From: Planctomycetaceae bacterium
Lineage (GTDB): Bacteria > Planctomycetota > Planctomycetia > Planctomycetales > Planctomycetaceae
Assembly (NCBI GenBank): GCA_021732415.1
Contig: JAKFVC010000016.1
Coordinates: forward strand, 1 to 64,000
Direction: 5' to 3'
Length of the DNA: 64,000 nt
Part shown: positions 1-64,000 of the stretch, piece after piece
Numbering within the stretch: position 1 is the first letter of the stretch
How the letters are laid out: each line of letters starts with the position of its first letter
Made by a program: the position numbers and the translations under genes
Notes under the pieces: generated by a model
The model's input: the letters and a program-made list of their open reading frames with translations, nothing else
Told to the model about the DNA's origin: nothing
Databases searched by the model: none

Positions 1-22
1 ATTGATTACGAGCCCCCTCCTC

Positions 23-832
23 ATGGATCTATACCTCAAAGATCACATCGCCCTGGTCACCGGCGGAGCCAGCGGTATCGGCTGGGCCATCGCCCGCGGA
101 TTTGCTGCCGAGGGCTGCCATGTCGCCTTGTGGGATCGGTCCCCCCAGGTCACGGAACAGGCCGGCCAGATCGCCGCCGAATTTGCCGTGCGTACCGTCG
201 GACTGGTGGTCGACGTTTCCGACGAGCAATCGGTGATTCAAGCTCAACAGCACACGCTGGAAAAACTGGGCTTGGCCGAACACATCGTCCATGCTGCCGC
301 GATTGGTTCGGGAAAATTCGGCTTTCCGTTCACGAAATTGCAGCCCGGCGATTGGCACAAGGTCCTGGATGTCAATGTGATGGGGATGGTCCATCTGGCG
401 CACGCGGTGGTTCCCGCATTGCTAGAAGCCGCGCGTGGTACGATGGTGTTTGTCTCTTCGGTCGCCGGGCAAATCGGATCGCAAACTGATCCCCCCTATA
501 GTGCGTCGAAAGCGGCCAACATCAATTTCGCCCAGTGCCTGGCGAAAGACCTCGCCCCCAGCGGCATCCGGGTGAACTCGGTGTGCCCGGGGATGGTCCA
601 GACGCCATTGAATCGCGGCGTCTGGGAGTCGTGGAACGCTGATCAACCTCCCGATAAAAAACGCAGCTACGAAGCCTGGGCGGGAGACAAGATCCGCCAG
701 GTCGTCCCATTGGGACGCTGGCAGACTCCGGAAAACATCGCGGACATGATCGTCTTTCTCTCCTCACCCCGCGCTTCAGAAGTCACCGGTCAGACGATCA
801 ACGTCGATGGCGGCTTCGTGATGCACTGGTAG
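23..832 (+). CDS. SDR family NAD(P)-dependent oxidoreductase
   Basis: Classical short-chain dehydrogenase/reductase of 269 residues, probably a cytosolic oxidoreductase acting on an alcohol or ketone; the substrate cannot be read. The N-terminal Rossmann motif TGGASGIG lies at about residues 13-20, the catalytic Ser is in VSSVAG, and the YSASKAA motif supplies the Tyr and Lys. The C-terminal GQTINVDGGF is typical of the family. The frame is open to base 2, but ATG at 23 gives the normal SDR start a few residues before the first beta strand. Because the window begins here a longer N-terminus cannot be excluded. No operon partner is visible; the next gene starts 84 bases later. Confidence 0.9.
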   Translation: MDLYLKDHIALVTGGASGIGWAIARGFAAEGCHVALWDRSPQVTEQAGQIAAEFAVRTVGLVVDVSDEQSVIQAQQHTLEKLGLAEHIVHAAAIGSGKFGFPFTKLQPGDWHKVLDVNVMGMVHLAHAVVPALLEAARGTMVFVSSVAGQIGSQTDPPYSASKAANINFAQCLAKDLAPSGIRVNSVCPGMVQTPLNRGVWESWNADQPPDKKRSYEAWAGDKIRQVVPLGRWQTPENIADMIVFLSSPRASEVTGQTINVDGGFVMHW

Positions 833-916
833 ACGACGTGAGAATCATCCCAAGCCGTAGGATGGCCGCCCCGGCCGTCGTATTCTTCACCGTAAGACGT
901 CCAGGATATGACAGCA

Positions 917-3900
917 ATGAAAATCCCCCAGCGACGGTTGAGCCTCCTCACTCTCGTGTGTCTTTCGCTGCTCGCCACGAGTTGCAATCAAGAACAAGAC
1001 CAGCCGGCGGCGCCGCACGCGACGACGAAGACAGAACCCATAGCCGCTCAGCCGGTACCCACTGAGCCAGCGGCATCAACAGAGTCGCCGGAGCCAATTG
1101 CCGACGCCGCGGCGCCGACCCCGTTCAAGTGGGATCAACCGCCGGTTCGGACAGGCAGTGAACGCACATTTGTGGGGACGTCGCGGGCGCGGCTGTCGAT
1201 GGTCAAGCAGTCCGCCTATATCGATTGGTCGCCCGATGGGAAGTGGCTGCTGGTCAACGGGCCTGAGTTGTGGAGCACGGAAACGGGAAAGCCCGTTCGC
1301 AATTTGGGTGAAGCGAAAGTGGCCATCTTCCATCCCGATGGCGAGCACGTGATCGGCTGCACCGACAAGGCCGTTTTGATCTGGGAACTGGACTCGGGAA
1401 CTGTCGTGAAACAGATTCGGACAGAGGTCAGGGCAGATCAGATCTCCTGCTCGGCCAATGGGAATCGCCTGCTGCTACTGGATCGACATGCGGCTGTGGA
1501 TGTGTGCGACGTCGATTCAGGGCGCGTGCGACGTCTCGATCGGGGGTCTCTCCAACTCGATTGTTGTTGTGGCGCAATTTCTCCAGACGGTAAGACGCTC
1601 GCGCTCAGCGGCAAGGAAGGCACATTAGTGCTGATCGACGCCGAAACGTTAGCGGTGAAAGAGACGCGGCGCATTCATCAAGGCGACGTCGATCAGATCA
1701 CCTACTCACCCGATGGAAAAATGTTGGCGACGTGTTGCGATGAAGAGAAGAACCAGACAAAAAATATGATTCGTATCTGGAACGCGACCACCGGCGAGCG
1801 GCTCAATGAGTACGTCTGCGATGATAGCTTCAACCAGGGGTTGCGATTTTCGCGTGACGGCACGCGGCTACTGTCGTTCGGGAGATCGCTGTACGCCGAC
1901 GATCCCCTCGGACAGGGCAACGCCAAATCGATGCTCGACCGCTCCGGCGCGTGTGTGGACGCTGCGGTCTGCTCACCAGATGGTTTGCGAGTGGCCGCGG
2001 TGACGAACACGGATAACGACATCCACCTGTTCGATCTCACTCAGACCGGACAAGAGAACATTATCAGGTTCCCGGAATACTATTCACCCAAGCGGTTGAT
2101 TCCTCTGCCGGGCATGGAGCGCATGGTGGCGTTGGACTACAGCGGCCCGCCGGCCATTTTCGATCCGGCGTCGTCAGAGAAACCAGTCCCCTTCGGTCAC
2201 GAATTCGAACGTACGCCGGCAGTCTCGCCTGATGGGAAGATGTTGGTCGGCGCCGATTACGGAAAACTTTACTGGTACAATCTGGTGGACGGCACCGAAC
2301 TGCGGGTGATCGAAGGAAACTTCGGCGCGGCGACCTTCCATCCCGATGGAAAGGTCGTGCTGGTGGGCAATGCAGATCACGAGCGAAAGGACTTCCCGGA
2401 TCAAGTTCAAGAAATCACTGCCGCCACGGGCGAATTCAAACGCGTCTTCCCCGGACATCGCTCCATGGTGACGAGCGTGGCCGTCAGCAGTGATGGCCGC
2501 TGGTTGGCCTCCGGTGGTGGTGATGCTCGCGTGGTGCTGTTCGATTATCAGTCCGGCAAGCTCTTGCATGAAGCCCTCGCACACGAAGGGGCGGTGTCGC
2601 TACTACGATTTTCGCCCTCGGGGGAATGGCTCGTGTCGCTGGGTGGAGATCAAGACAAGAATATCGGCCTCTGGAAAATCGGTGAGCCGGCGCCCCGATA
2701 TTTGGATCATGCCGGCGCACTGGTCATCGGGGCCGTGTTCTCGCCAGACAGTAAGATGCTCGTCACGGGTGACGGGCAGGGGCAGTTCCGTGTGTGGGAT
2801 CTGGCTGGTGATGTCAGTTCGTTTACGATTCCCAGTGGTTCCGATCGCATCGTTTCGATGGATCCGCTGCCGGATGGTGATGGATTTATCGGGGTCTGTC
2901 GAGATCGTGAGGCCAGCGCGAAGATCTGGAAATTCCGCGATTTGCAGCGCCCCGTTGCGTCTGACAATTTGGTGCAAAAAGACACTAACTCACCGGAAGA
3001 CCAAAAGGTCGCGGCGTACAACGGGTTACTCGCCCGTTATCACAAAGTCGTGTTCCAAAATCAGCACATGGCAGTCTCACCCGACGAATCGCTCGCCGCA
3101 ACCATGCCGTTCTCGAGTCCTGTGACCGTCTGGGCATTGGCCGAGATGCGTGCGGAGGGAACTGCGGACGGGAACGTCGTGACCGAGTTGCAGCGCCCTG
3201 TCATCATCCGGGAACTGGCTGGGCCTAAAGAGGGAATGGGCCGGGGGCTGGCGTTCTCACAGGATGGTCAGCGGTTGATGACCCTCATCGATCAGAGGAA
3301 CAAAGCCGACGGCACGCTCATCACGATTTGGGATCTGTCGAATGGGAAAACGGTTACGACGTTTAAGGGAACGGGAGAATTTGGCGACGTGGCATCGTCA
3401 CCCGCAACGAACATCGTGGCCGTCACGCGCGGTTTTGAGCCCGATGTGCGGTTGATTGACCTGCAGCAGAACGTCGAATTGCCGAGCATTCCCTTCAGCG
3501 ATCACATCACGGCTCTGTGTATTGATTCTGCCGGAAAACATTTGCTCGTGGGGACCGAACGTCGGATCAGCATCATTGATCTGGCCACCAGGAAGGTGTT
3601 GCGTGAGCAGAAACTGGGTGGCGAAGCGAAGGGAATTGCCGCCTCCACGGATGGCAAACGACTGGTTGTTACCGAGCGTGGTTCCAATGAAACCCAGCTG
3701 CGAGTGTACGACTTCAATACCCTGCAGCAAATTGTGGAAACCAGGAAAACCGAAGTGCCAGGATTTGAGGCTGATTTCACGCGCGACGGCCGGTACATCG
3801 TGATGCAGTTTCAGAAGGGAAGCCGGTTTTACGACGCGCAGACCGGAGAATTGAAGCGCACGCTGGAACTGCGGCATGTCGATCGATATTTCGCTAAAGA

Positions 3901-4846
3901 CGGGAAGACGCTGGTGGGCAGTGACCCGGAATATGAAGGCATTGACATCATCAATTGGACCGACCTGTTTAATGACGAACTGCAAGCGACGCTGGCGAAA
4001 TTCGGCCCCGGCTTACAGCAAGTCTCGCGAGACGGAAAATATCACGTGTGGAAAATCCAGGTCGACGGGCGCCTCAGCCGCGAGCTCCTCGGCAAACTCA
4101 AGCAAGTGACACTGCCACTCAAACTCGATCTGAGTGATTCAGACAATCTGACCGCTGAAGATTTTGCCCTGCTGGAAGGTCACCCGCAGATCTACGGTGT
4201 GCGCTTACCAGTCCGCTGCCCGGATTCCGGCCTTAAGTCACTCGCGACCTTGGAGAATCTGGTAGAACTGGAGATTCTTTCTCCTAGTGAGGAAATGATC
4301 ACAGCGCTTTCCGCTTTTCCCAAACTGCGTGTCTTGAATCTTGGTCGACCTGAGGCCGCTCCGGAGAAACTGGACGCGCTCAAACAATTGCAAAATCTGG
4401 AAGTCCTGCACTTGGAGCTGAAGGACAATCAAGTACCAGTGGCGATGAAAGCGGTGGTTCAACTGCCGCAATTGAAGACGCTGTATTTGCAGGGCAAATT
4501 GACCAACGAAGAATTGGCGGGTCTGGCCCAGCTACCGAAACTTCAGGGGTTGGCGTGGGCACCGAGTTTTGGTGAGGATCTCGAGGCGAAAGTTGCCATA
4601 CTGGCCAAATTTGAGAAGATTAAAGAACTCGCCATCGATAGATTCGAGTTCAACGACACCCTATTGCGACAATTGAAAGACATGAAGAATCTGGAAGGGC
4701 TTAACCTCTACAGCACCGGATTCAAGGAAGCCGACACATTGCTCGAGTTCAAGTCACTGAAATGGGTGATCGTCCCCCACGACAGTCAAGAACTTCTGGA
4801 AAAACTCCGCCGACAACTTCCTCGACTGCGTTCAGCCAATCGGTAG
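917..4846 (+). CDS. WD40-repeat and leucine-rich-repeat lipoprotein
   Basis: Very large exported protein (1309 residues). The start at 917 is preferred to an ATG at 908 because an AGGA at 903-906 is well spaced from it. The N-terminus is a lipoprotein signal peptide: basic KIPQRR, a hydrophobic stretch and a lipobox ending LLATSC. From about residue 90 to 1050 there are many degenerate WD40 blades (repeated SPDGK, FHPDG and LWxxxSG motifs), enough for more than one propeller. About residues 1100-1300 hold leucine-rich repeats (LENLVELEIL, LPQLKTLYLQG). The product is probably a surface-anchored protein-interaction scaffold. It lies 94 bases upstream of a WD40-containing kinase on the same strand, so a joint role is possible. 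No catalytic domain was seen. Confidence 0.85.
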   Translation: MKIPQRRLSLLTLVCLSLLATSCNQEQDQPAAPHATTKTEPIAAQPVPTEPAASTESPEPIADAAAPTPFKWDQPPVRTGSERTFVGTSRARLSMVKQSAYIDWSPDGKWLLVNGPELWSTETGKPVRNLGEAKVAIFHPDGEHVIGCTDKAVLIWELDSGTVVKQIRTEVRADQISCSANGNRLLLLDRHAAVDVCDVDSGRVRRLDRGSLQLDCCCGAISPDGKTLALSGKEGTLVLIDAETLAVKETRRIHQGDVDQITYSPDGKMLATCCDEEKNQTKNMIRIWNATTGERLNEYVCDDSFNQGLRFSRDGTRLLSFGRSLYADDPLGQGNAKSMLDRSGACVDAAVCSPDGLRVAAVTNTDNDIHLFDLTQTGQENIIRFPEYYSPKRLIPLPGMERMVALDYSGPPAIFDPASSEKPVPFGHEFERTPAVSPDGKMLVGADYGKLYWYNLVDGTELRVIEGNFGAATFHPDGKVVLVGNADHERKDFPDQVQEITAATGEFKRVFPGHRSMVTSVAVSSDGRWLASGGGDARVVLFDYQSGKLLHEALAHEGAVSLLRFSPSGEWLVSLGGDQDKNIGLWKIGEPAPRYLDHAGALVIGAVFSPDSKMLVTGDGQGQFRVWDLAGDVSSFTIPSGSDRIVSMDPLPDGDGFIGVCRDREASAKIWKFRDLQRPVASDNLVQKDTNSPEDQKVAAYNGLLARYHKVVFQNQHMAVSPDESLAATMPFSSPVTVWALAEMRAEGTADGNVVTELQRPVIIRELAGPKEGMGRGLAFSQDGQRLMTLIDQRNKADGTLITIWDLSNGKTVTTFKGTGEFGDVASSPATNIVAVTRGFEPDVRLIDLQQNVELPSIPFSDHITALCIDSAGKHLLVGTERRISIIDLATRKVLREQKLGGEAKGIAASTDGKRLVVTERGSNETQLRVYDFNTLQQIVETRKTEVPGFEADFTRDGRYIVMQFQKGSRFYDAQTGELKRTLELRHVDRYFAKDGKTLVGSDPEYEGIDIINWTDLFNDELQATLAKFGPGLQQVSRDGKYHVWKIQVDGRLSRELLGKLKQVTLPLKLDLSDSDNLTAEDFALLEGHPQIYGVRLPVRCPDSGLKSLATLENLVELEILSPSEEMITALSAFPKLRVLNLGRPEAAPEKLDALKQLQNLEVLHLELKDNQVPVAMKAVVQLPQLKTLYLQGKLTNEELAGLAQLPKLQGLAWAPSFGEDLEAKVAILAKFEKIKELAIDRFEFNDTLLRQLKDMKNLEGLNLYSTGFKEADTLLEFKSLKWVIVPHDSQELLEKLRRQLPRLRSANR

Positions 4847-4940
4847 GCGAGTGAGTTACCGTCACGTGTGACATCGTGTACCATGAGAAATCTCGGGGCA
4901 TGTGATACGGAAATTCATCGCTGTTCGGTGAGATCTTGAC

Positions 4941-7900
4941 ATGGTACAGCCGCAAAAAGACACGGTGGAATTCCAGGCAGACTCCTTCGTCACTGTGCGG
5001 GCTGCTCAGCCGTCGGTCGCCTCTGAAACCGTGATCACGACACCGGCGGAAAATCCCGGTGATGCGGCCACGGTGACGCACGTGCCGATTGCTAAGGATT
5101 CCCTAAACGGCACTTCCCCGAGCCAGTCCACCGAACGAATTGGCCCGTATGAGATTCTGGGAGAGATCGCGCGCGGCGGAATGGGCGTCGTTTACCGTGC
5201 CCGGCAGATCGGCGTGAATCGCATCGTGGCCCTCAAGATGATGCTGAGCAAGCATGGAATGTCGGCGGAAGAGCGCGGGCGGTTCCAGGCCGAAGCCGAG
5301 GCCGCAGGACAACTCGACCATCCCCATATTGTCGCGATCTACGACGTGGGTGAGGACGACGGGCGACCGTATATCGCCATGGCTTTCGTCGAAGGGAGCA
5401 GCCTCAAGCAACTGCTCGCCGATGGCCCGCTCAGCCCCCGACGAGCGGCATCGCTGATGGAAAAAATCTCGTCAGCCGTACATTATGCGCACACTAGAGG
5501 AATTATTCACCGCGATCTCAAGCCAGCGAACGTGTTGATCGATACCAGTGGCGAGCCCCGCGTTACGGATTTCGGCCTGGCGAAGAAAACGGTCGGCGAC
5601 AGCGGACTGACGGCGACCGGCCAGATCCTCGGAACACCGAGCTTTATGCCTCCGGAGCAAGCCAGTGGCAATGACGAGGTTGGTGTCGTAGCCGACGTTT
5701 ATTCGCTGGGGGCCACGTTGTATTGCCTGTTGACGGGGCGACCGCCGTTTCAAGCGGCTGGCGTCATGGAAACGCTGCATCAAGTCATCCACATGGAGCC
5801 CGTGTCTCTGCGACAATGGAACCCGCAACTTCCACTCGATTTAGAAACGATCTGCCTGAAGTGTCTCGCCAAATCCCCCGGTGACCGGTATCCCGACGCC
5901 GCGACACTCGCGGAAGAACTGCGGCGATTTCTGGCCGGAGAACCCATCCAGGCGCGGCCGGTGGGTGGGTTCGAACGAAGCTGGCGCTGGGCGCGGCGGC
6001 GGCCGACTGAAGCGGGGCTTCTCGTAATGTCCATACTGGCACTAGTTGCCACAGCGGTCGTCGGGGCCAGCCTGACCTATCAGAGCCGCCTCTCGGGATC
6101 TCTCGCGGAGACGGAACGGCAAAAAGGCGTGGCGGAAACGCAGCGCACCGAGGCCCAGAAGCAGCGCCAGCTGGCGGACCAGGAGAAGATTAAGGCGAAC
6201 CAGGAGCAAGTCAAGGCAGAACGGGAGCGAGTCAAGGCGGATGAACTCAGAGGTGTTGCCGATTCGCTGCGTACCAAGGCGGAAAGTGAACGTGGTCTGG
6301 CGGTGGCTGCACGCCAGGATGCCGACGAGCAGCGCAAACGGGCCGAACACCAGAAAGAACAGGTGCGGCGATATCTCTACCTGTCCCAGATCCGCGTGGC
6401 GAAGCAGAATTGGGAGGATGCGGCTCTCACCCAGATGGGTGAAGTTCTGGAATCGGTGCGGCCCAGCAACAGTGCTGAGGATCTGCGCGGATTCGAGTGG
6501 TATTATCTCCAGCGATTGCGGCATGGTTTTGACTTTCGACGGCTCCCCTCCATCGGAGGGCTGTCGGGGCTGGCGCTGTCTGCCAATGGGCGCTGGCTGG
6601 CGACCTGTGGCGGCGACAAGCAAGTTCGCGTCTGGGATCTGGAGACGAACCAGGAACGCTGGATTCGCAAGCTGGAACGCGCCCCCACCGTGGTGCTCTG
6701 GGATCGAGAAGGCCAGCAGCTGTTTGCGGGGCTCGACGATGGCCGGCTGGTGCAATTGGGAGCCGACGGGCAGACGATTCGAGAATCCGCTTCACTTGGA
6801 GGGGCGATCGGTCGGATGTCCCGGACCCGCGACGGCAAGTTCCTCGCCGCCGCCATGAGCAATAGTCATGCTGCCGTGATCCAAACCGACACATTGGCTC
6901 TGGTTCGAGCCTGGCCAGTCCCGGGGCTGAGCGCCGGCGGAGCTGGAGGCATCTGCTTCTCACTGGATGAACAGCAGATCTATACACACACGGCCGCCGG
7001 CAAACATGTCGAGTGCTGGAACGTATCCGACGGCACGCTCGCCAGTCCGTTACCAGGACCCCTCGATGGGGGGGCTTACCTGTATCGCCATCCGGAAGGG
7101 GATCGACTGATCGCGGCGCTCGCCAATCCAACGCACGTGGCGATGTGGGATCTGAAACAGAAGGAACTGATCGGCAACTTTCCTGGAAATCGACGTCGCA
7201 TCGAAGACCTGGCGATTACCCCGGACGGTAAGACTCTGGTCACGTCGGGCAATGATACGACGGTTCGCCTGTGGCATCCCGATCTTCACGAGTCAGGCCG
7301 GATATTCCGGGGGCACACCAACGTCGCGAACCGTGTCGCGATCAGCCCTGATGGCAAGCGAGTCATCTCCAGCGATTACGGCGGCGGTCTCCTGGAATGG
7401 AATCTCGATGCCGATTCGCAATCGATGCGGCTGGGCGGGCATGAGGGGTACGTCTATCGGACGGCCTACAGTCCCGACGGGAAAGTGCTGGCGACAAGTT
7501 CCCATGATCGCAAAATCCGTCTGTGGAATTCTTCAACCGGAGTATTAATCCGGACCCTGGTCGGACACACGGACCAGGCGGAGGGGCTGGTCTTCAGCGT
7601 CGACGGCCAGATACTTTATTCGAGCAGTAACGATAAAACGATCCGCGTCTGGAATTTGGCCGCCGAATCCGAACCGTTGGTCTGGACGGGACACACCGGT
7701 TGGATCTGGGAGATCGCCCTCAGTCCCGACGGGAAATGGCTGGCATCGGTCAGCCACGACCAGACCGTTCGCCTCTGGGATACGGCCAGTGGAGAATGCA
7801 CGCGAATCTGGCAAGAACATACCTCGCAAGTCATGGACGTCGTTTGGGACCGGCATCGCAACCAGATTCTCAGTGCCAGCATGGACGGCACGGTTCGTGC

Positions 7901-8273
7901 CTGGAGTCCCGACTCGGCGCAGTCAATATGGACGTTGAAGACCGGCGAAAGGAGCGTCGATGTCAGTCCCGATGGACGCCTGCTGGCGGTGCCCGGCTCA
8001 ATCATCGACTACGAAACAAAAAAAGTGCTGCACTGGCTGCGTGGGGGTTACGGCGGGATCTACCGAGTCCGCTTTTCACCGGACGGCCGACGTGTGGCGG
8101 ATTGTGGAGTGGATTCCGCACTGCGGCTCTGGGATTGTGAACTCGGACAAGAAATTCTGCGGATGCACCACGATTCGACGGTCTTCGATCTGAGCTTCCG
8201 TCCTGACGGGCGGCAGATTGCAACCGCCAGCCGCGACGGCACGGCCCGCATCTGGGATGCCAGCGATCCGTGA
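4941..8273 (+). CDS. Transmembrane serine/threonine protein kinase with WD40 repeats
   Basis: Pkn-type kinase of 1110 residues with the planctomycete kinase-TM-WD40 layout. The kinase domain spans about residues 69-330: glycine loop GEIARGGMGVVY, Lys in VALKMM, catalytic loop HRDLKPAN, DFGLA, and MPPEQAS in place of APE. The key catalytic residues are all present, so it should be active. A transmembrane segment lies at about 358-383 (LLVMSILALVATAVVGA). It is followed by a Glu/Lys/Gln-rich coiled coil to about 480 and by many WD40 blades from 537 to the C-terminus (repeated SPDGK and VRLWD motifs). The likely arrangement is a cytoplasmic kinase with an exported propeller as sensor or interaction module. 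It follows the WD40/LRR lipoprotein. Confidence 0.93.
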   Translation: MVQPQKDTVEFQADSFVTVRAAQPSVASETVITTPAENPGDAATVTHVPIAKDSLNGTSPSQSTERIGPYEILGEIARGGMGVVYRARQIGVNRIVALKMMLSKHGMSAEERGRFQAEAEAAGQLDHPHIVAIYDVGEDDGRPYIAMAFVEGSSLKQLLADGPLSPRRAASLMEKISSAVHYAHTRGIIHRDLKPANVLIDTSGEPRVTDFGLAKKTVGDSGLTATGQILGTPSFMPPEQASGNDEVGVVADVYSLGATLYCLLTGRPPFQAAGVMETLHQVIHMEPVSLRQWNPQLPLDLETICLKCLAKSPGDRYPDAATLAEELRRFLAGEPIQARPVGGFERSWRWARRRPTEAGLLVMSILALVATAVVGASLTYQSRLSGSLAETERQKGVAETQRTEAQKQRQLADQEKIKANQEQVKAERERVKADELRGVADSLRTKAESERGLAVAARQDADEQRKRAEHQKEQVRRYLYLSQIRVAKQNWEDAALTQMGEVLESVRPSNSAEDLRGFEWYYLQRLRHGFDFRRLPSIGGLSGLALSANGRWLATCGGDKQVRVWDLETNQERWIRKLERAPTVVLWDREGQQLFAGLDDGRLVQLGADGQTIRESASLGGAIGRMSRTRDGKFLAAAMSNSHAAVIQTDTLALVRAWPVPGLSAGGAGGICFSLDEQQIYTHTAAGKHVECWNVSDGTLASPLPGPLDGGAYLYRHPEGDRLIAALANPTHVAMWDLKQKELIGNFPGNRRRIEDLAITPDGKTLVTSGNDTTVRLWHPDLHESGRIFRGHTNVANRVAISPDGKRVISSDYGGGLLEWNLDADSQSMRLGGHEGYVYRTAYSPDGKVLATSSHDRKIRLWNSSTGVLIRTLVGHTDQAEGLVFSVDGQILYSSSNDKTIRVWNLAAESEPLVWTGHTGWIWEIALSPDGKWLASVSHDQTVRLWDTASGECTRIWQEHTSQVMDVVWDRHRNQILSASMDGTVRAWSPDSAQSIWTLKTGERSVDVSPDGRLLAVPGSIIDYETKKVLHWLRGGYGGIYRVRFSPDGRRVADCGVDSALRLWDCELGQEILRMHHDSTVFDLSFRPDGRQIATASRDGTARIWDASDP

Positions 8274-8336
8274 TTTTCCGTGTTGCAAACAATGAGAAGC
8301 CCACGTTGCTGATAGACCATCAATAGGACCAGCATT

Positions 8337-8822
8337 ATGAAGCCGTCGGTATATCTCGAAACAACGATTTTTGGCTATCTCGCAATGCGCACCAGTGGGA
8401 TCTTGCGAGTCGCTGCCAATCAACAAGTGACACTCGATTGGTGGGAAAATGAACGGCAGCGCTATGATTTGTTTGTTTCTCGCTACGTGATCGACGAGTG
8501 CTCAAGTGGTGATCCAGTTGCTGCTCGAGAGCGACTCGTCTTTCTGGAGGGGATTCCACTGCTAGAAGTTCAACACACTGCCGATACGCTGGCCGAAAAT
8601 CTTCTCCGGGATGGACTTTTACCACCCAAAGCTGCCATCGACGCTTACCATATTTCTATAGCAGCAATCCATGGAATAGAATATCTGGTAACATGGAACT
8701 GCAGGCATATTGCCAACCCGGCGTTGCGACCACAGATCGAAACGGTTTGCCGCGAAATGGACTGCGAGCCACCCGTGATTTGTACTCCCCAAGAACTGTT
8801 GGAAATCAACGATGTATACTGA
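8337..8822 (+). CDS. PIN-domain protein, VapC-like putative ribonuclease
   Basis: 161-residue PIN-domain protein. The acidic residues expected for Mg2+-dependent RNA cleavage are visible: E in VYLETTIFG near the N-terminus, D and E in RYVIDECSSGD, D in AIDAYHISIA, and an Asn in the closing strand LVTWNCRHIAN. The family includes toxins of type II toxin-antitoxin systems. No antitoxin gene lies upstream; instead a 62-residue ORF overlaps the last 11 bases and is the likely partner. AGGACC precedes the ATG. The toxin role is inferred from fold and gene pairing only. Confidence 0.8.
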   Translation: MKPSVYLETTIFGYLAMRTSGILRVAANQQVTLDWWENERQRYDLFVSRYVIDECSSGDPVAARERLVFLEGIPLLEVQHTADTLAENLLRDGLLPPKAAIDAYHISIAAIHGIEYLVTWNCRHIANPALRPQIETVCREMDCEPPVICTPQELLEINDVY

Positions 8823-9000
8823 CCCGGTCGTCGCTGAAATACGTAAGATTCGCGAGGAAATCGCCGCTCGATTTAACTATGATGTGGGTGCCATGGGCCG
8901 CGACGCGCGGGCTCGGGACTCGGCTGGCGATCGATTGGTCGTTCGCCGAGAACCACGTCCGGCCGTGAAACCTCGCAGCCTTCCCGCGAAAACGGCCTGA
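8812..9000 (+). CDS. Small protein overlapping the PIN gene, putative antitoxin partner
   Basis: 62-residue protein starting inside the end of the PIN gene (11-base overlap in another frame), which implies translational coupling. The first half (DPVVAEIRKIREEIAARF) is an amphipathic charged helix, and the tail is rich in Arg and Pro. From memory, short proteins opening with a similar D-P-x-x-x-E-x-R-x-x-R-E pattern often follow PIN-domain genes in cyanobacteria and planctomycetes. No DNA-binding motif is evident. An antitoxin role is inference from position. Confidence 0.65.
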   Translation: MYTDPVVAEIRKIREEIAARFNYDVGAMGRDARARDSAGDRLVVRREPRPAVKPRSLPAKTA

Positions 9001-9205
9001 CTGAAGTCCAGTCTCACAGTCAGATTTTCAAATCGCCCTTCTCAACTCGTAGATCCCGCGTACGGTTCTTAGCCTGCCTGCCAACCGTTCATGGTATCGT
9101 CGTTGATACATTTGCCGGTCATCATTGCACTTCTCATCGCGCTGTGATTTAACTACTCCAGTCGATATCAGCGCTATTGATCCACTTACGAGGGCGAGAT
9201 TCAGC

Positions 9206-10603
9206 ATGAGCAATGTGCGTGACTTCGGGGCCAAAGGGGACGGCAAGACAGATGACACGGAGGCTCTGCAGCATTGCCTGCGAGACGGCAATGGGCTGGT
9301 CGAGTTCTATCGCGGTGATTATCTGATCTCCAAGACGCTCGTCATTGACCTGGCTCAGCGCAGTCGCGTGGCTTTGAAAGGAACGGGGGGGACGGCGAAG
9401 ATCATCATGACCGGTCCTGGCCCGGCTTTGTCGTTGCAGGCCAGTCATACGGGTTCGGCTGATCCGGGTACCTTTCGACCTGAAGAGTGGCAGAACGAAC
9501 GCATGCCGACGATCAGCGAAATCGAAATCGAAGGCCGGCATCCTGAGGCGGACGGGATTCTCATCAGCGGTGTGATGCAGCCGACGCTGACCGGGGTCTT
9601 GATTCGCCGCGTGCGGCATGGAATCGAAATTACGAAGCGTGCCCGAAATGTGCTGATCAGCCACTGCCACATCTATCAAAACACCGGCATCGGCATTTAT
9701 CTTAATCAGTTGAATCTGCATCAGATCAACATTGTCGGCTGCCATATCAGTTACAACCGGCTGGGAGGCATCCGCTCGGAAAACTGTGAGATCCGCAATT
9801 TTCAAATTACTGGCAACGACATCGAATACAACAACAATAAGGCACTCAAAGTCCCCGACGCGGACGACATCGCGACCGCCGAGATTTATATCAATGTCGG
9901 CGAAGGATCGGTCCGGGAAGGGACGATCTCGAGCAATACGATCCAGGCGACCTATAGTAAGAACGGGGCCAACATCCGGTTTATCGGCGCGGGGGGCGAG
10001 AAGAATCACAAGGCCGGAATGTGGTGCATCACAGGCAACTTGATTGGCAGCCAGGAGACTAATATTCATCTGACGTCAGTGCGCGGCATGTCGATCACCG
10101 GCAACTTTGTGTATAGCGGGCACCATCGCAACATCCTGATTGAAGACTCGAAACATGTGACACTGGGGGCCAATTGTTTCGAGCACAATCCCGATTACGC
10201 GCAGACCGAACTGTGTACCGGAGTCACGTTTAAGAACTGCGACGATTGCAACATTTCCGGCATGATTCTCCAAGACGGCCAGGCGGGCAAGCACACGGTG
10301 CCGAACGTGGTTCCGATTGAACGTCAGGGCTTACTGGAGCTCTTCAATTGTCGCCGGTTTAACATTAGCGGCTCACAGATTTTCGACGGTGCGCCGACCG
10401 GGATCTATCTGGAAAACTGCACCGATACGATTATCACTGGCTGTACGGTCCTCGATAATCGAGCGACGAAACTCATGCGGTCCGCGATATATTTGAAGAA
10501 GCCGACGCGCTGTATGATTTCTTCGAGCCGATTGGGCAAAGGGAGCGAACACGTCGTTGAGACTGACGTTGAAGTTCAGCAGAGTAATAATCTGTTGGAT
10601 TGA
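9206..10603 (+). CDS. Right-handed parallel beta-helix protein (pectate-lyase-3-like)
   Basis: 465-residue protein whose N-terminus VRDFGAKGDGKTDDTEAL is the hallmark of the pectate lyase superfamily / glycoside hydrolase 28-like beta-helix. It is followed by many short strands rich in N, I and G (SHCHIYQNTGIGIYL, ITGNDIEYNNN), as expected for helix coils. The frame is open from 9125, but ATG at 9206 with GAGGGCGAG upstream places the conserved motif directly at the N-terminus. No signal peptide is seen with this start. The product is probably a polysaccharide-binding or lyase/hydrolase-like protein; catalytic residues cannot be assigned. A short hairpin (10609-10627) follows the stop. Confidence 0.8.
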   Translation: MSNVRDFGAKGDGKTDDTEALQHCLRDGNGLVEFYRGDYLISKTLVIDLAQRSRVALKGTGGTAKIIMTGPGPALSLQASHTGSADPGTFRPEEWQNERMPTISEIEIEGRHPEADGILISGVMQPTLTGVLIRRVRHGIEITKRARNVLISHCHIYQNTGIGIYLNQLNLHQINIVGCHISYNRLGGIRSENCEIRNFQITGNDIEYNNNKALKVPDADDIATAEIYINVGEGSVREGTISSNTIQATYSKNGANIRFIGAGGEKNHKAGMWCITGNLIGSQETNIHLTSVRGMSITGNFVYSGHHRNILIEDSKHVTLGANCFEHNPDYAQTELCTGVTFKNCDDCNISGMILQDGQAGKHTVPNVVPIERQGLLELFNCRRFNISGSQIFDGAPTGIYLENCTDTIITGCTVLDNRATKLMRSAIYLKKPTRCMISSSRLGKGSEHVVETDVEVQQSNNLLD

Positions 10604-10608
10604 CGTTG

Positions 10609-10627
10609 CCCGACTCTCTGAGTCGGG
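10609..10627. repeat. Short palindrome of the GACTC-GAGTC repeat family
   Basis: CCCGACTCTCTGAGTCGGG is a near-perfect palindrome just after the stop of the beta-helix gene. The same core (actct-gagtcgggt) recurs in the larger inverted repeat at 33246-33312. It could act as a transcript-end hairpin, but no T-tract follows. Confidence 0.6.
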
Positions 10628-10684
10628 TACTTCTCGATTCAGATTCCAGTCGCGTTCCAATTCGTTCACCGAAATGTAACGGTC

Positions 10685-10796
10685 CATGGGAGGGTGAGGG
10701 ACCCAGAGGGTACCCCGCCGAACCGCGAAGTCTGGCGAGAGCCGATAGACGCTTGCGGTTCGGCGGGGTACCCTCTGGGTCCCTCACCCTCCCATG
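10685..10796. repeat. 42-bp perfect inverted repeat between convergent genes
   Basis: Two 42-base arms (10685-10726 and 10755-10796) are exact reverse complements separated by 28 bases. The arms contain the motif ggtaccctctgggtccctc, which recurs at 29975-30017, and a short tgggagggtgagg piece recurs near 31693. It lies between the convergent beta-helix and glycosyltransferase genes and could form a very stable stem in either transcript. It contains no ORF and looks like a mobile intergenic repeat family. Confidence 0.85.
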
Positions 10797-10804
10797 AGCC
10801 GCAA

Positions 10805-12472
10805 TTACATTTCAACCCGAGGAAGTCGCAATCCCCCGTACTCTTTTCTGCGGATCCAGATCGGCGGTTCTGGCGTCGGCCAGAGAGTTCCCTCAACCAG
10901 CGGTCGGATCGCAGGCCATGAACGCAACTCTCGGTCATAGAGGACGACGGCCGGTGGATGGTCGCGAAAGTTTCTCAAGAGCTGGGCTTTGTCTTCAGCA
11001 CTCATCAGTGCCAATGAGTAACGATTGATCCACCAAAAATAGTTGGCATGTGGCCGCAATGCGCCGTATCCTGCGAATCCATCGAGCACTGTTTCATCCA
11101 TACTCACGAGCGAATTGACTCGTTCAATCAAGACCACCTGAGACCGATTCGACCACAGCCAGCTATTGGCATCGCGTGCGATCGCGTAATTCATCCCAAG
11201 AATTGCGAGTGGAAAAATGGACCAGCGAGCGCAATTAGTGGATTTGAACGGGCACAGGCTCCCAACAAAAAGTCCGATGGGCAGAATCAGTATGGAGCTG
11301 GCGGGCAGATTCCAATAGTTCCACAGGCTTCGCAGGTGGGACAAGGCTGATACCTGCGTGCCCTGCAATCCGTCGAACAACAATTTGCATTCGAGCCCGC
11401 AGGTCAGCAGGCCAATTCCCAGGATCGCCAGAGCCCATCCCCGGTTTGCGTTCTCGCGGATTCGATCCAGGCCGCTCGCCGCTGCTATTGTGAGTAATGG
11501 CAGCCACAGCAGCACGTATTGCGGATAAACGGCTTTCACCCAGACCAACGACAACAGACTGCCAGCCAGCGTCCCCATCACTACCAGCGGCAGAGCCTCG
11601 ATCTTTCGGTGAGCCAGGTCGCGGGTCACGACGGTCAAATACCAGCCTCCCGCAATCCAGAGCGCGAAGTCCGCAGAAATTGCCGGGCGGAGATGCTCCC
11701 AGCGTGCGCTTTGGATTGGTAGCCGTGCCAGGTGCAGGACCGTCCCGGCAAACATTTCATTCAGCGAGCCCAACGCTGCAAAGACGATTGCGAGCAGCGC
11801 CCAGAGAATGGCTCCGCCCAGCCCAATTCCCAGGAAAGGTCGCCATGTGACTCGCGCGTCGCGACAGCCCTGCACTAGTCTTACCACTACCAGTGTTACT
11901 GCCAACGAAACGACCGGCACAATGCCCTTCTGTGTGAATAGCGTGGCCAAACCACCCCAGAGACCAATTCCCAGCCAATCTCTGAATTTGATTGATTCAT
12001 ACCGGCGGACGGCGAAATGAATCATCAGTGTCAGACACAAACAGGACGGAACATCGGGCCGTAATTCGCTTCCCTTCAGCACGAACACACTACTCCAGGC
12101 CAACAGCAGACAGGCAGTCCAGGCGACGATCTCGCCCTTGAGACTTTTGGCGATCTGCCAGGTGACCGCGACCGTCGCCAGTGACATCACGCACATGATC
12201 GCGCGGCCCAGCCATAAGACTTTTAAGTCGGGGCCGAAGATCCAGAAGGCGGGTTGCAGCAAGTAATACAGTGCGGGGCTGTGGTGTTCGAAGAAGTCTC
12301 GATAAGGCAACATGCCGCGCCAGACGCAGAAGCCGGCGTGGAGATGTTCGAGCTCATCCGGGTCGATACCGCGCATGCGGATGGTGGCCAGTTCCATGAG
12401 AAACGGCACGATCAACAGCAAACCGGCGACTCCCTGCAAGGCACGGCTCATCGTATGTTTGTTCGCGTCCAA
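10805..12472 (-). CDS. GT-C fold glycosyltransferase (family 39-like) membrane protein
   Basis: 555-residue polytopic membrane protein. Near the N-terminus a long hydrophobic helix is followed by the first-loop motif RGIDPDELEHLHAGF, with the DxD/DE acidic pair typical of ArnT/PMT-like (GT39/GT83) transferases using lipid-linked sugars. Then come YRDFFEHHSPALYY and about ten hydrophobic segments. It probably transfers a polyprenyl-phosphate-linked sugar at the periplasmic face; acceptor and sugar are unknown. The start is TTG with AGGA nine bases upstream; an ATG eight codons in is the alternative. The next gene in the same direction upstream is an SGNH hydrolase, compatible with cell-surface glycan work. 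Confidence 0.8.
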   Translation of the reverse strand: MDANKHTMSRALQGVAGLLLIVPFLMELATIRMRGIDPDELEHLHAGFCVWRGMLPYRDFFEHHSPALYYLLQPAFWIFGPDLKVLWLGRAIMCVMSLATVAVTWQIAKSLKGEIVAWTACLLLAWSSVFVLKGSELRPDVPSCLCLTLMIHFAVRRYESIKFRDWLGIGLWGGLATLFTQKGIVPVVSLAVTLVVVRLVQGCRDARVTWRPFLGIGLGGAILWALLAIVFAALGSLNEMFAGTVLHLARLPIQSARWEHLRPAISADFALWIAGGWYLTVVTRDLAHRKIEALPLVVMGTLAGSLLSLVWVKAVYPQYVLLWLPLLTIAAASGLDRIRENANRGWALAILGIGLLTCGLECKLLFDGLQGTQVSALSHLRSLWNYWNLPASSILILPIGLFVGSLCPFKSTNCARWSIFPLAILGMNYAIARDANSWLWSNRSQVVLIERVNSLVSMDETVLDGFAGYGALRPHANYFWWINRYSLALMSAEDKAQLLRNFRDHPPAVVLYDRELRSWPAIRPLVEGTLWPTPEPPIWIRRKEYGGLRLPRVEM

Positions 12473-12558
12473 GCTTTCAGTTCCTGCGAGGGGTTTCTAA
12501 GAATGACGATGCAGGTGAACCAGGCGGCGTAGACTTCCGGATTCTTCGGGTAATTTCT

Positions 12559-12625
12559 GAAACACAGAGGCACAGAGAACAAAGAGTAGTCGCATTTCTC
12601 TGTGTTCTCTGTGCCTCTGTGTTTC
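12559..12625. repeat. 22-bp inverted repeat, 'acacagaggcacagaga' type
   Basis: Arms 12559-12580 and 12604-12625 (core AACACAGAGGCACAGAGAAC and its exact complement) are separated by 23 bases. This sequence style is widespread as dispersed intergenic repeats in several bacterial genomes. It lies between the glycosyltransferase start and the SGNH gene end and has no coding content. Confidence 0.8.
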
Positions 12626-12739
12626 CAAATCCGAATTGAAAGAATCCGGGGGCTTACGCCGCCCGGCTCGCCTAGTCATCTTGTTGTGCAAATCTACTTA
12701 TCGAGACCTTCGATCAACGACAGGTCTTGTTTCGTCCGC

Positions 12740-13831
12740 TCATTTCGACTCCTTAAACAAATCGTCCAACAAGTCTGTCTGAATGGCTTCGGCTGCCAGT
12801 TGATGTGCCCGGGGATTGGGGTGAGCATCAAACCGATTGACCGTGAGATTCTCACTGGCGTGTACCGCGAGCACCGGTTCCAGATCCAGCACGCGGACTC
12901 CACGGCTGCGAAAGAAGTCGGTCAGTTTTTGGTGTGACTCCTTAAAAGGATAGTCTTTGCCCAGATTGTGCAGGAACGGGAAGATTACGATTCGCGTATC
13001 GATCTGATGTTCCTTCGCGAGACCCAGAAATTCATCCAGCGCCAGTTGCATGTGCTGCCAGGGTTCGCCGGTGTAGTAGTCCTGCAGGTACGAAAAATAG
13101 TCGCGAACTTCCGGCTGGACAAACTGCTGCGAGCGAAAATACATCAAGTTGAAGAAGTACGTATCGCGGAACAGGAAAAAGCTGGGTTTCCGGCTGCCAC
13201 GTCGCGCGTCGCGTCGCGATTTCTCGTAGTGAAACGATTCGATATCGTTCAGGCAAATGGTGTAGATGAGCGCGTCGACGTGATAGTCCTTGGCGAGGAT
13301 TTCATCTCTCAAGATCTTCACCGCCTCGGGCGTTCCGTGCCCGGGAGTACCGAGATTGGCAACCTCAAATCGATCCGGATGGACACGATTCAGGCTGGCT
13401 GCGATGCGGTCGGTAAAACGGTCCGCGACGTTGGTGACTCCATGTCCGAACGTGAAACTATCCCCGAGGAAGATGATCCGTTTCTTCCCTTCGGCCGCGC
13501 GTCGCGTAAAGGGGTGCTTGTCGCGATAACCTTGAGGGTTTTGCACCACATGCAATTCGTTCCAGCGTCGAGACACGTTGGTCATGCTGAAGGAATCAGT
13601 CTGGTCATAGAACAACGCATAGAATAGTTCCACGCCGGTCAGCATCGCCAGCGTCGACCACAGTGCGAGACTCCACTTGACCCAACGCACTTTTTTCGGC
13701 TGCCCCTTCCAGTTCCGATACCGGTTTGCGCAGACAATCAGCCCCAGCGCCAACATCAGCAGCCAGGAACCCATGCCGAACAAATACAGGTAGGACAGAG
13801 AGAAGAACAACATTCCACAATCCCGCGACAT
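12740..13831 (-). CDS. SGNH/GDSL-family hydrolase with N-terminal membrane helices
   Basis: 363-residue protein. Two N-terminal hydrophobic segments (LYLFGMGSWLLMLALGLIV, then a helix before GVELFYALF) anchor it. The esterase domain carries the Ser block IFLGDSFTFGHG, a Gly block NLGTPGHGTPE and the Asp-His block FDAHPNPRAH. This fits SGNH hydrolases that de-acylate or modify surface polysaccharide (AlgX/DltD-like). It shares strand with the GT-C transferase downstream, so a surface-glycan function is plausible but inferred. A second ATG at 13813 may be the true start because it removes a polar leader of six residues. Confidence 0.85.
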   Translation of the reverse strand: MSRDCGMLFFSLSYLYLFGMGSWLLMLALGLIVCANRYRNWKGQPKKVRWVKWSLALWSTLAMLTGVELFYALFYDQTDSFSMTNVSRRWNELHVVQNPQGYRDKHPFTRRAAEGKKRIIFLGDSFTFGHGVTNVADRFTDRIAASLNRVHPDRFEVANLGTPGHGTPEAVKILRDEILAKDYHVDALIYTICLNDIESFHYEKSRRDARRGSRKPSFFLFRDTYFFNLMYFRSQQFVQPEVRDYFSYLQDYYTGEPWQHMQLALDEFLGLAKEHQIDTRIVIFPFLHNLGKDYPFKESHQKLTDFFRSRGVRVLDLEPVLAVHASENLTVNRFDAHPNPRAHQLAAEAIQTDLLDDLFKESK

Positions 13832-13920
13832 GCAATCTATGGTGAAGGGTGACCCACTTCGCGACCGGTGATTGTCTCACCCGATCACAAAATAAGCCAC
13901 CCGATTGCGATCCCATAAAG

Positions 13921-13997
13921 CATGTGTCCCATCGGTCCCATCCGTCCTATAAGTCCCATCCGTCCCATTGGAATTCATGGGACTGATGGGACACATG
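13921..13997. repeat. Inverted repeat of 'tcccatcggtccca' type
   Basis: Arm catgtgtcccatcggtccca (13921-13940) pairs with 13978-13997 with one mismatch. Several further tcccat/atggga units in between and to about 14012 make a multi-unit repeat cluster. It is non-coding and lies between the divergent SGNH hydrolase and blaI-like genes. Confidence 0.75.
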
Positions 13998-14085
13998 GGA
14001 AGAATGGGACTTATGAAGAGTACAAGATTCTGACGCCGCGGGACGTCGGGCGCGTCGGAGAAAGCCGTCCGGTATCGCTTCAGTA

Positions 14086-14134
14086 TTGACACCTTCTACC
14101 GGAGTAGTAGAATTAACTTCTATCGCGGTAGTAG
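14086..14134 (+). promoter_or_regulatory. Predicted promoter with two BlaI-type operator repeats
   Basis: TTGACA (14086-14091), a 16-base spacer and TAGAAT (14108-14113) form a good sigma-70-like promoter. Overlapping it are two direct copies, 24 bases apart, of CTAYCGSRGTAGTAG (14096-14110 and 14120-14134); each is a ctac/gtag dyad. The placement on the promoter of a BlaI/MecI-family gene implies autoregulation by the encoded dimeric repressor. Confidence 0.7.
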
Positions 14135-14220
14135 GAATAATTCTCGTAGAGATTGTTGGCGAATAATCGTGATCGACGCGAGATAAAAAATCCTCGGCTC
14201 GGACGGAGGGATGCAGCAAC

Positions 14221-14613
14221 ATGGCGGGCACTCATCAACTGGCGACGTTGCAGCTCGCCATCATGCAGGTTCTGTGGCGGTCGAAGGAAGCGACCGTCGC
14301 CGAGGTTCGCGAAGCCCTTGCGGGTGATCGCGATCTAGCTCATACCACGATCGCGACCATGCTGGTCAAGCTCGAGCGGAAAGGGGTCGTGGACCATCGG
14401 GCCGAAGGTAGGGCCTATATCTATCGGGCTCTGATTGAACCGCAACAGGTCAAATCGACGATGGTGACCGACCTTGTCGAACGTCTGTTTGGTGGCAATC
14501 TGACGGCCATGATGACCCATCTGCTCGACGAAAGCGACGTCACTCGCGAGGAACTGTCGCGGTTGAAGGCGTTGATTTCGCGCAAGGAGAAGGAGACTCA
14601 CGATGATGTCTAA
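14221..14613 (+). CDS. BlaI/MecI/CopY family transcriptional repressor
   Basis: 130-residue winged-helix repressor: LATLQLAIMQVLWRSKEATVAEVREAL, then the recognition helix LAHTTIATMLVKLERKGVV and the wing HRAEGRAYIYRAL. The C-terminal dimerisation part (VERLFGGNLTAMMTHLL) is complete. In this family proteolysis by a membrane M56 peptidase releases the repressor from its operator. Its stop overlaps the start of exactly such a peptidase, so the pair forms a sensor-repressor operon, probably controlled through the dyads at 14096-14134. The inducing signal is unknown; beta-lactam sensing should not be assumed in planctomycetes. Confidence 0.93.
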   Translation: MAGTHQLATLQLAIMQVLWRSKEATVAEVREALAGDRDLAHTTIATMLVKLERKGVVDHRAEGRAYIYRALIEPQQVKSTMVTDLVERLFGGNLTAMMTHLLDESDVTREELSRLKALISRKEKETHDDV

Positions 14614-16330
14614 TCTGACACCCGTGATGATCTGGGCCGCCACCTACTTCCTCCATTCGACTCTGTTGCTGGGTGGCGTCTGGTGCTGGTTCCGCTGGAA
14701 AGAACCGCGCAGCCACGCGTTTCGCGAAACCGTCTGGAAGCTCGCTGCAGCCGGCGGCTTCGTGACGGCTTCGCTGCAGTTGGGATTTGGAATCGAGAGT
14801 CCGATCAACTCGTCGCTACGAACCGCTTGGACTGCACCGTCGCAGTCTTCAATAGACGAACCGGGTGCCACTGGCTCTGCCAGTGCCCGCAGTCTGGCGG
14901 CGTTCCCGAAAAACTCTCGTGGCATAAGTGAGCCATTGCGGGAACAACCCGTAGCGCGCAGAGAACGCTTCACGTTGACTCAGGTGCAGCCTGACTTCGA
15001 TGAACCGGTCGGTGCGAAATTCCTGATTTTTCCGGCCGATGAAGAAATTCCCGTGGCACGCCTGATCGCCACCAATGAAGAAGACGCTCTGGCACCACAG
15101 ACCGCTCCCGTGAGCGTGAATTCGTGGCCTGCAGTTGCGGCTCCGCAGATGGACAGTCGCCTGACGAAGTTCGCCACGAGACTCTCACAATCCTTGGTCG
15201 TCATTCTGGCGGCGTTTGGCGGGGCCATGGTCGCCCTAAGCGGGTGGGGACTATTCCGCCTGCTGTCCGAACATGCGGAATTTCGCCAGCGATTGGCGGG
15301 CTGCCGAATTGTGTCTCGAGGGACGGCCCGGGAAATCTTGAGCGAACTGCTGCAGCAGGCCCGGGTCCTGCGACCGGTGATGTTGCTGATGTCTGACGAT
15401 GATCTGGAACCGGGAGCGTGCGGCTGGTCGCGCTGGCAGATCGTATTGCCGTCCCGTGCCGAGGAAGATCTCTCACCCCAGGAATTGCGGGCCCTGCTCG
15501 CTCACGAACTGGCGCACCTGGTCCGCGGCGATCAATGGTGGCTGTTGCTGGGACGCTTGCTGGTGGTCTGCTTTGGCTGGCAGCCGCTCAATCGAGTCGC
15601 GTTGCGCGAATGGCAGCGCGCTTCAGAATACCTGTGTGATGCCTGGGCCATTCAGCGCGATGTGGAACGGATCTCCCTGGCGAGATGCCTGACGACGGTT
15701 GCCGAGTGGCGGCTGGTGGGCATGGCCACGATTGCCGGATTGGGGAGCGGGAATTCGTCCAATCTAACGCACCGCGTCGAACGGTTGATTGACGACGGTG
15801 AACTGGCAGATCCCTGGCAGCGCTATGGGCGGCAGCATCTGTTGTCGGCAGTGGGAACTCTGGTCGCGGTGGGCATGGTAGCCTATGCACCTGCCGCGAC
15901 AATCTCGTCTCCACTGATAGCGGCTCCCGCGAAACGCGTAGTGACGGCCACTGAGTCTGTACCGTCCAAGCGGGCGGAAACTCAACTGATATCGATGGAT
16001 CCGATCCCGGAGCCGGCGGTCTCTATAAATGTTCCAGTGCTGGAACTGCCCTCCGCATTCCAGGTGAAACTCATTCCGACTTTTGCCGAGGAACGCGTTG
16101 CTCCACGCAGTCCGCAACTCGTTATCGGGATGGAACTGATCCAAGCCATCCAACAGCAGGTGTCGGCCGACATGTTGGAATTGAATGCCGACCTGCAGGC
16201 CTTAGAAGCCGCGATATCTCAGTTGCCATCGCAGGGACAGCGTCCGTTGTGGCAACTTCAACTCCAGCGATTTCGTCAACGAGTGGCCAACATGCAGCGT
16301 CTGAGAGACGCCATGGTGGGGCCGTTGTAA
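14603..16330 (+). CDS. BlaR1-like M56 family membrane metallopeptidase
   Basis: 575-residue protein overlapping the repressor gene by 11 bases. N-terminal membrane helices (MIWAATYFLHSTLLLGGVWCW) are followed by a low-complexity linker, another helix near residues 195-215, and the zinc motif LLAHELAHLVRGDQWW at about residues 297-312 (HExxH). The M56 fold continues to WQRASEYLCDAWA, where the third zinc ligand is expected. A last hydrophobic segment (LSAVGTLVAVGMVAYAP) precedes a periplasmic C-terminus with a coiled region. No penicillin-binding sensor domain is present. The linker contains a genomic repeat unit at 14863-14886. Likely role: site-specific proteolysis of the neighbouring repressor. 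Confidence 0.88.
   Translation: MMSNLTPVMIWAATYFLHSTLLLGGVWCWFRWKEPRSHAFRETVWKLAAAGGFVTASLQLGFGIESPINSSLRTAWTAPSQSSIDEPGATGSASARSLAAFPKNSRGISEPLREQPVARRERFTLTQVQPDFDEPVGAKFLIFPADEEIPVARLIATNEEDALAPQTAPVSVNSWPAVAAPQMDSRLTKFATRLSQSLVVILAAFGGAMVALSGWGLFRLLSEHAEFRQRLAGCRIVSRGTAREILSELLQQARVLRPVMLLMSDDDLEPGACGWSRWQIVLPSRAEEDLSPQELRALLAHELAHLVRGDQWWLLLGRLLVVCFGWQPLNRVALREWQRASEYLCDAWAIQRDVERISLARCLTTVAEWRLVGMATIAGLGSGNSSNLTHRVERLIDDGELADPWQRYGRQHLLSAVGTLVAVGMVAYAPAATISSPLIAAPAKRVVTATESVPSKRAETQLISMDPIPEPAVSINVPVLELPSAFQVKLIPTFAEERVAPRSPQLVIGMELIQAIQQQVSADMLELNADLQALEAAISQLPSQGQRPLWQLQLQRFRQRVANMQRLRDAMVGPL
14863..14886 (+). repeat. Dispersed repeat unit inside the M56 gene
   Basis: The 24 bases gggtgccactggctctgccagtgc match, as reverse complement, the arm at 18582-18606 and, with one mismatch, the arm at 18529-18553. 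Here the unit is read in frame within the linker of the peptidase (around PGATGSASARS). Confidence 0.8.
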
Positions 16331-16376
16331 CGCGGGGCGCTGGCCTGATGTCAGCATCTTCCGTGATTCCATTAGC

Positions 16377-16472
16377 GGTGTGAGAGTATGAGAGTGCGAG
16401 AGTATGAGGGTAGTAAATAAGTCCGGAACTGTTCCCTACTCCGTCACACTCACACACTCATACTCTCACACC
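16377..16472. repeat. Inverted repeat of 'gtgtgagagtatgag' type
   Basis: Arms 16377-16392 and 16457-16472 are exact complements, with extra gagagt/actctc units between them. A related, decayed copy with the same flanking 'gcaaac-a-aagc' sequence occurs at 34821-34912. Non-coding. Confidence 0.8.
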
Positions 16473-16594
16473 GAATCGATAGCGCAAACGACAAGCTAAG
16501 CTGCAACCAAACGAACTCTTCACACGAAACGAGTACGGCCACGGATGATTCACCGTAGCTCGTAAGAAACCCCTGGCCTCAAGGAGTCTGTCTG

Positions 16595-18322
16595 ATGAAG
16601 AAACTAGTGACCCTGTCTGCTGTCGCCCTGGCGGGTGCTACCATCGGCGTCGGCTCGACGTTCGGCTGGTGGGCTGCTGAGGATGTCGAATCATCATCGC
16701 CGCAGGTGGCTCAGAATGAGCCTGCGGATTCGAAGATCGAGTCTGTGACACCCGTCGAAGCGGCCTTCGAATCGGAGGGAGCTCAAATCGACATCATCGG
16801 TGATTCGCAGGTTCAGCCGCCGAAGATCAAGATCGTTAAGGAGCTTAATCCCGCTGGTTCGAATCTGGCGAAGCTGGCGAAGGAACTTGAGGAAGAAGCC
16901 GAGCGTCTGGAACAGAAGGGGCAGAAGGAAGCCGCTGAAGAGAAGCGAACCGTGGCTCGACGGATTCGAGAAGCGCTGCCGAAAGTCGCATTTGGAGTTG
17001 GCGAAGGAAAATGGATTCACGTCGAACAGCATAAGCATCCTCATCCGCCCCAAAAACCTCTCGCCCGAGAATCGAAGGAAATGCGAGATTTCCCCCCGAA
17101 CTTCACGCCACCTGGTGGGGTTCCGAAGCATCTCGAAAGAGAAATGCATGAACTGCATGAAGCATTGAGTAAGACTGAGGATCCCGCGGTGAAAGAAAAG
17201 CTGCAAACGGCAATCCGCAATCTCAAGACGAAGCTTCAGCAATCCCAGGCGAACGGTCCGCAGATCACGGTTCAGCAGTTTGAGTTTCAAGGTCAGCCCG
17301 GTATGCCACATGGGCCGCGAGTGATGGCGTTCGGTGCAGGACCAGGGGGAATGCCTCCGTTCGCCATCGAGGAACTGCGTAAGGTCGCTGAAAATCTGCA
17401 GCGAGAAGGACACAAAGAACAGGCCCAGGCCGTTCGCGAGCACGCCGATCGACTGCAGCGACAAGCTCAGGAAATGCAGGCGCGCATGAAGGAAGGTGCT
17501 CAGCACGCGCGACGTGAGTTTGAACGCGGCCCCGGCGATGGACCGCGTGAAATCGATGGCCGGGACGGCGACCTTCCTCGTCCAGAGATGCGCAAAGAAG
17601 GGCCAGGTCGTCCCGATGGTCGAGGTCCTGGATTCCATGACGGTGATCGACATGAACACCACCCCGGTGAGTTTCATGGCCCCGACGGACACCATCCGCC
17701 CATGCCCATGGGGCATCATCCCGGTGAAGTTCTCGGTCTGTTAAAAGCACTGCATCACGAAATTGCTGAGCTACGGGGCGAGGTTCATCAACTGCGGAAG
17801 ATGTTGGGCGATGACCACCATCTTCCTCATCCCGGCGATGTGAAGCATCGCAAAGAGGGTGGATTCGACACGCAAAAAGCCCCGCAACACATGGAGAAGG
17901 GCAAGTTCAAGACTAAGCCCAACCCCGAAGAAGGCAAGGGTAAAGTCAAAGTGCGAGTTGATGAAGAAAAGGGCAACGCGAAACAGGGGGACGGTGAAGG
18001 TAAGGGCAAAGGCAAAGCCAAGCAGGACGATGATGACGACGACAAGGGCAAAGCCAAGAACCGTGACGACGATGATGATGACAACAAGGGAAAAGCCAAG
18101 AATCGTGAAGAAGATGACGATCCCAAGGACAAAAAGAAAAACCGCGACGATGATGACGACGATGATCGGGACGAGGGCAAGAACCGCAAAGGCGACGATC
18201 GCGAAGACGCTGACGATGAGCAGCTAGAGGACGCTCCGGCGAAGGAAAACGACGACGCCGAAGGTGATGAGGACAAAGCTGCAGAAGTCAAAGGCGAGCA
18301 GAAGGCGCCTATTGAAGACTAA
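16595..18322 (+). CDS. Exported Lys/Asp-rich low-complexity protein
   Basis: 575 residues, preceded by an AAGGAG ribosome site. An N-terminal signal peptide (KKLVTLSAVALAGATIGVGS) is followed by Glu/Lys-rich predicted coiled coils (about residues 85-300; KELEEEAERLEQKGQKEAAE), a Gly/His/Pro-rich stretch (300-385), another short helix (LLKALHHEIAELRGEVHQL), and then a highly charged tail of KGKAKxRDDDDD-type units to the end. No enzymatic domain was recognised. The acidic tail could bind cations or basic proteins. It is followed by a strong terminator and preceded by the BlaI/M56 operon. Function unknown. Confidence 0.75.
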   Translation: MKKLVTLSAVALAGATIGVGSTFGWWAAEDVESSSPQVAQNEPADSKIESVTPVEAAFESEGAQIDIIGDSQVQPPKIKIVKELNPAGSNLAKLAKELEEEAERLEQKGQKEAAEEKRTVARRIREALPKVAFGVGEGKWIHVEQHKHPHPPQKPLARESKEMRDFPPNFTPPGGVPKHLEREMHELHEALSKTEDPAVKEKLQTAIRNLKTKLQQSQANGPQITVQQFEFQGQPGMPHGPRVMAFGAGPGGMPPFAIEELRKVAENLQREGHKEQAQAVREHADRLQRQAQEMQARMKEGAQHARREFERGPGDGPREIDGRDGDLPRPEMRKEGPGRPDGRGPGFHDGDRHEHHPGEFHGPDGHHPPMPMGHHPGEVLGLLKALHHEIAELRGEVHQLRKMLGDDHHLPHPGDVKHRKEGGFDTQKAPQHMEKGKFKTKPNPEEGKGKVKVRVDEEKGNAKQGDGEGKGKGKAKQDDDDDDKGKAKNRDDDDDDNKGKAKNREEDDDPKDKKKNRDDDDDDDRDEGKNRKGDDREDADDEQLEDAPAKENDDAEGDEDKAAEVKGEQKAPIED

Positions 18323-18354
18323 AGTCTAGATCGTCCTGAGGTCCACGCAAACCG

Positions 18355-18390
18355 GCCCGGCTACTGCAGAGTAGCCGGGCTTTGAGTTTG
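18355..18390 (+). terminator. Rho-independent terminator after the exported Lys/Asp-rich gene
   Basis: A GCCCGGCTAC stem, TGCAGA loop and GTAGCCGGGC return (18355-18380) are followed by TTTGAGTTTG. It lies 32 bases after the stop codon. Confidence 0.85.
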
Positions 18391-18408
18391 ATTCAGGTGA
18401 ATCGATAG

Positions 18409-18756
18409 TGGGACGGGTCTCCGACCCGTCTGAGCCTGTAACCCTCGGCGTCAAGAGTATTCATCCTTCACGCAGCGCTGAGCCCAATTTCTATAGCGAG
18501 GTCCGCACGCTTCAATACGGCCAAAATCGGGTGCCACTGGCTGTGCCAGTGCTGATAGTCTTTCGACACCCGATCCGGCAAAGCACTGGCAGAGCCAGTG
18601 GCACCCAGAATCCTGGGTTTTGGTGAATAAGAGGCCGTATTGAAGCATGCGGACCTCGCTCTGAAAATGGGGCGTGCGCTGCGCGAAGCTCGCGAGGGAT
18701 GAACGTGTTTTGCGTTGGGGGTTACGGGCTTAGACGGGACTGGAGTCCCATCCCAC
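18409..18756. repeat. Composite nested inverted repeat of about 350 bases
   Basis: Three nested palindromic layers share one centre. The outer layer (gtgggacgggtct against agtcccatcccac) is imperfect. The middle layer pairs 18497-18522 with 18633-18658 with one mismatch (cgaggtccgcacgcttcaat and complement). The inner layer pairs 18529-18553 with 18582-18606 with one mismatch (gggtgccactggctgtgcca). The inner unit recurs inside the M56 gene, and the outer gacgggtct-type unit recurs at 26303-26481. Confidence 0.8.
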
Positions 18757-18771
18757 GACAAATCCAAACAC

Positions 18772-18808
18772 AAAAACAGCCCGGCCTTCTCGAAAGAAGA
18801 CCGGGCTG
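18772..18808 (-). terminator. Rho-independent terminator of rpsA
   Basis: Read on the minus strand, CAGCCCGG-TCTTCTTTCGAGAAG-GCCGGGCTG is followed by TTTTTG. It lies 34 bases beyond the rpsA stop codon. Confidence 0.88.
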
Positions 18809-18841
18809 CGGATTCAAAAACTGATTCCTGGCAATGACAGC

Positions 18842-20713
<1,872 letters not shown>

Positions 20714-20956
20714 TGCGAACAACCTGCACTAGCCATCCCGAACAACTCGTCTCCAGAAATGAATTACTGGGCCACGTCAGCCACTCAAGATGCCAAATTA
20801 GATGTGACGACACCCGGCTGCAGAACGCAAAATTCCGCAAAAATGGGCCGAATGTTCGAAGCGTGTCAGTGTAACAAATTGGTAAGTTTGATGCCAGCGA
20901 GGGTTTGGGAGAAAAATGCTGGGTTTTGTCCTTGGTCCTTTGTCCGTTGTCCTTGG

Positions 20957-21955
20957 TTATTTCCCCGCCAGCGATTTCCACAGCAACTGCGCTTCGACTC
21001 GCAGTTTGGGTTCGCGGTAGGACTGGCCCAAAGGCTCCAGAATCTTGATTAATTCCGTCTTCTGGGCGTCGTTGAGCTTGGATTTCACTTTGTCTAAGGC
21101 CGCCAGAGCGTTCTTAATCTGGGTGAATTGAGCGAATTCTTCTGGTGAGCCGACTGTCGCTGGCTTGGCGGTCGCGTCTTTCAGGACCTCCAGGAGGACG
21201 TCGAATCCCGCGGTGGAATCCTGACGCGCCAAACCGACCGCGGCGTTAATTCGCGTGCTTAAATCCGAGTCCACCAGCAGCACTTGCAGGCGTTGCTGAG
21301 AAACATCACCGGGCATCAAACCCAGAATGAACGTCGCCAGTTGCCGGACGAGCGGCGCCGGATCGGTCGCGGCTTCGATCACGGCCGGCTGGATGAGATC
21401 GAGGTTCAGCGGCTTGTTGGCTTCCATGGCGCGCCCCGCGAGGACAGCAATCGAGCCCAGTGCATTCTTGCGGACTTCCAGATCATGCTGCGACTGGATG
21501 GCTTGGGCTAACGCGGGCAGGACGACGTCTGGCTGGTGAAATAACCCCAGCGTTCGCGCCAGGATCGCCTGCTGTTTGATCGTTGCTTCGTTTGCGGCTG
21601 AAGTCTTCAATTCCTTGATCAGGTAGTCCGACAATTGTTGCGCTATTTCAGGGTTATCTCGCAGTTTGGGGCCCGGCGCCGGCGAGCTTTGCTCGGCGAG
21701 TAACTGCTGAGCCAGACCGAAGATACCTCGCGAACGGATGTGGTCCTGCGGGCTTTGAATGTCATTGACGAGTGACCGCCAATCCTGTTCGGCACTGGCC
21801 ATGCGGGAAATCAACAGCCACACGACGATGATCGCCATCACGATCAGGCCCGGTACCAGGAACAACCTTGCAATAAAGGCCGCAGACGGGGGCTGAACCG
21901 GCGGCAATTCTTCAGGCAGACGGTCGAAATCAGATTGAGAAGGTTGTGTCGACAT
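20957..21955 (-). CDS. Single-pass membrane protein with HEAT-like repeats
   Basis: 332 residues: a Pro-rich cytoplasmic head, one transmembrane helix at about 28-50 (LFLVPGLIVMAIIVVWLLI), then an all-helical region with repeats of HEAT/armadillo character (IRSRGIFGLAQQL, VRKNALGSIAVLAGRA, VRQLATFILGLM, TRINAAVGLARQDS). It is probably a protein-interaction scaffold facing the periplasm or paryphoplasm. It shares strand with rpsA, 244 bases upstream of it, without a clear operon. No specific function can be given. Confidence 0.75.
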   Translation of the reverse strand: MSTQPSQSDFDRLPEELPPVQPPSAAFIARLFLVPGLIVMAIIVVWLLISRMASAEQDWRSLVNDIQSPQDHIRSRGIFGLAQQLLAEQSSPAPGPKLRDNPEIAQQLSDYLIKELKTSAANEATIKQQAILARTLGLFHQPDVVLPALAQAIQSQHDLEVRKNALGSIAVLAGRAMEANKPLNLDLIQPAVIEAATDPAPLVRQLATFILGLMPGDVSQQRLQVLLVDSDLSTRINAAVGLARQDSTAGFDVLLEVLKDATAKPATVGSPEEFAQFTQIKNALAALDKVKSKLNDAQKTELIKILEPLGQSYREPKLRVEAQLLWKSLAGK

Positions 21956-22145
21956 GTTGGTTCGGGCGAGTCCGTAGTCAGTAATGCGGAGTAATCTCTG
22001 CGACTTTTTCGCGTGGTGATTTCAAGATTCTAGTCGGAGTGACGAGTCGAGTGGTAGGACCAGCGCCACGTCGCGCCACGGGCCACCTTGGCTGATCTTG
22101 AGCGGGGACCGATGCCTGAGTCGTAAGATTATACTGTCTTGTGGC

Positions 22146-22760
22146 TTATGGAATTTGCGAGTCTCGATTGAGCAACGCCTGGTAATCCTCGGGCGTATCA
22201 AGATCGATGATGACACCTGAGTCAGCGACCGGGACTTCCTGAATGGCGGCAGCATTCTTCCGAACCAGCCAATTCAGGCCACAATCCGCCGGAATCGAGC
22301 CTACCTCGGCCGCAAAATCGCTGGAAAAGAGCGTCGGATGGCCTCGTTGACCCGCGTAAGTCGGAATCAAAATTTGACGAATCCCGGGGCGAAACGACGC
22401 CTGCAATGCGGAGACTGTCGTCCTCGACACAATCGGATGATCGGCGGGAATCAGCAGCCAGCCACGGCCAGTGAGATCGTCTGCCTGAGTTCCGGCGATT
22501 TTCAAACCATATTCCACGCTGGTCCGCATATCAGGCGGATCGCTCGGTGGTTGCACCGGAATCGCGTGGGCCGCGACAACGGCGGCGTGCAGAGCCTCGT
22601 CGCTGGAGCGCAGGACAACGAAAACCTCCGTCACGCCCGCTGCCCGCAATTCGCCCACGAGATGTGCGATGACCGTGGAACCCCGCCAGGGGAGCAGCAG
22701 TTTCGGCTGCCCCATGCGACGGCTCAGGCCGGCTGCGGGGATGATCGCGAAAGGAGTCAT
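22146..22760 (-). CDS. MobA-like nucleotidyltransferase (molybdenum cofactor cytidylyl/guanylyltransferase family)
   Basis: 204-residue NTP-transferase. The signature IIPAAGLSRRMGQPKLLLPW opens the protein, Lys in QPKLLLPW is the expected nucleotide-binding residue, and ADHPIV plus GQRGHPTLFSSDF match the MobA/MocA (CTP:molybdopterin cytidylyltransferase-like) pattern. The frame is open far upstream, but ATG at 22760 puts the signature at residue 4. No other molybdenum cofactor genes are close, so the true substrate is uncertain. Divergent from the M3 peptidase gene. Confidence 0.82.
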   Translation of the reverse strand: MTPFAIIPAAGLSRRMGQPKLLLPWRGSTVIAHLVGELRAAGVTEVFVVLRSSDEALHAAVVAAHAIPVQPPSDPPDMRTSVEYGLKIAGTQADDLTGRGWLLIPADHPIVSRTTVSALQASFRPGIRQILIPTYAGQRGHPTLFSSDFAAEVGSIPADCGLNWLVRKNAAAIQEVPVADSGVIIDLDTPEDYQALLNRDSQIP

Positions 22761-23091
22761 AATTTGACTGAGGGGTCGGGTGTACGATTTTTCGAAATTC
22801 GCCGAGTTCGGTCTGGTTCGCAGTTCCGCGTCGATTCGGCCAATTTCCAAAAATCGTGGCCCCGACCCCGGCGTATTCGACAGGGATACAACAACGACTT
22901 GGCGACAACGCCTGCTTTCAGAACAGACGGTCGGGCCTGGAGACCCGACCCACGGATGCCGGTTGCCTATAATAGCAAACAACTTGTGGATGGGTCGTGA
23001 TCCCCTAGCCGGGATTCGTTTGAATCCGGTATATTCCGGCTTCTGTCAGGTTCTCGGTCGACCGCGCTGTCATTTCCTTGGAAAGGTTCTC
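22761..23091. other. Intergenic region between divergent genes
   Basis: 331 bases. It holds a 20-base palindrome (22930-22949, gtcgggcctggagacccgac, same type as the repeat at 26303-26481) and a TATAAT at 22968-22973 without a convincing -35, possibly the promoter of the peptidase gene. No gene seen. Confidence 0.5.
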
Positions 23092-24891
23092 ATGAATACC
23101 CCCAGTTCCGCTCAAGGCGTCTATTGGGACTTGAATGATATCTACAAGGGGCTCGACGATCCCCAGATTGAGGCCGATTTGCAGGCCTGTCAGGCGGGCA
23201 GCGAGGCTTTTTCCAAGACTTATCGCGGTTTGTTCGCCAAGAAACCCTCGGCGGAGCTCATCCGTACCGCTTTGGCGGAACTCGAAAATCTGTATCAAAG
23301 GTTGTCGCAACTCGGGGCTTATGCCGGTCTGCGGACGGCTGTCGAGAACCTCAATACGGGCTGCCGACAGTTGGAAGATAAGATCGATCAGGCCTCGGTG
23401 GAGATTCAAAACCGCCTGACGTTTTTCGATCTGGAATGGCTGGAAGTTCCAGAGGCTGAAGCACTCCAACTGGCCGATGCCCCCGAGTTGCAGAACTATC
23501 GGCACTATCTGATTTCCAGCCGCCGCTACAAGCCGCATACTCTCGGCGAGAAGGAAGAAGTCCTCCTCAACCAGAAGTCACTGACGGCCCGCGGTGCGTG
23601 GGTGAACCTATTCGACGAGTTCCTCGCGTCGCTGGAATATCGTCTCGAATACGACGGCGAAACCCAGACGTTGACTCAGCCGGCGCTGCTTGCGCTGTCG
23701 TATCAGCCAGATCGCAACCTGCGTAAGGCGGCCCAGGAGTGCCTCTACAACGAGTTGTCGAGTCACGAACTGGTGCTGACGAACGTCTACAACGCGATCA
23801 CTCAAGACCACAGTCTGAACGATCAGATCCGGCATTACAACAACCCGATCGAAAGCCGGCATCTGGCCAATGAGATCTCGCCGCAGGTCGTCGAGCGGAT
23901 GCAGGCGGTGACCGAGACCAACTATGAGATCGCCCACCGCTACTACCGGCTGAAGGCGCGGCTGCTCGGTCTAGACAAGCTGGCGACGTACGATCAATAC
24001 GCTCCTGTCGCGACGAAAATGCCCAGTTGCAGCTATGAAAATGGCCGCGACATGGTGCTGGCCGCCTTCGGCAAATTCGATCCTTCGATGGAGGGGATCG
24101 CCAGCAAATTCTTCGAACATAACTGGATCGATGCCGAAGTTCGCCCCGGCAAGCGCGGCGGGGCCTTCAGCGCGAGCATCGTGCCGACGATCCATCCGTA
24201 TGTGATGCTCAACTGGACCGACAAGCTGCGTGATGTCAACACGATGGCCCACGAGTTGGGGCACGGCATCCACCAATACCTGTCGCGCGAGCAGACTTAT
24301 CTCAACTTCCATCACCCGCTGCCCGTTGCGGAAACGGCGAGCGTCTTCGGGGAATTCCTGACGTTCGACCATTTGATGGGGATCGAACAAGATCCGGAAG
24401 TCCGCTTGGGATTGCTCTGCAGCAAGATCGAGGACGCCTTCGCGACTGTCTTCCGTCAGAATGTCCTGACCCGGTTCGAACAGACCGCACACGCGGCTCG
24501 TCGCGAACAGAAATTGTCGAGCCCCGATCTCTGCCAATTCTGGTGGGACGCGAATCACAAGCTGTACGGTGAGGCCGTCGACATGCTCGAACTGTACCGC
24601 TGGGGCTGGTCGTATATCCCGCACTTCATCCACACACCGTTCTATTGTTACGCCTACGTGTTTGGCGAATTGCTGGTCTTGTCGCTCTATCGAATGTACC
24701 AGGAAGAGGGCCAGGCCTTCACACCGCGGTACCTCGAACTACTACGTTCCGGCAGCAAGTGGGCCCCCGCCGAATTGCTGCAACGCGTGGGAGCTGATAT
24801 CAACGATGAACACTTCTGGCAAAAGGGTTTTGAAGTCTTACGCAGCCTGGTGAATCAGGCCGAGGAGTTAGCGACGAAGTTGGGGCGCTAG
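23092..24891 (+). CDS. M3 family oligoendopeptidase (PepF-like)
   Basis: 599-residue zinc metallopeptidase, the usual length of PepF/oligoendopeptidase F. The zinc site MAHELGHGIHQYLSRE lies at about residues 385-400, with the third ligand Glu in VAETASVFGEF. Typical M3 features such as FSASIVPTIHPYVMLNW and, near the end, HTPFYCYAYVFGELLVLSLY are present. It likely degrades oligopeptides in the cytoplasm. The start at 23092 (ATG with GGAAAGG upstream) is chosen over the longer open frame from 22780, which lacks homology-like sequence. A giant inverted repeat follows the stop. Confidence 0.93.
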   Translation: MNTPSSAQGVYWDLNDIYKGLDDPQIEADLQACQAGSEAFSKTYRGLFAKKPSAELIRTALAELENLYQRLSQLGAYAGLRTAVENLNTGCRQLEDKIDQASVEIQNRLTFFDLEWLEVPEAEALQLADAPELQNYRHYLISSRRYKPHTLGEKEEVLLNQKSLTARGAWVNLFDEFLASLEYRLEYDGETQTLTQPALLALSYQPDRNLRKAAQECLYNELSSHELVLTNVYNAITQDHSLNDQIRHYNNPIESRHLANEISPQVVERMQAVTETNYEIAHRYYRLKARLLGLDKLATYDQYAPVATKMPSCSYENGRDMVLAAFGKFDPSMEGIASKFFEHNWIDAEVRPGKRGGAFSASIVPTIHPYVMLNWTDKLRDVNTMAHELGHGIHQYLSREQTYLNFHHPLPVAETASVFGEFLTFDHLMGIEQDPEVRLGLLCSKIEDAFATVFRQNVLTRFEQTAHAARREQKLSSPDLCQFWWDANHKLYGEAVDMLELYRWGWSYIPHFIHTPFYCYAYVFGELLVLSLYRMYQEEGQAFTPRYLELLRSGSKWAPAELLQRVGADINDEHFWQKGFEVLRSLVNQAEELATKLGR

Positions 24892-24910
24892 TTGCGATAT
24901 TGCTGGCCCT

Positions 24911-25113
24911 GTAGCCCCGGTAGGGGCGTCCGCATAAAGCCTGGGGCGGAAGCCCCAGGATCCGTCGAAAAACAAGGAGTCAAGCCCCGGAAGGGGCGAC
25001 CGATCTTGTCGCCATCATCGATCGGTCGCCCCTCCGGGGCTTCGGTTCCCTCGCGCCACATCTACCTGGGGCTTCCGCCCCAGGCTTTACGCGGACGCCC
25101 CTACCGGGGCTAC
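24911..25113. repeat. Long nested inverted repeat (49-bp arms)
   Basis: The outer arms 24911-24959 and 25065-25113 pair over 49 bases with one mismatch (gtagccccggtaggggcgtc and complement). A second pair inside (24982-25004 with 25021-25042; agccccggaaggggcgaccg) also fits closely. It fills the gap of about 330 bases between the M3 peptidase and the TIGR03032 gene and could fold into a 200-base stem. No coding content seen. Confidence 0.85.
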
Positions 25114-25218
25114 ACTCAATCTAAAGCTTAGTATTGTGCAACTAAACAAATTGCGAGTCGAGTTTCTATCCAGCGGACATTTCCTGATCCAAACGCTTTG
25201 AACTCCGACTTCTACATC

Positions 25219-26301
25219 ATGCCTGATGACCTAAGCCCAATTGACTCTGACGTACCGATTCGCGAAGTGCAGTTCGAGCACAGCCAGGCCCTCCCTGCCC
25301 TCCTCGAGCAGCTGCGGATCTCGTTGCTCGTCTCCACCTATCAGGCTGGCAAGCTGATCTCTGTCGGAGCCCGCAACGGGCGATTGGCTCTGTCGTTCCA
25401 CAATTTCGATCACTGCATGGGAATCGGAGTCGGCCCCGATCGGTTGGCAATCAGTGGTGGCCACCAAATCTGGACTCTACGGAGCATGCCGCAACTGGTG
25501 CCTCAACTGGAACCCGCCGGAAAGTTTGACAGCTGCTACTTGAGTCGCTCGTCGGTGTTTACCGGGCCGATCGATACGCATGAGCTGGCCTGGTCCGGCG
25601 ACGAGTTGTGGGTCGTGAATACGCTGTTCTCGTGCCTGTGTACCGCAAATCCCGACTTCAATTTTGTGTCGCGCTGGATGCCGCCATTCATCTCCGAATT
25701 GGCCGCCGAGGATCGCTGTCACTTGAACGGGATGGCGTGGGATGCCGGACGGCCGCGCTTCGTCACGGCGATGTCGGAGACCGACACCAAAGAGGGCTGG
25801 CGGCCCGACAAGGCCCACAGTGGCTGCGTAATCGAAGTCGCGTCGGGGCGTGTTGTCGCGCGAGGTTTCGCGATGCCTCATTCGCCAAGATGGTATCAGG
25901 GGCACCTCTGGCTGCTGGATTCCGGTTGCGGACAGTTTTTGCGACTCGACCCGGCGACCGGATTGAAAGACATCGTCGGTGATTTGCCCGGCTACACCCG
26001 TGGCCTTGCCTTTCACGGCAATTATGCGTTCGTTGGTCTCTCGAAAATCCGCGAGACCAGCACGTTTGGGGGCGTCCCATTGGCCACCCGCCGTGAGTCG
26101 CTCAAGTGTGGCCTGGCAGTCATCGACATGACCACGCGGGCCTGTATCGCGACGCTGGAGTTCAAGTCCGGAGTCTCGGAGATCTTCGATCTCCAAGTGC
26201 TGCCCGGAACGACGTGCCCCGCGATCCACGGACCTCACGCGGAGAATGACGGTCAGACGCCTATCTGGGCGGTCCCATCGCCGAAGCCAGAGTGGAAGTA
26301 A
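25219..26301 (+). CDS. TIGR03032 family protein (DUF4915)
   Basis: 360 residues. Motifs LLVSTYQAGKLISVG, FDHCMGIGV, HLNGMAWD, GRPRFVTAMSETD and GWRPDKAHSG match the TIGR03032 family, a predicted beta-propeller-like protein of unknown function found in cyanobacteria, proteobacteria and planctomycetes. No signal peptide or transmembrane helix. The frame opens with a TTG at 25198; ATG at 25219 is preferred. It is convergent with aconitase and separated from it by an inverted repeat. Confidence 0.85.
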   Translation: MPDDLSPIDSDVPIREVQFEHSQALPALLEQLRISLLVSTYQAGKLISVGARNGRLALSFHNFDHCMGIGVGPDRLAISGGHQIWTLRSMPQLVPQLEPAGKFDSCYLSRSSVFTGPIDTHELAWSGDELWVVNTLFSCLCTANPDFNFVSRWMPPFISELAAEDRCHLNGMAWDAGRPRFVTAMSETDTKEGWRPDKAHSGCVIEVASGRVVARGFAMPHSPRWYQGHLWLLDSGCGQFLRLDPATGLKDIVGDLPGYTRGLAFHGNYAFVGLSKIRETSTFGGVPLATRRESLKCGLAVIDMTTRACIATLEFKSGVSEIFDLQVLPGTTCPAIHGPHAENDGQTPIWAVPSPKPEWK

Positions 26302-26302
26302 C

Positions 26303-26481
26303 CGTGGGACGGGTCTCCAGGCCCGTCCGTCCAGCATTTCTTTGAAATCCACGGTGCAAAGTTAATGAGAGGCTCCAACAAAAAACGCCACCGAGATTGT
26401 CTCGATGGCGTAGTTTTGTGGCGTTTCTTAGTCGAAGTGTAATCAGAGCGGGACGGACGGGCCCTGGAGACCCGTCCCACG
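26303..26481. repeat. 30-bp inverted repeat enclosing the aconitase terminator
   Basis: Arm 26303-26332 (cgtgggacgggtctccaggc...) is the complement of 26451-26481 apart from one extra base. The unit is shared with 18409-18756 and 22930-22949. The 118 bases between the arms carry the terminator at 26380-26410. Confidence 0.8.
26380..26410 (-). terminator. Rho-independent terminator of acnA
   Basis: On the minus strand CGCCATCGAGACAATCTCGGTGGCG forms a stem with one mismatch and is followed by TTTTTTG. It lies 78 bases beyond the aconitase stop. Confidence 0.75.
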
Positions 26482-26487
26482 ATACGC

Positions 26488-29151
<2,664 letters not shown>

Positions 29152-29601
29152 GAACGCAACTCCTTGCTGAGTCTATTTTTCAAACGTATTTCGAGGTCCG
29201 TCAGGCGAGTCCATTGAGACCCTGTTGAGATGCCTGAGCGGCCCATGAATAACACGCGCCAGTTACCGAAGATCATCGAGCCTATTGATGCTATCAGCCG
29301 ACGTTCCGATTGAGAAGCGTCGCAGAATGTTGATCCAACAAACTGGATGACGGCGGCGTACAGACTACAGTTCTTGCACGGACGTTAAGCATCGCGTCGC
29401 CTGAAACCAAGGCGATCCGAGGCACGAGAGTCGTTGGATTTGGCCTGAATAATCCCTACGAGTAAGAACTTCCGGCAAATTGACTCAAATGGATGCAGAC
29501 TGGCCCGGATTATGCTTTCCAGTTTGTAATTCGACCGGAGCAGCTCCCAACTGGCCCCAGATTCGCGATTCCGAACCGCGATTCCCGCAAAGGAATGTCT
29601 C
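29152..29601. other. Intergenic region without recognised features
   Basis: 450 bases between divergent acnA and the small prepilin-like gene. I see no credible ORF, hairpin or clear promoter; an 84-codon minus-strand ORF here has no ribosome site and an unconvincing composition. Confidence 0.5.
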
Positions 29602-29958
29602 ATGTCACAACCTTCGACATCCGGTTTCCACCAGCACACGACGCAAGGGAAGGCACGCGACCGCCGAGCATTCGTACTCAGCGAATCGCTGGTCGTGATG
29701 GGTATGATCGCCGCATCGATCCTCGTCCTGTCACCGGCCGTCCATTTCGCGAGTGAAGCCGCTCGACAATCGAAACTGGATCAAACGCCTGGGGTAGGAA
29801 AACTTGCTCGATACCGAGGGCACGAGGAAGATTCCTCGCAGTCGATCCTGTTCTCGTCGGGGTTGTTCAATGGGCCTGTTTCATCAAGCCTGTTCAACGG
29901 TGGCAGCTGGGCTCAGCTGCTGGCGCCATCCTACGACGAAGCGACCAATTTGAACTGA
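29602..29958 (+). CDS. Short prepilin-like protein, degenerate DUF1559-type
   Basis: 118 residues with an AAGGA ribosome site eight bases before the ATG. After a basic leader (KARDRRA) comes FVLSESLVVMGMIAASILVL, then SPAVHFASEAARQSKLDQ. The layout copies the type IV pilin-like start of planctomycete DUF1559 proteins (F-T-L-I-E, 20-residue helix, LLPAVQ-AREAAR), including Glu at position 5 of the helix. The residue before the cleavage point is Ala rather than Gly, and the long C-terminal domain of that family is missing. It may be a minor pseudopilin or a decaying fragment. Followed directly by a dispersed repeat. Confidence 0.6.
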   Translation: MSQPSTSGFHQHTTQGKARDRRAFVLSESLVVMGMIAASILVLSPAVHFASEAARQSKLDQTPGVGKLARYRGHEEDSSQSILFSSGLFNGPVSSSLFNGGSWAQLLAPSYDEATNLN

Positions 29959-29974
29959 TATTGGTATTCAGCTT

Positions 29975-30017
29975 GATGGGAGGGCGGGGTACCCTCTGGG
30001 TCCCTCGCCCTCCCATC
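29975..30017. repeat. Dispersed repeat copy sharing the core of 10685-10796
   Basis: gatgggagggcg and cgccctcccatc flank the core gggtaccctctgggtccct, which is identical to part of the right arm near 10767-10785. It lies between the convergent prepilin-like and AAA ATPase genes. Confidence 0.75.
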
Positions 30018-30036
30018 AACCGTACAGAAACGGCTG

Positions 30037-31572
30037 CTACTGCCGAGACTCCTCCTCGAGCATCTGCATCACGCGACTATCAGGCGTCGCCGGCCGACAC
30101 CGCGTTCTCGCCCATTCGCGCAATTGAAAAATCTTCTCTTCCATGGTGACCGACAGCGGCACCGTCTGTTCCTGAGAATTCAGCAGATCCTCCTGCGTGA
30201 CATCCCGCCCCCCGGTATACGCTTCAAACGTCGCCGAAATAATCAACTGCTCGATTTCGGCGCCGCTGTAGCCCTCGGTCTTGATCGACAACTGGTTGAC
30301 GTCGTACTTCTTGGGATCCAGTTTTCGCTTCTTGAGATGGATATCCAGGATGTCTTTGCGTTCGTGAAAATTCGGCAGATTGATGAAGAACAATTCGTCA
30401 AAACGGCCGCGACGCAACATTTCTGGCGGCAGCGTGGCCACCGAGTTCGCAGTCGCGATAACGAAGATCGGCTTGCCATGATCCTGCAGCCAGGTCAGGA
30501 ACGTTCCGAACAACCGCGTCAGGGTGCCATCACCGCCCCCCTCAGTCGACACACCGCTGAAGGCTTTTTCGACTTCGTCCAGCCACAGGACCGTCGGGGC
30601 GATGGTCTCAATGGTGCGGAGGACTTCACGCAGATTCTTTTCCGAGGATCCACGCTCGCCACTCAGCAAAGCGGCAAAATCGAGCCTCACCAACGGAAAG
30701 CTCAACAGCTTCGCGGTCGCCCGGGCGGTCAGACTCTTACCGCAACCCTGAACCCCCAGCAGCAACACTCCCTTCGGCAGCGGCAGCCCTTGCTTACGCG
30801 CTTTGAGGCTGTAAGCCGAAGCGCGGGAGCTCAGCCAATCCTTCAAGCCATCCAGCCCACCGATATCCTTCACCGCGGCATCCAGATCGAAGAATTCCAG
30901 CAGATCCGAGCCGCGGAGCAAAGTTTTCTTCTCCGAAACCAACGCCGCGAAGACATCATCATCCAACTGATTGCAAGGAGCCAGCGCCCGCATCAGCGCC
31001 TTGCCTGCCTCGCGCGCCGTCAGGCCGATGACCGCCTTCAGCAGACGTTCGCGTTCTTCTTCATTGGCTCGCAGCACACGGCCGTTCGCCTTGGTGAGAT
31101 CTTTCAACACATCCGTCAGCACATCCTGCAGATCGTCGATATCAGGCAGCGGCAATTCCAACTGCAGGACGTCGCGTTCCAGGTCGAGTGGCACGACGAC
31201 TTCCGGCGACATCAACAGCAGCGTCTTGTTGTGATTCCTCAGTGTTCCGCATTGGTCCCGCAATTTGCGCACGACCACGGGCGACGACATATTATGGTGA
31301 AAATCTTTCAGCAGGATCACGTGGTCCGGGGGATAGGCCTCCACCTCCCGCAGAACTCCCAAGGGATCGGTGAGGATTTCCGCATCGGGATCGAGGGGTG
31401 GCAAAAATCCCTCGGTCGAACTCCAGGTCACCAGCCCCAGCCGCATATCCAGGGCCAGATTGGCGAGCTCAGTTTCCCAGCGTTCTTCTTCATAAGTCGT
31501 CAAAAACAGCACGCAATAACGTGCCTGAATCCGAGACTGCAGTTCTTCGAGCATTCGCGTGGTGATCGACAT
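30037..31572 (-). CDS. Ycf46-like AAA family ATPase
   Basis: 511 residues. The N-terminal half (about 1-240) resembles the non-catalytic part of Ycf46-type proteins (SRIQARYCVLFLTTYEEERW, then a decayed P-loop-like region with VILLKDFHHN). The C-terminal AAA module has Walker A GVQGCGKSLTAR, Walker B VLWLDEVEKAF, sensor 1 VIATANSV, and the arginine-finger region MLRRGRFDELFFI. Ycf46 proteins are FtsH/p97-like ATPases linked to CO2 uptake in cyanobacteria; here the role is unknown. No partner gene is adjacent. Confidence 0.85.
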   Translation of the reverse strand: MSITTRMLEELQSRIQARYCVLFLTTYEEERWETELANLALDMRLGLVTWSSTEGFLPPLDPDAEILTDPLGVLREVEAYPPDHVILLKDFHHNMSSPVVVRKLRDQCGTLRNHNKTLLLMSPEVVVPLDLERDVLQLELPLPDIDDLQDVLTDVLKDLTKANGRVLRANEEERERLLKAVIGLTAREAGKALMRALAPCNQLDDDVFAALVSEKKTLLRGSDLLEFFDLDAAVKDIGGLDGLKDWLSSRASAYSLKARKQGLPLPKGVLLLGVQGCGKSLTARATAKLLSFPLVRLDFAALLSGERGSSEKNLREVLRTIETIAPTVLWLDEVEKAFSGVSTEGGGDGTLTRLFGTFLTWLQDHGKPIFVIATANSVATLPPEMLRRGRFDELFFINLPNFHERKDILDIHLKKRKLDPKKYDVNQLSIKTEGYSGAEIEQLIISATFEAYTGGRDVTQEDLLNSQEQTVPLSVTMEEKIFQLREWARTRCRPATPDSRVMQMLEEESRQ

Positions 31573-31716
31573 GATGTAGTCAGCTTCGCAGAGCCAGCAG
31601 GGAGTTCAACAGCAGAATCGCCTTCCCAGATGGCGGCAGTCGCCTGAATTTGGGAAGGCTGACGTATAACATAGCCTATGTTCAAGAGCAAATGGGAGGG
31701 TGAGGCCCATGGCACC

Positions 31717-31783
31717 CCCCCCGTGGCGGACGCTGCCAGCGTCCGTGTCAAATTACGGACGCTGGCAGCGTCCGCCACGGGGG
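31717..31783. repeat. 29-bp perfect inverted repeat, 'gtggcggacgctgccagcgt' type
   Basis: Arms 31717-31745 and 31755-31783 are exact complements with a 9-base loop, giving a very strong hairpin upstream of eutB. The preceding bases (near 31693) carry tgggagggtgagg, a fragment of the 10685 repeat family, so two repeat types abut here. Confidence 0.82.
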
Positions 31784-31826
31784 CCGGAATTATATCCAAT
31801 GCGCGGCTGGACCGAGGAATCTTCAC

Positions 31827-33230
31827 GTGGTCTTTACTCACACGATCCGCAACGAACGCTTCGTCTTCCAAGATTTGCGAGATCTCCTGGCGAAAGCCAA
31901 CGAAACCAAATCGGGCGACGAACTCGCCGGGATCGCCGCGCGCAGCGAATCCGAACGGGTAGCCGCCAAGTGGGCCCTGGCCGATGTCCGCCTCGACGAC
32001 TTGGTAAATCAACCGGTCATCGATCCCGAACAGGATGAGGTATCCCGCCTGATCTTCGACACGCTGGATCAAGCCGCATTTCAACCCATCCGCAGCCAAA
32101 CCGTCGGCGAGTTCCGCGAGTGGCTGCTCGATGACCAGACTGGCCAGCCAGAACTGCACGCCATTCGCTGGGGAATCACTCCCGAGATCGTGGCCGCCGT
32201 CACCAAGCTCATGAGCAACAAGGAACTCGTTCTCGTCGCCAGCAAGATCCGCAATGTCACGCGTTGCCGGAATACCTTGGGCGAAGCTGGGGTGCTCGGC
32301 ATTCGCGTGCAGCCCAATCATCCGGCCGATGATCTGGCCGGGATTCTTCTAGGGATCTTAGACGGATTGATGTTTGGCTGCGGCGACGCGGTGATTGGCA
32401 TCAATCCCGCCACAGATTCCATTGACTCGGTCTCAAGCATTCTGCTGGCAGTCGATCGCCTGATCGAGAAATGTGGCATTCCCACTCAAGCCTGCTGCCT
32501 GGCCCACATCACCACCCAATTGGCCTGTGCCGATCGAGGTGTTCCAGTCGACCTGCTCTTTCAATCAATCGCCGGCACCCAGGCGGCAAACGCCAGCTTC
32601 GGCATCACACTCAGTTTGCTGCGAGAAGGACGAGAGCAAATCCTGGAACAGCATCGAAACCGTCCCGTCAATTGGATAGGCCACGATGTGATGTACTTCG
32701 AAACCGGCCAGGGGAGCGCACTCTCGGCCGACGCGCATCACGGAGTCGATCAATTGACGCTCGAGGCTCGAGCCTACGGAGTCGCTCGTACGCTCAATCC
32801 ATTATTAGTGAACTCCGTAGTGGGATTCATCGGCCCGGAATACCTCTATGACGAACGCCAGATCGTCCGAGCCGGTTTAGAAGACCACTTCATGGGCAAG
32901 CTGCTGGGTTTGCCGATGGGTGTCGATGTGTGTTACACAAACCATGCCGCGGCCGATCAGAACTCGGCGGATAATCTGTTGCTCCTCCTAGCCGCCGCCG
33001 GCTGTAACTATTTCATGGGAGTCCCTTGCTCCGACGACGTGATGCTCAACTATCAATCCACCAGCTTTCACGACGCTGCCCTGGTTAGAAAGCTCTTCAA
33101 CTTCCGCCCTGCCCCGGAGTTTGTCGCCTGGCTGGAGTCACACGGAATTATGCATCACGGAAACTTGGTGGCCCCCGATCCACAACTCCGCTCGGCAATC
33201 TGGCAGCAAGCCCAGGCCGCGTTGAGTTAG
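31827..33230 (+). CDS. eutB: Ethanolamine ammonia-lyase large subunit
   Basis: 467 residues, full length for EutB, the TIM-barrel catalytic subunit of the adenosylcobalamin-dependent enzyme converting ethanolamine to acetaldehyde and ammonia. Typical stretches are RTRVQPNHPADD-like IRVQPNHPADDLAGILLGI, GINPATDS, CCLAHITTQ, FESIAGTQ-like FQSIAGTQAANASFGI, YFETGQGSALSA and CYTNHAAADQN. The start is GTG with GAGGAA eight bases upstream. The small subunit EutC, normally the next gene, is absent: the neighbouring gene is a convergent amidase. No eut shell genes are present. Confidence 0.93.
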   Translation: MVFTHTIRNERFVFQDLRDLLAKANETKSGDELAGIAARSESERVAAKWALADVRLDDLVNQPVIDPEQDEVSRLIFDTLDQAAFQPIRSQTVGEFREWLLDDQTGQPELHAIRWGITPEIVAAVTKLMSNKELVLVASKIRNVTRCRNTLGEAGVLGIRVQPNHPADDLAGILLGILDGLMFGCGDAVIGINPATDSIDSVSSILLAVDRLIEKCGIPTQACCLAHITTQLACADRGVPVDLLFQSIAGTQAANASFGITLSLLREGREQILEQHRNRPVNWIGHDVMYFETGQGSALSADAHHGVDQLTLEARAYGVARTLNPLLVNSVVGFIGPEYLYDERQIVRAGLEDHFMGKLLGLPMGVDVCYTNHAAADQNSADNLLLLLAAAGCNYFMGVPCSDDVMLNYQSTSFHDAALVRKLFNFRPAPEFVAWLESHGIMHHGNLVAPDPQLRSAIWQQAQAALS

Positions 33231-33245
33231 GGCGTCCGTCTTTCT

Positions 33246-33312
33246 GTAGCCTGACTCTCCGAGTCGGGTCCATTCCGCGACCGAATACACTCGACTCAGA
33301 GAGTCAGGCTAC
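33246..33312. repeat. 21-bp inverted repeat supplying the amidase stop codon
   Basis: gtagcctgactctccgagtcg (33246-33266) pairs with 33292-33312 with one mismatch. The right arm includes the TAG stop of the minus-strand amidase. It lies between convergent genes and may act as a bidirectional terminator. Confidence 0.75.
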
Positions 33313-34706
33313 AACTTCGGCGTCTTCGTATGCCAATCGGTAACGCTCTGGTATTTCTGAGCAATGGCGAGCAGCTTATTTTCCTCAAACGCGCGGCCGA
33401 CGAATTGCAAGCCGGTTGGCAATCCCCGGTCTCCGAATCCATTGGGGATACTCAACGCGGGAATCCCCGCGGCATTCCCTGCGCCTCCGATGATTGAGCT
33501 GCGGAATGGTCCAAAGTACTCGCGGAAGTTCGCCGCAATCGGCACGGCCGCGGCGGACATGGTCGGGGTTACCAACGCATCGAAGCGCGAGAGAACCTCA
33601 TCCACGGCCTTCTGGATGATCGGCCGGATGCGGAAGGCGTTAATGTAATCTTTCGCGGGAATAAACTGTGCCGCGTGACCTCCGGGTTGATCTTCGGGCG
33701 CCGTCAATTCCCAGACATCGCCGCTGGTGACTAACCCCTCAAATGCGGCTGCCATTTCGCACGAGATGAATGTCGCCGCAACCTCGCCATAGGGGAGGTC
33801 GGGAAACTCCACTTCTTCGAATGTCGCGAATTCTTCCAGGACTTTTAGAGATGCCTCAAAGTTGGCTTTTACTTCCGGCTGCCACTGCTTCGATTCTTTA
33901 ATCGTCGCCAGTTTGAACGGCGTCTTTAAGGCCTCTTTAGGGGGGAAGCTATAGGGATCAGCGGCGGATGTGGGGTCTGCGGGATCTCGTCCGGCGATGG
34001 CGTTGAGGACCAGTCCGCAGTCTTCGGCGGTGCGACACATGGGCCCCAGCTTGTCCATGGTCCAACTGAGGGCCATTGCTCCATGTCGACTAATACGTCC
34101 ATATGTCGGTCGGAGGCCACTCAGTCCGCAATACGACGCCGGGGTCATGATCGAGCCCCACGTTTCAGAACCAATGGCGAATGGCACAACGCCGCCGGCT
34201 ACCGCCGATCCCGGGCCGCTCGACGAACCGCCCGCCCAGGCATTCTTGTCCCACGGATTGAGCCCCGGGCCCGTAAACGAGGCATTGGCCTGGCGATATC
34301 CAAATCCGCCGGCGATCTCCACCATGGCCAGCTTGGCAATCAGGACTGCGCCCGCTTCTCGCAACTTCACTATGACGGTGGCGTCGGTATCAAAAAGCTG
34401 TTCCTTAAAGGGAGCCGCCCCCCACGACGTCGGTATTCCGGCGGTCGCCAGCAGGTCCTTGGCACCATACGGCATCCCGTGCAGTGGGCCTCGATCGCGT
34501 CCGGCGGCCAGCTCTTTGTCGGCCTGCTCTGCTTGTTTCAGAGCGAGGTCACGCGTCACCGTGACGATCGCGTTGAGCTCGCGTCCGACTGTCTCGGCTC
34601 GCTTTAGAAAGAATTCTGCCAGTTCGACGGCGGTGAATTCTTTCGCGCGCCAGCGGCGGCCTAATTCGGGAAGAGTGCCAAATGCCAGGTCGGGGGAAAT
34701 CGGCAT
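33309..34706 (-). CDS. Amidase (amidase signature family)
   Basis: 465 residues with the complete Ser-cisSer-Lys triad of the amidase signature family: Lys in MPYGAKDLL (about residue 79), GGSSSGPGSAVAGG (about 154-167) and the nucleophile region IGSETWGSIMTPA (about 175-187). The core resembles GatA, but there are no gatB or gatC neighbours and the C-terminus differs, so a stand-alone amidase hydrolysing an unknown amide is more likely. No signal peptide seen. The gene ends inside an inverted repeat. Confidence 0.88.
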   Translation of the reverse strand: MPISPDLAFGTLPELGRRWRAKEFTAVELAEFFLKRAETVGRELNAIVTVTRDLALKQAEQADKELAAGRDRGPLHGMPYGAKDLLATAGIPTSWGAAPFKEQLFDTDATVIVKLREAGAVLIAKLAMVEIAGGFGYRQANASFTGPGLNPWDKNAWAGGSSSGPGSAVAGGVVPFAIGSETWGSIMTPASYCGLSGLRPTYGRISRHGAMALSWTMDKLGPMCRTAEDCGLVLNAIAGRDPADPTSAADPYSFPPKEALKTPFKLATIKESKQWQPEVKANFEASLKVLEEFATFEEVEFPDLPYGEVAATFISCEMAAAFEGLVTSGDVWELTAPEDQPGGHAAQFIPAKDYINAFRIRPIIQKAVDEVLSRFDALVTPTMSAAAVPIAANFREYFGPFRSSIIGGAGNAAGIPALSIPNGFGDRGLPTGLQFVGRAFEENKLLAIAQKYQSVTDWHTKTPKL

Positions 34707-34820
34707 GGTGAACTCGGCGTCGGATGGTTTCGGAAGGAGATGGCAACGACGGAGATGCGGCTGTCAAATACTACTTGCCCAGTAGTATAGCGATTTAAGA
34801 AAAGGTTTGCGCGGTTTGAA

Positions 34821-34912
34821 GGTGTGAGAGTACAGAACAGTCCGACGAAATTCGGCTGGCACGCTTACTCCATTACTCTGGCACCCTCATACCCTCATAC
34901 TCTTTCGATTAC
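34821..34912. repeat. Decayed copy of the 16377-16472 repeat
   Basis: It opens with ggtgtgagagta and ends with ccctcatactctttcgattacgcaaac, matching both the arms and the flanking sequence of the copy at 16377-16472, but the arms no longer pair fully. Confidence 0.6.
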
Positions 34913-34934
34913 GCAAACAATAAGCAAAACTGCT

Positions 34935-35525
34935 CTATTTGCCCAAGGTGCGCGTGCGGACCTTTAACGGCAACACACGGTAGTTCCGCTTCGTCTCTTC
35001 GCGTAGCCGGAACTTGCCGAACTCGCGATGGCGATCGGCATCAATGAAGCTCCCGACGATTTCATCGTCAGCATATTTCCCGCGCCCGACCAGTTTCCCG
35101 TCCATGGCATATAATAAGATTTCTTCCTGTTTGACGTCCCAACTCCCGACCCGCGGCAAACCCACGTCATCATTCAAGTACCACTCGCGGACATTCTTAG
35201 TGCCACGCCGAGCCAGCGGCCGAAACATCCAGACTTGTCCCGGCTGTCCGAAGTGCAGATCGAGATCGTTCCACACAGTATCGCCGAGCCGGGCGCGCAG
35301 TTCATAATCGGCCTTGATGACGCGTTTGCGTTCGTCTTCCGCTTTCTGCTCAGCGGGCGTCAGTGGCTTCGGGATTGCTCCAGTTGTGTCGTAAGGTTTT
35401 GCGGCTGCCGGTTCCATCGGCTCGGCAGTTGCGGCGGCATCCTGTGCGGCAAGCTGCCCCGTTACCGTCCAGAGGACGAACGTCAGACAGACTAATCCGA
35501 GAGACTGCTGTAGAAAAGATTTCAC
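34935..35525 (-). CDS. Exported hypothetical protein
   Basis: 196 residues with a clear signal peptide (LGLVCLTFVLWTVTGQLAAQ, cleavage likely after AAQ). An Ala/Pro-rich linker and a globular C-terminal domain (WNDLDLHFGQPGQVWMF, WYLNDDVGLPRVGSWD, EIVGSFIDADRHREFGKFRL) follow. I do not recognise the family. The domain is rich in beta-type residues and repeats the pattern of short strands separated by charged turns. No operon partner. Confidence 0.7.
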   Translation of the reverse strand: MKSFLQQSLGLVCLTFVLWTVTGQLAAQDAAATAEPMEPAAAKPYDTTGAIPKPLTPAEQKAEDERKRVIKADYELRARLGDTVWNDLDLHFGQPGQVWMFRPLARRGTKNVREWYLNDDVGLPRVGSWDVKQEEILLYAMDGKLVGRGKYADDEIVGSFIDADRHREFGKFRLREETKRNYRVLPLKVRTRTLGK

Positions 35526-35858
35526 CGATCATCCCCTCAATATCGACGATGTGCCGCGAGTCACCCATCACTCTCTGCGAGCGTCCGGCAGCGATGGTAA
35601 GTCGTTGCGAGTCTGTCTCAGTGTGGAAATCCATGCAGTGTCGCGTCAAGTCAGGAATACCGAAATCGCCGAGCAACCTTGGAAATAGCCCGTCCTTTAT
35701 GAGGTGTATCGCTGTCCCGCTGGTTGGGGGCACCGAGTCTCCGCTGCAGAGCGACGCATTGGCGGGTATAATGAGATGACGACCGATTCCGGTAGGATGC
35801 TGATCTGCCACCCTGTTCTGCCGCATCGTGCAGACCTCCATCAACAATACCGTCAATC
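35526..35858. other. Intergenic region without recognised features
   Basis: 333 bases between the divergent exported protein and the TPR gene. I found no hairpin, repeat or supported ORF. Confidence 0.5.
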
Positions 35859-37127
35859 ATGCCAGATTCGCCGCAGAATTGGGAACAACCGCCGGGAAAA
35901 TGGTCCAGGTGGCGGACCATCCGCCTCGTGGTGTGTCTGTTGATCGGCGTCGCGCTGGTGGTCTTCTGGACTCGCCCTGACCCGGAAGCGAGTTTTCGAC
36001 GCGGTTTGACCGCACTCCAGCAGCGAGATGTCCCCGCCATGCATCGCGAGCTGCAAATCTTGCGGAAATACCCCAAGTATGAACCCCACGTCCAGTTGCT
36101 CCGCGGAGCCGTGTTCCTTGCTGGTCAGGATCCCACGGCGGCCATTCAGGAGTTGGACCTCTGTTCGGTGCATCCCGCCACGCGCGTCTTCGCGTTGACG
36201 TTAGCCGGAGAAGCCTTCTGCCGGCTGGATCGACAGCAGAGGGCGATCGGCGTCCTCCAGCAGGCGATCGGTTTCAATCCGAACTACGTCCCCGCACATC
36301 GCTCGCTGGCCATCGCCTACTACGAAACCGGTTCCAATGACCTGGCGATCGAAGAATTGAGAAAGGTCGCGGAACTCGATCCGACTGATTGCCGTCCGCA
36401 CCGCCTGCTGGGCGTCATCCACAAAGAAGACCGCCGCTATGCCGAGGCCGTCCAGGATTACCGAGCCACTCTGCGACTGTCGCCGCAACAACCAGCGCGT
36501 CAGTTCGTGTTGTTGGAATTGTCTCAGTCCCTGGCGAAGTTGGGACGTTATCCCGAGGCCCTCAAGTTTCTGGATCAAGCTCAACCCACAGCGGGCACAT
36601 GGGGCTGTCGAGCCTGCTGCGAATACCACCTCGGCCACAAGTCGGCCGCCCGTCAGGCAGCCTCGAAGGCATTAGAACTCGATCCCAACCATCTGGAAGG
36701 ACTGGTGTGGCTCGGCCGCGTGGAGTCAGACGCCGGCCGCCTGGTCCCTGCCGCCCAATCTCTGGAACGAGCGATCAAGGCACACCCCCGGGATGGCACG
36801 GCACGTTCCTACCTGGCGACTGTTTATGAGAAACAAGGCAAGGCTAAGGAAGCTCGAGAGCAGTTGGCGCGCATCGAGACCGACCGCAAATTGCGAGAGA
36901 AATTCGCCAAACTCAGCAAGCAAGCGAACAAACGTCCGCAAGATGCGTCTATCCGTTACGAGATGGGGGAAACCGCGCGGGAATTGCAACTCTTTCGCCT
37001 GGCCAGAAAATGGTACCAAGCCGCACTGACCCTGAATCCCAGTCACCAGAAAGCCCAACAGGCACTGGCGGCGCTACCGGTCCCGGACAAGTCCACCGGC
37101 ATCACCGCCCAGCTTTCGCAACCGTAG
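35859..37127 (+). CDS. TPR-repeat membrane-anchored protein
   Basis: 422 residues: a short cytoplasmic head, one transmembrane helix (IRLVVCLLIGVALVVFW, about 22-40), then tandem tetratricopeptide repeats to the end (AIGVLQQAIGFNPNYVPAHR, LAIEELRKVAELDPTDCRPH, AARQAASKALELDPNHLEGL, ARKWYQAALTLNPSHQKAQQ). The topology is N-in with an exported TPR solenoid. It is probably a scaffold for a secretion or envelope complex. It is the last host gene before the tRNA/prophage junction. Confidence 0.82.
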   Translation: MPDSPQNWEQPPGKWSRWRTIRLVVCLLIGVALVVFWTRPDPEASFRRGLTALQQRDVPAMHRELQILRKYPKYEPHVQLLRGAVFLAGQDPTAAIQELDLCSVHPATRVFALTLAGEAFCRLDRQQRAIGVLQQAIGFNPNYVPAHRSLAIAYYETGSNDLAIEELRKVAELDPTDCRPHRLLGVIHKEDRRYAEAVQDYRATLRLSPQQPARQFVLLELSQSLAKLGRYPEALKFLDQAQPTAGTWGCRACCEYHLGHKSAARQAASKALELDPNHLEGLVWLGRVESDAGRLVPAAQSLERAIKAHPRDGTARSYLATVYEKQGKAKEAREQLARIETDRKLREKFAKLSKQANKRPQDASIRYEMGETARELQLFRLARKWYQAALTLNPSHQKAQQALAALPVPDKSTGITAQLSQP

Positions 37128-37334
37128 GTTCGACAGCATCCTGGCGAGCGTCCGCCATGCATGAAAAACTCCGGGAAATGAAGTGCTCAGAGCGTCCGCA
37201 AAGCCGTATCAATGCAGACAAGCTGGAAGCGACTGGATCTGCTTGCAAGCCGCCATTTTCAAACCCGCCCACCGCAATCGAGGCCATTGACGGAGAGCCA
37301 AGCGGCCAGTAGACTTCAGCGAAATCTTAACCAA

Positions 37335-37408
37335 GTCTCCATAGCTCAATTGGATAGAGCGTCGGCCTCCGAAGCCGAAGGTTGCAGGTTCGACTCCTGC
37401 TGGGGACA
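37335..37408 (+). tRNA. tRNA-Arg(CCG)
   Basis: Complete cloverleaf of 74 bases. The acceptor GTCTCCA pairs with TGGGGAC, D-arm GCTC/GAGC, anticodon arm TCGGC-CTCCGAA-GCCGA with anticodon CCG, T-arm GCAGG-TTCGACT-CCTGC, discriminator A. CCA is not encoded. The 3' half borders the integrase gene, making it the probable attachment site of the prophage. Confidence 0.95.
37360..37408 (+). other. Probable prophage attachment site (left end) in the tRNA-Arg 3' half
   Basis: The integrase gene begins 24 bases from the tRNA end and reads toward it, as in tRNA-targeting prophages. The exact crossover core cannot be defined because the second copy lies outside the window; the anticodon-to-3'-end segment is the usual core. 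Confidence 0.6.
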
Positions 37409-37431
37409 CTGAAAAACATCAGGCCGGGTGA

Positions 37432-38610
37432 TTATCCGGTCTTGCGGAACGGCAAAACGTTAGGCGAACTGTTAGGTAACTGCTGCATCCCAGCGATTGT
37501 TGCGCGCTCGATGTCAGCCAGTGCCGTCGTAACATAATACGCCATCGTGGTCTGAATGGATTCATGACGCATCAACTGCTGCAACTGCTGCGGAGTGACG
37601 AGCGGAGCCCATCGGGTGCCGAACGTCCGGCGGAAGTCCTGCGCGCTGGCGTACTTTCTTTGCGGCTCCGTTTGGCCAGGCTTGGGACGATACTCCGCGA
37701 CGATAATTTTGGCTCGCTTGCCAATCCGCCGGAGGATGTCGCCGCAGGTATCAGCCCGCATGAACTCGGTTCGCATGCCGTCAATCCGCGGCCGGAAGAC
37801 TCGACCGGTTCGCCGGCCGGAGGGGATCCGCAGCAAGAAGTCGCCAAAGTCTGGAGTGATCGGCAACAGGCGGGCCTTTGTGCTTTTGTCTTCGTTGGCC
37901 TCGATCCTCAGCCGCGGCATGTCTCCGGACAGGTCGACGCTGATTCCGTCGAAGGTCGGTTCCCAAGTCAGCCGAATCGCCTCTTCGAGTCTGAGTCCCG
38001 ACAGCCACAGGCCTTGAATCAGCTCGGTGAACGATTCTTGATCGGCTTCCTTTTTGACCTCTTCCGCCATCGCCACCAGGTACGATTTGTATTCAGCCTC
38101 GGTCAAAGCCCTGCCCTTCGACTTGTTGATACGTTTGGGCATGGCAAAGTGGGGAACGCTCGCGATCAGATCGATTTTATCCGCCCAGTTCAGGCAGGCG
38201 CGGAGCGAAGACAGGTGGCCCTTGATTGTGGCCTCAGCCTGCCCTTTCTCTCGCAGCATCGCCTGAAAACGGCTGATCATGTCCGCATCGATCAAGCTGG
38301 CATATTGCGGGGCGATGAATTTATCGAGCCACTGACGCACCGATCGAAACTTGTATTGGGTCTTCCTGGCTCGCGAACTGAGCACTTCCGCCAGGTATCG
38401 ATCGGCCACATCACCCCAAGGGGCGTTCCAGGCGTTTCGGTAGGTCCCTTCGTTGAGTTCCGATTCCAGCTTGCCGGCAAACCGCTCCGCTTCTCTTCGA
38501 ACTGCGGTTCCCGTGCTGCGGGTTTTCTTCCGGCCCGTGATGGGATCCTTCCACTGAGCCTCCCAGCAGGTGCGGCCGGCTCGCATCATCAAGTAGACGG
38601 TGACTTTCAT
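37432..38610 (-). CDS. int: Tyrosine-type site-specific integrase
   Basis: 392-residue tyrosine recombinase. The N-terminal arm-binding part (TCWEAQWKDPITGRKKTRST) is followed by a SAM-like core-binding domain (about 75-160) and the catalytic domain: Arg in LWLSGLRLEEAIRL, Arg in AQDFRRTFGTRWA, His in LMRHESIQTTMAYY, and the nucleophile Tyr in the same block. The residue that is usually His in the H-x-x-R box reads as Gln (AQDFRR), a tolerated variation in some integrases. It ends 24 bases from tRNA-Arg(CCG), which it probably uses as attB. It lies 15 bases downstream of an excisionase-like gene. Confidence 0.93.
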   Translation of the reverse strand: MKVTVYLMMRAGRTCWEAQWKDPITGRKKTRSTGTAVRREAERFAGKLESELNEGTYRNAWNAPWGDVADRYLAEVLSSRARKTQYKFRSVRQWLDKFIAPQYASLIDADMISRFQAMLREKGQAEATIKGHLSSLRACLNWADKIDLIASVPHFAMPKRINKSKGRALTEAEYKSYLVAMAEEVKKEADQESFTELIQGLWLSGLRLEEAIRLTWEPTFDGISVDLSGDMPRLRIEANEDKSTKARLLPITPDFGDFLLRIPSGRRTGRVFRPRIDGMRTEFMRADTCGDILRRIGKRAKIIVAEYRPKPGQTEPQRKYASAQDFRRTFGTRWAPLVTPQQLQQLMRHESIQTTMAYYVTTALADIERATIAGMQQLPNSSPNVLPFRKTG

Positions 38611-38625
38611 TCTACGCTGACCCTT

Positions 38626-38910
38626 TCATTTGACGGTCTTCATTTTCTCGAAAAAAGCGATGAGCCACTGACCCAAGATCCGATCTTGCTTAGTGCCCAG
38701 CGCCTTGCCTTCCATGAACTCCAAACCGTTCTTCTTCCATTCCGAAATGCCTTCCTCGCTGATGCCAACAAGCGCGGCGGCTCCTGCCGTCGAGTACAAA
38801 CACAATGGTTCTATCGCGGACGCTGTGAACAGCGGTTCGCTGGTAGTTTTAGTGCGTTTACGCTTCTTCGCTTGACCTCCGGGCGTACCTTCCCTATATT
38901 CGCTCTCCAT
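38626..38910 (-). CDS. Small putative DNA-binding protein, excisionase-like
   Basis: 94 residues with a basic N-terminus (KKRKRTKTT) and a helical segment LYSTAGAAALVGISEEGISEW that reads like a helix-turn-helix of the MerR/excisionase type, then a charged C-terminal helix. It precedes the integrase by 15 bases on the same strand. Position, size and helix pattern suggest a recombination directionality factor; sequence alone does not prove it. Confidence 0.65.
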   Translation of the reverse strand: MESEYREGTPGGQAKKRKRTKTTSEPLFTASAIEPLCLYSTAGAAALVGISEEGISEWKKNGLEFMEGKALGTKQDRILGQWLIAFFEKMKTVK

Positions 38911-39254
38911 AAGCGAGTTTCCTTCACAAGGGGAAATGACGTACAGAACAGCCGGATGAGGGGCCTAATCCTCGCCGGCTCTTTTTGTGCGCGTGGGGAA
39001 GGTCGCCCGGAGGTGGGCGAGGATACCGCGCACACTGCTCTACCAGCCTCTTGCTGGGAGCGTTTACATGCGCGGCAACACATAACCGCCGCGCCTCCGC
39101 GCAGACGGTCGAATACACTCTCACGGCGTTGGCCTCTTGCTGCTGCCTAAACAACTTCAGCAATGCTTGGTTCGCCCGGTGTCTCGTAAACACCGAACGC
39201 CGTGAGAGTGTAATTTCTCCACAAGTTATGCACAATCCTAAGAGCATCGGTTTT
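38911..39254. other. Intergenic region with a 16-bp inverted repeat
   Basis: 344 bases between two minus-strand prophage genes. The inverted repeat at 39115-39211 is the only structure noted. A 107-codon minus-strand ORF here has Arg/Pro/Ser-rich composition and is not supported. Confidence 0.5.
39115..39211. repeat. 16-bp perfect inverted repeat near the prophage left end
   Basis: acactctcacggcgtt (39115-39130) and aacgccgtgagagtgt (39196-39211) are exact complements, 65 bases apart. They could be integrase arm-type sites, a repressor operator pair, or the base of a structured RNA. Confidence 0.7.
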
Positions 39255-39563
39255 CTACCTAACAGGTTTCTGACCGGATCGCTTACCGTTCACGAGTGGT
39301 TGCATTGATTCGGGAAACCTCAGGTAGGAATGAGCTGTCCGAATCGCGGAAGCGACATCAAGGTCATTGAGGCAAGACGATCGGTAACAGCGGATTCGCT
39401 CGCGCGCTGTGCGTAAGACTTCTAAGGCGTGGTAGGTCTCAGCCGGCATCCAGCCGTTTTGCCTGGCCGATGCGAGCAACTGACAATAGAACCGGATCTG
39501 TGCGTTTCGTTTTTTGGGAAGTATAGGCGCAGCTCGATCGCTGCCCGGGTGGGGCGAATTCAT
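39255..39563 (-). CDS. Hypothetical prophage protein
   Basis: 102 residues, mostly helical and Arg-rich (NAQIRFYCQLLASARQNGWM, TYHALEVLRTARERIRCYRS). AAAGG lies at suitable spacing before the ATG. I do not recognise it. Its position between the integration module and the cargo island suggests an accessory or regulatory phage protein. Confidence 0.55.
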   Translation of the reverse strand: MNSPHPGSDRAAPILPKKRNAQIRFYCQLLASARQNGWMPAETYHALEVLRTARERIRCYRSSCLNDLDVASAIRTAHSYLRFPESMQPLVNGKRSGQKPVR

Positions 39564-39839
39564 AGGTTGCCTTTCATGTCGGTCGGGAGATGGCGCGGCT
39601 CTGCACGCGGTGACGACGAATAATCACACAGGGAAGGTGTGAGTGATTGCCAGCGAGCAATCGAGAGGTCAGCGGCATATGGCCGCGTCTGCCGGTTTTC
39701 CACTGTTGCCGGAACAACCCCCGTCATGGGGAACATCGCCCATTATGCCAGATGTACCGCCGGAGTCAACCCATCAAAATCCGCTTTGTACAGATTCACT
39801 TTGGGGTGTCGATAACCCGATTGTGGGCTTCGATTTCGG

Positions 39840-40076
39840 CTATTCTTCCTTGCGTGGTGATCGGCCGACGCGCTGGATTCTGGACTCCGCTTCCGTGTGC
39901 TTTTTCAGGGCCAGCGCCGCCTCGTAGGCCTTAGAAAATAGCAGGTAAGTCTCGTCATTTACGGGAAATTTTGCACGTTCCATTCCGGACTTCAGCCGCT
40001 GCAAATAGTTCATGCCAGGGAAGAGAGCGGCGTCAATGATTTTGAACTGTTTGCAGGTCATTTCATACGTTTGCAT
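39840..40076 (-). CDS. Hypothetical small prophage protein
   Basis: 78 residues, likely helical (FKIIDAALFPGMNYLQRLKS, YLLFSKAYEAALALKKHTE) with a basic tail. A second ATG five codons in is an alternative start. Family not recognised. It is divergent from the plus-strand PHP/ATPase gene and could be a regulator of it, but no DNA-binding motif is clear. The 276 bases on its far side (39564-39839) show no gene I can support. Confidence 0.5.
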   Translation of the reverse strand: MQTYEMTCKQFKIIDAALFPGMNYLQRLKSGMERAKFPVNDETYLLFSKAYEAALALKKHTEAESRIQRVGRSPRKEE

Positions 40077-40149
40077 GTCCAGGGCCCTCTTGTGCCATAT
40101 GGATGTCTGGTGTATTGTGGGTTATACCAAATTGACTTAGTCACGGCGA

Positions 40150-40178
40150 TTGAACTTCTGGCCAGACTCTTGTACTAT
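40150..40178 (+). promoter_or_regulatory. Possible promoter of the PHP-ATPase operon
   Basis: TTGAAC (40150-40155), a 17-base spacer and TACTAT (40173-40178), 75 bases upstream of the first gene of the putative defence operon. Each hexamer matches the consensus at four positions. Confidence 0.35.
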
Positions 40179-40252
40179 CGCATTCGTACACACTGAACGT
40201 CGGTTGGCGAATTCCGAGTATGTTCCCGATTGAATAGAGAGCGCTGCCGAAG

Positions 40253-42397
40253 ATGAAGATTGATATCCACACACACACGAAGAAATGCAAGTCCGGTGAC
40301 GCGCACACGAGAGCGATAACCCCAAAGGATTTCCATGAAACAATCCTTTCAACCGAGGTTCGGATCGTCGCAATCACCAACCACAATGTGTTCGATTACC
40401 AACAGTTCGCCGAGATATGCTCGTTGATCGGGACTGACGCACAGGTTTGGCCTGGAGTTGAGCTGGACATCCTCGACGGTGGCTCCCGGGCGCATCTGCT
40501 TGTGATGGTGTGTCCGTCAAAGGCAATTGAATTTTCAGCTATCGTGGATCAGCTAACGCGGGGTTCCACACCCGATCTCTTTACCTCAACGATTGAGGAC
40601 GTGCTAAAGGCGTTTGATGAGTTGGGGCCGCTGTATGTAGCGCACTATCGTCAAAAGAAGCCCGATCTTTCAGACGGAGCAATTCAGAAGTTGATCGATG
40701 GAACGGCCAACCCGCCGCGCGTCATCAAAGAGGTTTCCAATGCTATTTCAGCAGGAATATACATATCGCACGGACACGCTTCCATATATGGCTCTGACGT
40801 TCATAACTGGGCAACCTACGCGGAAAAGTCGAGCGAGCTTCCGGACCTTCGTCTCCCGGTTGAAAGCTTCGAGCACTTTTGTTTGCTGCTACATAAAGAC
40901 CCGAATACGATCAACACAGCATTGAACCAGAAGACGCACGAGGACCTAACGCTTACCCCGTTCGGCGATAGTTCAACACTTAACATTCGTGTGTTTAATG
41001 ATATAAATGTTGTTTTCGGCCCCAAGGGGACGGGGAAATCGTGCATACTGAAAGCAATCGCCAGACACTACAAATCGAATGGGATTGATGTGTCCGTGTA
41101 TGAGTCGGCGAGTGACAAACTGGACAAGATCTTCAACATTAAAGGCGAGGGGCTGAGTTTAAATCTCTCAACATTTAAGATTGATTATTGCCAAAACGAG
41201 ATTGATGCTTTGAGGAACGCCAGAGAGAGTGATATCACAAGTATACTAAAATACGTGGCGCACTTGCAGGCTCAGCAAACAAACAAGAATGCAAAGAGTA
41301 TTCTGATCACAAGTATTGAACGTGAAGAGGAAAGCACGCCTAAACGGCTGTTCGACGAATTCTTCAATGCGAAGGAAGTCACTGACGATTTCCGGCAATT
41401 CTTTCAAGAGAGTAAGGCTACTAGGGATGTGCTCGCACCGGATGAACTCGAACTATTGGGTGGACTCTTAGGCACATTAAGTGAGAGATTGTTCGGACGC
41501 ATTGAAACAACTTATGCGCACTGGAAGGAAATATGTCTGCTAAATACGGCCATTGAACTTTTCCGAAATGAAGTCGGAAGAAAAACAGGTACGCCCACGA
41601 AGCCTACAACTACCGGCTTTCGCGACTACGCGCTGAATCGCATTGCGATTGAAATCAATGTGACAAAAATCTTGGCGAATATAGATATGCAGATTCCAGT
41701 TCAGTCCGAGATTGTGGGTAGCCTCGGAAAAGACAAAGGACAGCTAACGTTTCAAACGGAATACAAGTTTCAGAACGGAAATATCACTGACGGAAGTCTC
41801 TTGCCATTGGGTGCCATTAACAAGACGCCACAGAAGTTGTTTGTGACTGAACTGCGAAGAGTTTTTAAGCGGGTATATTCAGACGATTTGTTCGCATCTA
41901 TCGCAGCCCTTAATGCAATAGAAGAAGTAGACAAGATACCGACGATCCTCGAATTAGTTCTTTTTAAGAGATACTTTGCTCTGAATGGAGCGCCCTACGC
42001 GCCATCGAGCGGTGAGGGTTCAATGGTTATGTTGCAGAAGGAACTCGAAACTGAAAAGGATGTTTACATTTTGGATGAACCGGAACGCAGTTTAGGCAAC
42101 GAGTACATTAGCGACGTAATAGTCCCCTTGATCAAGGAGCGGGCGAAGCTCGGCAAAAAGATATTCATCTCGACACACGACGCTAATATTGCAGTTCGCA
42201 CACTGCCCTACAGTTCGATTTACCGTACTTACAATCACTTAGGGTACACAACATATATTGGCAACCCATTTTCCAATCATTTGATCAATTCAATTGATGC
42301 CAATGATCGGCGCGACTGGAAAACAGTTAGTATGACAACCTTGGAGGGTGGCAAAGAGGCTTTTGGAGAGCGAGGAACGATATATGGAAATAGTTAA
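40253..42397 (+). CDS. PHP-domain/ABC-type ATPase fusion (TrlF-like)
   Basis: 714 residues. The N-terminal PHP phosphoesterase domain (about 1-190) shows the metal-binding motifs MKIDIHTHT, AITNHNVFDY, WPGVELDI, YVAHYR and ISHGHASIYGSDVHNW. A P-loop follows at about 256-263 (GPKGTGKS). After a helical insert comes an SMC/ABC-like half: signature SSGEGSMVML (about 584-593), Walker B VYILDEPERSL (about 604-614) and H-loop ISTHDAN. This matches the family named TrlF-type AAA-like ATPase. Such proteins couple nucleotide-dependent dimerisation to a hydrolase. It is the first gene of a four-gene plus-strand unit, overlapping the next by 14 bases. Biological role unproven; nucleic-acid cleavage by the PHP domain is inference. 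Confidence 0.82.
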   Translation: MKIDIHTHTKKCKSGDAHTRAITPKDFHETILSTEVRIVAITNHNVFDYQQFAEICSLIGTDAQVWPGVELDILDGGSRAHLLVMVCPSKAIEFSAIVDQLTRGSTPDLFTSTIEDVLKAFDELGPLYVAHYRQKKPDLSDGAIQKLIDGTANPPRVIKEVSNAISAGIYISHGHASIYGSDVHNWATYAEKSSELPDLRLPVESFEHFCLLLHKDPNTINTALNQKTHEDLTLTPFGDSSTLNIRVFNDINVVFGPKGTGKSCILKAIARHYKSNGIDVSVYESASDKLDKIFNIKGEGLSLNLSTFKIDYCQNEIDALRNARESDITSILKYVAHLQAQQTNKNAKSILITSIEREEESTPKRLFDEFFNAKEVTDDFRQFFQESKATRDVLAPDELELLGGLLGTLSERLFGRIETTYAHWKEICLLNTAIELFRNEVGRKTGTPTKPTTTGFRDYALNRIAIEINVTKILANIDMQIPVQSEIVGSLGKDKGQLTFQTEYKFQNGNITDGSLLPLGAINKTPQKLFVTELRRVFKRVYSDDLFASIAALNAIEEVDKIPTILELVLFKRYFALNGAPYAPSSGEGSMVMLQKELETEKDVYILDEPERSLGNEYISDVIVPLIKERAKLGKKIFISTHDANIAVRTLPYSSIYRTYNHLGYTTYIGNPFSNHLINSIDANDRRDWKTVSMTTLEGGKEAFGERGTIYGNS

Positions 42398-42674
42398 GGC
42401 GAGTGTTATACAAGATCAGGGCAAGCATTTCATCAAAATCGATCCGGAAGGTCTTGGTATCACCATTCCGATGTCTGAAGACAAGCCAAACGAAATCAAG
42501 AGTGCTTTCAATAAGATAATAGCACGACTTAAGCTCGGTGAGTTTCAGATCGAACTTGAGGACATTGGTCCGGATCTGTTTTCTCAAGTCGCGAAAGAGT
42601 ATATTTTACAGTTGAATCGTGAAATCGAGGAGGTACATGGGGAGATGTTGCAATATCAGTTGACCGCCAATTGA
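42384..42674 (+). CDS. Small acidic protein of the PHP-ATPase operon
   Basis: 96 residues from ATG 42384, with GAGG upstream, overlapping the ATPase end by 14 bases in another frame. Sequence pattern: beta-like N-terminal half (VKASVIQDQGKHFIKIDPEG), then helices (KSAFNKIIARLKLGEFQIEL, EYILQLNREIEEVHGEML). No known family recognised. The tight overlap points to translational coupling and complex formation with the ATPase. It could be an adaptor, a regulator or an immunity subunit. Confidence 0.7.
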   Translation: MEIVKASVIQDQGKHFIKIDPEGLGITIPMSEDKPNEIKSAFNKIIARLKLGEFQIELEDIGPDLFSQVAKEYILQLNREIEEVHGEMLQYQLTAN

Positions 42675-42698
42675 ATGTCTTAAGACGTTAGAACCAAC

Positions 42699-43634
42699 AT
42701 GATTGAGCCTCGTCTAAAACACGTTGGCGCCGATGCGATCTTAGCAGAGCGAGCCAAAATGCTCGGTCTTTATGATTCGGCAAAGGCCCAAGCAGCGGAT
42801 GATCCGGTTAAGGTTGAACACGGAAACGTAGCGGAGGAGATCTTTCGCAATTACCTCAGGCGGTTCTTACCGAAGAAGTACGGGGTCGCGAAAGGACATA
42901 TTCTTACTCGTGATCTAACATACGCTGGACCGTTAGAGGAATGGGATGTAATCATTTACGACATTCTGGAATCGCCGATTCTTTATGTCCGTGATGACGC
43001 AGGGGGAACGCCGAGGCTTGGGATTCCGGCTCAGTATGTCAAAGCTGTGGTTGAGGTGAAGGCAACGCTTACGCAAAGTAGCGTCGAAAGCGTCACACAG
43101 AAATTGTTGAAGCTTGAGCAGTTCAAGCGAATTCCGGGTAACGACCGAGAACGTCGCGCGGATTTTTTTCCATGGGGCTTTTTTTCATGGGCTGTTTTCT
43201 TCGAAACTGCAACCAGAAACAGAGCTGACTATATTAAATGCCTTAACAAGCTGCAGCCGTTGGGTATCCATAAATTCACACAGTTTGAAGGGGCGATGGT
43301 CCTCCGTAGTCAAAACGATCCACACGCTTCTGGCGTTATTTCGTCAATGATGACTGGCCAGGAACGACCAAGTATTTTGTTCGAGGACGAAAGATTCGAG
43401 GCAAGTGATCCCGAATTGTATAAGTCGTCACCGGAGTTGAACGCTATGTTTAGCTTCACGGTCTCTTCTGGTTTCGGGATCAACGAATTCTCGGCCGAAA
43501 TGATGAATCTCGTTTCGCGTTTAAATGATGGTCCGATGCGGGATATAAGTGGTGGTAAAACGGATCTTGGCGGGTTCGGCCACGAGCCTGAAGGGATTGA
43601 GCGTCGCTCTTTGTGGCCTCGCCTGACTTTTTGA
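42699..43634 (+). CDS. DUF6602-like protein with PD-(D/E)XK-like spacing
   Basis: 311 residues. About residues 39-125 contain HGNVAEEIFRNYLRRFLPKK, then EEWDVIIYD, then KAVVEVKATLT. This pattern (an early Glu, an Asp in a D-V-I-I-Y-D strand, then E-V-K) is that of DUF6602 and resembles the E...D...ExK arrangement of PD-(D/E)XK nucleases, with candidate residues E46/E47, D83, E119 and K121. The remainder (130-311) is unassigned. It starts 24 bases after the small protein. The family is usually annotated as unknown; nuclease activity is my inference from residue spacing. Confidence 0.75.
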   Translation: MIEPRLKHVGADAILAERAKMLGLYDSAKAQAADDPVKVEHGNVAEEIFRNYLRRFLPKKYGVAKGHILTRDLTYAGPLEEWDVIIYDILESPILYVRDDAGGTPRLGIPAQYVKAVVEVKATLTQSSVESVTQKLLKLEQFKRIPGNDRERRADFFPWGFFSWAVFFETATRNRADYIKCLNKLQPLGIHKFTQFEGAMVLRSQNDPHASGVISSMMTGQERPSILFEDERFEASDPELYKSSPELNAMFSFTVSSGFGINEFSAEMMNLVSRLNDGPMRDISGGKTDLGGFGHEPEGIERRSLWPRLTF

Positions 43635-43750
43635 AAGCCGTTTCGACGCGGAAGGAGAAGAGTGTCAGCAATCGCGACAGAATTCAGTTCATGACACCGT
43701 TGGTCGTGCAAATGAGACAGGCCTGAGCGACTCAGAGGCGCTAAGACGAT

Positions 43751-44632
43751 ATGTACCTCCTGGACAATACAGGGAATTTGGTTGACTCCGAGTTCAGCCT
43801 CGATGTACTCGACGGATCTCCTTGTGTGATTGTCGAAAGCAGTGGCGGAGCCAGCCCGCGCCGAGAAGTGGCACGCAGAAATCCGGACTACAACAAGCTA
43901 GTAAGCCTGTTGATTCACCGGTTGTCGGTCGCTGACATCCAAATAGAAAAGATTATTCTTGATTCGGCGAAGGTCGCGAAGATTCCAGTTGCCGACCGAG
44001 TCGTGGTTCTGAATCGACCATATCCAATTGATATAAGTGCCATAGATGTCGAAGAGTTGAGACTTGAAATTGGGCGCAAGACTGCTGGGATGTTTCAAGA
44101 CTCGAACGCGAAGTCTGGCGGGAATTCGCAAAAGCGACTTTGCATCTGCCTCGTTCAAGCTGTAATGCCCATTCAACTTCTGGTCGCACCACACAGTCGA
44201 ATGTCGGCCGATGACATTCCTGACAATTCGCCAGGGCTCACTGAAACGGAGAGAGCGTATCTACGTACCGCGCGTATCGGACAAGGCAGATTTCGAACAA
44301 ACCTTCTTGAAGCATACCGGAAGACCTGTCCGGTTACAGGTATTTTACATCCCGAACTGCTCGTCGCATCGCACATTAAACCATGGAATGCGTGTACGAA
44401 TCTCGAACGGTTGGATCCAAATAATGGCATTTTGCTGTCGGCCTTGATTGATCGGCTGTTCGATCGCGGGCTGATCACTTTCAATAACGACGGGAGTATC
44501 CTGCCGTCGCCTGTGCTGTGCGCTGCGGATAGGGAGAAGGCTCAGCTTCACAATGCAATTAAGTTTGCACTATCGAGTAAGAGTCAGCGATTCATGGAAT
44601 ATCATCGTGTCTTTCAGTTCAAGCGAGAGTAA
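43751..44632 (+). CDS. HNH endonuclease (HNH_2-type) with unknown N-terminal domain
   Basis: 293 residues. The C-terminal third has the HNH_2 pattern: GQGRFRTNLLEAYRKTCPVT, LLVASHIKPWNACTN, LDPNNGILLSALIDRLFDRG, LITFNNDGSI. The His of ASHIKPW, Asn of DPNNG and Asp of IDRLFDRG are the expected catalytic/metal residues. The N-terminal domain (about 1-150; DVLDGSPCVIVESSGG, RRNPDYNKLVSLLIHRLSV) is of a kind found ahead of HNH modules in other bacterial proteins and may recognise DNA, but I cannot name it. It lies 116 bases after the DUF6602 gene on the same strand. It probably cleaves DNA; the trigger and any modification dependence are unknown. Confidence 0.82.
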   Translation: MYLLDNTGNLVDSEFSLDVLDGSPCVIVESSGGASPRREVARRNPDYNKLVSLLIHRLSVADIQIEKIILDSAKVAKIPVADRVVVLNRPYPIDISAIDVEELRLEIGRKTAGMFQDSNAKSGGNSQKRLCICLVQAVMPIQLLVAPHSRMSADDIPDNSPGLTETERAYLRTARIGQGRFRTNLLEAYRKTCPVTGILHPELLVASHIKPWNACTNLERLDPNNGILLSALIDRLFDRGLITFNNDGSILPSPVLCAADREKAQLHNAIKFALSSKSQRFMEYHRVFQFKRE

Positions 44633-44650
44633 AGACGCAAACTTCGCAGT

Positions 44651-44690
44651 AAAAAAATGCAGCAAACCGGCCGCAAAGACCGGGTTGCTG
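44651..44690 (-). terminator. Rho-independent terminator for the minus-strand 124-aa gene
   Basis: On the minus strand CAGCAACCCGG-TCTTTGCGG-CCGGTTTGCTG (one mismatch) is followed by CATTTTTTTAC. It lies 122 bases past that gene's stop and close to the end of the convergent HNH gene. Confidence 0.75.
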
Positions 44691-44811
44691 ATGCGGTCGC
44701 CAGTGGCGGGATCGCGGACCGCTCTCGGTTTTCTTATTGGAATGTTTTGGTCCCGCTCGACCCGCGAGAAATCGAATGCCAAAGTCGGTGCTTAACACCC
44801 TTGCTCGCCCA

Positions 44812-45186
44812 CTATGAACGTGCTTGTGAAACAAGCTTTGAAATTATCGATTTCATATGCGGAGACGACAGAATGCTGGACAGATATGCTTCAAAGTCTG
44901 CCGGCGTATGGAACGATTCCCATACTCCAGTGGTCGTGCTGACGTCCACTGGATAGATATCAATGGAGTGTCGGACTACCAATACTTGATAACGATAATT
45001 GTTCAGTTCTGGAACTTTAATATAAAACTTGTAACAAAAGTCCGGCAGTTGGTCCTTAATCTGCACTACTTCTGCATGCAGAACCCCACCTGTCGCCTGA
45101 AACAACGGTGGTCCCTGCTCAGTTAATATAGATTTCGGAGTCCGGATTACTGGTAGGCCACCCAGATCACCCCAAAGGCTGGTCAT
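44812..45186 (-). CDS. Hypothetical protein coupled to the EEP-family gene
   Basis: 124 residues; its ATG directly follows the TGA stop of the upstream endonuclease/exonuclease/phosphatase gene, implying coupling. Likely alpha/beta: FCYKFYIKVPELNNYRYQVL, VVRHSIDIYPVD, then a helical C-terminus (DFEAYLSSILSS). No family recognised. It could be an accessory or inhibitor of the adjacent enzyme. A terminator follows. Confidence 0.6.
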   Translation of the reverse strand: MTSLWGDLGGLPVIRTPKSILTEQGPPLFQATGGVLHAEVVQIKDQLPDFCYKFYIKVPELNNYRYQVLVVRHSIDIYPVDVSTTTGVWESFHTPADFEAYLSSILSSPHMKSIISKLVSQARS

Positions 45187-46011
45187 TCAAAACGCTCCTA
45201 ACAAATCCAATGTGAGAATAATAGGTAGGTGATCTGACGCTTGCGTCTTAACCGCCCGTCCTCGCCGATTAACAAGCGATTTGCCATTTATCTCCGTTAC
45301 AACTTGGACGCTTTCGTGTCGCATATACGCGAGCAGTGAAGGACGGACAAGCACTTGGTCAAAGATATTCCAGAAGTAATTTACTTCAGTGCCCGAATTG
45401 TAATAATACGTGCCAGCTGCTCTTCCAAGTAGATCTCCAAAGTAAGACCACATTGGATTGTAAAAGAACTGTCGATGGCGGCCTGAAACCTTGCGTGATC
45501 CACTTGAGGCAATTCGCCTGTCCATAACCGCGTGTAAGCCCTCGGAACCCACAACTCCAGCCTCAAACGGGTTCATGTTTAGGTCGCCGATCAGTATAGT
45601 TCGAGAATGGCCGACTTGCTGCTCAGCTTTTGCAATTTCATTGGCCAGGCGGGTGCTCGCGAGAATCTGATCTTCCGTCTTCTTCCAAAGTTTGCTGTTT
45701 AAGTGAACGGAAACAACCAAGATCTTATCAGCACCCGGTGGGCGATACTGCCGCATCGCAACGTCGAATTCATCCAAGATCAGGTCGGTGTCTTCGTCTT
45801 GAATACGGGAACAAATTGTAAGTCGTTCTGAATTTCCAGGATCGGGAAAATAAACTCTGTCTTCCTCATGGTTTAGAGAATGGAGAAGATCTTGCTGGGG
45901 AACGAGACACTCTGCAAGTATCAGTATATCTGCATCACACTTTCGTGATAATTCCACGATCAGCTTGGGTGAACGCATCTTGTGCACATTCCAAAATGCG
46001 ATAACTGTCAT
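45187..46011 (-). CDS. Endonuclease/exonuclease/phosphatase family protein
   Basis: 274 residues from ATG 46011 (a GTG at 46062 would add 17 residues and overlaps the upstream stop as TAGTG). The fold of the DNase I/ExoIII superfamily is shown by AFWNVHK at the start (Asn), LILAECL (metal-binding Glu), VVSVHLN, LIGDLNMNPFE (Asp and Asn), a WNIFDQVLV strand and the terminal ASDHLPIILTL (Asp-His). All catalytic motifs are present. The substrate may be DNA, RNA or a phosphoester. It is transcribed toward the HNH gene, making the cargo island convergent. Confidence 0.83.
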   Translation of the reverse strand: MTVIAFWNVHKMRSPKLIVELSRKCDADILILAECLVPQQDLLHSLNHEEDRVYFPDPGNSERLTICSRIQDEDTDLILDEFDVAMRQYRPPGADKILVVSVHLNSKLWKKTEDQILASTRLANEIAKAEQQVGHSRTILIGDLNMNPFEAGVVGSEGLHAVMDRRIASSGSRKVSGRHRQFFYNPMWSYFGDLLGRAAGTYYYNSGTEVNYFWNIFDQVLVRPSLLAYMRHESVQVVTEINGKSLVNRRGRAVKTQASDHLPIILTLDLLGAF

Positions 46012-46061
46012 TTGTGCTCGTGTATTGGATTCAGTTGTGGGTGTCGACTTGTGAATGACCA

Positions 46062-46487
46062 CTATAACTCAACGTATGTCGTGGCGTCAAAGAGCATTCG
46101 CACTAGTGGTCTAGGGGCAATAGTACGGGTTGCCCTTCCCGTTGCGTTATTACGCTCCCGACTTCTTACGAGGCCGACCTGGTCGCTTGGCATCAAGCCG
46201 TGTGAATGGCTGACGATTTCAGGCACTGCACTGGCCTGTTTCGCGTCGTGAATCGAACGTTCATCAGTTGTCACGCTCGACGACGCTCGACGACGCTCGA
46301 TGATCTCCGATGGATCCAGCTTGTCGAGGGAGATCTCTTCGCAAAGCCACCAGCCGTCCTCCTGAGCCACGAATCTCGATTCCTTGAGCCATTCGATCAA
46401 CTCGGGCATCTCGGTGTAATCCCGGGCGTGGGCAAGATTTTCCAGGATGCGATCTAGGTCGAGTCGGACAAGTAACGGCAGCGCCAC
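46062..46487 (-). CDS. Hypothetical prophage protein with a repeat-altered C-terminus
   Basis: 141 residues from a GTG start with AGAGGAA upstream. The first 70 residues look like a compact helical domain (RLDLDRILENLAHARDYTEM, LIEWLKESRFVAQEDGWWL). The tail after residue about 65 is polar and poorly structured. It begins at a 10-base tandem repeat (46271-46300, cgacgctcga three times); loss of one copy would end the protein just after RRRA. The stop overlaps the alternative GTG of the EEP gene. Function unknown. Confidence 0.55.
   Translation of the reverse strand: MALPLLVRLDLDRILENLAHARDYTEMPELIEWLKESRFVAQEDGWWLCEEISLDKLDPSEIIERRRASSSVTTDERSIHDAKQASAVPEIVSHSHGLMPSDQVGLVRSRERNNATGRATRTIAPRPLVRMLFDATTYVEL
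46271..46300 (-). repeat. 10-bp tandem repeat, three copies, inside a gene
   Basis: The plus-strand unit cgacgctcga is present at 46281-46290 and 46291-46300, with a near-copy (tcacgctcga) at 46271-46280. As the unit is not a multiple of three, copy-number change shifts the reading frame of the 141-residue gene. Confidence 0.75.
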
Positions 46488-46520
46488 GTGGTGTTCCTCT
46501 ACGCAGACGAGAGAGAGCGA

Positions 46521-47156
46521 TCACTTCTTGACGGCTGGCTTCTTCTTCGCAGCCTTCTTTTCTGCAGCCGCTTTGGCCGCATCGGCTTTTAATTTCTCGA
46601 CCGTCTTATGGTATTCGCCTTCCAGTTTCCAGCGTTCGATCACAAAGACAGTTTTCCGAGCGTTTACCGCATTGGTATAGGTGTATTTGCCGGATACGCT
46701 CCAGATTCCATCCAATTGAAACACCTGCCCATCGGCATACTTTTCCGTGCTAGTCCGCACGGCGAATAATCGATCGCCATGGGTGCAAAGCAGCAAGTCT
46801 TTGCCGACGATCTGCAGGACTTCTAAATGCGGATTGTTGTTACCAGGTTCGCAAAGAACGCCCGCTTTGCCAATTGCCAGGGCGGTGACCATCATGTCGG
46901 CAGGGGGTAATTGCGTCGGATCGGCTACCGCCGCCTTCATGTCGGCAATCTCTTTGATCCTCGCCAGTGTCCTCTCCCGATCCGCCTTAGATGTAAATTT
47001 ATAGCCTCGCGGCGGCAGGGTAGATTGCAAACGCGGAATCATGTCGGCTGCGTTCGCCTGCTTTTGCTCCTCGCAGATTTTCAAATACTCATCAACTGTC
47101 ATTTGATGAGTTGCTGGTTCGAACTGACCGATCAAACACGCGATGAACAGCAGCAT
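46521..47156 (-). CDS. Exported hypothetical prophage protein with basic tail
   Basis: 211 residues with a short hydrophobic N-terminus (LLFIACLIGQF) resembling a minimal signal peptide, a strong Shine-Dalgarno (GAGGGGGGG) and a Lys/Ala-rich tail (AAEKKAAKKKPAVKK). The middle (ILEVLQIVGKDLL-like HLEVLQIVGKDLLLCTHGDR, IWSVSGKYTYTNAV) is probably a beta-barrel-like domain. Not recognised. It is part of the minus-strand late region. Confidence 0.6.
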   Translation of the reverse strand: MLLFIACLIGQFEPATHQMTVDEYLKICEEQKQANAADMIPRLQSTLPPRGYKFTSKADRERTLARIKEIADMKAAVADPTQLPPADMMVTALAIGKAGVLCEPGNNNPHLEVLQIVGKDLLLCTHGDRLFAVRTSTEKYADGQVFQLDGIWSVSGKYTYTNAVNARKTVFVIERWKLEGEYHKTVEKLKADAAKAAAEKKAAKKKPAVKK

Positions 47157-47216
47157 GGTTTCCCCCCCTCGTTGGAAAAGCGTTCACGGCATTTTGATCG
47201 AGGGCGGTCGAGAGCG

Positions 47217-47582
47217 TCAAGAGTCGACGGCTTTGGGCGGTTGCCATTTGCCACAAGTCGAACAGCCCTTAATTCTTGGCCAGATCGATGTGTTCTGCAG
47301 CGTGCATTCCTTGTACTGGTCGCAGGCGTAGACCTCGATTGCCGGTTTGCCCTGGGCTTGGCATGGCTTGCACTCTTGCAGCCGCAGCAGTTCGCCACGA
47401 TAGGCACACTGGCTGCGATCTTCCCGCGGCCGTTCGGCTTTTACTGGGGATGCACCAGGGCACTCACGCTTGATCGCCCCGCTGCTGTGGGCCTCGTGGA
47501 GACACACCGGACAGACCCGCACCGAGATACCTTCTCGCCTGGATGGCCCGATGATTTCGTGTTGACACTGTGGCATCGTCAT
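47217..47582 (-). CDS. Cys-rich putative zinc-ribbon protein
   Basis: 121 residues with at least five CxxC-like pairs or isolated Cys (CPVC, CKPC, CSTCGKW and single Cys between), so one or two zinc knuckles are likely. It starts at the TAATG overlap with the preceding gene's stop, indicating coupling. Family unknown; small Cys-rich proteins of this kind sit among phage late genes. Function cannot be stated. Confidence 0.6.
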   Translation of the reverse strand: MTMPQCQHEIIGPSRREGISVRVCPVCLHEAHSSGAIKRECPGASPVKAERPREDRSQCAYRGELLRLQECKPCQAQGKPAIEVYACDQYKECTLQNTSIWPRIKGCSTCGKWQPPKAVDS

Positions 47583-48961
47583 TACTCCGGCGGGGGCGCT
47601 GCGATGTTAACCGTCACGTAGTGATCAGGGTACGTCGGGAAGGTATGGAAACCACCTTCCCACGTCATTGATGGCGCCTTAATCCAATTGCAGAACGGAA
47701 TCGTTTCTGGTGGCCCCTCGGGACCGCAAGAAGCGGTTGTGATACTGGCGAAATCCAATGTTGCAGCCAAATTTGCAACATCCTCGGGGTTAATAATCCC
47801 TGGCCCTGGCCCACCGATTTCGACAATACCGTTCGGGTCGCAGAAACCGGGGCCAACATGCACTTGGATCGTGATCGTCGACCCGCCGCAGCCACCGACG
47901 CCAGTTAGCGCAAACCGGACACTGACGGGCCAAACTACATTGATGAGACCGTGGCTGTACGCCTGATGGCAATCGTCATCGGGGTCATCTTCGCCTGTGT
48001 CATGCCAGGTGAATGTTCCGCTCTGCCATGCTGCGAATTCTCCACTGCGTAGCTGGTCTTCACCCACTAAGCCCAACGCAATATCAGACGGGGGAAACGC
48101 GCAGCTGCAGTCGTGTCCCTCGAAGTTTGCAATCAGCACTCCGGGCAGTTGCACTTCTTCGCTCCACCCCGTGCATTGAATGGTCTGCTCATTCATTCCG
48201 GGCGTCAGGCAAATAAACGCTGGAGGAAGCCCGCCGCACCGGACTCGATCGCAGCTCGAAATGCGATAAGTGTTCGTCGACGTCGCGCAGAAGCCACGCG
48301 GCGACGAAGGATCAATCGCATAGGAGACAATCACCGCCCCGCCAATGGAATACGTCAGCGTTGAGCCATCTACGGCCAGCTCCCACACGCCTTCAGCCGG
48401 CGTCGGTGATAAGGTCGTGTCGGCCGAATCGCCGATCGTCACGCCGTCATAGTCGGGACTCGGAGCCTCACCGCAACCCGCCCCCGTCCGCGAACCTTCC
48501 ACCAAATCCCAGCCGCTGCCATTCCACGTCCAACTGGCCCCGGCGGTACAATCCGGATAGGTGCAGAGCGGCGCGTCCGGGTTGTCTTCGTCGTCTCCAG
48601 ACGTGTGCGCCGACTTATACCCGTCATCGGTCAGATAGAGCTTCACGTCGCTGCCCGCATCGTCCGGCTTTGCGCAGCCGCAGAAATTGGGGTCGGGGAA
48701 ATAATAAAAGTCCGGCACCACAGCGTCGTCAGCCACTCCGGCGACGTGGATCGCATGGCCCTCAGCACAGCAGCAGCCTCCGCCGCCCCCAACTCCGCCA
48801 GCGCCGTCAACTGGATCGGTTGCATCGTCAGTAATCGGCGTGCGTTTGTGGCGCCCGGAAGTGATCCCCATCAAATTCCGTTCTACGTACTCACACACCA
48901 GTTTGAGCCGGGACATCCAGCCGCCGCTGAAGACGCGAATTTCATTCTTCGAGTCGGTCAT
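47582..48961 (-). CDS. Cys- and Gly-rich prophage structural-region protein
   Basis: 459 residues. After a helical N-terminus (RLKLVCEYVERNLMGITSG) comes a GAGGVGGGGGCCC stretch, and then a beta-rich, Cys-rich body (LCTYPDCTAGASWTWNGSGW, VWELAVDGSTLTYSIGGAVI, THDTGEDDPDDDCHQ-like segments) with 20 or more Cys. This resembles a distal tail or surface protein rather than an enzyme. Both ends are TAATG overlaps with the neighbouring genes, so the three genes form one translationally coupled unit. Family not recognised. Confidence 0.65.
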   Translation of the reverse strand: MTDSKNEIRVFSGGWMSRLKLVCEYVERNLMGITSGRHKRTPITDDATDPVDGAGGVGGGGGCCCAEGHAIHVAGVADDAVVPDFYYFPDPNFCGCAKPDDAGSDVKLYLTDDGYKSAHTSGDDEDNPDAPLCTYPDCTAGASWTWNGSGWDLVEGSRTGAGCGEAPSPDYDGVTIGDSADTTLSPTPAEGVWELAVDGSTLTYSIGGAVIVSYAIDPSSPRGFCATSTNTYRISSCDRVRCGGLPPAFICLTPGMNEQTIQCTGWSEEVQLPGVLIANFEGHDCSCAFPPSDIALGLVGEDQLRSGEFAAWQSGTFTWHDTGEDDPDDDCHQAYSHGLINVVWPVSVRFALTGVGGCGGSTITIQVHVGPGFCDPNGIVEIGGPGPGIINPEDVANLAATLDFASITTASCGPEGPPETIPFCNWIKAPSMTWEGGFHTFPTYPDHYVTVNIAAPPPE

Positions 48962-49893
48962 TATGCGTCGCTCCACAAAAGGGAGATCGCGTTGAAATCC
49001 AGCTCGTCGTGATCATGGAACACGAGATATTTGAGCGAACTGAGCGTTACTGGGTCCATCACCGTTCCGTCTGAGTTCAGCGGGACCGGGGCGGGTGCGT
49101 TGACTAACTTGCCGTCGTCGTCCTTGACCTTGATTCGCTGTCGTTTGCCGGCCTTCTTCTGCATCAGGCCTTCGTTCAGGACTTCGGTTAGCCACGGGTC
49201 AGGAACGGCGCTTGGACTTTCACCCGATCGATGCTGCCGTTTTTTCTTCACGTGCATTTCGATTCGAGCTTCGCAATAAGCGACCGGTCCATCGGTGTTC
49301 TCTTCGCCCAATTCGATACTGGCGATCCACGCGCAGCCCTTTGCGATAGTCCGCCCTTTAATGTCGAATGGAAGTGAGTTCACTGCATCCGAGTAATCGA
49401 ATACCCAATCCTCGAAAAACGTCACGTTCTTAATGATCGTGATTACCAGAAATGTCGCATTGTTTTCGACTGGCGGGTCAAACAAATCGCCGGCCGCATT
49501 CACCTTCTCATTCCCCATCGCGTCAATGTGCTTGACTTCTTTCAGGTGCGATGTCTTAACGGTAATGCGCGCCTTCCGATTCAGCGGGTTACTCTCTGCC
49601 TCTTCCTTCTCCTTCGGGTCGAGTTTGTCCGAAGTCCAGGTTAATGTGGCTATGAAAATCGCCGGGTTTTCTTCGTCTTGCTCAACCTGCACCGGCATTA
49701 ATCGCAGTCGCGGATTTTGAGCGTGGAACGTCGCATAGACCCCATCGAAGATGCCCGACAGACGGATATCCTCAGTCGAGTACCCGCCGTGGTCAGCCAC
49801 TAAGGTCCAGATCTCAACGGCCTTGCCCGCTTGCCCGATACTGATCTCGCCACTCTGGCCGCCGGCTTGACGGTCGATCGTTAAGAAGTTCAT
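48961..49893 (-). CDS. Prophage late protein, tail-associated, unknown family
   Basis: 310 residues, predominantly beta: LVADHGGYSTEDIRLSGIFD, then IFIATLTWTSDKLD, TFLVITIIKNVTFFEDWVF, CAWIASIELGEE, RIEMHVKKKRQHRSGES. A charged linker precedes a C-terminal domain ending LKYLVFHDHDELDFNAISLL. It directly follows the tape measure gene (2-base gap), where distal tail proteins are encoded, and overlaps the next gene as TAATG. It is likely part of the tail tip, inferred from position only. Confidence 0.6.
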   Translation of the reverse strand: MNFLTIDRQAGGQSGEISIGQAGKAVEIWTLVADHGGYSTEDIRLSGIFDGVYATFHAQNPRLRLMPVQVEQDEENPAIFIATLTWTSDKLDPKEKEEAESNPLNRKARITVKTSHLKEVKHIDAMGNEKVNAAGDLFDPPVENNATFLVITIIKNVTFFEDWVFDYSDAVNSLPFDIKGRTIAKGCAWIASIELGEENTDGPVAYCEARIEMHVKKKRQHRSGESPSAVPDPWLTEVLNEGLMQKKAGKRQRIKVKDDDGKLVNAPAPVPLNSDGTVMDPVTLSSLKYLVFHDHDELDFNAISLLWSDA

Positions 49894-49895
49894 GC

Positions 49896-52391
49896 TTAGT
49901 TCTCCTCAACGATCGTCAGGCCGATTCGCTTGGCGATGTCCTTCAGCAGTTCTACGGTCTTGTTAAGCAACTTGGCGGCTTCTTTTTGCGCGGCTAACTG
50001 CTGTGTTTCCACGTTCGTTGTGGACGCGTTGACCGCTTTGGCGATCGTGCTGGCCGCCCCTGAACTGTTGCGTGTATTGGCCGAAGTGCTATCGTTATAG
50101 GAGCCCCGGCCAAGCTCCTCGGACATGGCCTTCTGAGCCTTCCCGATAGTCTCATCTGACACGGGATTAGCCTTTGCGGCCGCGGCCGCTTGAGCCGCTA
50201 GCGCTGCCAATTGAGCCTCGGCGGCTGCAATCGCGGGATTTGAATCGCGATTCTTGGCTTGCTCTTCCCGTTGCCGGCGCTCGTCGGCTCGTTTGCGAAA
50301 TCCAGGTTCATCGCCGGCATTCGCAATGGCATTGTTCCGAGCATCTTCGCGACCTTCCGCACCGTTGTTGATCTTATCCCGCTCCGCCTGCAGCGTTTGA
50401 TTTAGCGACTCTTCGTCCACATCGCCGAATACCCCAGTGTGGGCAATGAATTGGGCCAGGCCACCGGAAATATCCTGCCACTTGTTCCGAAGCGTCAGCC
50501 CGAACTTATCGAACGCACCAATGAGATAATTCAGGGCCACGTCCCAGATGGCTTTGATGTTGGTACAGACCGCATCAACGGCGCCTTCGATGTAGACCAT
50601 GCTGACGTCCCACCCCGTCTTGAGCGCATCGCAGCCCTTCAGCCAGGCCACATTCAAGCCAGCCCAGAGGACGTCCATCGCTAACTGAATGTTGCCACCT
50701 TGGATCGCCTCCGAGATCCCTTTGAAGGTCGTGTGAGCCGTTCCCAATAGATCAAAGAACACCTGCTTGGCCGATTCGAAACCGGACTTCGCAACACTGA
50801 CGATCTGCCCCCAGAGTGTGGAGAAATTCGCTCCGACCTGGCCCATGTATCCGGCAATCGCACCGGGGAATGTCGACACGTAATCGATGATCTCACCGAA
50901 GGTTCCCGTGGCGTATTGAGCGATACTGCCGAATGCGCTGATGACAGATTTCAGGATGGCATCACCTGCCCCTGTGAAGTACAGGGCAGCAGCCAAAGCT
51001 CCGATGGCCGCGATGGCAATCGCAATCGGATTGGATAGCAACCAAACTGCCGTACTGAGACCCGTTACCGCTGCGCTTGCTGTGGCCGACGCGCCGGTCA
51101 ACAACATATAGACCTTCACCAAGCCGATTGCCGATCCGTGGCTGAGGCTGATGGCCGTCGACACAACCTTGAACGCAGTGCTCAGGGAAACCATTCCTGT
51201 CGCCAATAATGCTCCGGCCACGGTCATAGCGGCCGTCGTGACGGCGGCCGTTTTCAGAATTGCCATCGTTAAGCTGATGGCCACTCCAAGAACCTTCGTC
51301 GCCAACGAACAAGCCGTTGACGCGATGGTAAAGGCTACCGTGGTCGTCGACAGCAACCGAAAGGCGATTCCAACCGCGGACGCGATGCCCCCCAATACCT
51401 TTAGAACGGCACTCGCTACGGCCACCGCGGTATTGACCACCGCGACAGCCGCCCCGAAGGCATAGACCGCAATGCTAGCGATTCCGAAGGCCAGTTTGAT
51501 CGTCGGCCCCATGATCAACGCCGCGGCCCCAATGGCAGCGAAACCAGCAGCAGCCCCGGCAAGTGCCGTGACAATCATGGCCGCCTGTGGCCCGATCTGG
51601 CGATTCTTATCAATCCATTTCGCAACACTGGCAGCAGCCTGGGTCACGTAATGAATAATTGGGAGCAAGGCGGGAGCCAGGGCGGATCCGAACTTCGTGA
51701 TGATCGCCCCGACGCTTTGATTCAGGCCGGCGAACGCCTGGGCGAGCACGGCCGCCGCCTTCGCATCACGACTGGACATCGTAACGCCCAACGCCTCGGC
51801 CTCTTTCCGCAGCTTGACAATTCCCGACGCCCCTTTGTCGAGGAGAGGAGCCAGTTGATTGGCGGATCCGCCGAAAATGGCCTGCATCAAGTCTTGCCGC
51901 TGGCCGTGGTCTGTGATTCCCTTTAGTGCGTCCGCAAACTGCTCGAATTGCTGAGTCGGTAGCATCCCCTTCAGGTCGGCTGCCACCAACCCGAGTTTAG
52001 TCAACGTCGCGACGGCGTCGGCATCTCCCTTCGCTGCCTTGCTGACCAGATCGGACATCGACGACAGTCCCGATTCCAACGTCTGCAGATTGCCGCCGGT
52101 GACCGTCGCCGCGTGTCCCAATTCACTGACGTTTTTGGTTGTGTCGCCGACTCGCAACGCAACGTTATTGATCGCCTGTCCGGAAGTCGCAAACGACTTA
52201 GTCGCAGCAATCAGAGCGCCGCCGAGCCCTCCGGCCAGTCCGCCAAACTTGGCACCGATCGAAAGCGCGTTCTGACCGAACAGTTTTAACCGCCGTTCGG
52301 CCGCGTCTGCGATCTTATTAAAAGGCGAGTCATCGCCGCCGATGACGACTATGGCACCGCCGGCGATGACGTCGCTTGCGCTTTTACCCAT
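49896..52391 (-). CDS. Phage tail tape measure protein
   Basis: 831 residues. The N-terminal part (about 40-200) resembles the TP901-type tape measure core: ALRVGDTTKNVSELGHAATV, DLMQAIFGGSANQLAPLLD, AGLNQSVGAIITKFGSALAP. Long Ala/Val/Ile-rich hydrophobic segments follow (about 215-480), with a helical C-terminus rich in Gln/Glu (QTLQAERDKINNGAEGREDA). In a tail, the length of this protein sets tail length. The start overlaps the end of the tail chaperone extension by 43 bases, the usual G/GT-H arrangement. Confidence 0.88.
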   Translation of the reverse strand: MGKSASDVIAGGAIVVIGGDDSPFNKIADAAERRLKLFGQNALSIGAKFGGLAGGLGGALIAATKSFATSGQAINNVALRVGDTTKNVSELGHAATVTGGNLQTLESGLSSMSDLVSKAAKGDADAVATLTKLGLVAADLKGMLPTQQFEQFADALKGITDHGQRQDLMQAIFGGSANQLAPLLDKGASGIVKLRKEAEALGVTMSSRDAKAAAVLAQAFAGLNQSVGAIITKFGSALAPALLPIIHYVTQAAASVAKWIDKNRQIGPQAAMIVTALAGAAAGFAAIGAAALIMGPTIKLAFGIASIAVYAFGAAVAVVNTAVAVASAVLKVLGGIASAVGIAFRLLSTTTVAFTIASTACSLATKVLGVAISLTMAILKTAAVTTAAMTVAGALLATGMVSLSTAFKVVSTAISLSHGSAIGLVKVYMLLTGASATASAAVTGLSTAVWLLSNPIAIAIAAIGALAAALYFTGAGDAILKSVISAFGSIAQYATGTFGEIIDYVSTFPGAIAGYMGQVGANFSTLWGQIVSVAKSGFESAKQVFFDLLGTAHTTFKGISEAIQGGNIQLAMDVLWAGLNVAWLKGCDALKTGWDVSMVYIEGAVDAVCTNIKAIWDVALNYLIGAFDKFGLTLRNKWQDISGGLAQFIAHTGVFGDVDEESLNQTLQAERDKINNGAEGREDARNNAIANAGDEPGFRKRADERRQREEQAKNRDSNPAIAAAEAQLAALAAQAAAAAKANPVSDETIGKAQKAMSEELGRGSYNDSTSANTRNSSGAASTIAKAVNASTTNVETQQLAAQKEAAKLLNKTVELLKDIAKRIGLTIVEEN

Positions 52392-52807
52392 GACGTGTCT
52401 TCCGTGACTTCAAATGCCTGCCCGCCGAGGCCTGCCAGCAGCAGATTGGCGGGTTTGGACTTCCTTAAGGCTCGTTTTTTCTTGCTAATCAAGACCGCGT
52501 GGAAGTCCTGATACTCTTTTGGTTGCGGTTGTTTCCTGGTGTCCCGATGCGGATTAAACAGCAGCATGGCCAACAATGCCGTATGGTCCCAGCGGTCCGA
52601 ATCATGACCATCGGCCATCAACCGCAGTTGTCTCAGGGTGTAGCCGCGGGGGTCGATTCCGAGCTTGCCGCCGAGGCGATAGCACTCTCCAATGAGTTCG
52701 CGGTAATTGAGGCCAGGGCTTGACTCTGCTGGTCCTGGACCTGATCCACGATGTGCCAGAGTTTCGCTACCATCTCGCGCCAGATCTCCTGCTGGCGCCG
52801 GTTCGGG
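52349..52807 (-). CDS. Tail assembly chaperone T extension, made by -1 frameshift
   Basis: Open frame of 152 residues in the -1 frame relative to the upstream chaperone. The first 110 bases or so encode a Pro/Gly/Ala-rich linker, followed by a compact domain GLNYRELIGECYRLGGKLGI, DPRGYTLRQLRLMADG, TALLAMLLFNPHRDT. No good start codon precedes the conserved part, which begins upstream of the first available initiator at 52621, so independent translation would truncate the domain. Fusion to the chaperone through the slip site at 52807-52813 gives a 249-residue protein, the equivalent of lambda gpGT, which bridges tail tube and tape measure during tail assembly. Confidence 0.8.
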   Translation of the reverse strand, partial: PEPAPAGDLARDGSETLAHRGSGPGPAESSPGLNYRELIGECYRLGGKLGIDPRGYTLRQLRLMADGHDSDRWDHTALLAMLLFNPHRDTRKQPQPKEYQDFHAVLISKKKRALRKSKPANLLLAGLGGQAFEVTEDTSWVKAQATSSPAVP

Positions 52808-53097
52808 AAAAAATCGATGTAGTCCTCTATCAGTGCCTTTGCGGCCAGCTCTAACGCTTCTCCGCGGATGGAATCACAGAAGGCCGCGCGCTGAGCAACA
52901 TCGTCCGTGTACTCCTGCAATGAACACCAGAGGACCTTGATCAGCAGCAGGGGATCGTTAAACAGTCGATTGAGTTGATTCAACTCGTCGCCAAACAACT
53001 TCGTCATGTCGAAGTCGGTGACGAGTTTGATGCGTTCAATCGTTCCGTGTGTGATGCTGATCACCCAATCTTTGCCGTTGCTCTTGAAAATCTTCAT
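52633..53097 (-). CDS. Tail assembly chaperone (lambda gpG-like position)
   Basis: 154 residues from ATG 53097, with GAAGG nine bases upstream; the longer open frame to 53190 crosses a hairpin and is rejected. The protein begins MKIFKSNGKDWVISITHGTI and is otherwise helical (QLNRLFNDPLLLIKVLWCSL, ALELAAKALIEDYIDFF). It lies between tail tube and tape measure, the invariant place of tail assembly chaperones. Around codon 96 a slippery heptamer allows part of the ribosomes to switch to the -1 frame. Family identity is inferred from synteny rather than recognised sequence. Confidence 0.8.
   Translation of the reverse strand: MKIFKSNGKDWVISITHGTIERIKLVTDFDMTKLFGDELNQLNRLFNDPLLLIKVLWCSLQEYTDDVAQRAAFCDSIRGEALELAAKALIEDYIDFFPNRRQQEIWREMVAKLWHIVDQVQDQQSQALASITANSLESAIASAASSESTPAATP
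52777..52813 (-). promoter_or_regulatory. Programmed -1 ribosomal frameshift element
   Basis: Read on the minus strand: heptamer T-TTT-TTC (52813-52807) in the correct phase (GAT TTT TTC), an 8-base spacer CCGAACCG, and then GCGCCAG-CAGGAGAT-CTGGCGC (52798-52777), a perfect 7-bp stem with an 8-base loop. The -1 frame is open from the heptamer to 52349. All three classical elements are present. Confidence 0.82.
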
Positions 53098-53132
53098 GTG
53101 TTTAAAGCCTTCTGCGTTAGGTGTGAGGTTAG

Positions 53133-53172
53133 AAACAGAACGCCTTAAACATTCTGTAAAGGCGTTCTGTTT
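53133..53172 (-). terminator. Hairpin between tail tube and chaperone genes
   Basis: AAACAGAACGCCTT (minus strand, 53172-53159) pairs perfectly with AAGGCGTTCTGTTT (53146-53133): 14 bp with a 12-base loop. A weak T-run (GTTTCT) follows. It probably acts as an attenuator lowering chaperone and tape measure expression relative to the tail tube. Confidence 0.7.
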
Positions 53173-53193
53173 ACTTGGACGAAAAAGCACGGA

Positions 53194-53661
53194 CTACGTC
53201 TTAACGAACGGCGTCACGTAATGACCGCCGTTGTTCGCGGCCGGCTTGGCCTCGAAGGCAATCGTCACGGTGTCGTCGATGGGTTGGGACTCATCCTTTT
53301 TCGTGATGATGTAGTAGTCCCGATTGCCCCTTGTTCCGACCACATTGATATCGCCATCGACAATTGCCAGTTCAATGGGCGTGCCGTTGGCGTAGCAGTT
53401 GATGAAGTACGCGAGGACAGCGTCGGCGGTTCCCTTGTGTTGCACCGAAGTCCAAGTCAGGCCACGTTCACGCGAGCCTGGCAGGTAAACATTGTTTGGC
53501 CACGCCCCGCGCGTTTTGACCTGGGCGGCCGTCCGGGCGTCCGGGCCGTCGAGATCCCCAACGTTTACGTTCTCCACCCACGTCGGGCTGGCGTAGTCCG
53601 CCGAGTTGTAATACATCTTCGCTTCGCCACCGACGAAGGCGTCACCGTTTTCCTGTCCCAT
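53194..53661 (-). CDS. Major tail tube protein
   Basis: 155 residues, beta-rich, with the character of phage tail tube proteins (EAKMYYNSADYASPTWVENV, TWTSVQHKGTADAVLAYFIN, DYYIITKKDESQPIDDTVTI, AFEAKPAAN). The position after connector genes and before the chaperones supports the call. A hairpin attenuator follows, as expected for the most abundant tail protein. No invading sequence noted. Confidence 0.75.
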   Translation of the reverse strand: MGQENGDAFVGGEAKMYYNSADYASPTWVENVNVGDLDGPDARTAAQVKTRGAWPNNVYLPGSRERGLTWTSVQHKGTADAVLAYFINCYANGTPIELAIVDGDINVVGTRGNRDYYIITKKDESQPIDDTVTIAFEAKPAANNGGHYVTPFVKT

Positions 53662-53666
53662 GATCT

Positions 53667-54197
53667 TTACCCTTTTCTAAACGTGCCTTTCATCAGGCTC
53701 GGTAGTTTGCGTCGACAGGCTGCCAACGCCGGCCCCATGAAGGGCCTGGCTTCAATCGTCACCTTTCGCAATCGTGTCGGCAGACCATTGAACCGATTGC
53801 CATTCCGCCGACCGCTGACACTTCGCCAACGGCCGAATTGATACACCTCTTGGACCCAGATCTGACCACCGGCCTCAAGCACACGCGGGACGGTACCCCG
53901 CACAGTCCGCGCTCCCTGAGTCTGCAATCGGATGGGACCGACAACACACGTCTCATCTGATTTGTCCAAGCCAAAATAAATGTTTCTGCCTAGCTGTTTG
54001 TTGTGGCCATGGGGTGGTTCACCCGGTCTACTTGGTTCTTCGCTGGTACGGATCGATCGCCTGGCAACCGTCATCACGTAGGCCCCGGCACGTGCTAAGA
54101 ATCGCAACTTGGCCCGGTCCATAGCACTGTTGAGCCCCTTGCGGTCGAAGAACATGCCTTTGACCTGCACGAACGATTTGCCGCCGAATCCGGTCAT
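53667..54197 (-). CDS. HK97 gp10-like neck/tail-completion protein
   Basis: 176 residues. The pattern MDRAKLRFLARAGAYVMTVA, RRSIRTSEEPSRPGEPPHGH and the late VTIEARPFMGPALAACRRKL is typical of HK97-gp10-like / phage virion morphogenesis proteins (a helix, an S-x-PG-PP loop, ARPFM near the end). It overlaps the preceding gene by four bases (ATGA) and precedes the tail tube. Role: tail completion at the head-tail interface. Confidence 0.72.
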   Translation of the reverse strand: MTGFGGKSFVQVKGMFFDRKGLNSAMDRAKLRFLARAGAYVMTVARRSIRTSEEPSRPGEPPHGHNKQLGRNIYFGLDKSDETCVVGPIRLQTQGARTVRGTVPRVLEAGGQIWVQEVYQFGRWRSVSGRRNGNRFNGLPTRLRKVTIEARPFMGPALAACRRKLPSLMKGTFRKG

Positions 54198-54631
54198 GGT
54201 TGCCGCTTAAACCTGATCTCCATCAGGGAGTGAAAGACGTTTTCCTTGTACTTCGCCACCTTGTCGAACACCGTCGCCGCGATGAAGGATCCGCTGGTTG
54301 AATACAGCTTGTTGTCCTGGTACCGTTTCCTGACCAAAAAATTCAGCACCTTGATTGAAAGCTGGGTCAACAGGTCTTCTTCATCCTGCGTCGGCGCCCT
54401 CTTCTGAATCGCCACATGCAGAGACATTTCCTGTGTCAGGTGTTTTCTGATGACTGCTTGCACGCCGAAGTCGACCGGGTAGACGTCCACCTGCAGCGTT
54501 GCCAACTTCGTGATGTCATAGACAACCTGCGAGTTGTGTTTCGCCGTAAACTGTGAACTGAACTCCGCTGTCAACCGGGCTGCAACTTCTTTCGAGAGTC
54601 CCGGAAGATCTGTTTCGCAATCGCAGCTCAT
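54194..54631 (-). CDS. Putative tail terminator protein
   Basis: 145 residues; alpha/beta with a long N-terminal helix (LPGLSKEVAARLTAEFSSQF) and strands (LQVDVYPVDFGVQAV, EMSLHVAIQKRAP). Its place between the head-closure and gp10-like genes, and four-base overlaps on both sides, fit a tail terminator (lambda gpU-like). Assignment is from synteny. Confidence 0.55.
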   Translation of the reverse strand: MSCDCETDLPGLSKEVAARLTAEFSSQFTAKHNSQVVYDITKLATLQVDVYPVDFGVQAVIRKHLTQEMSLHVAIQKRAPTQDEEDLLTQLSIKVLNFLVRKRYQDNKLYSTSGSFIAATVFDKVAKYKENVFHSLMEIRFKRQP

Positions 54632-54981
54632 TTGAACCTCTTCGTGTGGATCCGGTGCTGACTCTTAACGGCCCCGGAGTAGATGTCCTCTTGGTTTTCG
54701 GGCAACGCCTCATAGGTGGAATTGTCCCGTAAGTCGATGATTTGATCGTTCCGGGCCGGAAGTACTGGTCCGCTCCCGAAGTCGTAATCGACGGCCATGA
54801 TTAACCAGTCTTTGTCCTCCGCGGTCCGCACCACTTCCGCCGCCACGAAAGGACGTCGGCCGCTGGTCGGTACCCCCTTGATTCCAGTAATCCGCAGCTT
54901 CCCGCGTCGCACCTCGATCGGCACGCCCGCTTCTTCCACAAGGTCACTGAGGCCGTCTTCAATCTCATCCTGAAATGTCAT
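54628..54981 (-). CDS. Putative head closure / head-tail joining protein
   Basis: 117 residues: N-terminal helix (IEDGLSDLVEEAGVPIEVRR), then strands including GRRPFVAAEVVRTAEDKDWL and SGPVLPARNDQIIDLRD. This resembles small beta-barrel head-tail joining proteins (SPP1 gp16/lambda FII-like) in size and in the N-x-x-I/D tail (PARNDQI). It overlaps the next gene by four bases. Function inferred from synteny and size. Confidence 0.55.
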   Translation of the reverse strand: MTFQDEIEDGLSDLVEEAGVPIEVRRGKLRITGIKGVPTSGRRPFVAAEVVRTAEDKDWLIMAVDYDFGSGPVLPARNDQIIDLRDNSTYEALPENQEDIYSGAVKSQHRIHTKRFK

Positions 54982-54993
54982 GACCTTTTAACC

Positions 54994-55338
54994 TCAATCT
55001 TCGTCCTGCAGGTCAATCGTTTGGCCCGCGAATTCATGAGTACAATCCGACAGGTACTGAATGCGTCCATCCCGAACGAATGAATGACAAACGAAGTCAA
55101 CTGGCGTGAAGGGTTTGCCCGCAGAGATCAGTTCTATTTCTTCGTCAGTGATCGGAATTGTCCCCCGTACCAAAATCGACGGAGTAAACGTCGGGGAATC
55201 CACGCTGCCGTTCCAGCCCCATCGTGCCCCGGTCAAAGGGTTCGGCGTGCTCTTGTCTGCGTGAACGCCGTGATGGCATTTACAGCCAGGGCAGTAGAAC
55301 ATCACCATCCCGGATTCAGCGATTCGAACTTTACTCAT
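54994..55338 (-). CDS. DUF6527-like protein
   Basis: 114 residues from ATG 55338 (four-base overlap with the preceding gene). The pattern FYCPGCKCHHGVHA, RWGWNGSVDSPTFTPSILVR, CHSFVRDGRIQYLSDCTHEF, AGQTIDL matches DUF6527, a small Cys/His-rich family common in phages and prophages with a likely zinc site (Cys, Cys, His, Cys, Cys, His). Function unknown. The longer frame to 55413 is not supported. Confidence 0.82.
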   Translation of the reverse strand: MSKVRIAESGMVMFYCPGCKCHHGVHADKSTPNPLTGARWGWNGSVDSPTFTPSILVRGTIPITDEEIELISAGKPFTPVDFVCHSFVRDGRIQYLSDCTHEFAGQTIDLQDED

Positions 55339-56195
55339 GACACCCCCAGCCCTTCGAGCACTTCCAGGAACTGCTGTGAGACGCCCGATTCTTCGCCGGA
55401 CCTCAACAGCCAAAACTGGTCAACCCCTGTGCCGGGAGTCAGCTCCCGGGTTTTGATTGAGGTCAAGTCGGCATAGACCAGCCAGAAGTTTTCGTCCAAC
55501 GAAGTGATCGTTGCTGTCGCGGTGACCACATCGCCGCTATCGATCTGCAAACGGAACTCGGCCGTAACGCCTTCCATGCTGGAGTAATCCGCCTTGGGAA
55601 GTCGCACGAACGGGGCTCGGCCGTCCGCGTGGAGGTAGGCCGAACCTCGAACCATCCGATGGGATCCGCCCGGCAACAGCGGGCCGATCAGACCGGCGGT
55701 CATGTTGCAACTGGACATTGCCACCCAGGCCGCCGCGATTTGATTCGCCGTCACTCCCATGCGGCTGTTGATCAGCCCCGCGAGAGTTCCGAGATCATCC
55801 GAACTGATAACCGTGTTGGTGTTCACGGTTCCATCGTCGTTGACGTTAATTAAGTTATCGCCACCGTCCTGATACAGTTGGTCGGCAATGTCCGTGGCCA
55901 GGTCGACCGCGATCAGCCGTTCTTCTGCCAGGATAGCCTTTGCCGGTACGGCGTCGACCGTGGCCGCAATCCGCAACGTCACACGATCCCCCGGGGCGTA
56001 GTCGCTCGGGATCGTGCAAGATGCGGTGTATGAGCCCGTGCTGCCCAACGTCACTGTCACAGCCACGTCAGTATCAACCGTGCCGTTGCGTGCGAGCGTC
56101 GCTGTGGGCAGAGAATCCGCCGTCTTCGCGGTCCCGTTCTGGGCGGAAGTGACGAATTCTCGTTCCCACAGATTCCCCGGTTTGAGCCAGTACAT
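55335..56195 (-). CDS. Prophage structural protein with an Ig-like N-terminal domain
   Basis: 286 residues. The first 110 are beta-strand-rich (TATLARNGTVDTDVAVTVTL, YTASCTIPSDYAPGDRVTLR) like carbohydrate-binding Ig-type modules seen in tail fibres and baseplate proteins. The middle is helical (DLATDIADQLYQDGGDN, TLAGLINSRMGVTANQIAAA), and the C-terminus is again beta (EFRLQIDSGDVVTATATITS). Probably a tail-fibre-associated or adsorption protein. It starts two bases after the stop of the 137-residue gene and overlaps DUF6527. Confidence 0.6.
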   Translation of the reverse strand: MYWLKPGNLWEREFVTSAQNGTAKTADSLPTATLARNGTVDTDVAVTVTLGSTGSYTASCTIPSDYAPGDRVTLRIAATVDAVPAKAILAEERLIAVDLATDIADQLYQDGGDNLINVNDDGTVNTNTVISSDDLGTLAGLINSRMGVTANQIAAAWVAMSSCNMTAGLIGPLLPGGSHRMVRGSAYLHADGRAPFVRLPKADYSSMEGVTAEFRLQIDSGDVVTATATITSLDENFWLVYADLTSIKTRELTPGTGVDQFWLLRSGEESGVSQQFLEVLEGLGVS

Positions 56196-56197
56196 GA

Positions 56198-56611
56198 TTA
56201 AGCGTTCCCGCCGGTGACTTGGTACGTGTTGACGGTGATTGTCTGGGCATTGGCGATCGAGGCGTTATCGGCCGTCATTTCGCCACCGCCGCCAGTCACC
56301 GAGAAAGTTCCCTGAATGTGGTAAGTTGAACCGTCTGAAGCACAGATCCGGAAGAACGTGCCAACGGTCCCCGTGCCTGCTCCCGATTGCCCCGTGAGCG
56401 TCCACGTACCATTCTTGGCGACAACCGCTGATGACGGAGCCGCCAGCCAGTCTGACGGCAGATCGCCTTCCGCAAGCAGCACAGCCGCACCCAGTGAGGC
56501 CGCGACGTTAGCCGGAACTGTCCCACTGTAGATTCGCACCTTCGGAGCGGTCCCGATGGTGGCTTCGATGGCTGCGAGCTGGGCATTTCGCAGCGTGGTT
56601 GAATAGTGCAT
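56198..56611 (-). CDS. Conserved phage protein of unknown function (small beta domain)
   Basis: 137 residues beginning YSTTLRNAQLAAIEATIGTA, with KVRIYSGTVPANVAAS and EGDLPSDWLAAPSS. I recall this arrangement (x-S-x-x-L-R-N, RIY-x-G-x-x-P, LPSDW) from proteins in prophages of many proteobacteria and planctomycetes, but no function is known to me. The body is a beta sandwich-like domain rich in Gly/Thr. The stop lies two bases from the next gene's start. Confidence 0.7.
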   Translation of the reverse strand: MHYSTTLRNAQLAAIEATIGTAPKVRIYSGTVPANVAASLGAAVLLAEGDLPSDWLAAPSSAVVAKNGTWTLTGQSGAGTGTVGTFFRICASDGSTYHIQGTFSVTGGGGEMTADNASIANAQTITVNTYQVTGGNA

Positions 56612-56614
56612 GAC

Positions 56615-59389
56615 TTAAACTCCTACCCGTCGCAGGACGGATGATTGAAAAACCGAAGACTGAAACACTGACGTTTTGGACCGCACGCCGGCGGTTGCCG
56701 TTGCGGTATCCGGTGACTGCGAAATGTTGGCAGTGGCAACGATCTGGACCCTTCCTTTGGAGGCCAGACTGTCGTCATCCTTGGTCACGTCGACCGCGAC
56801 GCCCACGATGTTTTTGACCTGGCTTGAGACAGTGTCATTCGGTTGCGATGCTGTCAGGCTGGCGGTCACCGGCATCGTGGTTGCCGCCTGCAGGGTGTCG
56901 CCTGTCGATTGAATTGCCCCTGACGCGGTGATTGCCACCGTGCCGTCGCTACTTACCGTTTGATCTCCCTGCACCTGGCTGAGCGCGGCACCGATGCGAG
57001 CTGTGGCCACGGCTGCGACGTCTTGGTCATCCTGTGTCACAACCACAGCAACTTGAATCCGTGAAGTCGCCGTGCTCACCAGTGTGTCACTAGGAAGCGT
57101 CAGGGTCAGAGTTGCCTGAATCAGGTTCCCGGCTCGAATGACGAAGGAATCGCTTTCCTGCTGCAGGTTGTTTCCAGCGCTGACCGGTAGAACGACTTCA
57201 GCTTCGATGACGTCCGATTCGGCCAACAGGTTCGCGGCCGCTCGAACGGCAACGGTCCCCGCGGCAGTCAGCGACTGATCAGTTTGGGTGTAAACACTAC
57301 TGGCCACGATGCGAGACGTGACCACGCTGGCCAGCGTCTGATCGTCTTGGGTCAGATCGCTATCGAGGATCAAACCGGAGTGATTGCCAGCGGTTAGGAT
57401 GTCATTCCCGGCCGTCACGTCTACCGAACAAACAATCGCCACTCCTGCGGCTGCTGAAACCGTATCGCTGCCCTGTGTGACACTCACGTTCACATAGCCG
57501 CCGCCAAGCATTGCCGCCAACGTGTTGCCGTCCTGAGCATAGGGAACGATCACGGTCACAATCCGGACCACAGCCGCTCCGGACAGTGTGTTGTCATCCT
57601 GGGTCGACGTGAACGATGAAGCGATAAGAGTTTTGACCGTCCACACAATGGAATCGTCGCCCGATGTGATCGCCGCGTCGCAAATGATTGGCATCGTGGC
57701 CGCGCTGGCAAGCGTATCGCTGCCAGCAGTCAGCGAGAGGCTGAACACCAGCGCATTCGTGGCCGCTCCGGACAATGTGTTGTCGTCCTGGATTCCAGTC
57801 AGCGTTGCCGCAATGCTGTTAAGTGCGTCGACGCTGTAAACGTCATCGGCCTGGGTGAACGACAAATTCGCGACGATGGCCATCAAACAATCGGCTGCGA
57901 GCGTATCATCCTCGGCCGTAATGATGGCATCAGCCACGGTGGCCGCTGTCAGGGCCGATGAAAGCGTGTCGTCGGCGGCCGTGATTGACGCGCTAAGAAC
58001 GATCGGCAGCACACAAGCCGCAGATAGCGTGTCGTCGCTCTGTGTCACTGACAAATTCAGTTGAACGAAATCGAACAAGGCAAAGAGCGTGTCGTCGCCT
58101 TGCGTCAGGTCTAGTGCGGCAACAATCGCCACAGTCAAACCGGACGACAGCGAGTCATCCGCCTGGGTGACATTCACGGTTCCCACTAACGCAACGGTCG
58201 CCGCAGCGGAAAGCGAGTCTCCATCTTGCGTAAGAGATGATGCCGCCGCGATCTTGACAAGTGAGTCTGCTGACAGCGTGTCATCGGCTTGTGTGTACGA
58301 TAGTAGAATCTCATTCAGTGCTGACGTCGGACGAATGCCGTAACCTGCAATAGTCCAAGTCGCGGACGAACTCAGGTCGGTATACGACATCGTTGTCGTA
58401 CCAGCCGTCACGACTGAATTGGTATCCTCATTCGCTGACGAGCCATCGCCACCGCTGACGTTATTTCGATTGGTGTTCCCCGATGTGATTGCCCCGTCAT
58501 CGGTTGTGCAAGCAGCGTGAATCACACAACTGTTGGTGACTGTCGTGACGACTACAGACGCATCGCTGAACCCGGTATTTGTTGCCGTTGCGGAATTAAA
58601 CGCTTCCGTGGGCCGGTACTGATAAACCCCTTCGTAGTAAGTGGCCGTGCTCAGCGAGTGAACGGCCCCGGATAACGTCACATTAACATCATGCGTGCCG
58701 GTGTCTGGATTGATCAGCCCCCAGCACTCGATCCGCACCGCACCGTTAGCCGACTCCCGAACACCGATCAGCGTCATGGCATCGCCGTTGAAGTCCAGCG
58801 CTGTGACGGTAGCTCCTGAGCCGCTGAAGATGTGAACGTTGACAGCCAGGAAGGAATCTGTTTTAGAGTCGAGCGTCAGGCTGTAGGCGTAGGTTGACGT
58901 TGTTTTGTAGCCAGAGTTCCACGCTCCGACGAAGGCGCATTGCGTGGGCGTGCCGCCAGGCGGGTCAACACCATCAACCCGAGTGCCCATCCACTGCACT
59001 TGTAGGTCGGACCACGCGAAGCTCGATCCGTTGTTGTGGCTGGCGTATGTCTGCGTCTCGCCATCTCGGAAGTTCGCTAGCACTGCCGCTTCTGATCCGG
59101 AGATGCGCTTCAAGCGGATTGTTTGCGGCCCACCAGGAGTTGGGCCCTGCAGAGTGAAGTCGATCTCGCCGTAGCCGCCAAACACCTCCATCGTGATGTT
59201 GTAGCCGCCGCTAAGAGCGAGGCGATAGACAACGCCGTTGTATATATACGACGAATCGTCTAAATCCAGCAGGTTTGTCCCAACGAATGACTCAAACCCA
59301 GCCGGCGGCGTGCCCGTGATAACCAAGTTGCCCTGATTCCCAATAACATGGGCTGGCCAGTAGGTGGGGGTTACATTCGATCCCGGCAT
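56615..59389 (-). CDS. Repeat-rich fibre-like prophage protein
   Basis: 924 residues. The N-terminal part (about 1-360) is a mixture of beta-domains (YNITMEVFGGYGEIDFTLQG, KTDSFLAVNVHIFSGSGATV, DVNVTLSGAVHSLSTATYYE). From about 363 to 905 there are some 25 tandem units of about 20-21 residues with consensus L-T-Q-x-D-D-T-L-S-A-A-x-x-x-x-I-V-A. This looks like a beta-solenoid or fibre shaft. The C-terminus ends VFQSSVFQSSVLRR. Strong ribosome site AAAGGGGG. Likely a tail fibre/adhesin; it is unusually placed between capsid and connector genes. Confidence 0.8.
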   Translation of the reverse strand: MPGSNVTPTYWPAHVIGNQGNLVITGTPPAGFESFVGTNLLDLDDSSYIYNGVVYRLALSGGYNITMEVFGGYGEIDFTLQGPTPGGPQTIRLKRISGSEAAVLANFRDGETQTYASHNNGSSFAWSDLQVQWMGTRVDGVDPPGGTPTQCAFVGAWNSGYKTTSTYAYSLTLDSKTDSFLAVNVHIFSGSGATVTALDFNGDAMTLIGVRESANGAVRIECWGLINPDTGTHDVNVTLSGAVHSLSTATYYEGVYQYRPTEAFNSATATNTGFSDASVVVTTVTNSCVIHAACTTDDGAITSGNTNRNNVSGGDGSSANEDTNSVVTAGTTTMSYTDLSSSATWTIAGYGIRPTSALNEILLSYTQADDTLSADSLVKIAAASSLTQDGDSLSAAATVALVGTVNVTQADDSLSSGLTVAIVAALDLTQGDDTLFALFDFVQLNLSVTQSDDTLSAACVLPIVLSASITAADDTLSSALTAATVADAIITAEDDTLAADCLMAIVANLSFTQADDVYSVDALNSIAATLTGIQDDNTLSGAATNALVFSLSLTAGSDTLASAATMPIICDAAITSGDDSIVWTVKTLIASSFTSTQDDNTLSGAAVVRIVTVIVPYAQDGNTLAAMLGGGYVNVSVTQGSDTVSAAAGVAIVCSVDVTAGNDILTAGNHSGLILDSDLTQDDQTLASVVTSRIVASSVYTQTDQSLTAAGTVAVRAAANLLAESDVIEAEVVLPVSAGNNLQQESDSFVIRAGNLIQATLTLTLPSDTLVSTATSRIQVAVVVTQDDQDVAAVATARIGAALSQVQGDQTVSSDGTVAITASGAIQSTGDTLQAATTMPVTASLTASQPNDTVSSQVKNIVGVAVDVTKDDDSLASKGRVQIVATANISQSPDTATATAGVRSKTSVFQSSVFQSSVLRRVGV

Positions 59390-59553
59390 GTAATCCCCCT
59401 TTCCCAGTCTAGGTAATTTTCAGTTGGTTGCGAAAAATCTACTTGCTGCGCTGGTGGAATGAACTCAATCAACACCCAGGCGTAGAACGCCAAAAACAGC
59501 AGGAGTGTAGACCAGTGAACCCGGAGTTCATTATTTAGCATACAGATCAGCAA
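59371..59553 (-). CDS. Possible small membrane protein
   Basis: Up to 60 residues with one transmembrane helix (WSTLLLFLAFYAWVLIEFI) and a short polar tail; the likelier start is ATG 59541. It overlaps the fibre gene start by 19 bases. No ribosome site is obvious. It may be a lysis accessory, or not translated. Confidence 0.4.
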   Translation of the reverse strand: MLICMLNNELRVHWSTLLLFLAFYAWVLIEFIPPAQQVDFSQPTENYLDWERGITCRDRM

Positions 59554-59597
59554 GTAGTGTTTGAGAGTAAACTATCAGGCTTCACTGAAACCACAAA

Positions 59598-59667
59598 TTG
59601 CGGGCCTCGGAGTTGAACCGAGCAGGTGAGGCTTATGAGACCTCAGTGGGCACCAGAACTGCCCGCG
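59598..59667 (-). tRNA. tRNA-Met(CAT)-like element with deficient D-arm
   Basis: On the minus strand: acceptor CGCGGGC / GCCCGCA (pair C1:A72 mismatched, as in initiator tRNA; the other six pair), anticodon arm GAGGT-CTCATAA-GCCTC with anticodon CAT, 5-base variable loop, T-arm CTCGG-TTCAACT-CCGAG, discriminator A. The 16-base stretch between acceptor and anticodon arm does not form a normal D-stem. A phage tRNA with an atypical D-arm or a decaying pseudo-tRNA is likely. Confidence 0.5.
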
Positions 59668-59674
59668 TGAACCA

Positions 59675-59989
59675 TCAAGACCACAGCCACCGAACGAACT
59701 TAATACCTATCAGAACCGCAGTTCCGAGCATCAGCAGCACGACAACCACGAATCCCCACTTGAGCCAACTCCACAGCGAGAACGCGATACCCACAGGCAG
59801 CCACAACCATTTGAGCCAACCGCCAGCCGTTCCCGTCAGGAGTTGAAAAGTCTGCCTCAATAAGCCCGGATGTTGCTCATTGAGGATTCGGCGATCGCGG
59901 GTTAAGTCGAGCCGCTCGCGTTGGTGGACGATACGATCGTGTTGCCGGTCGGATCGACTTGGCCTCTGACTCGCTGCTGGAGATACCAC
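59675..59989 (-). CDS. Two-helix membrane protein, holin candidate
   Basis: 104 residues with two adjacent hydrophobic segments (WLKWLWLPVGIAFSLWSWL and GFVVVVLLMLGTAVLIGIKF), a charged N-terminal region (RIVHQRERLDLTRDRRIL) and a short basic tail (RWLWS). Its start overlaps the end of the preceding gene by 88 bases. The size and two-helix layout resemble class II holins, and an exported peptidase-like protein is encoded two genes upstream. No direct proof. Confidence 0.5.
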   Translation of the reverse strand: MVSPAASQRPSRSDRQHDRIVHQRERLDLTRDRRILNEQHPGLLRQTFQLLTGTAGGWLKWLWLPVGIAFSLWSWLKWGFVVVVLLMLGTAVLIGIKFVRWLWS

Positions 59990-60936
59990 GCGCCCCCGAT
60001 CGCGATGATGCCCAGCACTCCAACTATCAGAATTTCCCCACCCGCTGAACCACCCCGGGTAGGGTTTGCGGGTGTTTTGTCAACCTCGACTGGCTGTTTC
60101 GACAGCTTCAATTCCTCGTCGCGAATCTCTTGTTCAGTCAACTGCTGCTCTGCATAGTGAGCCGCATCCTGCGCCGGCAGATCAGGGAACTTCTTCCGGA
60201 TCTGTTCGAAGGTCATGGTGAGCTTCGGCAGGTCCTTTGCATCGGGATATGCGACTGGCTCCGGTAGATCAAACGGGGGGCGCGCCCCGATTGGATCATC
60301 AGAACCCTGCGCGTGATGAAGGGGTACTAGTTTTGCGGTCGCCAGCGTGCCGTCGTAACCGTGCTTGTGAATGTAGGCCTCGACTCGCACGCGGATCAGT
60401 TCAGAAAACTTGGCCGGGTTGCCGTCGTATTTGCCTACCACACATACCGGAGTTCTGTTCGGGCCGAACTTGCCGTTTGCTGGAGGTTGAATCACTATCG
60501 CGGGCAGACCGACTATCTTCAGTTTCGGTTTGATTTCGGCGAACCAGTCCTGTTGGAGCGCATCGTCTATACGGTATTCCTGCCAGTGTCCCCACGAATT
60601 CGCGGAGTCATCCGGTTTAACGTATTGGCTGAACTTCAAGGCCTTAATGTCGTCAAGCAGCAGTTTGGTAGCGGCCTTCTCCTGATCCGTGGATGTACTA
60701 CCGGCTCCTACAAAATTGATGAACCACTTGTCCGAATCGTCGGCCGGGGGGGCCATCGCGCGACGCACGCCAGCGTCCGGGCCGTCTTGGATCGTGCCGA
60801 GTTCCTCGACATCGTGGCCGCGTCGGTTGATTTCTTCGTTCGCGACGGACGGAACGTCTTTGGTCGTTGAAGGCGGATCGGCATAAACAGCACTGCAGAG
60901 CAGCGCACAACTAAGAATTGCAGACAGGAAACGCAT
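59902..60936 (-). CDS. Exported protein with C-terminal membrane helix
   Basis: 344 residues from ATG 60936. Signal peptide RFLSAILSCALLCSAVYA, an exported domain (DKWFINFVGAGSTSTDQEKA, ALKFSQYVKPDDSANSWGHW, GLPAIVIQPPANGKFGPNRT), a helical part and a C-terminal helix (ILIVGVLGIIAIGGAWYLQQ). It is thus probably anchored in the membrane with its bulk outside the cytoplasm. The family is not recognised. It lies within the late gene block next to two other exported proteins. Confidence 0.7.
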   Translation of the reverse strand: MRFLSAILSCALLCSAVYADPPSTTKDVPSVANEEINRRGHDVEELGTIQDGPDAGVRRAMAPPADDSDKWFINFVGAGSTSTDQEKAATKLLLDDIKALKFSQYVKPDDSANSWGHWQEYRIDDALQQDWFAEIKPKLKIVGLPAIVIQPPANGKFGPNRTPVCVVGKYDGNPAKFSELIRVRVEAYIHKHGYDGTLATAKLVPLHHAQGSDDPIGARPPFDLPEPVAYPDAKDLPKLTMTFEQIRKKFPDLPAQDAAHYAEQQLTEQEIRDEELKLSKQPVEVDKTPANPTRGGSAGGEILIVGVLGIIAIGGAWYLQQRVRGQVDPTGNTIVSSTNASGST

Positions 60937-60980
60937 GATAAAAGCCTTTGTTAAGTTGGGTTCGGGAAAAGTCCGGGAGA

Positions 60981-61562
60981 CTACAACCACCATTCCACGG
61001 GAACGGGGGGTTCGCTCGCGGGCCTAGCCAAGACGACAATCCAGGGGCCGCTGGCCATGTGCAGCCGGCGGAAAGCGTCGTCGTCGTATTCGTCAATTCG
61101 ACCGGGCGTCTGGTTGTTACAGACGAGCCATTTCTGGCGTTTGAAGTCGTAACCGTAGAGCGTTTGGAAATGGGCCTGACCTGCTCCGATCGCAGCAAAG
61201 CGACGGGTCTTAATGGCCCACTTCATCCAGGCAAACGTGTTCTCTTCCCCGGTAATGTTCCACCCGCGAATTCCTCGTGAGTGGAAGTAACTGGCCACAC
61301 GAGCCGGCCAGGATCCGCCACGAATTGCGGGCCCGTATTTTGTGTCCCACAGGACGGTCGCGGCGTTGGGATCGTTCCCGGCAACACCGATCATCCCGAT
61401 TGAGCACTGGACACAAGAGCCGTCCGGATTCCAGTATTTATTCCGCATCTGCGCCGTGAGGCACATGCGACTAACTTCGGTCAAATAGTCCGCTCCCATC
61501 GTTAATGCCACAAGGCAAAACAGGCCGGCGAGCAAACTGGCACGTGAAAGTAATTTGCACAT
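60981..61562 (-). CDS. Exported papain/C39-like cysteine peptidase candidate
   Basis: 193 residues with a signal peptide (SRASLLAGLFCLVALTMGA). The motifs NPDGSCVQCSIGMIGVAGN (Cys as nucleophile, Gln before it) and GQAHFQTLYGYDFKRQKWLV (His) followed by VCNNQTPGRIDEYD (Asn/Asp) match the Cys-His-Asn order of C39-like peptidases. A lytic or processing role is plausible; the substrate is unknown. It lies 45 bases upstream of another exported protein in the prophage late operon. Confidence 0.65.
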   Translation of the reverse strand: MCKLLSRASLLAGLFCLVALTMGADYLTEVSRMCLTAQMRNKYWNPDGSCVQCSIGMIGVAGNDPNAATVLWDTKYGPAIRGGSWPARVASYFHSRGIRGWNITGEENTFAWMKWAIKTRRFAAIGAGQAHFQTLYGYDFKRQKWLVCNNQTPGRIDEYDDDAFRRLHMASGPWIVVLARPASEPPVPVEWWL

Positions 61563-61618
61563 AGTTTCCCAAATTGGTTAATGGCCCTGATTGATGAATG
61601 GCCCGCGTTGAGAAAGTC

Positions 61619-62113
61619 TTAGTCGTCCCAACCCGGTAGCTTTTGAGGCTCGACCGGATCCGGTCGCCAAGTGGTTGTCGGATCGATTGGCGTTTCAAAC
61701 TCGGCCGGGTTCAACTCCGGCGGAATCGGCCTTACCTCTTGCGCTTCCGCTTTCGGCGACTCCGGCTCCGGCGTTTTCGTCGGCGCGGTTGGCGGGGGAC
61801 AATCCGCTGCTGCCGACTGAGTGGTAGCCGGGACAAGTCGACAACTACGTCCGTTGCATTCCCAGCGGTAAGCCGGGGCACTGGCTCCGAGCGGTTGGAC
61901 ACCCGAGTCATAGGGGCTTGTGCTCGGCGTTGACGGCGTCGCTGATGGCGAGTAACTGCTGTAGCCGCGACGGGCACTTCGCTTTTCTTGTCGGGCAGCT
62001 TTTCGCTCTCCCCTTGCGGGGCGATCACAGCGGCACCGCGCAGCCAGGTCCAGGTAGGAACCAGCACTGGCAACAACCGCCAGAGCAACCAGAAGAAACA
62101 TCTTTAGACGCAT
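61619..62113 (-). CDS. Exported Pro/Ser-rich hypothetical protein
   Basis: 164 residues from ATG 62113 with AGGAG upstream; the long frame to 62296 is rejected. Signal peptide FLLVALAVVASAGSYL, then a basic segment (ARGERKAARQEKRSARRGYS), a Ser/Pro/Thr linker, the motif YRWECNGRSCRLV and a Pro-rich tail (PIPPELNPAEFETPIDPTTT). Nothing catalytic is visible. It is first of three consecutive genes for exported proteins in the prophage. Confidence 0.6.
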   Translation of the reverse strand: MRLKMFLLVALAVVASAGSYLDLAARCRCDRPARGERKAARQEKRSARRGYSSYSPSATPSTPSTSPYDSGVQPLGASAPAYRWECNGRSCRLVPATTQSAAADCPPPTAPTKTPEPESPKAEAQEVRPIPPELNPAEFETPIDPTTTWRPDPVEPQKLPGWDD

Positions 62114-62166
62114 TTGCGTAACTCCTGAAAAGAGAAATCGTTGATAGCCACGTTGCCAGAAATATG

Positions 62167-62222
62167 CCCCGGCCCGTGCCGTGGAACACGGGCCGGGGGT
62201 GAAAACCGGGCAGCAGCCCGGG
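62167..62222 (-). terminator. Double hairpin between the DUF2190-like and exported-protein genes
   Basis: CCCCGGCCCGTG and CACGGGCCGGGG (62167-62198) form a perfect 12-bp stem; a second hairpin CCCGGGCTGCTGCCCGG lies at 62206-62222. There is no T-run, so attenuation or RNA-processing protection is as likely as termination. Confidence 0.5.
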
Positions 62223-62226
62223 TTGA

Positions 62227-63039
62227 TTACGCGCGAATCAATTGCACGTTCATGACGTCCAGGCGGACCGAGTTGGACGCACTCGCAACGGACCAAGTCG
62301 CCTTGACTGCCACCGCATTGGCGGCCGTCGTGTCGATGGTTTCCGACGCGTTCTTCAACGGCTTGGCAGTGACGGTCCCTTCGACGCCCAACGCCTGAAC
62401 GCCGGCCGCAACCAGCGTTCCAGACGCTCCAATCGTTCGAATAACGATGTCCACGTCGAAGTAGCCGACATCGTTATTCGCGACGTCCACCGCACCCGTG
62501 GCCGCGATCTCGACAGAGCCGAGATAGAGCTTGAGGTTCAGCGTGTCCGTCGAGTTGGTGGCCGTCGCGATCGCCTGGCACCGGATACGAATGACGTCGC
62601 CGGCCTTCAGATAGTTCGCGGGGATGGTCACCGACTGATCGAACGCCGTTTCCGTGACCGTATTGGATACGGCCGCAGACGCAGCGACCGAAACATATCG
62701 GGCGTCGACCGCGTACGGGTAAAGACGAACTGCAACCGTCGCGTCGCCACTGGCAGCAGCGGCCGCACATTTTCCGATTCGAATCAAACCCGTCCGTTGG
62801 ACATCGGTACCATCGAAGTAGACCCATTCACCCTCGGCAAATGCGATCGACCCCTTGGTGATGTTGTAGACGTTGCTGTTGTCGTAGCGAACTGGATCGC
62901 CGCTGACGGCGGGCTTCAGTCCTTGAAACACAGCGACGTTGCCCTCCGGCGTGACATAGAGCGAACCAGAAGCGAGAGCTCCGGCCGCCGTTCGTTTGTG
63001 CTGCCAGGCAGGGCCAAGCAGCGTTGCGGTCGCAGTCAT
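62227..63039 (-). CDS. DUF2190-like capsid-associated protein with C-terminal beta domain
   Basis: 270 residues. The first 110 (LYVTPEGNVAVFQGLKPAVS, SIAFAEGEWVYFDGTDVQRT, IRIGKCAAAAASGDATVAVR) have the style of capsid-cement proteins of the DUF2190 type. The rest is a beta-sandwich (YLKAGDVIRIRCQAIATATN, LNLKLYLGSVEIAATGAVDV, GYFDVDIVIRTIGASGTLVA). It probably decorates the capsid, consistent with its place next to the major capsid gene. Confidence 0.62.
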   Translation of the reverse strand: MTATATLLGPAWQHKRTAAGALASGSLYVTPEGNVAVFQGLKPAVSGDPVRYDNSNVYNITKGSIAFAEGEWVYFDGTDVQRTGLIRIGKCAAAAASGDATVAVRLYPYAVDARYVSVAASAAVSNTVTETAFDQSVTIPANYLKAGDVIRIRCQAIATATNSTDTLNLKLYLGSVEIAATGAVDVANNDVGYFDVDIVIRTIGASGTLVAAGVQALGVEGTVTAKPLKNASETIDTTAANAVAVKATWSVASASNSVRLDVMNVQLIRA

Positions 63040-63090
63040 GGAAAAATTCCTTATGGATGTGGCGAAATTGACGCCAGCAAATGAGTTGAA

Positions 63091-63291
63091 TTACTTGGAC
63101 TTCTTGCCCTTCGCAGGGGCGTCGGCTCCCTCTTCGGTGCTGGGTTCCACTTCTTCCGGGAAGTCCGAAATGGCACCCCACAACTTCAGGGAAGCGGCGG
63201 CATCATCAGGCAATTCGCCGTCTTCGATAACCGCCCCGTCCTCATACGTGACGCCGATCGCCCCGCACTTTTTGTTGACTCGATAACGCAT
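63091..63291 (-). CDS. Small hypothetical prophage protein
   Basis: 66 residues between capsid and DUF2190-like genes: a compact N-terminal half (RYRVNKKCGAIGVTYEDGAV) and a Lys/Glu-rich tail (EEGADAPAKGKKSK). It may be a minor capsid or assembly protein; not recognised. Confidence 0.55.
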   Translation of the reverse strand: MRYRVNKKCGAIGVTYEDGAVIEDGELPDDAAASLKLWGAISDFPEEVEPSTEEGADAPAKGKKSK

Positions 63292-63350
63292 GGTCTAAAC
63301 CTTCGTTGGCCTACCCGGCCGAATGCTGGAAAACAGACGGACGGAAAGGA

Positions 63351-64000
63351 CTACTGGCGTTGTTCAGACAGCGTTTGCCAGGCGAGGGCCTTAGCGCCGA
63401 TGTCCAAGTTGACGTCCCAGCCAACGCCCCACTTGCCTCGGTCCATAATGAACTGGCGGACCTGAGGAGCCTTGCCGGATCCACGCAGATACGCGACTTC
63501 GATTCCCGGCCCCATGTTCGAAGCGAGTCGCCAAGTGGACGTGCTGCCGGCGTAAGTCGTGCCCGTGACGGGATCGATAACGCCGTTGGTCAGTCGCGGA
63601 TCCGTGACGACTTCGATCTTGCCCTTCTTGCTCTGGATGGCCGCCAACGGGTTGACGTCGCCACGCACATCGACCGAACCGGACGTCCCAGCCATCGCGA
63701 TGTTCTGGCTCTGCAGGATCGTGTAGGCAGTCCCTTCGAGTACCGCCGGCACAAGCAGATGAGAGGGGTACAAGCCGATGTTGACGCCGTTCTCAGTCAG
63801 GTTGAACATCGCAGCCAAAGCCGCCTGCAGTGTCGCCAGCGCCAAGGCAGCACCGGACGCAACGAGATTGCCCTGCGAACCCGGCTGTGAAGCCGAGAAC
63901 AAAGCCCCACCGGTCGTGGTCAAATTGGGATTCGACAGCAAAATCGAATAGACCAAATCCGGTCGCATGCGGGCACAAGCCTGTGCCATTTCGTCGGGAA
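63351..64000 (-). CDS. Phage major capsid protein (gpT-like), 5' truncated by window edge
   Basis: The frame stays open beyond base 64000, so the visible 216 codons are the C-terminal part. Stretches RMRPDLVYSILLSNPNLTTT, GGALFSASQPGSQGNLVASG, PSHLLVPAVLEGTAYTILQS, IEVVTDPRLTNGV and YLRGSGKAPQVRQFIMDRGK resemble the Mu gpT-like / phage major head subunit family. It is the first gene of the visible late operon. Terminase, portal and protease would be expected beyond the edge. Confidence 0.78.
   Translation of the reverse strand, partial: PDEMAQACARMRPDLVYSILLSNPNLTTTGGALFSASQPGSQGNLVASGAALALATLQAALAAMFNLTENGVNIGLYPSHLLVPAVLEGTAYTILQSQNIAMAGTSGSVDVRGDVNPLAAIQSKKGKIEVVTDPRLTNGVIDPVTGTTYAGSTSTWRLASNMGPGIEVAYLRGSGKAPQVRQFIMDRGKWGVGWDVNLDIGAKALAWQTLSEQRQ

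Follow-up and report, generated by a model that had tools for sequence, protein, structure and literature searches.

Two genes in the cargo region of a prophage, encoding a PHP-ATPase protein (gene A) and a 96-aa partner (gene B), make up on our best model a unit of their own, and the two genes that follow them, encoding a DUF6602 protein and an HNH_2 protein, are independent cargo. The window analysed here (the whole stretch of DNA, 64,000 nucleotides) had been described in a preliminary description as holding a four-gene anti-phage system. We consider it reasonably likely that A and B constitute a two-gene anti-phage module in which the ATPase part of A and protein B would gate a PHP nuclease, with the DUF6602 and HNH proteins acting independently. 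A speculative four-gene system is thereby cut down to a two-gene module that is open to direct test. The features discussed are collected in Table 1.

Table 1. Positions of the prophage features in the window, and further loci that carry genes A and B.
Feature	Position	Strand	Remarks
tRNA-Arg(CCG)	37335-37409		
attL, 49-bp exact copy of the tRNA-Arg 3' end	37362-37410	+	
Tyrosine integrase of the prophage	37432-38610	-	family matches
A: PHP phosphoesterase domain and ABC/SMC-type ATPase	40253-42397	+	714 aa; core gene 1
B: 96-aa partner of A	42384-42674	+	core gene 2
DUF6602 protein, NucC-like PD-(D/E)XK core	42699-43634	+	311 aa; separate cargo, possible accessory
HNH_2 protein, VcaM4I-like C-terminal nuclease domain	43751-44632	+	293 aa; separate cargo
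attR, same 49-bp repeat	contig 81207-81255		past window end
A+B locus L002			Pseudomonadota MAG
A+B locus L003			Photobacterium damselae plasmid
A+B locus G113/L011/L080			second genome of the window's phylum
A+B locus L012			viral contig

The four genes are AT-rich cargo adjoining the integrase of a prophage. The element is 43.8 kb long, is bounded by att repeats at the tRNA-Arg gene and extends past the window end; attR was absent inside the window and the second copy of the repeat was located further along the contig. Genes for a portal, terminase, head protease, tape measure, virion proteins, primase/helicase and sigma factor lie between the repeats. Since the integrase, the att repeats and the virion genes identify a prophage at tRNA-Arg, the four genes sit in its integrase-proximal cargo. 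The GC content is 44-50% across 40-46 kb vs 55-60% in the surroundings, which bears out the AT-richer island reported in the preliminary description, and its account of the layout is likewise accurate: four plus-strand ORFs in the order given in Table 1, with an overlap of 14 nt between A and B and gaps of 24 nt (B to DUF6602) and 116 nt (DUF6602 to HNH_2). In L104, the prophage has a DNA methyltransferase gene (phrog_363) at 11131-12171 and a gene for an RNA polymerase sigma factor (phrog_351) at 14874-15632. Directly past the HNH gene, the minus strand carries three abutting or overlapping ORFs (44812-46487) of 141, 291 and 124 aa, maybe another cargo unit; the 291-aa product belongs to the endonuclease/exonuclease/phosphatase family (PF03372, 5.9e-6) and the 141-aa and 124-aa proteins gave no family match.

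The domains first assigned to the larger proteins (PHP with an ABC/SMC-type ATPase, DUF6602 and HNH_2) stand, with profile matches and motifs in agreement. The N-terminus of A is a PHP domain that matches the NCBIfam TrlF family (7.7e-23 for the match as a whole, strongest over residues 2-98) and holds the motifs DxHxHT, TNHN, PGxE, H81, H131 and GSD. A complete ABC-type ATPase is also present, with Walker A GPKGTGKS, signature SSGE, Walker B DEPE and H-loop STHD. These motifs are kept in the relatives of the window clade, where the signature reads (S/N)GE. PHP domains usually read TDH; the A members have TNH in all copies, and the copy from Photobacterium has Q in place of the ligand-like H184. 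The AlphaFold model of A was poor (pLDDT 48) and not usable, and the fold of A was dropped from further consideration.

Protein B could be assigned to no family. Its AlphaFold model is confident (pLDDT 88) with elements in the order b-b-b-a-b-a, and comparison with solved folds returned nothing at E<=0.001 in Foldseek and a top VIA-align Z of 4.4, so no fold is claimed for it. The ribosome-binding sequence of B sits inside the codons of the conserved GERG motif of A in all five A+B loci, and in the most likely model B is a dedicated partner of A that is made by translational coupling.

The recurrence of the pair is the evidence on which its definition as a unit rests. Relatives of A with 48-62% identity were found at the four further loci listed in Table 1, and in 5/5 intact loci, the window included, B lies directly downstream of A with an overlap of exactly 14 nt. 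Pairing in every intact locus, the constant overlap and searches with B alone, which led back solely to two of the loci already found with A (viral contig and Photobacterium plasmid), are strong evidence that A and B form an obligate pair. Broken A relatives on an Enterococcus plasmid and a Staphylococcus plasmid retain the B gene, with an 11-nt overlap. On the Staphylococcus plasmid (L005, 5228-6396), the A remnant matches only the C-terminal 131 residues, B is intact and an IS6-family transposase gene is found just upstream of the remnant; A may decay while B persists. Gene A was present in 2/294 genomes of the window's phylum, and the phage record collection held no relative of A. In other loci the pair has Gabija gajA/gajB, type II and type IIG restriction-modification systems and PDC-S26 as neighbors, and such defence genes support an immune role, though they do not amount to proof. 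In the second genome of the phylum (L080, G113:C3, 7673-11749), the pair was read by eye to lie between tail-like genes and a tyrosine-recombinase-like ORF; in that genome, too, it may belong to the cargo of a prophage.

The third protein matches DUF6602 (7e-17), and its proposed PD-(D/E)XK nuclease character is upheld by a match to the NucC core (6uxf, 2.1e-5 across residues 39-141; PADLOC NucC, 2.8e-10). The PD-(D/E)XK core of NucC is intact in the DUF6602 protein, and the likeness extends over about 100 of its 311 residues with the remainder unmatched. No cyclase family match was obtained among the flanking cargo proteins tested. DUF6602 scored above its cut-off in 24/294 genomes of the window's phylum, and no paper mentioning it was retrieved in a literature search. 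We fetched 32 DUF6602 neighborhoods, reaching as far as 6 kb to either side where the contig was long enough, and A, B and any protein like the HNH protein of the window were absent from 32/32. As part of the two-gene explanation as a whole, and with the same better-than-even confidence, we regard the DUF6602 nuclease as an independent defence-type gene in the same cargo zone.

The fourth protein carries an HNH_2 domain (1e-13), and its C-terminal 135 residues (158-292) align with VcaM4I (6yex, 5.5e-22), a modified-cytosine-dependent EVE-HNH endonuclease. The protein shares the nuclease domain of VcaM4I; residues 1-157 gave no family match and the EVE/PUA sensor domain was not detected. It is probably an endonuclease that acts on modified DNA. 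Relatives of the HNH protein occur in 28/149 related genomes, where they are scattered and the similarity is confined to the HNH domain. A viral-contig scan returned no match for the HNH protein or for the DUF6602 protein.

How far the unit extends past B is the point on which the preliminary description and our analysis diverge. The DUF6602 gene starts 24 nt past B on the same strand, so co-transcription and cooperation are possible in this prophage, and its nuclease core is intact; both observations speak for a three-gene unit without the HNH gene, in which detection of infection by A and B would activate the NucC-like DUF6602 nuclease as their second effector. A DUF6602 gene lying downstream of the pair in the Pseudomonadota MAG, at a distance of 2.2 kb, points the same way. 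That gene, however, stands behind three unrelated genes and is a distant relative of the window copy (2.6e-4), which is far closer to a DUF6602 gene in its own genome (5.8e-29; L065 5902-6822, G000:C46), the nearest relative found, where a 377-aa ORF follows and no A or B was found within 6 kb. The pairs on the Photobacterium plasmid, on the viral contig and in the second genome of the phylum are without an adjacent DUF6602 gene, and that genome is without one anywhere. We therefore regard the three-gene unit as unlikely. A machine of all four genes, with an ATPase sensor, an adaptor and two nucleases, has the co-directional packing and the small gaps in its favor, but no second example of the set was found in the collections searched, in which only A and B recur together, and no protein like the HNH protein of the window was detected near the other A+B loci or within 6 kb of the 32 DUF6602 loci fetched. 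Both downstream genes, earlier placed in one system with A, occur mostly apart from the pair in other genomes, and the scattered HNH relatives resemble the window protein in one domain only. With the DUF6602 and HNH genes as separate defence-type cargo, the four-gene machine is unsupported; the four-gene operon was rejected as the unit for want of a second example, the other A+B loci having neither a DUF6602 nor an HNH_2 gene next to the pair, and we hold it to be highly improbable that the four proteins work as one. What survives of the earlier proposal is defence-type cargo of a prophage, consisting of a PHP-ATPase with its small, conserved partner and, beside them, two proteins that resemble nucleases.

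Another consideration is whether the pair serves defence at all. A and B could instead serve mobile elements in nucleic-acid processing or in stabilisation, for example as a module that resembles a toxin-antitoxin system. Where an A+B locus is known in detail, it belongs to a prophage, a plasmid or a viral contig, A is similar to the TrlF family, for which we know of no role, and PHP domains are also found in housekeeping polymerases and phosphatases, all of which would fit such a module. On the other hand, A is rare and patchy in the window's phylum, defence genes adjoin the pair in several loci and PADLOC lists the layout as a defence candidate (PDC-M49), and a non-defence role appears rather unlikely as a result. 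We consider it quite improbable that the pair is a distinct PHP-ATPase defence subtype, with a partner unrelated to PDC-M49B, that has recruited DUF6602 as a second effector in this prophage.

For the two-gene module, we infer an anti-phage function along with a cue, a substrate and a role for B. In a healthy lysogen, the ATPase/B part would keep the PHP domain of A inactive. A superinfecting phage could provide the cue through a change in nucleotide pools, through DNA ends or through one of its proteins, upon which the PHP domain would be released, nucleic acid cleaved and the infection stopped, with B as a putative regulator or targeting subunit of A. The location in a prophage suggests superinfection exclusion. 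The template for this scheme is Ppl of E. coli, reported to be a 3'-5' ssDNA exonuclease in which bound NTPs inhibit the PHP and NTPase domains, an inhibition that is relieved when infection depletes the NTP pool and 3'-OH ends appear (PMC12904381). Since the match of A to Ppl is weak (18 bits, ~65 ATPase residues), the mechanism is drawn by analogy of architecture.

Several known systems share parts of this design. Ppl is a single gene of ~880 aa with PHP and NTPase domains that is experimentally anti-phage without a B partner; A shares the joining of PHP to ATPase, and scores 18 bits against a Ppl cut-off of 1000, over residues 585-649 of the ATPase only, which places it outside Ppl. The TrlF family model (NF045780, 944 positions) aligns with A in three stretches that cover the PHP region and ATPase segments, at 81 bits vs the curated cut-off of 350, and A thus falls short of a whole-protein TrlF assignment. 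As in Septu (PtuAB), an ATPase gene has an HNH gene nearby in the window, but A differs by its PHP domain, PtuA matches are limited to the ATPase region of A, and the HNH gene is absent from the other A+B loci, so the pair was not assigned to Septu.

The closest counterpart is PDC-M49 of PADLOC, and the earlier label of an undescribed system was too strong in that the layout of A and B is already catalogued there, although B itself is not a PDC-M49B match. The PDCs originate in guilt-by-embedding work and are described as mostly unvalidated (PMC12988326), and a literature search returned no paper naming PDC-M49. PDC-M49 pairs are known from plasmids of Enterococcus, Rhizobium and Staphylococcus, and their genes overlap by 20 nt or more vs 14 nt in the window pair. 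The proteins are of similar size (A ~675 aa and B ~97 aa in PDC-M49, 714 and 96 aa in the window), and two overlapping genes, domain order and motifs are common to both. The PDC-M49A model matches A of the window (2e-30, in partial stretches) and A of the Photobacterium plasmid (1.8e-36, over nearly full length). At about 22% identity, A and PDC-M49A share their metal-site and ATPase motifs and have 54 invariant positions, among them H6, H8, H44, E70, H81, H131, residues of the Walker and signature motifs and a C-terminal LExG...R...Y motif. The PDC-M49B models match neither B of the window nor B of four relatives; a search for PDC-M49B in relatives gave no match anywhere, the controls included, and therefore carries no information. 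B was rejected as a PDC-M49B homologue, with no model match and an hhalign (profile-profile) probability of 0.2%. Because B is not recognised, the pair is probably, as far as can be judged from sequence, a divergent variant of the catalogued PDC-M49 kind and not a strict member. The pair would thus represent a second, sequence-distinct lineage of this candidate, with the same PHP and ATPase motifs but a different small partner, and the role of the small partner would emerge from comparing both lineages.

Follow-up and report, generated by a model that had tools for sequence, protein, structure and literature searches.

Two overlapping open reading frames on the minus strand of the window, by which we mean the whole 64,000-nucleotide stretch of DNA analyzed here, belong to a siphovirus-like planctomycete prophage and are very probably expressed as one gene by programmed -1 ribosomal frameshifting of the lambda G/GT kind. 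The slip site, the frame relation, the candidate stimulators and the predicted products, considered together, point to ordinary lambda G/GT-type frameshifting. This is also how the original prediction read the locus, and relatives agree with it in the direction of the slip, the heptamer, the position of the gene and the class of product. As far as our searches show, the frameshift signal is a first for both the protein family and the host group, and the mechanism is an ordinary one.

The sequence T_TTT_TTC is located in X_XXY_YYZ phase within the 0-frame ORF (Table 1) and is followed by an 8-nt spacer (52806-52799) and a perfect 7-bp stem (52798-52792 paired with 52783-52777), each of which had been predicted. 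A -1 slip at the heptamer would join the N-terminal part of the 0-frame protein to the -1 extension, generating a predicted fusion of 249 residues in addition to the 154-residue 0-frame product; both this fusion length and the 152 open codons of the -1 frame, as originally given, were recovered by reading the frames. The 0-frame stop is located 57 codons after the slip. Between the slip and the folded domain, which begins near 52708, the -1 frame of the window contains no ATG, GTG or TTG. Its earliest potential starts, TTG 52621 and ATG 52618, are both inside the folded domain, and the claim that the -1 domain begins ahead of any start codon was thereby borne out.

Table 1. Features at and around the proposed frameshift site (window coordinates)
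Feature	Position	Strand	Basis
0-frame ORF, 154 aa, modeled as a gpG-like tail assembly chaperone	52636..53097, ATG 53097, stop 52635-52633	minus	ORF, conserved family A2/A4
Slippery heptamer T_TTT_TTC	52807..52813	minus	in X_XXY_YYZ phase; same site in 167/226 anchored loci
-1 extension, 152 codons, putative gpT-like part of fusion	52352..52807, stop 52351-52349	minus	relatives; Phage_tail_T matches in family members
-1 extension from residue 34 on: predicted helices 35-116, then low-confidence tail	52352..52708	minus	AlphaFold2 on A5
Hairpin, 7-bp perfect stem, 8-nt loop, putative downstream stimulator	52777..52798	minus	8 nt past heptamer; structure peak in relatives
SD-like AGAGGA, putative upstream stimulator	52823..52828	minus	9 nt before heptamer; family-level synonymous-codon test
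Tape measure protein, 831 aa	49896..52391	minus	PHROG tape measure matches, best E 8.9e-21
Probable tail tube protein, directly upstream	53194..53661	minus	iterated profile, relatives
Integrase (tyrosine)	37432-38610	minus	abuts tRNA-Arg
tRNA-Arg (ccg)	37335-37409		next to integrase

The -1 part was detected in 15 of 99 related genomes; within the class 80 of 397 genomes contained it, and within a phylum sample 27 of 294 (matches counted per genome), the window's own genome being included each time. Viral contigs added at least 558 stretches with this part. Named relatives, among the best 80 of 144, were almost all planctomycete assemblies, and the window's host is assigned through the kinship of contigs. 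Several copies were present in some genomes (up to 5 in G303, 4 in G114 and 6 in G616), which represent several related prophages in one host. A first scan of 46 viral-contig stretches with the window protein alone yielded no relative, and searches of 50,697 named phage records gave no match to the -1 part of one relative (L206) or to the window's 0-frame protein.

Relatives were taken from the best 80 of 144 in one search and the best 80 of the at least 558 viral-contig stretches. The first locus set comprised 124 loci, 109 of them distinct by -1 domain DNA, from which L037 and L123 were dropped for want of a 0-frame match; two contig-edge places (G195:C86 and G131:C212) were left out of the locus set. 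The second comprised 160 loci, of which 123 were kept after removal of 33 duplicates and 4 loci with no 0-frame match. The -1 relation holds in 229 of the 230 distinct loci that contain both parts and is also kept in metagenomic viral contigs; none has a +1 relation, and a single locus, L015, is in frame. L015 has TTC TTC at the site and reads straight through, and its sequence marks it as a natural fusion of both chaperone parts that dispenses with the slip. The anchored set used below contains 226 loci; L090, L120 and L176 could not be anchored and were left out, and L085 and L094, whose contigs end nearby and whose 0-frame match is weak (E about 2), were kept. A -1 stop between the slip site and the domain, the observation that the original prediction had set against itself, was found in 2 of the 226 (L025 and L167), and these two may have decayed. 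In two loci, L006 and L013, the open -1 frame starts right at the heptamer.

At the slip site, 167 of the anchored loci read T_TTT_TTC, 2 T_TTT_TTT, 7 A_AAT_TTT and 35 a T_TTY tetramer; a canonical heptamer is present in 176 loci, and in 15 the site holds neither this nor a T_TTY tetramer. Where two Phe codons are read at the site, T_TTT_TTC was used by 167 of 174 loci, though TTT accounts for 174 of the 831 upstream Phe codons in the same genes, and by 42 of 48 cluster representatives. Loci with xF[SCT]P have a T before the Phe codon in 34 of 34 cases (3.0 expected; the 7 A_AAT_TTT loci included) and in 12 of 12 cluster representatives (1.3 expected); in T6 loci this T is present by construction and was not counted as evidence. 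The xF[SCT]P class also exhibited the Shine-Dalgarno (SD) signal (z -2.5, 34 loci) and a weaker structure signal (z -0.69 at +3). At least 20 changes of slip-site class were required on a tree of 127 rows (126 of the 226 loci plus L015), a rough reconstruction made in quick mode with no mixture model and with many long branches, on which the starred branches force only 2 or 3 changes per class. Judged from these sequences, slip-site classes turn over while the -1 layout stays. TTTTTTC is common in its own right (8 occurrences in the window, 10.25 expected); the decisive evidence is the conservation of the frame in all but one locus together with the preference for T_TTT_TTC.

A hairpin at +3 to +11 as good as the window's turned up in 4 of 2000 dinucleotide shuffles and at 9 of the locus's 3411 start positions, but over the 60 nt downstream the minimum free energy is ordinary (z -0.04). 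Across relatives, RNA structure was enriched in 45-nt segments starting about 5 nt past the heptamer (mean z -1.02, 73 loci). The z value at +5 was -1.24 in the second set (97 loci) and -1.08 in 44 cluster representatives, and in all three sets the signal was near 0 by +12 to +20. Strong perfect stems, differing in sequence, were present in a fraction of 0.35 of 169 loci, as compared with 0.08 in shuffles, and in 0.32 of the 44 cluster representatives, as compared with 0.05 expected. Conservation of both heptamer and stem had been proposed as a check on the original prediction: the heptamer is kept in most relatives, whereas a strong perfect stem is lacking in about two thirds of the cluster representatives.

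Upstream pairing was evaluated by redrawing synonymous codons and comparing anti-SD pairing upstream of the site with these nulls. Pairing was -6.02 as compared with -4.42 expected (z -6.0, 0 of 100 nulls, 73 loci), with seven control positions at z -0.4 to +2.5; the test gave z -7.6 in the second set (n = 97) and z -3.3 in the 44 cluster representatives, with three control positions at z +0.6 to +2.4. Because the loci are related, these z values overstate independence, for which the cluster representatives are a partial remedy. A plain count of SD cores gave a weak difference (142 of 169 at the site vs 106 of 169 at a control position). The window's own AGAGGA is unremarkable, with 430 of 1000 nulls as good, and its role there is therefore argued from the family. 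A 14-letter anti-SD pattern was absent from the host genome, and an 11-letter core was found at many places in all 11 genomes and so proves nothing about the host anti-SD. A 16S covariance model had no match in 3 genomes, two of them single-contig (G007 and G042); for these two the missing match probably reflects a limit of the search and not biology. The codon and folding comparisons indicate that an SD-like element upstream and structure downstream are favored across the family, and the element about 9 nt upstream probably helps slippage in the window.

AlphaFold2 applied to the family of -1 parts (A5) generated confident helices at residues 35-116 after a low-confidence linker (residues 1-33). 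Phage_tail_T, the Pfam family of lambda gpT, weakly matched 47 of 49 A5 members at E<=0.1 (best 5.1e-5) and, at the same threshold, 9 of 16 members of A1 (best 2e-5); PHROG 5297 (tail protein) matched 5 of 16 members. These matches were all to other members of the family, as direct Pfam and PHROG searches of the window's two proteins gave no match, and a Phage_tail_T search of the window's genome found none, its own -1 part being unmatched. Foldseek on viral models and VIA-align on the PDB gave no convincing match to the -1 domain, and PDB sequence profiles gave none for this domain and two chance-level matches only for the 0-frame protein. By these family matches the -1 domain weakly resembles the lambda gpT family. 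When the 0-frame model (mean pLDDT 81.2) was compared with viral models, tail assembly chaperone names topped the list (best E 6.1e-3); the best solved structure was the HK97 chaperone 2ob9 (Z 3.8, rmsd 4.0, 77 aligned), a weak match tied with the unrelated 5ee5. As modeled, the 0-frame protein resembles tail assembly chaperones. Its Ser/Pro-rich conserved end overlaps, by eye, the ELAG..GIDP stretch conserved in the -1 domain, of which it may in part be a shadow.

The order of genes is probable tail tube, chaperone and tape measure, and the tape measure ATG is located inside the -1 ORF with an overlap of 43 nt, stop included. The window's tail tube candidate gave no convincing direct family match. 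An iterated profile built from it found upstream genes in 151 of 215 loci, and the upstream gene of L006 belongs to Pfam Phage_tail_2, a tail tube family; the link to the window's own gene is made via these relatives. The wider module contains a Phage_H_T_join_3 protein, a capsid protein and a cement protein, and a lambda-family portal (PF05136, E 3.7e-48) and a GpA-type terminase are located on the same contig beyond the window. The tRNA-Arg and the adjoining integrase (37335-38610) likely represent the attachment site and left end of the integrated prophage. Plus-strand genes at 40253-44632, opposite to the structural genes, encode an AAA/ABC-type ATPase (714 aa), a DUF6602 protein and an HNH_2 protein; located inside the prophage, they are possibly defence cargo. 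In L013 the order differs, and the ORF following the -1 part looks by eye like a tail-completion protein and not the start of a tape measure gene.

The layout, the conservation of the frame, the family-level selection on the site and its stimulators, and the T-family resemblance are directly supported by these comparisons, and they bear on how else the T-like domain might be expressed. RNA polymerase could slip on the six consecutive T residues within the heptamer, placing the T-like domain in frame in some mRNAs. The A_AAT_TTT and T_TTY tetramer loci contain no T6 run, yet their -1 layout stays; moreover, the SD-like and hairpin signals are positioned at ribosomal distances, and transcriptional slippage has been linked to longer runs (An over 7, Tn over 8; available text of PMC3711429). 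We consider polymerase slippage very improbable.

The -1 ORF could also be a second gene translated from its own start, for which the TTG and ATG in the -1 frame are candidates, and some phages have the chaperone pair as two separate genes. Both starts, however, are inside the domain that folds from residue 34 on, and 211 of the 226 anchored loci have no ATG or GTG between slip and domain, leaving separate initiation with scarcely any likelihood. That a single ORF has decayed or was wrongly sequenced, so that the frameshift arose by chance, could appeal to the in-frame fusion in L015 and to the tendency of prophages to decay, but it is contradicted by the near-universal -1 relation, metagenomic viral contigs included, and we accord it practically no credence.

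The YFPE/FLPE clade, whose 16 loci have an intact -1 domain, is unusual. These loci exhibited no SD enrichment (z +1.5; 16 loci) and no selected T before the Phe codon (4 vs 3.7 expected), and in 12 of the 16 there is no X_XXY_YYZ heptamer in the overlap, the exceptions being T_TTC_CCG in L060, L062 and L069 and GGGAAAC elsewhere in L058. When L080 was included (17 loci), a structure peak of z about -1.5 to -1.6 started 6-15 nt after the motif start, and C_CCG at the site was common to all. The clade's hairpin was searched for compensatory changes; by eye the changes looked one-sided. Having the -1 layout and a hairpin with no SD enrichment, no selected T and mostly no heptamer, these loci might shift at a weak site such as the C_CCG Pro codon or by an undescribed slip rule, a tentative proposal that we think rather unlikely.

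For long-tailed phages, frameshifting in the tail assembly chaperone genes was reportedly described by Xu, Hendrix and Duda in 2004. The slippery heptamer of lambda is GGGAAAG, from which the T_TTT_TTC of the window differs; lambda is not known to use an SD-like stimulator, whereas the window has an SD-like candidate. The proteins of the window have also diverged too far from lambda for direct Pfam or PHROG matches. The E. coli dnaX signal is in another gene, its heptamer is A_AAA_AAG and its 0-frame stop follows soon after the slip, as compared with 57 codons later in the window. The window is like dnaX in having an upstream SD-like element, a slippery heptamer and a downstream hairpin, and frameshifting of 6 and 7% is given for two chaperone genes (both from the available text of PMC3711429). 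With lambda G/GT and the chaperones of long-tailed phages the window shares the -1 direction and a position flanked by the tail tube and tape measure genes, along with a short and an extended product (both predicted in the window) and a T-like domain encoded only in -1; in lambda the two products occur at a molar ratio of 30:1, and the T domain encoded in -1 binds the tail tube protein (available part of PMC5009743). The Z_ZZN signals of the IS3 family include the T_TTC, T_TTT tetramer class found in 35 relatives, but they belong to transposase genes and the window itself uses a full heptamer; in E. coli these tetramers shift with a strong stimulator, and C_CCG shifts only 1.8- to 3.6-fold above background (available part of PMC4066793). 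A literature search, with subscription journals mostly outside its scope, found nothing joining frameshift, tail assembly chaperone, planctomycetes and prophage, in line with the original comment on how poorly such examples are described in planctomycetes.

From the evidence for programmed ribosomal frameshifting we infer that slippage takes place, how often it does so and what the products do, as follows. Most ribosomes would stay in the 0 frame and synthesize the 154-aa tail assembly chaperone, and a minority, with tRNA-Phe in the P and A sites on T_TTT_TTC, would slip back one base, paused by the hairpin spaced 8 nt downstream and probably helped by the SD-like element. Slipped ribosomes would generate the 249-aa fusion, in which a gpT-like helical domain is attached by a flexible linker. 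The lambda system suggests, by analogy, that the short form would serve to coat the tape measure protein and that recruitment of tail tube subunits would fall to the T-like domain.

Taken together, the G/GT rule would extend to phages of a phylum for which two queries of the 50,697 named phage records found no relative. The family provides a natural mutation series, with one site, one frame relation and, on the rough tree, at least 20 changes of slip-site class, and it can therefore be asked which slippery sites and stimulators are sufficient under natural conditions. For annotators, the two ORFs in such prophages would be one gene.
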